Shown piece by piece: positions 1 to 26,193 of a stretch of 26,193 nucleotides of DNA. This stretch comes from a virus, in the IMG/VR virus record IMGVR_UViG_3300008266_014510, positions 1 to 26,193 of that record; one strand, 5' to 3'. The notes under the pieces were generated by a model that saw nothing but the letters and a program-made list of their open reading frames with translations, had not been told where the DNA came from and did not search any database. How positions within the stretch are numbered: the first letter of the stretch is position 1; every line of letters starts with the position of its first letter. The position numbers and the translations under genes were made by a program.

Positions 1-654
1 TATAGTATATGGCAGTTTTCTGTCATTAGTAAAATATGAGGCCATTCTCGACCAGTAGTAAATTTCAGTATCATTTGAATCTGCCCAGCCTCCCATCACC
101 ATGTTCACATTTTCAACGTGTTTGTTTAGTTCAAACATTACACCCTGAAGCAATTTTAGATCAGGCTCGTGCGTTATACCGCCCGCCCAAAACAGCTTCA
201 CGTTATCTGTTGCAACCCTTTCTCCATCAAACTGAGTATGCCCATAAGGAATGGAGTTCGGTAGTATCTCGATGTTTTTATTGTGCGGATATATTGCTTC
301 TGCAAGTCTTTCATGAGTGCACGTTACGAGATCAGCATTGCGCATATGCTTAATAAGTCGACCTGCAAAATTAGAAGCATTGTAACCCTCGTACATTAAA
401 TGGTCGTGCGACAAATGCCAATAATCATCCACATCAACAACAAGCTTAAAACCATATTGTCTGCGCCTTTCAATCAAATCCTCGTTATCCCATGTACGAT
501 TTATGTAAACAATGTCATATTTGTGCTCCTGCCATTGTTCATCGGTCATGCTGTCTGTGATACGACCGTATTCTTTTTCCATAAACGAAAGTGGGAGCAT
601 CAGCCTGTGGTAACCACAGCCGCTGTATTTCTGCGTTAGTGTTAGGATTTTCAT
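1..654 (-). CDS. Glycosyltransferase, 3' end cut by window edge
   Basis: Seen: an uninterrupted minus-strand frame from an ATG at 652-654 to the window edge, 218 codons with no stop. It begins MKILTLTQKYSGCGYHRL, continues with an acidic VVDVDDYWHL segment near residue 80, and has ADLVTCTH (near 110), ILPNSIPYG (near 132) and FWAGGITHEPDL (near 158). Known: this order (N-terminal GxGYxR, a VDxDD loop, a marker of the form 'V...T/S', a P-N-x-I/V turn and a GG-x-x-H segment) fits GT-B fold family-4-like glycosyltransferases, which phages use to modify host glycans, virion proteins or DNA. Inferred: sugar transfer; the acceptor cannot be told. It follows the terminator at 665-700, so it may be a separate transcription unit at the end of the structural cluster. 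The C-terminal catalytic part lies outside the window. The family call is fairly firm, the role is not. Confidence 0.72.
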   Translation of the reverse strand, partial: MKILTLTQKYSGCGYHRLMLPLSFMEKEYGRITDSMTDEQWQEHKYDIVYINRTWDNEDLIERRRQYGFKLVVDVDDYWHLSHDHLMYEGYNASNFAGRLIKHMRNADLVTCTHERLAEAIYPHNKNIEILPNSIPYGHTQFDGERVATDNVKLFWAGGITHEPDLKLLQGVMFELNKHVENVNMVMGGWADSNDTEIYYWSRMASYFTNDRKLPYTI

Positions 655-664
655 AACTATAAAT

Positions 665-700
665 ACAAAAATAAAAAGCCGCCTGTAGAAACAGGCAGCC
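665..700 (-). terminator. Rho-independent terminator after the protease gene
   Basis: On the minus strand a hairpin with stem GCCTGT/ACAGGC (681-686 and 691-696) and a four-base loop, extended by flanking GC-rich bases, is followed by a T-rich run (complement of 662-677). It lies between the stop of the protease gene (721) and the glycosyltransferase start (654). It would end the tail/protease transcript. Confidence 0.8.
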
Positions 701-720
701 GTTGTTAACCTAAACACCAA

Positions 721-1761
721 CTACAAATGTGCAAGTAATTCACGGAGTTTGTTAATAATATCATCAGCACTTCTGCGCATCTTTATTTCTGTCATGTCGA
801 ACATCCCTTCAACTGAAAAGCCTCTGAATGTACCATCTTTCACCTTTGCCCACGTTTCGTCATTGTTAACCTTTGCACCTAAAAACCAAGTTCCATCTGG
901 CAAGTCCTCAAATTGCTTCATTTTAGGAATGCCTTTGCTTTCATCTGCAATCCAACTTTGAAAGAAGGTAACACCTTCGATCGGCTTCATGTGCATCTCA
1001 TTTGCACTTTGCTGAAAACCTTTTGCATAGAACTTGAGTGCAATTGTTTCAATCGTTTTGCGATCAAAGAAAACATAGTATTCGCCTGTTTCGTCTTTTC
1101 TGTAAATAGGTAAATCAGGTATCATAGCCGGCCCGACAACAATGCGTTCTTCATTATTAACTACCGAAAAGCTGAATTTCTTTTCTCTATCTATTTGCTC
1201 AAGTTTACGCTGTGCCCATTCAATACCAGCGTCACCACCCCATGCCAGCCACATGAGCCGACCGCAGCCGTCGCCTAATTCCTTTTGGCTGTTTTGCCGG
1301 TGCCGTTCAAAAGCTGCCATTCTTGCAATTGTATCACGGCTGATTGGTTCGCCTTTAGCAAGTTGGTTAGCACGTGCCTTACCCACAGGAGTGCCACACG
1401 ACCCCCATCCGTTTTCCTCCGCCCACCTTAAAGCGATCTTCGCGTTTTCTGAAGCAGCTTTAGGATAGTCGGAATAACTTTCCTGCATATCCTGTTCCTG
1501 CATATTCCTATTTTTCCACATTGAATAGCAGATAGCCGCAGCCTGTTCCTGATCTTTACCCTCACTTACAACATATTCAATGCAGCGAGGAATGAACTCC
1601 TCTTCAGTCTCTTTTTCTCCGGGCTCAACAAATATCTGTTTACTAAATGCAAAGAAGTTCTCGCCGATTGCAGGAATGTCAACAAGTGCCACAGCATTGA
1701 CTTCCTGAATAGCAGTTTCGTCTTCTTTTATCGTTAATTTAAAAAGTGGTAACTGTTCCAT
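721..1761 (-). CDS. XkdF-like phage serine protease with N-terminal extension (probable prohead protease)
   Basis: 346 residues in three parts. Residues ~54-84 form a short motif, EEFIPRCIEYVVSEGKD...AICYSMW. Residues ~97-192 form a Trp-rich helical segment (ALRWAEENGWG, MWLAWGGDAGIEWAQ). Residues ~205-325 match the XkdF-type serine protease domain: VVGPAMIPDLPIYR, a His in NEMHMKP (H257) and a Ser in FRGFSVEG (S316). Known: XkdF-type and HK97-type prohead proteases use a His/Ser pair and process scaffold and capsid during head maturation. Inferred: maturation protease, with the N-terminal parts as partner-binding or self-cleaved regions. It starts 2 bases after the tape measure stop and ends before a terminator, which is odd because proteases usually sit between portal and capsid genes upstream of the tail genes. 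The Ser/His assignment is by motif only. Confidence 0.75.
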   Translation of the reverse strand: MEQLPLFKLTIKEDETAIQEVNAVALVDIPAIGENFFAFSKQIFVEPGEKETEEEFIPRCIEYVVSEGKDQEQAAAICYSMWKNRNMQEQDMQESYSDYPKAASENAKIALRWAEENGWGSCGTPVGKARANQLAKGEPISRDTIARMAAFERHRQNSQKELGDGCGRLMWLAWGGDAGIEWAQRKLEQIDREKKFSFSVVNNEERIVVGPAMIPDLPIYRKDETGEYYVFFDRKTIETIALKFYAKGFQQSANEMHMKPIEGVTFFQSWIADESKGIPKMKQFEDLPDGTWFLGAKVNNDETWAKVKDGTFRGFSVEGMFDMTEIKMRRSADDIINKLRELLAHL

Positions 1762-1763
1762 AA

Positions 1764-4001
1764 TTATCCGATCCTTGCATTACGCTCAAGGTAAGCGTTA
1801 CGTTGTTCATTATTTTGTATATCTGAATTCATTACATACGCACGCATGGCGTTATTACCAAGTGCGTTAATAGCTTGCGCATTTAATGCCTGTCCTTGAA
1901 CAGTTGGTGATATTCTCGGCGGCATAGGTGCTGAACCTCCTGCTGCAATTGTCGGAGTTGGTACAGACCCGCCTGCATCTCCAGGCACTTTTACTTTTGC
2001 AATCTCTTTAATATTTTTAAACCCTGCAGCTATAGCAATACCGGCATTAATAGGCGCTAACACAGGCCCGACAAAAGGAATGCCTACTGTTGCCTGATAA
2101 GCCTTTACAGCACTTGTAAACGTGTCAATAGTCGCCTGCGCTATTGCTGCAACCTTACCAGCCTTTGTTTGTTCTCCAAATAAGGCTTTAAGATTTCCAA
2201 AAGAAGCAGACATAGCATCTGCAGCCTCAAGTACAGCCGATATTTTAGCCTGAGCAAGATCTTTTTCAGATTGTGCGATTTGTTGATTTATCGCATCCTC
2301 CTGAATGGCATATTTTTTCTTTATCTCTACAGTGCTCAATCCTCTTTTTTCAGCATCTTCTATTTCCGCATCTCTTCTGATTTTTAATTGATTCAACAAT
2401 TCTGCAGTCTCTTGCTTGAGCATTGCAAAGGCATTCTGCATTTTGGTAAAGCTGTCGATCCTTGCCTGCTCATTAGCCTTTTTACGTAGCTCTATTTCAG
2501 CAAGTATGTTTTCGCTTCTCGCTGTTGTTTCTGCTAAATTCCTTTCACGAGTTATCTTTAATCTTTCAGCTTCAGCTATTTTATCAGCAGCATCGAGTTC
2601 CTGCTTCTTTTGATTATATGCTATCTCTGCATCAATCCTCGCCTGAGTGCCTATTTTGGTGTTGTTGATAATATCCTGCAATCTCTGCAACTCAAGTGCA
2701 CGTTCTTCGTCTCTGATTTTTTGTAAGGTTTCATTCTTCAGCAGTTCATCCTGCAACAATTCAGCACTTGCCTTTTTGCTGTTTAACAAAACCTGATTAG
2801 CACCTTCGATTTGTGATTTGTTCCTCTGCTTTAATTCGAGATCGAGGGCAACAGCATTTTGCTTCTGCTCTGAAAAAAGACCTGTTATCTGAGCCTCAAT
2901 ATCTTTCTTTTCATTTATTGCATCTATTAAGGCTGTTTGTAATTCAATGTTTGCCTTGTTCTGACTCAATTCAACCTGTGCAGCTGCTATCTTTTGATCA
3001 GCAAGAGCAAGACTGACCTTTCTTTGCTTTTCTAATACTTCAGACAATTTGTTGTTCGCCTCAATTCTTTCCTCCAAACTTTTGTTCTGATCATCACGAT
3101 TCTGCCTTAAAAGTTCTGCCTCCCTTTCTGTCTCAGCACGAACACCGGCCAATTTAGAAGCTGCAATCTTTGCATTATTCTGTAATTGAACAAGCGCTTT
3201 AGATTGATTGTAAACATTTTTAATGTATTGACCATCGATCTTTTGCGCTTCATCTACCACGCCTACAACTACCTGACCAACCTCTACAACAGCTTTGCCA
3301 AGGTTGGTAACAATCTTCTTACCGCTTTCCAGAGATTGATCTGCTGCTTCTTTAATAGCCTTTTTGCTGCCCTCTATACTTTCAGTAAGTTTTTTAATAG
3401 TCTCAGGATCTTTATCACCGAAGAATGATTGTTCCCATGCAAGCTGTGCCTCTTGTATTATCAACGCAATACTTGAGAATGCCAACTTCAAAGCACCGCC
3501 AATCAGTCCGGCAAGACCTTTTAAAACGTTTGTAAGACCTTCAAAACCTTTTGTCTTTTCACTTACTTTTTTGACTACTTCAACAATAATTTCAATCAGT
3601 TTGTTAAATACTGTCGAGATCGTCGTCATTACAGCGGATAAAGTGTCTGCCGTTTTTTGATTTCTACCGAATGCCTCCCTCAACGCCCCGAATGCTGCAG
3701 TAACCCCTGCAACAATGCCGAGGCCTTTAATAAACCCTCCTAATTTTACAAATGAACCGCCTGTCTTTTTACCGCTATCAGCAGCCTTGTCTAAAGACTT
3801 GCCAAAATCATCAGTTTGCTTTTGTAACTTCTTTTGACTGTCGTTAATCTTTTGAACCGTATCGGCATATTCCTGAGATTCTTTGTCAAGACTATTAAGG
3901 CTTTCTTCCAGCTGCTTTATTTCATTTTCAAGCTCCTGAATGCTTTTCGTACTATTTTTTACATCTATTTCAACCGATGCCCCAATTACTGTCTTAGCCA
4001 T
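1764..4001 (-). CDS. Tail tape measure protein (TMP-like)
   Basis: 745 residues. The N-terminus (about 15-75) is a predicted coiled coil (IQELENEIKQLEESLNSLDK). A Gly/Ala-rich, hydrophobic stretch follows at about 85-180 (FIKGLGIVAGVTAAFGAL, LKGLAGLIGGALKLAF). Then comes a very long charged, Ala/Glu/Lys/Gln-rich helical region to about 600, another hydrophobic segment (FVGPVLAPINAGIAIAAGF, ~655) and a Pro/Ala-rich tail. Known: long helical proteins with embedded hydrophobic segments in the tail cluster are tape measures, setting tail length at roughly 1.5 angstrom per residue; 745 residues would suggest a tail near 110 nm. The start overlaps the upstream tail gene by 8 bases. No peptidase or lytic domain is visible. 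Inference from composition and position; exact homology not tested. Confidence 0.75.
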   Translation of the reverse strand: MAKTVIGASVEIDVKNSTKSIQELENEIKQLEESLNSLDKESQEYADTVQKINDSQKKLQKQTDDFGKSLDKAADSGKKTGGSFVKLGGFIKGLGIVAGVTAAFGALREAFGRNQKTADTLSAVMTTISTVFNKLIEIIVEVVKKVSEKTKGFEGLTNVLKGLAGLIGGALKLAFSSIALIIQEAQLAWEQSFFGDKDPETIKKLTESIEGSKKAIKEAADQSLESGKKIVTNLGKAVVEVGQVVVGVVDEAQKIDGQYIKNVYNQSKALVQLQNNAKIAASKLAGVRAETEREAELLRQNRDDQNKSLEERIEANNKLSEVLEKQRKVSLALADQKIAAAQVELSQNKANIELQTALIDAINEKKDIEAQITGLFSEQKQNAVALDLELKQRNKSQIEGANQVLLNSKKASAELLQDELLKNETLQKIRDEERALELQRLQDIINNTKIGTQARIDAEIAYNQKKQELDAADKIAEAERLKITRERNLAETTARSENILAEIELRKKANEQARIDSFTKMQNAFAMLKQETAELLNQLKIRRDAEIEDAEKRGLSTVEIKKKYAIQEDAINQQIAQSEKDLAQAKISAVLEAADAMSASFGNLKALFGEQTKAGKVAAIAQATIDTFTSAVKAYQATVGIPFVGPVLAPINAGIAIAAGFKNIKEIAKVKVPGDAGGSVPTPTIAAGGSAPMPPRISPTVQGQALNAQAINALGNNAMRAYVMNSDIQNNEQRNAYLERNARIG

Positions 4002-6024
4002 TGCCTAAATATTTTATAAGTTCAACTTTTACAAGTTCATTGTTAGTATAGTCGTAATCTTCAACCTTGTTCAACCTGAATAGAATACCATCGATAAAAA
4101 TAGGTTTTGCAAAATCGAGATTAATAATATCCAAAGGTGTTAGATATACATAGCATTTAAGAATCTTACTATCCTTATCAGCAATTTCTGCGATATAACT
4201 ACTCCAAAATCTATTGAATAGATTTTCACTTGGGTAAGTGTTTGCCGTAAAATAGACTTCATTCGGTGCACCATAATTCAAATCATAAGTCGGCGTATTC
4301 GGGTCATCTAAATGCCCGGCATAGCCATAAAAGGTTTTTGAATGATTGCCAGTTGTATCCTTTATGTTCCATGATTCAGCACTTTTCTTTTTGCTAAACA
4401 TGATTCTAATGTTAGAATCCATCCTGTCTTCAGCGGCAAGTTCATTTGACTTTTTGTAAATAGGCACTACATATTTATCAGAACCTGAATATTGAATTAA
4501 AGGCGACGAAGCAAACATTATCTCTGTAGTTTGTTTATCTTTTGAAAACTGAAATCCTGTATCGAATTGACGATCGCCATAGTTCTGATTGTATTTTTTG
4601 CGGTAAGATTCATTGTAATAATCTGAATCGTCTTTATATTTATATTCGTAAATCCGTGCATTTAAATTGCCCATTGGGGTTATATGCCAACTTTTATCTC
4701 TTGCTATTTTGTAAGTCCAATCTATTTGAGAAGAACTCATGTAATCCCTGTACGGCTCTATGTAAAGTTTGTTGTCATAAATCAAATCCTCCCAAATGTA
4801 CAGATTGAACATCTTTACAATAGATGTTATGAAATCCTTTTGAAAGATGCCCCTTGGTATTGTTTGATTAACAGGAACTTGGTCTCCTGTATTTATAGGT
4901 ACATCAGTAGCCGTATCCGTATCAATGGTAAGCGTTGATATGATCCTGCTAAGTGTAAGGGTTTTAGTCAGATTTGCATTTATAACCTGAATTCCTACTT
5001 TAACAACGTCATTTTGATTTATTGTTTCACTTACGGTTTGATCGATATTTAATATCCCGCTTTGATTCTGATATTCAATTTTTAATAATTCATCGCTGTT
5101 TTTGTATAGTATTATAAAAAAGCCAACATTATCGTAATTGCTAATTGAATAATTGCAACTTAGCTTTAATCTTATTTTAGTAGATATTGAATTTGCACTG
5201 CTGTAAGTGAATTCATCTTTTAAAGGTGATACTGTGAAATTACCGCTTGTTACCGTTACATAACTCAGCAACTTGAAATCAACTGTTGATGTGCTACCGC
5301 TTCTTCTTACCGCAGTTAATTGCCTTGTGTCGACACGAGACAAAATAGATTTATTATGCGGTACAATTAATGATTTAAAATATTCAGAATTAAAAAAATC
5401 AGATTCATAAGTATAGCCTGCATCCTCAAACATTTTGTCTATGTATTCCTTAACGTATAATGCAGGTCTGAATGTGCCAATGTCGTAATGATCGTTGTTG
5501 CTTTCACGATATGCTCCGTAGTCAATCAAAGGATAAAAATAACCACTGCCACCCGGGTTGTCCCAGCTATTTGAGATATTGGTATGAGTTAAGGCATGAT
5601 TGTAAGTACTGAAGTCTAAATCTTCGAGTTTCTTGTTAGATATAGCAGTAATGAAACCAGACAATTCACCGAACAAAGCACCTTCGTATTCAATCATATT
5701 ACCTTCCTTAATTATGCCAGTAAGCCTGAAGACACCTTTCAATAAAAGAAGACCATTTAATCTTAATTCAGCTCTGCTTGTTTGTGCTACGTTAAAGGCA
5801 GACCCGACATTCAATTCCCCCGGCGTATATGGGTTGTTACTGCCCATTTCGTGGATGTGGCCGAATATAGAATTATTACGTGCTGTTCCCGGTAAAACTA
5901 TCTGTTTGCTGAAAGATGTCTCCCGACTTGCAAAGTTGGAGATATCATCTATTGCATAGGTAAGCTGAACGCTTATGCGCTCGTCAATATCTGCAATCTG
6001 ATTCTCTATAAATAGTTCGTACAT
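3994..6024 (-). CDS. Phage tail protein (large, hub/baseplate candidate)
   Basis: 676 residues, no signal peptide or membrane segment, rich in beta-forming and Asn/Ser/Tyr residues. The N-terminus (YELFIENQIADIDERISVQL, then SFSKQIVLPGTARNN at about 37-51) resembles a family I recall as common in Bacteroidota phages and prophages, placed beside the tape measure. Its start ATG overlaps the stop of the upstream tail gene (TAATG at 6022-6026), and its end overlaps the tape measure start by 8 bases, so the three are one translationally coupled tail block. A hub or baseplate role is inferred from size, composition and location; there is no catalytic motif. In this phage it precedes rather than follows the tape measure gene. 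Confidence 0.6.
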   Translation of the reverse strand: MYELFIENQIADIDERISVQLTYAIDDISNFASRETSFSKQIVLPGTARNNSIFGHIHEMGSNNPYTPGELNVGSAFNVAQTSRAELRLNGLLLLKGVFRLTGIIKEGNMIEYEGALFGELSGFITAISNKKLEDLDFSTYNHALTHTNISNSWDNPGGSGYFYPLIDYGAYRESNNDHYDIGTFRPALYVKEYIDKMFEDAGYTYESDFFNSEYFKSLIVPHNKSILSRVDTRQLTAVRRSGSTSTVDFKLLSYVTVTSGNFTVSPLKDEFTYSSANSISTKIRLKLSCNYSISNYDNVGFFIILYKNSDELLKIEYQNQSGILNIDQTVSETINQNDVVKVGIQVINANLTKTLTLSRIISTLTIDTDTATDVPINTGDQVPVNQTIPRGIFQKDFITSIVKMFNLYIWEDLIYDNKLYIEPYRDYMSSSQIDWTYKIARDKSWHITPMGNLNARIYEYKYKDDSDYYNESYRKKYNQNYGDRQFDTGFQFSKDKQTTEIMFASSPLIQYSGSDKYVVPIYKKSNELAAEDRMDSNIRIMFSKKKSAESWNIKDTTGNHSKTFYGYAGHLDDPNTPTYDLNYGAPNEVYFTANTYPSENLFNRFWSSYIAEIADKDSKILKCYVYLTPLDIINLDFAKPIFIDGILFRLNKVEDYDYTNNELVKVELIKYLGNG

Positions 6025-7157
6025 TATCGGTATTGGGTGTTAATCCTTTCGCTGAATTCAATATTTACAATAAGTGTTTCTGCCTTGTTTACACGCTCGT
6101 CTTTAAATTCATAATTCGTATCAGTTATCATTACAGGGATAAAATCTTCAGTAGTAATATCCAAGTAATAAACCTGCGGACTATTTACAAGTTCAGCAAG
6201 CCAATCGTAATCATCAGTACTGAGTATGTCTGAAGTAAGCTGCATTTTTATAGAGTAATCAGAAGTATAATATTTTGAAGATTCAAGGAATGGCCTTTGT
6301 TCTCGATTGTACATGGCAATTGGGCCGGGATCTAAATACCAATTTTGTGTTTGAAATTTTTTCTTTTGGTTATCAAATGTTTTCTTACCATGTACAAATG
6401 TGAAACTATCCCAAGCACCATAGGCATTCAAAAACAAAAGTGTGTGCGTATCATATTTTGCACATTTACGTTTAACATTATAACTTTTCAACATACCTGC
6501 AACACTTCCAGATATTTCAAGTACAGCTCTTTCAGATGTAGGTGTGTAACCATAAATAACTCCGCTATTATTCCCTGAATCAGAATATGAGTTTGTTATA
6601 GTGCCGTTAACTCTTTCCTGTCTTACAAATGTCTGTCCACTTGGATAGTAAGCTGATATTACAATTGGTGCATTAGGTTCAGAATAAAATACAATATCAG
6701 TTGGCCTGTTAGACAAAACCATTGCCCCGGTGATTTGACTTGTTTTGTTGTCATATGGAGGACGATTGTAATTATTCCATGCTCTGTATGTACCGCTTGC
6801 AAGGTTTGCACTAAGAACTCCACCGCTTATTTCTCCGTACCTAACACTGTAATCAGTGAAAAGAATGTCTGTTGAAAAAAAAGCAGCTGTATCAAAACTA
6901 AACGGGTCAAAGTTTATTATTTTATTATTCGGTAGTTGTGACCTTACAATATTGTGGACATCTATAATACCGTATTTATCATCACCATAAGGACTGTTGC
7001 GAATTCTTGCAAGTAAAGTATTTGATTTATAAATGTCGAAAATGTATTTGAATCCATCTGTATTCTTATGGGATGAATCCACTACGTGCCACAATTCGCT
7101 GTGCGCCGATGCATTTGTTATAGTATCGTGAGTGGTTGATATTACTGATAGTGACAT
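6024..7157 (-). CDS. Phage tail protein (distal-tail-like candidate)
   Basis: 377 residues, soluble, beta-rich. The N-terminal segment FKYIFDIYKSNTLLARIRN (about 36-54), followed by GIIDVHNIVRSQL, resembles a recurrent Bacteroidota phage tail protein that is always paired with the next gene. The C-terminus (DYDWLAELVNSPQVYYLD, then FIPVMITDTNYEFKDERVN and IVNIEFSERI) looks like the N-terminal domain architecture of distal tail/baseplate proteins. The stop overlaps the start of the 676-residue gene, and its start abuts the gp10-like gene stop (shared base at 7157). Function is inferred from pairing and position, not from a diagnostic motif. Confidence 0.55.
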   Translation of the reverse strand: MSLSVISTTHDTITNASAHSELWHVVDSSHKNTDGFKYIFDIYKSNTLLARIRNSPYGDDKYGIIDVHNIVRSQLPNNKIINFDPFSFDTAAFFSTDILFTDYSVRYGEISGGVLSANLASGTYRAWNNYNRPPYDNKTSQITGAMVLSNRPTDIVFYSEPNAPIVISAYYPSGQTFVRQERVNGTITNSYSDSGNNSGVIYGYTPTSERAVLEISGSVAGMLKSYNVKRKCAKYDTHTLLFLNAYGAWDSFTFVHGKKTFDNQKKKFQTQNWYLDPGPIAMYNREQRPFLESSKYYTSDYSIKMQLTSDILSTDDYDWLAELVNSPQVYYLDITTEDFIPVMITDTNYEFKDERVNKAETLIVNIEFSERINTQYR

Positions 7158-7903
7158 TATTTTGGTATTTTAGTTCCTTTTCTGCTTTTAATCTCTTTTG
7201 CCATTTGCTCTAAGTTAACTGTTATTGACTGACCTAATGCCTCAGACATCTTTTGCCCAAAGTCTTTAAATGTTTCATCAAATGCATTCTTCCAAAAATT
7301 AGTGGCTTTTAATCCACCCATCTTTATTTGTCTTGCCACAAACCAAGCCGCTGATTTTAGAGGCATATTACCGCCTTTATTTTCTCTACCAACACCACCC
7401 CACTTGCTAATGTCAGTAACCCTAGATGTTAAGTCATTATCTGTAATCCATTTCTTAATTGCATCAACGTGCTTTTTAGATGGATTCATAAACTTAAATG
7501 CGTATGGTGATGAATTATTTTTATTAGTGTATTTTAAACCTTTACCGCTTTTATCACCCGTACCTTTTACACCCTGATCTACAAATTTGTAGTAATCCAA
7601 TGCCGTGAAATTTATAACATAACCTGTGCTTGTGGTTTCGAGATCAAAATCTAAACTTTCAACAAGCTTGCCAGTTGTCACGGATTCGGTCTTTTTGAGA
7701 TTTTCAGCAGCGGCAGTAAGGAACTCAGAAATATATTGAGCGACTAATGCCTGCACAATACCAAGGCCACCATAAGCCTTAGAGAAATCAGCCTTAGCCT
7801 GACCCTTGCCGGTCTTTACATAATAGACCTTTCCTTTGTCAGTTCCACCCTTGAAACCACCCTGAGAAAAGAATGCTGCCTGTGCTTGTGGTATTGTTGG
7901 CAT
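7157..7903 (-). CDS. HK97 gp10-like neck / tail-completion protein
   Basis: 248 residues. The central part (about 65-135) reads as an amphipathic helix, then KTESVTTGKLVESLDF, then the strand pair TGYVINFTALDYYKFVDQGV, then a Gly-rich loop. Later, helices (AAWFVARQIKMGGL, ATNFWKNAFDETFKDF) close the protein. Known: gp10-like tail completion proteins have a helix, a beta-hairpin carrying a hydrophobic/aromatic 'Y..fVd/eyG' segment and a C-terminal helix; they sit between the head connector and the tail tube. Inferred: this is that component, or a minor head protein. First gene after the terminator at 7925-7952, with an A-rich leader and no Shine-Dalgarno sequence, so it may start a separate transcript; no clear promoter was found there. 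Confidence 0.5.
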   Translation of the reverse strand: MPTIPQAQAAFFSQGGFKGGTDKGKVYYVKTGKGQAKADFSKAYGGLGIVQALVAQYISEFLTAAAENLKKTESVTTGKLVESLDFDLETTSTGYVINFTALDYYKFVDQGVKGTGDKSGKGLKYTNKNNSSPYAFKFMNPSKKHVDAIKKWITDNDLTSRVTDISKWGGVGRENKGGNMPLKSAAWFVARQIKMGGLKATNFWKNAFDETFKDFGQKMSEALGQSITVNLEQMAKEIKSRKGTKIPK

Positions 7904-7924
7904 ATTGATAAATACTTAAAATGA

Positions 7925-7952
7925 AAAAGCCCTACCTAAAAAGGCGGGGCGA
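7925..7952 (-). terminator. Rho-independent terminator after the chaperone-like gene
   Basis: On the minus strand a GC-rich stem (GCCCTACCT at 7929-7937 against AGGCGGGGC at 7942-7950, with one mismatch and one G-T pair) has an A-rich loop and is followed by CTTTTTCATTTT. It lies 3' of the gene ending at 7993 and 5' of the gene starting at 7903, splitting the packaging operon from the tail operon. Confidence 0.75.
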
Positions 7953-7992
7953 TTCATTAAACCTAAACTTGTCGTTGCTTGCTGATGCAAAG

Positions 7993-8730
7993 TTAATGCT
8001 TTTTGTGCAATCTATCCATCTGTGCCTTTTCTAATTTATCTTTCATCTTTAGATAAGCAAGGTCGTTCAAATATTGGACTACAGGCAATTCGAATGCCTG
8101 ATCTAATGTTATGCGCTCATGCTCTGCTATCTGTGCCGTGCTGTAAATCCATCCGTAGTACTTCATAAATGTTTGCTCAATTCCTAAATCGCTTTCGCCT
8201 TCATTTTCGACTGATTGGGCAAATAATATCGGGTAATTGCTGTCTATTTTGTTTATGATGTTAAGGCACTGAAGACCAATACCGTACGCTATTTTGAATG
8301 GCAGAGATAGCATATCTGCAGCATATTTGTCATGTTGCAAAGCATCATATTTTAAATTCTTATATTTGAATCCCCACCTTTTGACAGGTATTGACAATGA
8401 GGCAATAATCTTATCGAGGTTTGTCATGTAGTCGTTTGCGTAAAAGCTTTTAACCTCAATGTACCGGCCCGCTGTTATGTTTTTTATTTCATCGTTGATC
8501 CTGTAAAACTTCCCACCGGCTTTGTAAACTTCAGGCACTTTTTTATCAAACTTAGTATCGAATAAAAAAGAATATTCCCTTACTTGCTTCTCAGACCATT
8601 GATGCACGTTTTGATACTTGCCTGTTAAGATGTAGACTATCTCTTTGAATTTGTCGTATTCAGCCCAATCATTCATGATGATCGGATGTATTTTCAAGTA
8701 TGTGCCAAGATTGATGTCATCCCATGTCAT
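7993..8730 (-). CDS. Probable tail assembly chaperone
   Basis: Using the ATG at 8728-8730 gives 245 residues. That start forms an ATGA overlap with the terminase stop, so I prefer it to the longer frame reaching 8781. The N-terminus MTWDDINLGTYLKIHPI, the middle segments INDEIKNITAGRYIEVKSF and LDKIIASLSIPVKRWG, and the C-terminus KYYGWIYSTAQIAE...PVVQYLNDLAYLKMKDKLEKA follow the layout I recall for tail assembly chaperone-like proteins of Bacteroidota phages. They have a short N-terminal module, 'ItAGqYi', and a C-terminal 'YGW...LNyLAylk' helix. Known role: binds the tape measure before tail polymerisation. It lies directly after the large terminase and well away from the tape measure gene, which is unusual. 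Confidence is moderate because the similarity is remembered, not computed. Confidence 0.5.
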   Translation of the reverse strand: MTWDDINLGTYLKIHPIIMNDWAEYDKFKEIVYILTGKYQNVHQWSEKQVREYSFLFDTKFDKKVPEVYKAGGKFYRINDEIKNITAGRYIEVKSFYANDYMTNLDKIIASLSIPVKRWGFKYKNLKYDALQHDKYAADMLSLPFKIAYGIGLQCLNIINKIDSNYPILFAQSVENEGESDLGIEQTFMKYYGWIYSTAQIAEHERITLDQAFELPVVQYLNDLAYLKMKDKLEKAQMDRLHKKH

Positions 8731-9899
8731 AAGAAACTGTATTTTACCGATCCTCCCGAATCCTGCACATACATCGACCATGCCAAAGCTAAGGCGTTTA
8801 CGCAGTCATCATGCAGACCGGGAGGCGCTGTGTACTTTACACCCGTTCCTGTCATTTGATACTCAAAGCTTTCAAGTTCGGCCCGAATAGTACCTTCAGG
8901 ATAGATAACCTTTCTTTGGTGTATCGCAGCGGCAAGACCCTCCATTAACTGCTGCTTTGATGTGCTTGTGTATTTAAAGGAATGCACATCCGATCTATCT
9001 CGTTGTATGTCCTCCGTTATAGGATCACCAACACCTGTAGAATCTATCTTTATGGCAGCACGAGGAAGGCGCCGGATAATCTCTTTCGTCTCATTCCATG
9101 GCCGTTGGAATCGATCGAAATGGCATACAGTACCGAATCTATCAAGACCTATGATCACAGTCCAGTCGAAGGACTTTGCGAGATCAATGCCGAAGCAGAC
9201 TGCAGGTTCGTTTGACATTTGCCCCGTGCAGATACGAATGTAATCTAAGCCGAAAGGGTTGGCTACGTTATCATTGAACTCAGCAAGGTACTCCTGCTTA
9301 AATGCAAGTTCGGGCAGGTCTCGTCTTGCCGCCTCGATCTCTGAAGGGTCAATATGTGGATTGCTAATGGTCGGCATCTGCCAGCTCATCCAGTCCTGCT
9401 CACCTGTCTGCCCTCGCATCCATAACTTATAAAAGTCATTCTTACCCTTAGGAGTTGACATAAACCACGCCGATCCTTTCAGATCGGTTAAGGTAGGTCG
9501 TATTGCCTCCGTCCAACTTTGCCATAGGTTACGATTGAAAGCAGCCTCATCCACAATAGCTAACTTATATTTGCGTGAACGGCCGGCAAGCGGATTCTCT
9601 AAGCTCCAAAACTCAATGATGCCACCTGTGATCAATTCAATAAACTGATTATCGTGCTTCTTTCTGATTACAGGACTAAGGGCAGCAAGTAGCTCTTTAT
9701 ACGTTCCCTCAAGTAGTTTGTAAGTAGGTGCAAAGTAAGCGACAGGATGCTTTTTAATAACGTAATGAGAAAGCAGATAGCCGGCAAGTACCGACTTCCC
9801 CCACCTTCTCCCACAGTCTAAAACATTAAATCGTTTCCGCTCAGATAATACCGAGGTCTGAACCTGCGTTAGTATCGGAAGCGTTATGTCGATGTCCAT
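8727..9899 (-). CDS. terL: Terminase large subunit
   Basis: 390 residues, a full-length two-domain terminase. ATPase domain: Walker A CGRRWGKS (29-36), Walker B KLAIVDEAA with D117/E118, coupling motif STPKGK (148-153). Nuclease domain (RNase H-like): D239 in FGIDLAKSFDWT, D286 in AIKIDSTGVGD and D364/D365 in LHDDCVNALALA, the expected acidic metal-binding set. It pumps DNA into the prohead and cuts concatemers. All catalytic residues appear present. The start at 9899 overlaps the small-subunit gene by 59 bases; I see no later Met before Walker A that would shorten this overlap. It is followed by the chaperone-like gene instead of a portal gene. Confidence 0.95.
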   Translation of the reverse strand: MDIDITLPILTQVQTSVLSERKRFNVLDCGRRWGKSVLAGYLLSHYVIKKHPVAYFAPTYKLLEGTYKELLAALSPVIRKKHDNQFIELITGGIIEFWSLENPLAGRSRKYKLAIVDEAAFNRNLWQSWTEAIRPTLTDLKGSAWFMSTPKGKNDFYKLWMRGQTGEQDWMSWQMPTISNPHIDPSEIEAARRDLPELAFKQEYLAEFNDNVANPFGLDYIRICTGQMSNEPAVCFGIDLAKSFDWTVIIGLDRFGTVCHFDRFQRPWNETKEIIRRLPRAAIKIDSTGVGDPITEDIQRDRSDVHSFKYTSTSKQQLMEGLAAAIHQRKVIYPEGTIRAELESFEYQMTGTGVKYTAPPGLHDDCVNALALAWSMYVQDSGGSVKYSFL

Positions 9900-10245
9900 A
9901 ATTTACGTTAATGTTTATTTCGCCGGTATGATCTTGCTGCTCCTTCGGCTTACCCATTGCCCTTGTAATTATTGTTTCAATGTTATAAAGACTTCCTTTC
10001 TCAATGCTCTTCCTGATCGCACCTGCAACAGCTTTCTCTAATACAGTTGCCTTCGGATTCTCGAATACTTCCTTCAGTTCGTTTATGTCCATTGATAGCA
10101 AAGCCATCAAAGTATCGTTGATCTCTGAAAGCTTATACCCCTGCTCTTTGAGTAAGGATACAAACTTGCGAGGTCGCCCGTTCGGGTTTCCGCTTTCGCC
10201 GGGCTTAAACGGCTTATTATTAGGTATTGGATTGTTATTACTCAC
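9841..10245 (-). CDS. Terminase small subunit-like protein (KPGxSGNPxGRPR N-terminus)
   Basis: 134 residues starting at a GTG (10243-10245) that overlaps the stop of the mom-like gene (GTGA). Residues 12-26 read KPFKPGESGNPNGRPRK, the hallmark of the DUF5681-type N-terminus often seen in phage small terminases and other DNA-binding proteins. A helical core follows (LSEINDTLMALLSMDINELKEVF, VLEKAVAGAIRKSIEKG), then a polar tail. Position immediately upstream of terL, with a 59-base overlap, supports recognition of phage DNA for packaging. The alternative is a small DNA-binding protein unrelated to packaging; position makes that less likely. Confidence 0.7.
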   Translation of the reverse strand: MSNNNPIPNNKPFKPGESGNPNGRPRKFVSLLKEQGYKLSEINDTLMALLSMDINELKEVFENPKATVLEKAVAGAIRKSIEKGSLYNIETIITRAMGKPKEQQDHTGEININVNYGHRHNASDTNAGSDLGII

Positions 10246-10949
10246 GGCTGTTTTATGGCTGTTTTTAATTGAGCGGCAAGGTCGCTCCGAACGCCATCTC
10301 CCGACTGGAAGCCGGGCACACTACCTTGTGCTATTGCCGCATGTGTTATTTTTTTTGGATATGGTTTACTTAATGATTTGCATAAAAATATTAAACTTTT
10401 GTCAAGTGGAAAAATGTATTTTCTTTTTCCTTTTGTTATATATGGTTCAGCATTTTTATCTAAATGCTTTCTAACTTCATCTAAACTTTGTATTACACCC
10501 TTTCCATGAACTGATTTATTATGTGTTTTTTTACCATTAATTATGAATCCCGTTCGCATTCCTATATTTGTTTCACCAGTATAATACCAGTTAGTAGCTT
10601 GATATATTGTTCCATAATGATTTTCATCAATATCAGCGTATGAAACTACTATTTTACATAATGGCAAAAATTTTGGCAATAGCTTTAATGAAATAGACAT
10701 AGCTTTAGATGTGCTTTCTTGTTTTCCATTTAATGCCATTCTAACTAATTCACATACTTGTCCTGAAACCAAACCATAAGGCTTTGGCATATTATTATTT
10801 GCTCCACTACCATATAAAATAACACCGCACCATTCTTTTTTTTCATTAAACACAGAAAATCCAATTGTATTTACAGGAATAGCCTTTGCATAATGAAAAT
10901 TCATGCAAGCATATTTGATAGCTTTATATGATGCTTTTTCTAATCTCAT
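10242..10949 (-). CDS. mom: Mom-like DNA modification protein (GNAT-type)
   Basis: 235 residues. Diagnostic segments: CMNFHYAKAIP (15-25), CGVILYGSGA (41-50), CELVRMAL (66-73), SYADIDENHYGTIYQATNWYY (103-123, quoted with the central HxGxIYQAxNW core). These match the phage Mu Mom family, a divergent acetyltransferase fold that converts adenine in phage DNA to a carbamoylmethyl derivative and protects it from restriction. Here it sits in a 4-base-overlap chain, ParB-like gene, mom, small terminase, so it is probably made late, just before packaging. Residues 1-200 are encoded by strikingly AT-rich DNA (about 20% G+C in the line starting 10381), but the last ~35 residues (10242-10349) are GC-rich and low-complexity, suggesting a foreign body joined to a resident 3' end. 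The family call is firm; the exact modified base is inference. Confidence 0.82.
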   Translation of the reverse strand: MRLEKASYKAIKYACMNFHYAKAIPVNTIGFSVFNEKKEWCGVILYGSGANNNMPKPYGLVSGQVCELVRMALNGKQESTSKAMSISLKLLPKFLPLCKIVVSYADIDENHYGTIYQATNWYYTGETNIGMRTGFIINGKKTHNKSVHGKGVIQSLDEVRKHLDKNAEPYITKGKRKYIFPLDKSLIFLCKSLSKPYPKKITHAAIAQGSVPGFQSGDGVRSDLAAQLKTAIKQP

Positions 10950-11494
10950 AACTCACCTGCACTTACTGAAAAATAAGCTCCTTTATATTTTCTGTCTAAA
11001 AGTTCCTGAATATCAATTTCAGCTTTTTGTAATTGTTCTGGGTTTTCAAATGTTATTTTCATAGTAGGTGGTTTGTTTTTTTCTTCGCCTATCAATTCAT
11101 CTTCACTTGGCATTATTGCAAAGTCAGGCACATCTAATCCCCACTCATTAAGCTGTTCCGTATCCCAATCGGTATTTAATTCGTTCCAATCCCACTCACC
11201 GAAGCCTACGTTATCTTTGATAAGAAACTCAGCTTTTTGTTCCTCAGTCCATTCATCGGCAAGGATTATGGGTAATTCTTTCAATCCTAAATCCTTTGCT
11301 GCTTTGAGTCGCATATTACCACCCAATACAACAAACTTGCCATCGGTATCGGTGAAGCAAACCAGCGGGCGTTTGTTAAGCATATCCGGGAAGTCCTGAA
11401 TACTTTTCTTTAATTTCTCAAACCGCTCGTCTTTTATCGTGCGAGGGTTTTTCGGATTCGGTTTGATTTGGTTGATCTTAGCTATCTGTGCCAT
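10946..11494 (-). CDS. ParB/Srx-like domain protein
   Basis: 182 residues. Residues 6-75 match a ParB N-terminal-like domain: INQIKPNPKNPRTIKDERFEKLKKSI, RPLVCF, then the GGNMRLKAAKDLGLKELP segment that corresponds to the ParB 'G..R..A...lG' motif. Then comes QKAEFLIKDNVGFGEWDWNELN (about 88-108), a segment usual in phage ParB-like proteins linked to DNA methylases. Known: ParB-like phage proteins occur with DNA-modification enzymes and may act as NTPases or nucleases or give DNA specificity. Inferred: accessory subunit for the Mom-like enzyme, given an ATGA overlap with mom (10946-10949) and a 17-base overlap with the GP88-like gene. No helix-turn-helix of full-length plasmid ParB is present. 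Confidence 0.75.
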   Translation of the reverse strand: MAQIAKINQIKPNPKNPRTIKDERFEKLKKSIQDFPDMLNKRPLVCFTDTDGKFVVLGGNMRLKAAKDLGLKELPIILADEWTEEQKAEFLIKDNVGFGEWDWNELNTDWDTEQLNEWGLDVPDFAIMPSEDELIGEEKNKPPTMKITFENPEQLQKAEIDIQELLDRKYKGAYFSVSAGEL

Positions 11495-12095
11495 TCTTTT
11501 TTGAATTTTTCATGTTGTCTAATAAAGCAAAGTTTATATTTGGAATACGTGCATAATGATCATTGTAGTCTATCGGCCTTCCATCTGTAATTAAATCCTT
11601 ATTAATAAACACTTTTACATTTTTAAGGTTGTATTTTTCTATAAGCTCATCATTACGGCCTCCGTAACTTGCGGTTAATATTAAATTATTTGGTATCTCA
11701 TTTATTCTATTAATCCAATACTTTAAAGACTTTGTATATGCCCACATTTCAATTTGTTGGTTTTCATTTGCTAATTCAAGCCACATATCAAAATAAGCCT
11801 GATTAAAAAAATCTCCAGCTGCGTGTATTCTTAATGAATTACAATCCTTTGGAAATATAGGTTTATTATTGTTTTTTACATATTCAAAATTTTTCCATCT
11901 GTGTTCTCTTACAGCAGGGAACCTTTCAGGGCTTGCCGCATAACATCTATATTGACCTTTTTTTACGTCAAACTTTCCTGTGAGCCTATTAACGGTTACT
12001 TTACATTCTAATGCAAACGGGCATGTAGTTCCTGTTGGCAGGTTCCATTCATATACATCTCCTTCATAATATTTTTTATTTTTAATAAATTTCAT
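11478..12095 (-). CDS. Phage GP88-family protein (possible Fe-S/TIM-barrel enzyme)
   Basis: 205 residues. Seen: a Cys set CPFALEC (25-31) and YRCYAA (49-54), then ERFPAVREHRWKNF, SLRIHAAGDFFNQAYFDMW (about 87-105), AYTKSLKYWINRI and LILTASYGGRND. I recognise this from the family named after mycobacteriophage 'gene product 88', spread in many unrelated phages; its function is not established. The Cys cluster followed by alternating strands and helices with conserved H, GDF and W residues recalls radical-SAM-type barrels, but that is inference. It is the first gene of the overlapping GP88 - ParB - mom - terminase chain and is preceded by a 70-base gap, so it may open that sub-operon. Moderately AT-rich, like mom. 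Confidence 0.68.
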   Translation of the reverse strand: MKFIKNKKYYEGDVYEWNLPTGTTCPFALECKVTVNRLTGKFDVKKGQYRCYAASPERFPAVREHRWKNFEYVKNNNKPIFPKDCNSLRIHAAGDFFNQAYFDMWLELANENQQIEMWAYTKSLKYWINRINEIPNNLILTASYGGRNDELIEKYNLKNVKVFINKDLITDGRPIDYNDHYARIPNINFALLDNMKNSKKNGTDS

Positions 12096-12165
12096 ATATA
12101 AACAGATTAATGTATTCTATCAATTTATACCTCCCCATACATTTGATTCATTTTAATTGTAAATA

Positions 12166-12732
12166 CTATTTTTTCTCAAATAACTTTGACCACGTTGTCG
12201 GTACGTTGGTATCTCTTACAAGCCTGTAACCTTTATTTTCGAATAGTTCAAGCCATTCTGCTTGTTCCTTTACGTTAATATGCCCCCAAGCTAAATCCCA
12301 TGCAGTACGCTCTGAAGTCGATGAAAACAAAATGTATTTAGGTTTTATCTTCTTAAAAAGCTGATCCAATTCTTTGTCAGTCATGTGCTCTGCCACCTCT
12401 ATAAACAGCATCAGATCCGTTGTAATTGGCTGATCGATTAGTTTAATTTGTGGCAGCTTTTCTTTTATGTAATCCTTATGTGCATCGAACTTCTCCCAAG
12501 CTACAACGTTAAAGCCTTCGTTCATGAAAGCATATGAATAAACCCCGGTGCCACATCCATAGTCCATAACCGTTTCAATGCCCAATCCTTTGACAGCGTT
12601 TGCAGTTGCATGGCAAAGGTGAACGAATGCACCGTTATTGTGATGTATGCCAGCATCTAACTCAGATTTAAGGAACAGCTCCTCGCTTACCATTGTTTCC
12701 TGTATCGGTATGTTTACGCTTTCTAAGCTCAT
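12166..12732 (-). CDS. Class I SAM-dependent methyltransferase
   Basis: 188 residues. Motif I is VMDYGCGTGVYSYAF (about 56-70), the following acidic residue is in VVAWEKFDAH (about 77-86), and the post-motif segment is MLFIEVAEHMTD (about 108-119), followed by WGHINVKEQAEWLELF. These define a Rossmann-fold SAM methyltransferase of the kind acting on small molecules, glycans or proteins; the NPPY or PC motifs of DNA methyltransferases are missing. Its start overlaps the stop of the upstream small gene (ATGA, 12729-12732). The substrate is unknown. It could serve the glycosyltransferase pathway or the DNA-modification genes just downstream; neither is shown by the sequence. Confidence 0.75.
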   Translation of the reverse strand: MSLESVNIPIQETMVSEELFLKSELDAGIHHNNGAFVHLCHATANAVKGLGIETVMDYGCGTGVYSYAFMNEGFNVVAWEKFDAHKDYIKEKLPQIKLIDQPITTDLMLFIEVAEHMTDKELDQLFKKIKPKYILFSSTSERTAWDLAWGHINVKEQAEWLELFENKGYRLVRDTNVPTTWSKLFEKK

Positions 12733-12980
12733 AAGCTAAAGTGATATATTAAATCCTCAACTGCTTTAAAGTAACATCCTTTGCAATATCTATTCGGAAG
12801 CCAATTCGGATCGAGTTCCTCTCTATAAATACGTTCAAATTCAATCTTGGCATCCATTGACAGTTCACGCAGATACTGACAATGTTTAACCGTATGCCAG
12901 TAGTATTCTATTTTTACAAAGGCAGCACGATTCTTTTCATACCTTGTTGGTTCATTTACAGGTTTCTGCTTTCTGCCCAT
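12729..12980 (-). CDS. Small basic protein of unknown function
   Basis: The chosen start is the ATG at 12978-12980 (83 residues), because it overlaps the preceding gene by only 25 bases and the upstream in-frame extension to 13085 is Ser/Asn-rich and lies wholly inside the neighbouring frame. The protein reads MGRKQKPVNEPTRYEKNRAA..., then aromatic segments (VKIEYYWHTVKHCQYLREL) and a Cys pair (NRYCKGCYFKAVEDL, near 66-80). CxxC could bind a metal. No family recognised. ATGA coupling to the methyltransferase gene. Confidence 0.55.
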   Translation of the reverse strand: MGRKQKPVNEPTRYEKNRAAFVKIEYYWHTVKHCQYLRELSMDAKIEFERIYREELDPNWLPNRYCKGCYFKAVEDLIYHFSL

Positions 12981-13189
12981 GCTGCTAAGGCTGCTGCTGT
13001 TGATGTTACGAATAGGATTTGCTGAACGAATAGAGGACAAAGGTAAATGATTAAAGACATCCACATACTTAAACAGATCGAGCAATTAAATGGTTTTCTT
13101 TGCAACCACCTGTATCGCTCCGGCATCCTGAAGACCCCGAACCATATCCAAGCACAAAGGATAGCTGTAATCGGTATCAGTAAAATCAT
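12956..13189 (-). CDS. Small membrane protein with FNCSICLS motif
   Basis: 77 residues with a hydrophobic N-terminal helix (ILLIPITAILCAWIWFGVF, 2-20), a polar loop (RMPERYRWLQRKPFNCSICLSMW), and a second hydrophobic stretch (SLIIYLCPLFVQQILFVTSTAAALAAW). Two membrane segments with a CxxC in the intervening loop are predicted. Start ATG overlaps the stop of the sigma-like gene (13186-13189). No function recognised; it sits oddly among regulatory and modification genes. Small membrane proteins of this type with a conserved 'F.CxxCxxfW' loop occur in Bacteroidota phages as I recall. Confidence 0.6.
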   Translation of the reverse strand: MILLIPITAILCAWIWFGVFRMPERYRWLQRKPFNCSICLSMWMSLIIYLCPLFVQQILFVTSTAAALAAWAESRNL

Positions 13190-13839
13190 ATTACTTTTTT
13201 AACTTTCAGTTCCTTCATCTCTTTGATATATCCGTTCATCTTTTGCTTTGAAGGGATTATCCTGCCCTCAAGTCTTGCCCTCATGTATTCTAATGCTTCA
13301 TCGAGGATTTCGTTAATATTGCCGGCCGTTACTTCTTCAGGAACATCTATTACGATTTCCTGAGTGACTACAATGTAATTACCCATAAGCTTTCCCCCTA
13401 TCGATGTTCTCAACTTCTCTTTTGTTTTATCATAAATACGCTTAACTTGCTTCATGCTTATTTTTGTGTCACGGCTGATCTTTTCCATCGATCCCAAATC
13501 CTGATGAAGCTGCAGAATTGACTTTTCAACCCAATGCAAATCCTTATCTATTGCCTTTTCAAGTTTGTTCAGCTTTTGTTCTTTCTCGTGCTTGTCTTCC
13601 GTTGGTTCTGGTATGGTCAACATAGCCTCGCTGAATTCATAAGTCTGCATCCTGTACCTGCGGGCAAACCTACCGCCGGGCTGAAAGATCATCCTCTGAA
13701 CGATGCCTGTAGCATAAAAAAGCAATTGACCTTTATTGTGTAGGTCAATTATTAGGCTTTCATCTTTTTCACACAAGGCTGCAAATAGTTCGGATTTCAG
13801 GTCTTCCTGACCTCCACCGGCGTTGAACTTGCCGAGCAT
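13186..13839 (-). CDS. Sigma-factor-like transcription regulator
   Basis: With the ATG at 13837-13839, four bases after the stop of the upstream gene, the protein has 217 residues; an in-frame start at 13953 would add 38 low-complexity residues that fully overlap the upstream gene, so I reject it. Residues ~14-60 (LKSELFAALCEKDESLIIDLHNK, LFYATGIVQRMIF, ARRYRM) resemble a sigma region-2-like helical bundle. Residues ~103-145 (WVEKSILQLHQDLGSMEKIS, then ISMKQVKRIYDKTKEKLR) read as a region-4-like helix-turn-helix. Known: related phage proteins in Bacteroidota have been labelled putative sigma factors. Inferred: controls late transcription, which fits its place near the head of the leftward late operon beside the early promoter. 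Similarity is remote. Confidence 0.5.
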   Translation of the reverse strand: MLGKFNAGGGQEDLKSELFAALCEKDESLIIDLHNKGQLLFYATGIVQRMIFQPGGRFARRYRMQTYEFSEAMLTIPEPTEDKHEKEQKLNKLEKAIDKDLHWVEKSILQLHQDLGSMEKISRDTKISMKQVKRIYDKTKEKLRTSIGGKLMGNYIVVTQEIVIDVPEEVTAGNINEILDEALEYMRARLEGRIIPSKQKMNGYIKEMKELKVKKVI

Positions 13840-13843
13840 CTCG

Positions 13844-14098
13844 TTAGTTCTCGGATCGAGAAATAAATTCGTCAAGATCGACCGGCTCGAAGTAGATGCA
13901 TCCGAAGGTCTCATCGGTTTCAATTGTGGCGTGAGGAATAACGTTGATGGCATTGTCGTTTGGTATGAGGTTAACTAAATCCATTGCGGCGGGGTTTTCA
14001 CAGATGCCTAAAGCTGAAGTCAGATGAACAAGTCCAAAAGCCCAACTTTTATCCTTTCGGCTCTTTTTGTGCCAAAATCGGCAATCCCTGCAAAACAT
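13844..14098 (-). CDS. Cys-rich small protein, possible zinc-binding
   Basis: 84 residues. Begins MFCRDCRFWHKK, then LGICENPAAM near residue 30 and DETFGCIYFEP near residue 63. The CxxC...C...C spacing with 'CRDCRFW' and 'FGCIYFE' matches a recurrent short phage protein type that probably binds zinc. First gene of the leftward operon, facing the plus-strand early operon across a 103-base AT-rich gap. No Shine-Dalgarno sequence; the leader is A/T-rich. Function unknown. Confidence 0.6.
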   Translation of the reverse strand: MFCRDCRFWHKKSRKDKSWAFGLVHLTSALGICENPAAMDLVNLIPNDNAINVIPHATIETDETFGCIYFEPVDLDEFISRSEN

Positions 14099-14146
14099 AG
14101 GTAAATTTATGTATAAAAAAAAATTTTTAAAAAAAACCTCAAAATA

Positions 14147-14178
14147 TTTGCTTTTTGTTGAAAACCTGTTTATATTTG
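14147..14178 (+). promoter_or_regulatory. Bacteroidota-type promoter for the early plus-strand operon
   Basis: TTTG at 14147-14150, a 20-base spacer, then TATATTTG at 14171-14178 match the Bacteroidota primary sigma consensus (-33 TTTG, about 19-21 bases, -7 TAnnTTTG). Transcription would start near 14185, giving a short leader to the ATG at 14202. The surrounding 14099-14201 region is very AT-rich. I could not find an equally good minus-strand promoter here for the gene starting at 14098. Confidence 0.75.
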
Positions 14179-14190
14179 TTATCTAATCAA

Positions 14191-14199
14191 AACCTAAAC
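14191..14199 (+). repeat. Intergenic motif AACCTAAAC (one of four exact copies)
   Basis: Exact copies at 707-715, 7960-7968, 14191-14199 and 14531-14539, all in the same orientation, plus a near copy (AACCTAAAAC) at 14997-15006. The copies at 14191, 14531 and 14997 lie 1-9 bases upstream of a plus-strand ATG. The copies at 707 and 7960 lie between a minus-strand stop and its terminator. Three of the four exact copies are strictly intergenic; the one at 14531 overlaps the end of the tiny 14450-14551 gene. Confidence 0.5.
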
Positions 14200-14201
14200 A
14201 C

Positions 14202-14453
14202 ATGACAAATCAAAATGAACTGATTCAGTTCTTCCCCCGCAATTATCAAAAGTATTGGCCCGGTCTTGACCCCAAAGCAGGCGGTTATCCTTACGTGAAC
14301 CTTCGGGTTACCTATTTGGATAACGGCTGCATGATCTTAAACGAAGTCGGTTTCGAACGCCGTGAATGGCTGCTGTTCGATTATGCGCAGTATAATCTCT
14401 TAGTTGAGGAAGTCAGCAACTACATTGCCGAATGTAATACTGTTGAGTTATGA
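14202..14453 (+). CDS. Hypothetical protein, first gene of early operon
   Basis: 83 residues: MTNQNELIQFFPRNYQKYW..., GYPYVNLRVTYLDNGCMILNEVGF, then EWLLFDYAQYNLLVEEVSNYIAE. Soluble, acidic, with an alpha+beta look and no Cys cluster or membrane segment. Preceded by the promoter at 14147-14178 and by AACCTAAACAC directly against the ATG. Its stop overlaps the next start (ATGA). As the first product of the early operon it is a candidate host-takeover or anti-defence protein by position only; nothing in the sequence proves that. Confidence 0.6.
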   Translation: MTNQNELIQFFPRNYQKYWPGLDPKAGGYPYVNLRVTYLDNGCMILNEVGFERREWLLFDYAQYNLLVEEVSNYIAECNTVEL

Positions 14454-14551
14454 TTATGATTATCATCTCAGCCTGCATTATGATCGGCATGGCCTGCCAT
14501 AGTTATGCAGAAGCAGTCGAATTTATCAACAACCTAAACAATAAAAAATGA
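14450..14551 (+). CDS. 33-residue hydrophobic mini-protein
   Basis: An ATG at 14450 overlaps the upstream stop as ATGA, and the stop TGA at 14549-14551 overlaps the next ATG (14548) as ATGA, so the frame fits exactly between two coupled genes. The product starts MIMIIISACIMIGMAC, a hydrophobic stretch of ~16 residues with two Cys, then HSYAEAVEFINNLNNKK. It could be one membrane segment or a cleaved signal-like peptide. No family recognised. The precise double overlap is the main evidence that it is translated. Confidence 0.55.
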   Translation: MIMIIISACIMIGMACHSYAEAVEFINNLNNKK

Positions 14552-14820
14552 ATTCTCTATTCTTTAAATTCAGATTCGAGACCGACCCCAAACACATGGA
14601 GTTCATAAAAGCCCAATGTGGCAACCATTATCGTTTGAAGATAACTGATAATGATATAGCATCTAACAAATACGTTCAATCTGTTACGATCGAAATGGAA
14701 GCAGATTTTATGGAGAATTTTGTTAATAGCGTATTTTGTGCGGGCCGAAACTACGGATGGAAAATACTTAGCGAATCAGAAAAAAATAAACTACTCAATG
14801 CAACAGACAGTAATTATTAG
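14548..14820 (+). CDS. Hypothetical small protein
   Basis: 90 residues: MNSLFFKFRFETDPKHMEF..., NHYRLKITDNDIASNKYVQS, VTIEMEADFMENFVNSVFCAGRNYGWKIL. Alternating strands and two helices, no recognised domain. The motif 'F.NSVFCAGRNYGW' gives a compact helical end. Coupled to the mini-gene upstream (ATGA) and overlapped by 23 bases by the next gene. Its C-terminal helix (FMENFVNSVFCAGRNYGW) resembles the corresponding region of the next protein (VLIQFFFAGMMYKSD) in length and placement, hinting at a divergent duplicate; weak. Confidence 0.55.
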   Translation: MNSLFFKFRFETDPKHMEFIKAQCGNHYRLKITDNDIASNKYVQSVTIEMEADFMENFVNSVFCAGRNYGWKILSESEKNKLLNATDSNY

Positions 14821-14995
14821 TAAAGAAAAAGTGCCGTATCTGCTTAGTTACGTGCCCACGATTGACATTACAGATATTCGTGATTATAACGAAGATCAAA
14901 AGGAGATCGTTTTTAATTACGATTCACATGAAATCAGCATCGTTCTTATTCAGTTCTTCTTTGCCGGTATGATGTACAAATCAGATAATAAATAA
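14798..14995 (+). CDS. Hypothetical small protein
   Basis: I choose the ATG at 14798 (65 residues) over the in-frame start at 14720, because the latter would overlap the previous gene by 101 bases and adds a segment without protein-like character. Product MQQTVIISKEKVPYLLSYV..., then TDIRDYNEDQKEIVFNYDSHEISIVLIQFFFAGMMYKSDNK. Acidic with a hydrophobic C-terminal helix. Eleven bases separate its stop from the ERF start. No known family. Confidence 0.5.
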   Translation: MQQTVIISKEKVPYLLSYVPTIDITDIRDYNEDQKEIVFNYDSHEISIVLIQFFFAGMMYKSDNK

Positions 14996-15006
14996 AACCT
15001 AAAACA

Positions 15007-15540
15007 ATGCAACAACTACTAAAAATTCAGGGCGAACTAAAAGCCCCAAAGAATCAATTTAACTCATTCGGAAAGTATAAGTATCGATCCTGTGAAGATA
15101 TACTTGAGGCCGTAAAAGTGCTACTTACGAAGTATGGATGCACTCTTACACTTACCGATGAAATCAAAACGGCCGGCCCGATAACTTATGTCGAATCAAC
15201 GGCCACAATATGCCACGAAGGTGATTGCGTTTCCGTAAAGGCTCAGGCTGGTATTGACCCAAGTCGCAAAGGAATGGATCTTAGCCAATGCTTTGGGAGC
15301 AGTAGCAGTTACGCACGCAAGTATGCACTTTCAGGATTGTTTTTATTGGATGATAGTAAAGATGCAGATGCTACCAATACCGGCGGAAAGGATACCGATA
15401 ACAAGAAAAGCGAACTGATTGCATCCGTGTCAAAGCTTCCTGAAAACAAAAGAGCGGCAGCCTTGGAAACGATCAACAATGCTACCGATATGAAGACTCT
15501 TGTAATTATCGAAGATCGTATTAACAAACTTGTGCAATGA
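15007..15540 (+). CDS. erf: ERF-family single-strand annealing protein
   Basis: 177 residues. The N-terminal domain shows FNSFGKYKYRSCEDILEAVK (19-38), then the strand segments of the ERF core, and AGIDPSRKGMDLSQCFGSSS followed by SYARKYALSGLFLLDD (about 80-116), the signature of ERF recombinases. The C-terminal third (from ~118) is a linker rich in D/T/N/K and a helix, as is usual for the variable ERF tail. It anneals single strands during phage recombination and genome circularisation. Start preceded by AACCTAAAACA. Stop overlaps the next start (ATGA). Works with the VRR-NUC nuclease and SSB-like protein in the same operon. Confidence 0.9.
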   Translation: MQQLLKIQGELKAPKNQFNSFGKYKYRSCEDILEAVKVLLTKYGCTLTLTDEIKTAGPITYVESTATICHEGDCVSVKAQAGIDPSRKGMDLSQCFGSSSSYARKYALSGLFLLDDSKDADATNTGGKDTDNKKSELIASVSKLPENKRAAALETINNATDMKTLVIIEDRINKLVQ

Positions 15541-15911
15541 TAAGCATACTTGAAATAAACAGCGAACTTCAAAAGGTAGAGGCTTCAACTCTTGAAAGCA
15601 TCGGAGCGTGTACTGAATATGGTGCAAAGCTTGCCGGATGGATAGCCTACACAGGTCTAATGAAAGCGCAGGCAAAAAGGGATTTGCTGCAAAAGAAAAA
15701 GGAAACTATCGAAAGACTTATGATTGAGAACCATAGATTAACGCCTGCCAACCTCAAAGAATATGTTACCGCTTCCGTATCTATGGAGGAATATATCTTT
15801 GAACTGGCAGACCGTACCAACGCAGCCGCTACGCATCAACTTGACTTAGTAAGGTCGATTTTATCAGCACTCAAAACCGAAATGGCATCTGTTAACTTTT
15901 ACAATAAATAA
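15537..15911 (+). CDS. Hypothetical helical protein, partner of ERF gene
   Basis: 124 residues, almost entirely predicted helix: ILEINSELQKVEASTLESIG, AYTGLMKAQAKRDLLQKKKETIERLM (about 42-66), then VTASVSMEEYIFELADRTNAAATHQLDLVRSILSALK. No Cys/His cluster, no membrane segment. ATGA overlap with ERF suggests coupled synthesis. Many ERF or RecT operons carry a short helical protein at this place; its job is unknown. I assign no function. Confidence 0.6.
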   Translation: MISILEINSELQKVEASTLESIGACTEYGAKLAGWIAYTGLMKAQAKRDLLQKKKETIERLMIENHRLTPANLKEYVTASVSMEEYIFELADRTNAAATHQLDLVRSILSALKTEMASVNFYNK

Positions 15912-15917
15912 ATAACT

Positions 15918-16088
15918 ATGGAATTTAAAAAATATCTCAAATTAGTAATTTTTTATGCTGCTTTCTTTTTAGATTATTTTATAATAACCAAGCCTGAAAA
16001 TAAATTAGAAATCTGTGCATTTTGGGCTACAGTTGTTTTATTTAAAATATGGTATGAAATAATAAATATAAATAATAAAAATTTTTAA
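15918..16088 (+). CDS. 56-residue membrane protein in AT-rich island
   Basis: ATG 15918-15920, TAA 16086-16088. The product has a basic N-terminus (MEFKKYLKLV), a hydrophobic helix (VIFYAAFFLDYFIITK, about 10-25) and a second one (EICAFWATVVLFKIWYEII, about 31-49), then an Asn/Lys tail. Leader is A-rich (AATAAATAACT). The reading frame spans almost the whole gap between neighbours. The DNA is much more AT-rich than the ERF genes. Could be a superinfection or membrane-associated moron product; no family recognised. Confidence 0.5.
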   Translation: MEFKKYLKLVIFYAAFFLDYFIITKPENKLEICAFWATVVLFKIWYEIININNKNF

Positions 16089-16104
16089 TCAATAAATAAA
16101 ACAA

Positions 16105-16614
16105 ATGGCTAAATTAACCAAACAGAAATTAAGTTTAATGTTAAATGACATTTACTTAAAATCAAAAAGAAATGAAACATTTAATCCTTCTGATATTATG
16201 ACATATTATCACTTAGGACAAAATTTTGCAACTATATTAAGAGCATATGGATATTGTAAAAAAATTGATACTGGAAAATATACATACATTGGTAAATCGA
16301 TAAACGAAGAATTGATTAATGAAATTTACAATCATTATATGAAATATAAGAAAAAAGAAAAAGAAAAAGTAAATGAAAAGCAAAAAGGAAATTATTTATT
16401 TGAAGAAAAAGATAATAAACAACAAGTTAGATTTTTAAATGATACTGGTTTGATAGATATGATATTTAAAAGAAATGATGAATTAAATAAAAAAGTTAAT
16501 GAATTAGAAAAATCAGTAGATAAATTATATGAACATATTAAGGCAAGAGATTTAAATAAATTACATGAAAATAAATTTCCACAAAAAAAATCATTCTTTT
16601 CTAAATTATTTTAA
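16105..16614 (+). CDS. AT-rich gene for Lys-rich coiled-coil protein
   Basis: 169 residues. N-terminal ~65 residues (LTKQKLSLMLNDIYLKSKRN, FNPSDIMTYYHLGQNFATIL, RAYGYCKKIDTGKYTYIG) look like a winged-helix-type module with a terminal beta-wing. Then comes a Lys/Glu-rich linker (YMKYKKKEKEKVNEKQ) and a C-terminal coiled coil (LNKKVNELEKSVDKLYEHIKA). About 20% G+C in the line starting 16141 against about 47% in the line starting 14281, and codon use is extreme (TTA, AAA, AAT). Inferred: recently acquired DNA-binding protein. Function unknown. Confidence 0.6.
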   Translation: MAKLTKQKLSLMLNDIYLKSKRNETFNPSDIMTYYHLGQNFATILRAYGYCKKIDTGKYTYIGKSINEELINEIYNHYMKYKKKEKEKVNEKQKGNYLFEEKDNKQQVRFLNDTGLIDMIFKRNDELNKKVNELEKSVDKLYEHIKARDLNKLHENKFPQKKSFFSKLF

Positions 16615-16634
16615 TAACCAATAAATCAAATCAA

Positions 16635-16874
16635 ATGTCAAACTACGACAACACAAACAGCGGCGTGCTGTTTACTAACGATCAAAAAGGAAATGAAAAA
16701 GCCCCTAACTACAAAGGGAAAATAAATGTAGGAGGAAAGGATTACGATCTTGCCGCATGGGTAAGGGAAGGTAAAAACGGAAAGTTTCTATCTGTAAAAG
16801 TATCTGAGCCGTATAAAAAGGATTCTGAATTACCGCCGATGCCTAAAGCTAAATCTCAAGACCTACCTTTTTAA
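16635..16874 (+). CDS. Small OB-like protein with SSB-type C-terminal tip
   Basis: 79 residues: NTNSGVLFTNDQKGNEKAPN, YKGKINVGGKDYDLAAWVREG, KNGKFLSVKVSEP, then a Pro/Lys tail ending SQDLPF. Known: many phages carry a short protein of the form 'tGaLF.N..k...hPdy.G.i.v.G.eywlsaW.ke...GkfmSl'; function not established, beta-barrel likely. Seen: the last residues DLPF resemble the DDxPF tip with which single-strand DNA-binding proteins recruit partners. Inferred: accessory ssDNA-binding or recruiting protein for the ERF/VRR-NUC/DnaB set around it. Two bases separate it from the next start. Confidence 0.55.
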   Translation: MSNYDNTNSGVLFTNDQKGNEKAPNYKGKINVGGKDYDLAAWVREGKNGKFLSVKVSEPYKKDSELPPMPKAKSQDLPF

Positions 16875-16876
16875 TC

Positions 16877-17296
16877 ATGGATAGATACAAAGCGATAAAA
16901 GAACTCGAGTCTATTATTGGGGAATTAGAACCTCATAAGCTGCTGAAGGTACATGAAATATTCAGGAAATTTAAACGCAAAGAGATACGTGAAAGGGTTG
17001 TTTATGCTGAATCAATTATTCAACCCTCAATTGATCTTCAAAGCGAAGCGAATCACATTGCACATCAGCACGGTATAACTTTGGACGAACTGTTAGGTAA
17101 AAAAAGGAACTTTCAGTTTACCTATGCGAAGACTCATTTCATCCGATATGTGATGATGAAGTACCGCAACTTAACTACTAAGCAGCTTGCTAATTTTATG
17201 AAGGTCGATCATTCTACGATTATTCACCATATGTATCATGTAAAGCATATGCAGCCGCTTCCCAGAATGATTAAAAAAAGGGTCTACTATGAATGA
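16877..17296 (+). CDS. Free-standing DnaA domain IV-like protein
   Basis: 139 residues. Residues ~50-120 match the DnaA C-terminal DNA-binding domain: ITLDELLGKKRN (67-78), AKTHFIRYVMMKYRNLTTKQLANF (84-107) and KVDHSTIIHHMYHV (109-122), equivalent to the DnaA 'R/K-DHsTVihA' signature helix. The AAA+ domain is absent; residues 1-45 are a charged helix. Known: domain IV binds DnaA boxes. Inferred: phage origin recognition, or interference with host DnaA; it lies in the replication operon a few genes upstream of the loader-like and DnaB genes. Overlaps the VRR-NUC gene by 8 bases. I could not pick out a convincing cluster of DnaA boxes. Confidence 0.8.
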   Translation: MDRYKAIKELESIIGELEPHKLLKVHEIFRKFKRKEIRERVVYAESIIQPSIDLQSEANHIAHQHGITLDELLGKKRNFQFTYAKTHFIRYVMMKYRNLTTKQLANFMKVDHSTIIHHMYHVKHMQPLPRMIKKRVYYE

Positions 17297-17669
17297 GAAA
17301 CAGGTTCATAAGGCAATATGCAAGTACTTGGATATGCAGTATCCGGATGTTATTTACACCTCCGATCCTTCAGGAATGCGGGTAAGTATCGGCTTGGTAA
17401 TGGAAATGAAAGCAAAAAGGTGTAAAAAATATCCGCTTCCTGATCTTATTGTTCTACAACCTTCAGGGCCTTATCACGGTCTTTGTATGGAAATCAAAAA
17501 GGATCTTTCAGAAATATTTACAAAGTCTGGGGATATGCGTAAAAACAAACACATAGAAGAGCAGCATAAGACTTTGAAGCAGCTGCAAAAGTTAGGTTAT
17601 GCGGCAATATTCGCAGCAGGATTTGACCACGCTAAAAAAGCAATAGATCTTTATTTTTCACAAAAATGA
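17289..17669 (+). CDS. VRR-NUC domain nuclease
   Basis: 126 residues, essentially one VRR-NUC domain. EKQVHKAICKYLDMQYPDV at the N-terminus, catalytic PD...ExK as P51-D52 (PDLIVLQPSG) and E68-I-K70 (LCMEIKKD), and a C-terminal helical part RKNKHIEEQHKTLKQLQKLG followed by YAAIFAAGFDHAKKAIDLYF. All expected acidic/lysine residues are present. Known: PD-(D/E)xK superfamily nucleases acting on branched or flapped DNA. Inferred: resolves or trims intermediates with the ERF annealing protein. Coupled to the methyltransferase gene by a 4-base overlap (17666-17669). Confidence 0.88.
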   Translation: MNEKQVHKAICKYLDMQYPDVIYTSDPSGMRVSIGLVMEMKAKRCKKYPLPDLIVLQPSGPYHGLCMEIKKDLSEIFTKSGDMRKNKHIEEQHKTLKQLQKLGYAAIFAAGFDHAKKAIDLYFSQK

Positions 17670-18598
17670 AACACGGTAGTTTATTTTCAGGAATCGGAGG
17701 CTTTGACCTTGCAGCCGAATGGATGGGATGGGAAAACGTTTTCCATTGTGAATGGAATCCTTTTGGACAAAAAGTTCTTAAACATTATTGGCCACATTCA
17801 ATCAGTTACAATGACATCACCAAAACAGACTTCTATATTCACAGAGGAGACATTGACATTATCACAGGAGGATTTCCCTGCCAACCATACTCATCCGCAG
17901 GAAAGCGACTCGGCAAAGAAGATGAGAGACATCTCTGGCCGGAAATGCTTAGATGCATTCGAGAAGTTTCCCCAATTTGGATTGTGGGCGAAAACGTTCG
18001 CGGCCTTACTAATTGGAATGGAGGGATGGTATTCGACGAAGTGCAAGCTGACCTGGAAGCTATCGGCTACGAAGTTACACCGTTTTTACTTCCAGCTTGT
18101 GCCGTCAACGCTCCGCACAGAAGAGACAGGATTTGGTTTATTGCCTACAGAAATGCTGCCAACGCCATGCCGATTCGATTACAACAGTGCGAGAACGGAA
18201 CAGAAATGGGAGGAGGACAAAGCGAAGTATGCGAAGCAGGGAGTGAATCTGCAAATGGGATTGAAACAAATGGCAAGATTCCAAATGCTACCGACTCCGA
18301 ATCTTTCGACATACAAAACAAGTGGCATGAGCAAAACAGCTTGGGAGAAAAGGATAAACGACAATCGGCAACAGGATTTAAATATGGAAATATACAAACA
18401 AACTGGACAACATTCCCAACATCTCAACCCACAATTTGTAATGGAGATGATGGGCTTTCCAACCGACTGGACGGAATTACCTTTCCTAAATGGAGAAACG
18501 AATCAATCAAAGCAGGAGGAAATGCAGTAGTTCCACAGGTAGTTTATCAGATATTTAAGGCAATAGAATCTTTTAATAATCAAAACCCAAAACCATGA
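17666..18598 (+). CDS. DNA (cytosine-5) methyltransferase
   Basis: 310 residues. Motif I LFSGIGGFDLAAEWMGW (6-22), motif IV GGFPCQPYSSAGKRLG (68-83) with catalytic Cys72, motif VI GENVRG (108-113), motif VIII NAPHRRDRIWFIAY (148-161), and motif X AGGNAVVPQVVYQIF (283-297). All core C5 motifs are present, so it should methylate a short DNA site and shield phage DNA from restriction. Residues ~162-250, where the target-recognition domain should be, are low in hydrophobics and rich in G/E/S/N/Q. The same DNA there encodes a more protein-like product in the +1 frame (see 17811-18530). Start overlaps the nuclease stop; stop overlaps the HTH gene start (18595-18598). No partner restriction enzyme is visible. 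Confidence 0.92.
   Translation: MKHGSLFSGIGGFDLAAEWMGWENVFHCEWNPFGQKVLKHYWPHSISYNDITKTDFYIHRGDIDIITGGFPCQPYSSAGKRLGKEDERHLWPEMLRCIREVSPIWIVGENVRGLTNWNGGMVFDEVQADLEAIGYEVTPFLLPACAVNAPHRRDRIWFIAYRNAANAMPIRLQQCENGTEMGGGQSEVCEAGSESANGIETNGKIPNATDSESFDIQNKWHEQNSLGEKDKRQSATGFKYGNIQTNWTTFPTSQPTICNGDDGLSNRLDGITFPKWRNESIKAGGNAVVPQVVYQIFKAIESFNNQNPKP
17811..18530 (+). CDS. Candidate overlapping gene inside the methyltransferase gene (+1 frame)
   Basis: An open frame runs from a TTG at 17703 to 18530; its first ATG (17811) gives 239 residues. The product looks like a real protein: DFPANHTHPQES (21-32), SGRKCLDAFEKFPQFGLWAK (42-61), LIGMEGWYSTKCKLTWKL (67-84), RFYFQLVPSTLRTEETGFGL (91-110), two MLPTP repeats (115-119, 159-163), and LNPQFV followed by MEMMGFPTDWTELPF near the end. 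I recognise 'W.st.C.LtWK..aTk..rl.FqLvpStprTe.tGfgLlPTp...LNP.fVe.mMGfP.dWT' as a pattern found in phage proteins annotated near or as part of DNA methylases. Ordinary shadow frames do not carry Trp/Cys/Pro motifs of that quality. Function unknown; a role in methylation or protection is inferred from location only. Whether it is translated is untested. Confidence 0.6.
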   Translation: MTSPKQTSIFTEETLTLSQEDFPANHTHPQESDSAKKMRDISGRKCLDAFEKFPQFGLWAKTFAALLIGMEGWYSTKCKLTWKLSATKLHRFYFQLVPSTLRTEETGFGLLPTEMLPTPCRFDYNSARTEQKWEEDKAKYAKQGVNLQMGLKQMARFQMLPTPNLSTYKTSGMSKTAWEKRINDNRQQDLNMEIYKQTGQHSQHLNPQFVMEMMGFPTDWTELPFLNGETNQSKQEEMQ

Positions 18599-18909
18599 CA
18601 CGACAACAGGCACTTATCAGCCATTTGCTGCAAGGCGGCAAGCTTTCAATTATGAGCAGTTACAAACTTTTCGGCATCTGCCACATCAGCCGTGAAGTTC
18701 GGCGGCTTATCGAAATTCCTTTCAATGTTGAACTTACCCGAACATGGAAAGAAGGTAAGACAAAGTACGGATCGCATTGCAATTGGCTGGAGTATACTTT
18801 GACCGCTAACAAGATGAACGCTAAAGGCATTAAGGAAATGCGGAAGGCTCTTGTTTCTAAAGGTAAAAAAAGTGTAAATAATGTTGCAAAAATGGAAGGA
18901 AAGATTTAA
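18595..18909 (+). CDS. Helix-turn-helix domain protein
   Basis: 104 residues. The N-terminus QQALISHLLQGGKLSIMSSY, KLFGICHISREVRRLIE (4-40) follows the short phage HTH type (HTH_39-like): a 'll..L..Gk.it...a...fgI..ls.rI..Lr' helix pair. Then FNVELTRTWKEGKTKYGSHCNWLEYTL gives a beta-wing, and a Lys-rich helix ends the protein. Known: small DNA-binding modules often lie beside phage replication genes. Inferred: regulator or origin-related factor. Coupled to the methyltransferase gene by ATGA. Confidence 0.72.
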   Translation: MTRQQALISHLLQGGKLSIMSSYKLFGICHISREVRRLIEIPFNVELTRTWKEGKTKYGSHCNWLEYTLTANKMNAKGIKEMRKALVSKGKKSVNNVAKMEGKI

Positions 18910-18924
18910 TTTTGTTAACGATGA

Positions 18925-18998
18925 GTCGCACCATCATTTTTAAACATTTTTGCCCAAAGGGATACTGGAGAGTGCGACCTCCTTTATTCCGGCGGGCA
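18925..18998 (+). other. Crossing inverted repeats upstream of the replication gene
   Basis: In the 99-base gap 18910-19008, GTCGCAC (18925-18931) can pair with GTGCGAC (18972-18978), and TGCCC (18951-18955) with GGGCA (18994-18998). The two pairings interleave, as in an RNA pseudoknot, and end 10 bases before the ATG at 19009. The gap is GC-richer than the gene that follows. Could be a translational control element, an operator or an origin-related structure. The stems are short and chance is possible. Confidence 0.3.
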
Positions 18999-19008
18999 TT
19001 ATCTTTTT

Positions 19009-19641
19009 ATGGCAAAAGATCCTGCATTTTTATTTTACACAAGTGATTTTTTAACCGGAACCTTAACGATGTCAGATGAACAAGTTGGTAGGTATATTAG
19101 ATTGTTATGCTTGCAACATCAAAAATATGAACTAACTGAAAAAGATATGTTATTCATATGTAAATCTTATGATGAAGATATTTATTCAAAATTTAAAAAG
19201 GAAGATGGTAAATTTTACAATGAAAGATTAAGGGAAGAATCTATAAAACGTTCAAAGTATTCAGAATCAAGGAGAAACAATAAATTAAAGAAAAAGATAT
19301 CTTCAACATATGTTCAACATATGGAAAATGAAAATGAAAATATAAATGATAATATAAATAATAATAATGGTAAAAAATCAAAATTTAAACCGCCTACTTT
19401 GGAACAAGTTTCTAAATTCTTTGAAGATAATGGATACATAAACGCAGACACGGCATGGAACTATTACAACGATGCAGATTGGACAGATAGCACAGGAAAG
19501 CCTGTACTGAATTGGAAACAGAAGATGCGGATAGTATGGTTTAGAGATGAAAACAAAAAGAAGATAACCCTCAGCCTGCATGATCTCGACCGCAGAGCAA
19601 GAGAACTTAACGATCAAATTTTATATCCCCACGAAAAATGA
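19009..19641 (+). CDS. Replication initiator / helicase-loader-like protein
   Basis: 210 residues. Residues 1-75 (DPAFLFYTSDFLTGTLTMSD, EQVGRYIRLLCLQHQKYEL, FYNERLREESIKRSKYSE) match the N-terminal domain of phage replication proteins of the DUF1376/YdaU type. An Asn/Glu-rich linker (ENENINDNINNNNG, 107-120) leads to a C-terminal part (TLEQVSKFFEDNGYINADTAWNYYNDADW, NWKQKMRIVWF) resembling DnaD/loader-type tails. It directly precedes and overlaps dnaB (ATGA at 19638-19641), as helicase loaders do. The 5' part is very AT-rich (about 13% G+C in the line starting 19321) and the last ~200 bases rise to about 37-45%, so the two domains probably have different origins. Confidence 0.7.
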   Translation: MAKDPAFLFYTSDFLTGTLTMSDEQVGRYIRLLCLQHQKYELTEKDMLFICKSYDEDIYSKFKKEDGKFYNERLREESIKRSKYSESRRNNKLKKKISSTYVQHMENENENINDNINNNNGKKSKFKPPTLEQVSKFFEDNGYINADTAWNYYNDADWTDSTGKPVLNWKQKMRIVWFRDENKKKITLSLHDLDRRARELNDQILYPHEK

Positions 19642-20966
19642 CAGGACTACAACCTCAAGCTAAAGACGCCGAAGCCGCTATTCTGGGTGCAATACTCATA
19701 GAAATGGGCGCATTCGACAAAGTCGCTGATCTACTTACACCGGATACATTTTACGTAACGGCACATCAAAGAATCTATTCAGCCATATGTGATCTTCAGG
19801 CTCAGCATCAGCCGATCGACCTGATAACTGTTACCGATAAACTTACAAGCAATGGAGATATGCAGATTGTAGGCGGTGCTTATGAACTCGTAAAACTTAC
19901 AAATAATGTAGTTTCATCGGCTAATATTGTCAATCATGCCCGGATAGTTTATGAAAAGTACGTACTTAGAAAGATAATTCAATTATCATCAACGCTAACA
20001 GCTAAGGCTTTAGAAACGGATGCGGATGCCTTTGAGATCTGCGACCTTGCAGAAAAGCATATTCTCCAACTTGCTGATAACAAAACCTCTGATGCCTTAC
20101 ATATTTCGAAGGTTGTAGTTGACACATTGAAAAAGATTGACAAGTGGAAGCAGTCAGGATCGGCGATAACAGGTGTTAAGTCAGGATTCAATGAACTTGA
20201 CTTTAATACACGAGGATGGCAACCCGGTGATCTCGTAATTATAGCAGCCCGACCATCTGTAGGTAAGACAGCCTTTGCTCTGAATTTGGTGCGCAATGCT
20301 GCGATGAACGGCACCGGTGTCGCTGTCTGGTCTTTAGAGATGAAAGCCCCGTACTTAGCACTCAGGATGCTTGCCGCTGAATCAAATATAGTTTTGAAAA
20401 AATTACAGATAGGCAGAATCGATGAAGTAGATCAGGTAAAACTTACACAGGCTGCTGAACAACTAAGCAAACACAACATCTTTTTTGATGATGCTAATGC
20501 TGTAAACCTTAGATCTTTAAAAGCCAAAGCACGAAGGCTGAAGAAGAAAAACAATATTGGTATGATTGTTATTGACTACCTGCAGCTTATGCAGGGAGAA
20601 TCAAAAAACAACAGAGAACAGGAAATATCTACAATCAGCAGAGAACTTAAAAACCTCGCCCAAGAACTTGAGATACCGATTATTGCCCTGTCGCAATTAA
20701 GTCGGGAAGGCGTAAAGAACAGCAATTGGGATACACCTCCGCCAATATCAGCACTCAGAGAATCAGGTGCAATCGAACAGGATGCAGATTTGATTTTGAT
20801 GTTATGGGGCGCAAATGATGCTGAAAGGATGCAGGATATAAACTATGAAAACAAAAGGAGGATAAGAATAATGAAGCAGCGGAATGGTATGCTGATGACT
20901 TGCGATCTTGATTTTAAAAATGAGATTCAATTGTTTAATACGATTGTCAATGGATCACCATTTTAA
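19638..20966 (+). CDS. dnaB: Replicative DNA helicase, DnaB family
   Basis: 442 residues, full-length DnaB layout. N-terminal DnaB domain (AEAAILGAILIEMGAFDKVADLL..., HQRIYSAICDL, ~9-105), a linker, then the RecA-like motor: Walker A ARPSVGKTAF (204-213), WSLEM (231-235), Walker B GMIVIDYLQLM (308-318), LSQLSREG (351-358), SALRESGAIEQDAD (371-384) and MKQRNGM (412-418). It unwinds DNA at phage forks and is presumably loaded by the preceding gene product. Last gene of the plus operon; its stop (20964-20966) lies 20 bases inside the convergent lysozyme gene and no terminator hairpin is visible between them. Confidence 0.95.
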   Translation: MTGLQPQAKDAEAAILGAILIEMGAFDKVADLLTPDTFYVTAHQRIYSAICDLQAQHQPIDLITVTDKLTSNGDMQIVGGAYELVKLTNNVVSSANIVNHARIVYEKYVLRKIIQLSSTLTAKALETDADAFEICDLAEKHILQLADNKTSDALHISKVVVDTLKKIDKWKQSGSAITGVKSGFNELDFNTRGWQPGDLVIIAARPSVGKTAFALNLVRNAAMNGTGVAVWSLEMKAPYLALRMLAAESNIVLKKLQIGRIDEVDQVKLTQAAEQLSKHNIFFDDANAVNLRSLKAKARRLKKKNNIGMIVIDYLQLMQGESKNNREQEISTISRELKNLAQELEIPIIALSQLSREGVKNSNWDTPPPISALRESGAIEQDADLILMLWGANDAERMQDINYENKRRIRIMKQRNGMLMTCDLDFKNEIQLFNTIVNGSPF

Positions 20967-21396
20967 AAAAATATAGATCGGCTTCAGCTTCTCTTCTTGC
21001 AACAAGACCTTTTAATTGTTTACCGCCTGCCTTTGTCCAGCGCAAAAACTCATTACGAATAGTAAGATCATCGGGGTTGGCATTAACCTTTTTCAAAAGT
21101 GTACTACTTTTTAAACTACCAACTCCGACATTAAAAGCGAAAGAAGTAAGTGCTCCAATTTGGTTTTCGTTCAAAGGTTTTTTTATAAGTCCACGCACAC
21201 TGATCTCAAACTTTTGTACAATATCAAAAAGTAAACGATCTGCTCTGTCGATTGTGATTTTGTCGCCTTCCTGAACTTTAGATCCGTTCTCATAAAATGT
21301 ACTTCCAAAACCTATAGTCCATACTCCGGCAGGACATAAATATGCCTGAAGTCTCAAACCTTCATATTTCCTTATTATCGGAATTCCTCTGTTCAT
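20947..21396 (-). CDS. GH24 lysozyme (endolysin)
   Basis: 149 residues, a single T4/P22-type lysozyme domain without signal peptide. The catalytic pattern E-8aa-(D/C)-5aa-T is present as E12 (KYEGLRLQAY), C21 (LCPAGVW) and T27 (TIGFGST); Cys replaces the usual Asp, as in some phage members. Later conserved segments: LNENQIGALTSFAFNVGVGSL (about 75-95) and EFLRWTKAGGKQLKGLVARREAEADLY (about 115-142). It cleaves peptidoglycan once a holin opens the membrane. Last gene of the right-hand minus operon, overlapping the upstream gene by 35 bases and dnaB by 20 bases in convergent orientation. Confidence 0.92.
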   Translation of the reverse strand: MNRGIPIIRKYEGLRLQAYLCPAGVWTIGFGSTFYENGSKVQEGDKITIDRADRLLFDIVQKFEISVRGLIKKPLNENQIGALTSFAFNVGVGSLKSSTLLKKVNANPDDLTIRNEFLRWTKAGGKQLKGLVARREAEADLYFFKMVIH

Positions 21397-21619
21397 ATTC
21401 TTTAATGTATTTTTTCAATTTACCTTGTGCTGCAAATATGATTCTAAAAGTGTTTTTCTTTACCGTATTAACATCATCGAGTTCATCATCATAAGTTCTG
21501 TATTCGGCATCGGTTAATTCAGCAAGCGTACTGAGAACTGAAAGGCTGCTATCAATAATTTGAAGCAACTCGTTTTCTGTCCATTCCCGAAACTCAGGAA
21601 CTTGTGAATCTTCGCTCAT
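21362..21619 (-). CDS. Hypothetical acidic helical protein
   Basis: 85 residues: EFREWTENELLQIIDSSLSV, LSTLAELTDAEYRTYDDELDD, TFRIIFAAQGKLKKYIKEYEQ. Strongly acidic in the first 50 residues and helical throughout; no membrane segment or metal motif. Coupled upstream to the phosphoesterase by ATGA (21616-21619) and overlapping the lysozyme by 35 bases. No recognised family; a lysis timing or structural role cannot be inferred from sequence. Confidence 0.6.
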   Translation of the reverse strand: MSEDSQVPEFREWTENELLQIIDSSLSVLSTLAELTDAEYRTYDDELDDVNTVKKNTFRIIFAAQGKLKKYIKEYEQRNSDNKEI

Positions 21620-22596
21620 AGTATTTTACCTTTATAAATTCTGTAGTTCCTAACTTCAAAATCTTTTCCGTTATCCGATAGATCAACCATTGCCATACCT
21701 TGTGACCAGCGGTTAAGTGGCATATAAGCCGGATTCAGTTCGCACAAACATCCTAAACTCCAGGTAGTTGTTATTTCACCATTCATGTCTGCTTCAGTGT
21801 GTTCCGATACTTGGTGATTATGGCCCTGCATTGCAGATACCTTTCCTTTCATATAAAGCCCTCTTGCTATGTTCACAGGGCTAAAAACTGAAGGATATTC
21901 GTGGCCGTGAATAATGTTCAGCTTGTTTGCTTTTATAATTCGTTTTCCACCGATTACATCAATGCCCCTTTCTTTTGCCTTAACTAAATATTGCAGTTCA
22001 AATTCCTGCATTCCTAAAAGCTCCGGCGCCTTCAGCATTAAATAATGTTCCAGACGTTCATCATGATTCCCAAGCTTGTAGACAATCTTCGCTCCGAATT
22101 TACTAAGCACATCCAAAAGTTCATTCGTAGCTTTCAACTCATGCGCCACGCTTCGTTTGCGAGGGTCTTTCATAAACCTACTTAACCCATAAAAATCAAT
22201 CAAATCACCATTTAAAAGAATTGTATCGGGTTTTTCTTTTTGTATCAAATCGAATGCAGCGGTAATGGCCGAAATAGAATGATAGGGGACATGGATGTCG
22301 GACAAGACCGCCAGCCTTTTAGATTGCAAAATGTGCGGCTTATAATCCGTTTCCTCACTTTCAGGAAGATTGTATGGATTTGTAGAGCGGTGTTCTTGCA
22401 TAAAGAATTCAGTATTTTGAACTTTTTTCCTTTGTCTCTTTCCCTGCTTGCCTTCGATGTATCTTAATTTGCTTCTTGCATCTTCATAATCTTTGAAAGC
22501 TGCTTTGTTTTCTTCATACATGATTTTAGCAAGCGCACTTGTCGGCATCTGCATCCCGAACTTTTTCCGGTATTCTCTTGCAATTTCTGCCTTCAT
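21616..22596 (-). CDS. Calcineurin-like metallophosphoesterase
   Basis: 326 residues. Residues ~1-90 are a charged helical extension, starting MKAEIAREYRKKFG. The catalytic domain follows with the whole metal-ligand set: SDIHVPYH (D100, H102), NGDLIDF (D131), GNHDER (N177-H178), IHGHEY (H230/H232) and GHNHQ (H259/H261). Known: two-metal phosphoesterases cleaving nucleotides, nucleic acids or phosphoproteins; common in phages, where they are often part of recombination or tRNA/RNA metabolism. Here it sits in the lysis-side operon and not among replication genes. Substrate unknown. ATGA overlaps at both ends (22593-22596 and 21616-21619). Confidence 0.88.
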   Translation of the reverse strand: MKAEIAREYRKKFGMQMPTSALAKIMYEENKAAFKDYEDARSKLRYIEGKQGKRQRKKVQNTEFFMQEHRSTNPYNLPESEETDYKPHILQSKRLAVLSDIHVPYHSISAITAAFDLIQKEKPDTILLNGDLIDFYGLSRFMKDPRKRSVAHELKATNELLDVLSKFGAKIVYKLGNHDERLEHYLMLKAPELLGMQEFELQYLVKAKERGIDVIGGKRIIKANKLNIIHGHEYPSVFSPVNIARGLYMKGKVSAMQGHNHQVSEHTEADMNGEITTTWSLGCLCELNPAYMPLNRWSQGMAMVDLSDNGKDFEVRNYRIYKGKIL

Positions 22597-22808
22597 GTTG
22601 TGATATAATCTAAGTTGATGTTATGCGCTTCAGCCTCCTGCCACAAGTATTGCCAAATTTCATCTACCGATTTATCCTCGCATTGCCTTTTGCCATTCCT
22701 CAGGACCTCAAAAATGAAGCAGGCCATGTCTAAAGAGGCCACCGCCCGCCGGTAATCCATCCTATCTTCAGGGTCGCTCAGATCGTATTTTAATATCGCA
22801 AATGCCAT
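22593..22808 (-). CDS. Small conserved-type phage protein
   Basis: 71 residues: FAILKYDLSDPEDRMDYRRAV, ASLDMACFIFEVLRNG, DKSVDEIWQYLWQEAEAHNI. The pattern 'f..L..YDL.dpeD..dy.ra..s.dm...l.E' recurs in short phage proteins that I recall from many genomes, function unassigned. Soluble, acidic, helical. Overlaps the membrane protein gene upstream by 19 bases and the phosphoesterase by 4. Confidence 0.6.
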   Translation of the reverse strand: MAFAILKYDLSDPEDRMDYRRAVASLDMACFIFEVLRNGKRQCEDKSVDEIWQYLWQEAEAHNINLDYITT

Positions 22809-23194
22809 AAATACCCGAAAATTGCAGCCGTTAAAACAGAAATCGCACGTAAAGCGTAGAAAGCGCCATAATTTGCCGCCAACCTGTCGATCTTACTATT
22901 CGTATGGGTTGAAAAATAATCGAACCTTAAGCCTCTAAATGCGTTTAAAAGCGGGTCGTAAATTGTGCCCCGAATGCCGATATAATATATCCCGTACCAA
23001 ATGACATCGAAAAAACCGACTTCATCGTAATAATTGACCGACCCCATAAGGCACAAGGCGAAAAAGTAGATCGCAAAATTAATGGTCCAGAACTTGTTCA
23101 CATTATCAGCCGTGCCCTTCAGCCGATGGATGCGATACCATTCTATGCCGGCACAAGCCGAAGCAGAAAAAACAGGTAGGAGATAAGTCAGCAT
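22790..23194 (-). CDS. Multi-pass membrane protein
   Basis: 134 residues with about four hydrophobic stretches: LLPVFSASACAGIEWY (4-19), FWTINFAIYFFALCLMG (35-51), IWYGIYYIGIRGTIYD (about 65-80) and YGAFYALRAISVLTAAIFGYLW (109-130). Polar connections carry YFSTHTNSKIDRL. No channel or transporter signature. In an operon with holin and spanin candidates; its role is unknown. Its start lies five bases after the upstream stop (23199). Confidence 0.6.
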   Translation of the reverse strand: MLTYLLPVFSASACAGIEWYRIHRLKGTADNVNKFWTINFAIYFFALCLMGSVNYYDEVGFFDVIWYGIYYIGIRGTIYDPLLNAFRGLRFDYFSTHTNSKIDRLAANYGAFYALRAISVLTAAIFGYLWHLRY

Positions 23195-23198
23195 ATTT

Positions 23199-23492
23199 TT
23201 AATTTATAAACCAAACATCGGAATGATCCGGCCACAAAAGCAGCCAAAAGAAAAGACTACCGAAAAAGAACCACAGAAGGCCCATGTAAAATTGAGCCGT
23301 TTCATGAAATGGCACATTCTTCTCTGAAGGCACCCAAACCACGTAGCCAAGATCATTTTTGGTTTTTACAAAGCTTCCCGACTTTGATGCCCGCCAAGCA
23401 AAATAAAACCAAATTAGTACCGGCACATAGCAAAAAGCCAAAGCGATAAACATATCATAACTTTCAGAAATTGGCGCAAGTTTCAAAAACAT
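23199..23492 (-). CDS. Small membrane protein
   Basis: I choose the ATG at 23490-23492 (97 residues), 11 bases after the stop of the DUF1508-like gene; a longer in-frame start at 23516 is a TTG lying inside that gene. Hydrophobic segments: FIALAFCYVPVLIWFYFAW (about 15-33) and FYMGLLWFFFGSLFFWLLLW (about 73-92), with a polar beta-like loop (FVKTKNDLGYVVWVPSEKN) between. Probably two membrane helices. No recognised family; looks like a partner of the next membrane protein. Confidence 0.6.
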   Translation of the reverse strand: MFLKLAPISESYDMFIALAFCYVPVLIWFYFAWRASKSGSFVKTKNDLGYVVWVPSEKNVPFHETAQFYMGLLWFFFGSLFFWLLLWPDHSDVWFIN

Positions 23493-23503
23493 ATTTTTAT
23501 TTT

Positions 23504-23656
23504 TTATTGATTCCAAGTAGGAAAATTATTATTCAGCATTTTAACAATGCTCGATTTTCTTTTGTATGTTTCAGAAGTGAACAGTACTTGCCCATTGCGA
23601 GCCTGTATTATGCAATACCATTGTTTATCTTCTGATTGTAGTATCTTAAATTTCAT
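23504..23656 (-). CDS. DUF1508/YegP-like mini-protein
   Basis: 50 residues between an ATG at 23654-23656, overlapping the spanin-like gene stop as ATGA, and a TAA at 23504-23506. Segments FKILQSEDKQWYCIIQARNG and QVLFTSETYKRKSSIV match the DUF1508 pattern (strand, 'g.vlftSE.Y.sk.....'). Known: DUF1508 proteins are small beta-rich proteins of unknown role in many bacteria. One copy of the repeat unit here. Coupling on both sides supports a real gene. Confidence 0.65.
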   Translation of the reverse strand: MKFKILQSEDKQWYCIIQARNGQVLFTSETYKRKSSIVKMLNNNFPTWNQ

Positions 23657-24192
23657 TTGATTAGTTTTATAATTGGTTTACGAAGTGTCCAAACAATTAA
23701 CAGCAACACCCACCATAAATACTGATTTCGTTGCCTCTTGTACTTTTCGCATTTGTCAGTTAATACCTTTACTTTCTCAACCTCTTTGTCAAGTTTTTTA
23801 TTTAATAAACTTGACATCTTATTACAACTGTCAAGGATTACTTGAGACCTCGCAGTATTCTCCTGAGTCTTTACAATATACTTTATTTCAGGCTTTGAAG
23901 GAAGCTTTTTAATTACCTGAATAATCCTGTCCACATATACCGTATCGCAGTTTGCGATTAGTAAACTATCCAATAAATGCGACAAGTGATTAAACTCTAC
24001 TTCGTATTGTTTTAGCAATTCTGTGTCCTGCACCTCGATTGTGTCTACAGTTTCCCTTATTGGAAACCGATCAGCACAATAAGCTGCGGCCTCTGTATTG
24101 TTGTTATCAAAATATCGAATCGCTTTCTTTTGTGTCGTGCATCCGTACAATACGTACCAAAAAATGCAAAAAAATAAACATTTATATCTCAT
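23653..24192 (-). CDS. Candidate unimolecular spanin (lipoprotein with C-terminal membrane helix)
   Basis: 179 residues. N-terminal lipoprotein signal: hydrophobic KCLFFCIFWYV and lipobox LYGC with Cys18. Then a long polar, partly coiled-coil ectodomain (EVEFNHLSHLLDSLLIANCD, LDKEVEKVKVLTDKCEKYKRQ) and a C-terminal membrane helix (YLWWVLLLIVWTLRKP, ~158-173) with a basic end. Known: a lipoprotein in the outer membrane joined to an inner-membrane helix is the layout of u-spanins such as T1 gp11, which fuse the two membranes at lysis. Inferred from topology and location with lysozyme and holin candidates. Short proteins of this look are frequent in Bacteroidota phages. Confidence 0.65.
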   Translation of the reverse strand: MRYKCLFFCIFWYVLYGCTTQKKAIRYFDNNNTEAAAYCADRFPIRETVDTIEVQDTELLKQYEVEFNHLSHLLDSLLIANCDTVYVDRIIQVIKKLPSKPEIKYIVKTQENTARSQVILDSCNKMSSLLNKKLDKEVEKVKVLTDKCEKYKRQRNQYLWWVLLLIVWTLRKPIIKLIK

Positions 24193-24200
24193 ATAACCAA

Positions 24201-24434
24201 TTATGTGAATATTGCAAGTGCTATCCCGATGCTACCGCCGGCAATAGTGTATAAAAAATCAAAGACATCAGGCCGGCCGTAATCGTGCCAATCCTTTAAC
24301 TCTTTAAACAATGCCGCTCCGAACACCGTTGATGCAACCCACATCCAATGCGCCCCGATTGCTTCAAAGAATATCAATGCTGCAAAGCTTATCCAACAGC
24401 CCGCCCAAAAGTGCATTTCTCTGTCCATTCTCAT
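24201..24434 (-). CDS. Small membrane protein, possible holin-type
   Basis: 77 residues. [21 protein letters not shown] and [18 protein letters not shown] give two hydrophobic helices, and [18 protein letters not shown] a third; a polar loop [13 protein letters not shown] lies between the second and third. Topology and size are compatible with class I holins, and 'KE..D....g..d..D.l.t..Gg..G' is also typical of a small phage/bacterial family of membrane proteins with no assigned role. It lies 8 bases from the spanin-like gene. Two other holin candidates exist in this operon, so this call is tentative. Confidence 0.5.
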
Positions 24435-25453
24435 TTGCTAAATATTTTACGAAGGATTAAGGTATCGTTTTGAATTGGGCCATCTGAAAGGCATGGCAAA
24501 GAATAATCACAACCGCTTAAACCTACATTCCAATCAGCATACTTTTTGCTCGTAGCACCTAAAGTCGTTCCCATTATTGGCACATATGGCTTTGTGCCTC
24601 CCGTACTGTATTCATTGCATCCTGTGCAGCTTGCAGAACTCTGATGAAACAATCCTAAGGTATGGCCGTATTCATGCGATATAATTTGTGAAATAGAAGC
24701 CTGATTGTAAAGTAAGCTGTGCTCAAACACAAAACCCGGGTTGCAATCTGTATTTAAGGCAATTCCATTATTCAAAATATCATCAAACATACTTTGAACT
24801 GCAACACCTCCATTACCGCAAAAATCGCAATCAGTTCTGCTGTTAATTACAATACGTAAGCGGTAAATTCTACTGGCAGATTTAAATATGTTTTCATCTG
24901 TTGTAATAGTCACATTGTAGTTTCTGAATTTTGACCTTACTGTATCTACAATATTCTTTATTTCAGCGGCCGATAATTTAGAAGCAGGATAGAATCCTGT
25001 CGTAAAAAATGAGCCAGCGCATTGCAAATCGTAACCATCAAAATCTAACAAAAGAACAAACTTGTAAACGGGCATCGGTGTTATTGTTGTGTTTGTGTCT
25101 GCAGGTGTTACTATTGGCACATCGCAGGCATCACCGATACCATCTTTGTCAGTATCTGCCTGATCGGGATTAAATACATTCGGGCAGTTATCCTGCCCGT
25201 TTGCAACACCATCCCTGTCACGATCTCTGCTAACTTCTTTAACAGCTCTGCCGTTGACCATGTCAGGCTCAAGTTGGCCACGCAATACACCTTTAAAATC
25301 AGCAGATGCAGGGTCTACAGCAATGCGGCTTTTGCTCTGCAACCTATTTACATTCTGCGCATCTTTATTGCATTTGCCCAAATAAAAGGTAGTTGCCGTA
25401 AACATAAACAGCGTAAAAATATAGGCATAAGCCCGCTTTGCTGGATTGCTCAT
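24431..25453 (-). CDS. Secreted metzincin-like zinc metalloprotease with TSP3 repeats
   Basis: 340 residues. N-terminal signal or anchor ([18 protein letters not shown], ~9-26). Residues ~76-111 hold thrombospondin type 3 repeats: [20 protein letters not shown] then [12 protein letters not shown], which bind calcium. The catalytic core has [11 protein letters not shown] (260-270), the HExxHxxGxxH zinc site of metzincins, and a Met-turn candidate at M294 (VPIMG). Cys pairs ([25 protein letters not shown]) suggest disulfides outside the cytoplasm. Inferred: cleaves proteins in the periplasm or outside. Linked by ATGA overlaps to the genes on both sides (24431-24434, 25450-25453), so it is part of the lysis operon. 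Such an enzyme is uncommon in phages; host-derived acquisition is likely. Confidence 0.88.
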
Positions 25454-25680
25454 ATTTTATCTTTTTTATCTTGTTTGGTAGCACCAAAATAAAAACCTAC
25501 CACACCGGCAAGAGCACCACCAAATACAAAACCGCAAACAATGTTTACGATATCGTGATTCTCAGCAGGAATAGGTTTTACCTGTAGGATGTACATAAGA
25601 GCAAAGCAGCCGAGAACAATCATAATTGCAAGGCTGTTTCTGATGTCGCTCGTAGTGAGCCGCTTTAACCATTCGGGCAT
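25450..25680 (-). CDS. Holin-like small membrane protein
   Basis: 76 residues: a cytosolic N-terminus ([16 protein letters not shown]), helix [18 protein letters not shown], a short loop with PIPAENHD, helix [22 protein letters not shown] and a Lys/Asp-rich tail (TKQDKKDKI). Two membrane helices and a highly charged C-terminus are the class II holin pattern, and 'G.v.G....vigfyfGs.k..k.k' is typical of Bacteroidota phage proteins placed near endolysins. Best holin candidate of the operon. Coupled to the metalloprotease by ATGA. Confidence 0.6.
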
Positions 25681-25681
25681 T

Positions 25682-25852
25682 TTACTTCTTTTTAGATTTG
25701 AAAGATTGAATTACTTTAATCGCACCGGGCAGGTTGCGTATTGTAACCGTAGTCGATGCAATTACTGTAATATAAAAAGATATATCGCTTTGCGTTAGTA
25801 TCGTTAAAAGGCTGAAGAGCCATATTGTTGCAAGTTCTATTTTCGCTATCAT
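25682..25852 (-). CDS. 56-residue membrane protein
   Basis: ATG at 25850-25852 overlaps the upstream stop (ATGA, 25849-25852), TAA at 25682-25684, one base before the holin-like start. Product MIAKIELATIWLFSLLTIL, QSDISFYITVIASTTVTI, RNLPGAIKVIQSFKSKKK: two hydrophobic segments and a basic tail. Tight packing supports translation. Could be a holin/antiholin partner of the next gene; sequence alone does not decide. Confidence 0.5.
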   Translation of the reverse strand: MIAKIELATIWLFSLLTILTQSDISFYITVIASTTVTIRNLPGAIKVIQSFKSKKK

Positions 25853-26193
25853 TTTTCAATCGCTTTTTGATTGTGGTCTTTATCAATTGTATTTAACAGC
25901 CATGCAAGCATTTTACCTGCAAAGCTTAATGTATCTGCTTTCTCATTCATACCCAACACGTGACTAATAGTCACATCTTCATTACCAAATTTATAACCAT
26001 TCTTTTTTATTAATGTCACATTAAATAAATGCTCACAAACTACATTGCCGAGTTGGTCGATGCTTTTAGCCATGCGGAATAGATATCTGTCTATGCCACG
26101 AAAAAGTGTGGTAATTATTTGAAAGGTGAAACCGATCGGAAGTATTACTACCGATATTATTATAGCGATTAGAAGTAACACAAACCCTCTCAT
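25849..26193 (-). CDS. Membrane-anchored phage protein
   Basis: 114 residues if the ATG at the very edge (26191-26193) is the start; an upstream start outside the window is possible. One long N-terminal hydrophobic region (FVLLLIAIIISVVILPIGFTFQIITTLF, in two parts), then a soluble part: MAKSIDQLGNVVCEHLFNVTL, KKNGYKFGNEDVTISHVLGM, NEKADTLSFAGKMLAWLL. The 'D.lgNvvcqhLFN.tLi...gykFGn.dETISsvlGkn' pattern is one I recall from Bacteroidota phage genomes near lysis genes, of unknown role. Confidence 0.65.
   Translation of the reverse strand: MRGFVLLLIAIIISVVILPIGFTFQIITTLFRGIDRYLFRMAKSIDQLGNVVCEHLFNVTLIKKNGYKFGNEDVTISHVLGMNEKADTLSFAGKMLAWLLNTIDKDHNQKAIEK

Follow-up and report, generated by a model that had tools for sequence, protein, structure and literature searches.

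A phage C5 cytosine methyltransferase very probably encoded by two overlapping genes, with a predicted recognition half in the +1 frame of the catalytic half

M.EaeI is the same kind of split enzyme as M.EcoHK31I (YGGCCR), and the small gene of M.EcoHK31I lies inside the large gene in another frame. The multispecific C5 methyltransferases of Bacillus subtilis phages are single chains, in which several target-recognition (TRD) modules stand in tandem after motif VIII and before motif IX. M.EcoHK31I has been described as a naturally split C5 enzyme consisting of two polypeptides, with motif IX alone located in the small one (PMC3404938), and it was used as a naturally split enzyme in a further study (PMC3439449). 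The multispecific methyltransferases of the B. subtilis phages SPR, phi3T, rho11 and H2 go back to Wilke et al. (1988) and Behrens et al. (1987), as cited in PMC8936443 and PMC4081073. Of 715 co-directional overlaps longer than 60 bp that one survey examined in prokaryotes, none was judged to be real (PMC2478687).

We analyzed a stretch of viral DNA of 26,193 nucleotides (IMG/VR record IMGVR_UViG_3300008266_014510; hereafter the window), in which a methyltransferase gene sits in a phage replication block. This gene region very probably comprises two genes in one DNA stretch, one for the catalytic half (alpha) and one for the site-choosing half (beta) of a cytosine methyltransferase. The features of the region are:

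15007-15540: ERF recombinase
16635-16874: SSB-like gene
16877-17296: DnaA-C-like gene
17289-17669: nuclease-like ORF, just upstream of the methyltransferase
17666-18598, + strand: alpha, C5 cytosine methyltransferase large chain, 310 aa (PF00145, E=2e-47)
17666-18181, + strand: alpha catalytic domain, residues 1-172, mostly confident in the AlphaFold2 model, motif columns conserved (A2, A6), with motif I (FSGIGG)
17876-17884, + strand: alpha motif IV (PCQ)
17990-17998, + strand: alpha motif VI (ENV)
from 18116, + strand: alpha motif VIII (HRRDR)
18182-18481, + strand: alpha low-complexity linker, residues 173-272, pLDDT below 50, near-neutral dN/dS in the alpha frame
18485-18583, + strand: alpha motif X segment (GGNAVVPQVVYQIFKAI), residues 274-306, confident model helices, conserved A6 columns
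17811-18530, + strand: beta, +1-frame ORF of 239 aa, putative TRD and motif IX subunit; matches phrog_1008 (PHROG 1008, 'DNA methyltransferase'), E=1e-20
17811-17813, + strand: beta start codon ATG, made of the last two bases of alpha Asn49 and the first base of Asp50
18153-18284, + strand: beta module 1 (MLPTPCRFDYNSARTEQKWEEDKAKYAKQGVNLQMGLKQMARFQ), family G, common to loci L009, L011 and L062
18285-18422, + strand: beta module 2 (MLPTPNLSTYKTSGMSKTAWEKRINDNRQQDLNMEIYKQTGQHSQH), terminal type
18423-18485, + strand: beta motif IX equivalent (LNPQFVMEMMGFPTDWTELPF), conserved columns (A1, A5), aligned with ShiLan gp70 LAPAFSEWMMGWPAGWVT
18528-18530, + strand: beta stop codon
19009-19641: possible replication gene, downstream of the methyltransferase
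19638-20966: DnaB helicase

In the Bacteroides phages BKO1-TP3 and BS-TP4 (L001, L002), VRR-NUC-type and replication-initiation genes are found close upstream of the methyltransferase. Elsewhere in the window, positions 24431-25453 (- strand) encode a phage protein with weak matches to a Reprolysin-like met-zincin and to TSP_3, and positions 721-1761 (- strand) encode an XkdF-like S78 protease that also matches phrog_1530, a PHROG whose label 'DNA methyltransferase' is probably a mislabelling.

Alpha shows the catalytic motifs I-VIII of PF00145, including PCQ and ENV, followed by a disordered linker and a C-terminal motif X. Its residues 5-168 align with residues 16-178 of M.HhaI, and no alignment was obtained past motif VIII. 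The AlphaFold2 model of alpha is largely confident at residues 1-172 and 274-306, with pLDDT below 50 at residues 173-272, and its top PDB matches (Foldseek), M.HhaI and M.HaeIII, cover only the catalytic domain (~165 columns). Therefore, the M.HhaI alignment, the model confidence and the Foldseek matches define alpha as a chain of motifs I-VIII and X without TRD or motif IX; both were absent from alpha in the motif alignments and in the AlphaFold2 model, and their equivalents are found in beta.

The +1 frame is open over 828 nt (17703-18530), with its first in-frame ATG at 17811, and the +2 frame of the alpha region contains 21 stops. No Pfam or NCBIfam model matched beta, the beta profile matched nothing among solved structures in a PDB sequence search, and its motif IX, taken alone, showed a weak likeness to that of ordinary enzymes (E about 0.6). 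The AlphaFold2 model of beta alone was poor (mean pLDDT 57.5) and, because of this low confidence, was not used for a fold search. A preliminary description of this DNA had reported two open frames on one strand, a low-complexity middle of the methyltransferase frame, and the strings STKCKLTWK, FQLVPST, MLPTP (repeated) and MMGFPTDWTELPF in the +1 frame; all of these were recovered, with alpha open from 17666 to 18598, its residues 173-272 predicted to be disordered, and the ATG of the +1 ORF at the position reported. The same description had credited the alpha frame with all core C5 motifs, which needs correction: motifs I-VIII and X are present there, but motif IX, together with the TRD, lies in the +1 frame instead.

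The assignment of beta to the recognition half came from actinophage homologues. ShiLan gp70 and Phinally gp5 each combine, in a single chain, motifs I-VIII, an array of three or five LPTP modules, and motifs IX and X; the motif IX of ShiLan gp70 (LAPAFSEWMMGWPAGWVT) is located upstream of motif X and is followed by IIGNGVVPQQAAAAL, which represents X in single-chain enzymes. The beta HMM matched both proteins in the TRD position (ShiLan gp70, E=2.7e-16; Phinally gp5, E=2.1e-13), so that beta appears as the detached TRD and IX half of such an enzyme. In Shaka (gp77/gp76), Camperdownii, JaNo, Float294, RedFox and Eesa, the first protein comprises motifs I-VIII and the second protein LPTP modules, motif IX and motif X. 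We call the modules TRDs on the basis of their position between VIII and IX in the single-chain enzymes. As judged from these sequence comparisons, beta of the window would be the TRD and IX part of the enzyme read in the +1 frame, with X returned to alpha. ShiLan (L297:901-2070) and Phinally (L296:852-2408) also keep a beta-like N-terminus in the +1 frame with two LPTP modules and no motif IX (E=1.6e-24 and 9e-17, respectively), as if the array had changed frame midway. From the single-chain enzymes together with these +1 remnants it follows that the module array occurs in either frame. The DNA order VIII, TRD, IX, X is common to overprinted, split and single-chain forms, the exceptions being two rearranged loci (L217:1459-2435; L226:1450-2434), in which copies of motif IX are present in two frames and motif X in a third or in the beta frame; this scrambling suggests frame switching through indels.

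Relatives of beta were identified in 68 phage records, which include phages of Bacteroides, Paenibacillus and Lacticaseibacillus as well as a marine podovirus. Beta was in the +1 frame relative to alpha in each of the seven phage loci that were examined closely, in 89/89 entries once 80 IMG/VR loci had been added (overlaps of 495-1137 nt; the entries take in the window and two copies of itself), in 41/41 loci from bacterial genomes, and in 128/128 beta-seeded loci overall, the loci being related to each other and the counts thus not independent. Eight loci with an ORF of the type 'YFLS..GILRRA' were dropped from the counts, the iterated HMM having drifted into them (E about 5e-6). A search seeded with alpha yielded 131 loci, 107 of which have beta in the +1 frame with an overlap of >200 nt; the other 24 comprise 17 loci of another methyltransferase clade (which have a TRD and IX of their own or are split differently), six contig ends, and L217, whose pieces are scattered over frames. 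Among proteobacteria, the family was present in 27 of 398 genomes, and 27 of the 28 beta-matching loci overlapped alpha in +1; in the phylum of L097 it was found in only 4 of 299 genomes.

For 33 locus pairs of 5-22% divergence, differences were classified by their effect on both frames (a custom, OLGenie-like count). Where beta overlaps the catalytic core, dN/dS was 0.08 for alpha and 0.43 (0.33-0.52) for beta; in the linker, it was 0.75 (0.68-0.82) for alpha and 0.38 (0.30-0.47) for beta, and the most variable site was the first alpha codon position, i.e., the wobble position of beta. Synonymous recoding of the linker part of beta led to an expectation of 7.6 alpha stops per locus, and none was observed in 64 loci. 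An ATG is kept at the beta start site in 55 of 73 loci, and the alpha codon over this site is xAT in 56 cases and xAC in one, compared with 51:49 elsewhere in alpha (related loci); an ATG at the start of beta requires an xAT codon in alpha. Both frames are maintained by selection in these related loci. The preliminary description had proposed a comparison of both frames across homologues, and had suggested that the overlapping gene might replace the recognition part of the methyltransferase. Across homologues, beta evolves with a dN/dS of about 0.4, its start ATG is conserved, and alpha is stop-free; the homologous genes are devoid of stops in +1, and single-chain as well as end-to-end split actinophage enzymes match the +1 product outside the overlap. 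The suggested replacement is supported by the partition of the motifs and by the TRD position in the single-chain homologues.

Because beta is in the +1 frame of alpha throughout, a +1 ribosomal frameshift anywhere in the overlap would produce a fusion of I-VIII, TRD and IX besides alpha, and beta might then arise by frameshifting off alpha and not from a start of its own. We regard this as improbable, since the internal ATG is selected (xAT over xAC, as above) and the N-terminal part of beta over motifs IV-VIII, which a shift after VIII would not need, is under purifying selection (dN/dS 0.43). Internal initiation is therefore preferred, given the selection on the start ATG as well as on the N-terminal part of beta that precedes the modules. 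Beta might also be an independent accessory or antirestriction protein, which overlaps the methyltransferase but does not complete it, and the low identity of the families, the missing structure match and the poor model of beta would be in line with such a protein. However, alpha is without TRD and IX wherever beta overlaps it, the same modules and motif IX are fused in single-chain enzymes or joined to X in split ones, and the co-occurrence of alpha and beta is near obligatory; this makes an independent protein very unlikely. In 1000 synonymous shuffles that changed neither the alpha protein nor its codon counts, evaluated with a beta HMM built without the window, no recoding had a stop-free +1 frame (mean 5.1 stops), and the best recoding reached 104 bits, whereas the real sequence scored 174. 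Although recoded alpha genes average 57 bits in +1, so that some shadow of alpha conservation exists, these differences, together with a beta dN/dS well below 1 and the near-neutral alpha frame within the linker, leave a negligible chance that the +1 ORF is a non-coding shadow.

The stretch of beta from its conserved N-terminal part to motif IX is built of one to five modules of about 30-45 aa, each starting with LPTP or a close variant; the beta of the window carries two. In 60 loci, we distinguished 162 modules belonging to 73 families, 25 of which are shared; families A, B, C, G and H are never terminal, and families D, E, F, J and K are always terminal. Among the 234 locus pairs whose cores share at least 88% identity, 225 differ in their module strings. 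L066 and L075, e.g., have identical core DNA and the module strings V-W-K and A-Y, respectively. In BLASTN comparisons, L022 and L036 share 95% identity as far as the module block, diverge inside it, and return to 89% identity over IX and X, and the same sharp breakpoints flank the module block in L046 and L082. The string differences between near-identical cores and the BLASTN breakpoints thus show cassette replacement between related cores. Transfer of cassettes to very different cores was looked for as pairs with cores <75% identical and a module of at least 92% identity; none of 1770 pairs was of this kind. By analogy with the tandem TRDs of the B. subtilis phage enzymes, each module may have its own target, and array swapping suggests exchangeable, possibly multiple, specificities.

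The best explanation, which we consider highly probable, is a split C5 methyltransferase with both halves on one DNA stretch, in which TRD and IX are overprinted and the halves assemble into an active enzyme with cassette-array specificity. Alpha would supply motifs I-VIII and X, which form the large domain with the catalytic function, and an internal ATG in the +1 frame would start beta, the small domain with TRD modules and motif IX. The order on the DNA would be that of an ordinary C5 methyltransferase, and because TRD and IX are read in the other frame, the alpha frame would pass through this part only as a disordered linker en route to X. From the sequence evidence, we infer that beta is translated and forms a complex with alpha, and that the resulting enzyme is active and would methylate the DNA of the phage, most likely as a shield against host restriction; an antirestriction role through self-methylation is likely. 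One LPTP module would probably represent one target-recognizing unit, and arrays of one to five modules, exchanged as cassettes among phages, would change or widen specificity. It is also likely, to a good degree, that this is a widespread phage and prophage type, with exchangeable recognition cassettes in the +1 frame of the catalytic gene, each dual-coding (a module in one frame, a stop-free disordered linker in the other) and swapped between near-identical cores, and with an array that can move between frames to give single-chain, end-to-end split and overprinted forms.

A different +1 ORF of 128-150 aa lies over motifs IV-VIII in other loci (L254:1772-2155; L257:1790-2173; L243:1694-2143; and L240-L253). 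It is carried by C5 methyltransferase genes of phages, whose products are either single chains or split behind motif VIII, and it ends in '[RK]Y[FY]LS.[KA]..GIL[RK]RA..[RK]GK.LP'. Homology between beta and this ORF was not significant (hhalign probability 1.8%), and the 'GIL[RK]RA' ORF may represent a second hidden gene family.

The arrangement described here would be a long, same-strand, fully nested overlap, conserved in Bacteroidota, Bacillota and Proteobacteria, with a function on both frames. It would explain the many phage 'DNA methyltransferases' seemingly without a recognition domain, as well as annotation pipelines calling one frame in some places and the other frame elsewhere. For cytosine methylation, it would also offer a large number of naturally occurring recognition modules that can be swapped, with a module-to-target code open to direct testing.

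In the literature searched, which covered few subscription papers, we found no paper describing the phage overlap, nor a description of a dual-coded cassette array that is shuffled and moves between frames. The Paenibacillus phages Lily and Rani and PHROG 1008 contain the same protein family as beta, and the overlap is annotated in these phages as an 'internal gene'; the entries carry no function, module structure or split-enzyme reading. M.AquI-type split enzymes and the actinophage pairs (Shaka gp77/gp76, Eesa gp39/gp40) resemble the window in having I-VIII in one chain and the TRD part with IX in the other, and the second actinophage chain is homologous to beta. However, in the M.AquI-type and actinophage pairs the second chain also carries X and the genes share only a short overlap, whereas in the window X belongs to alpha, within which beta is completely nested. 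The B. subtilis phage enzymes are likewise phage-borne, with tandem modules between VIII and IX (the TRD role in the window being assigned by position), but they are single chains, and the modules of the window are located in an overlapping +1 gene with an LPTP signature. M.EcoHK31I shares with the window a large chain of I-VIII and X and a second chain with motif IX; according to the literature its TRD is in the large chain, whereas the TRD modules of the window are in the small chain, i.e., in the beta frame. Variable cassette arrays occur in the family of the window, and M.EcoHK31I, compared by its published layout, has no such description. Given the split of M.EcoHK31I and the 'internal gene' annotation in Paenibacillus phages, the kind is therefore already known: the locus is a dual-coded version of the M.EcoHK31I type of split enzyme, and its array layout is a variant of that kind.
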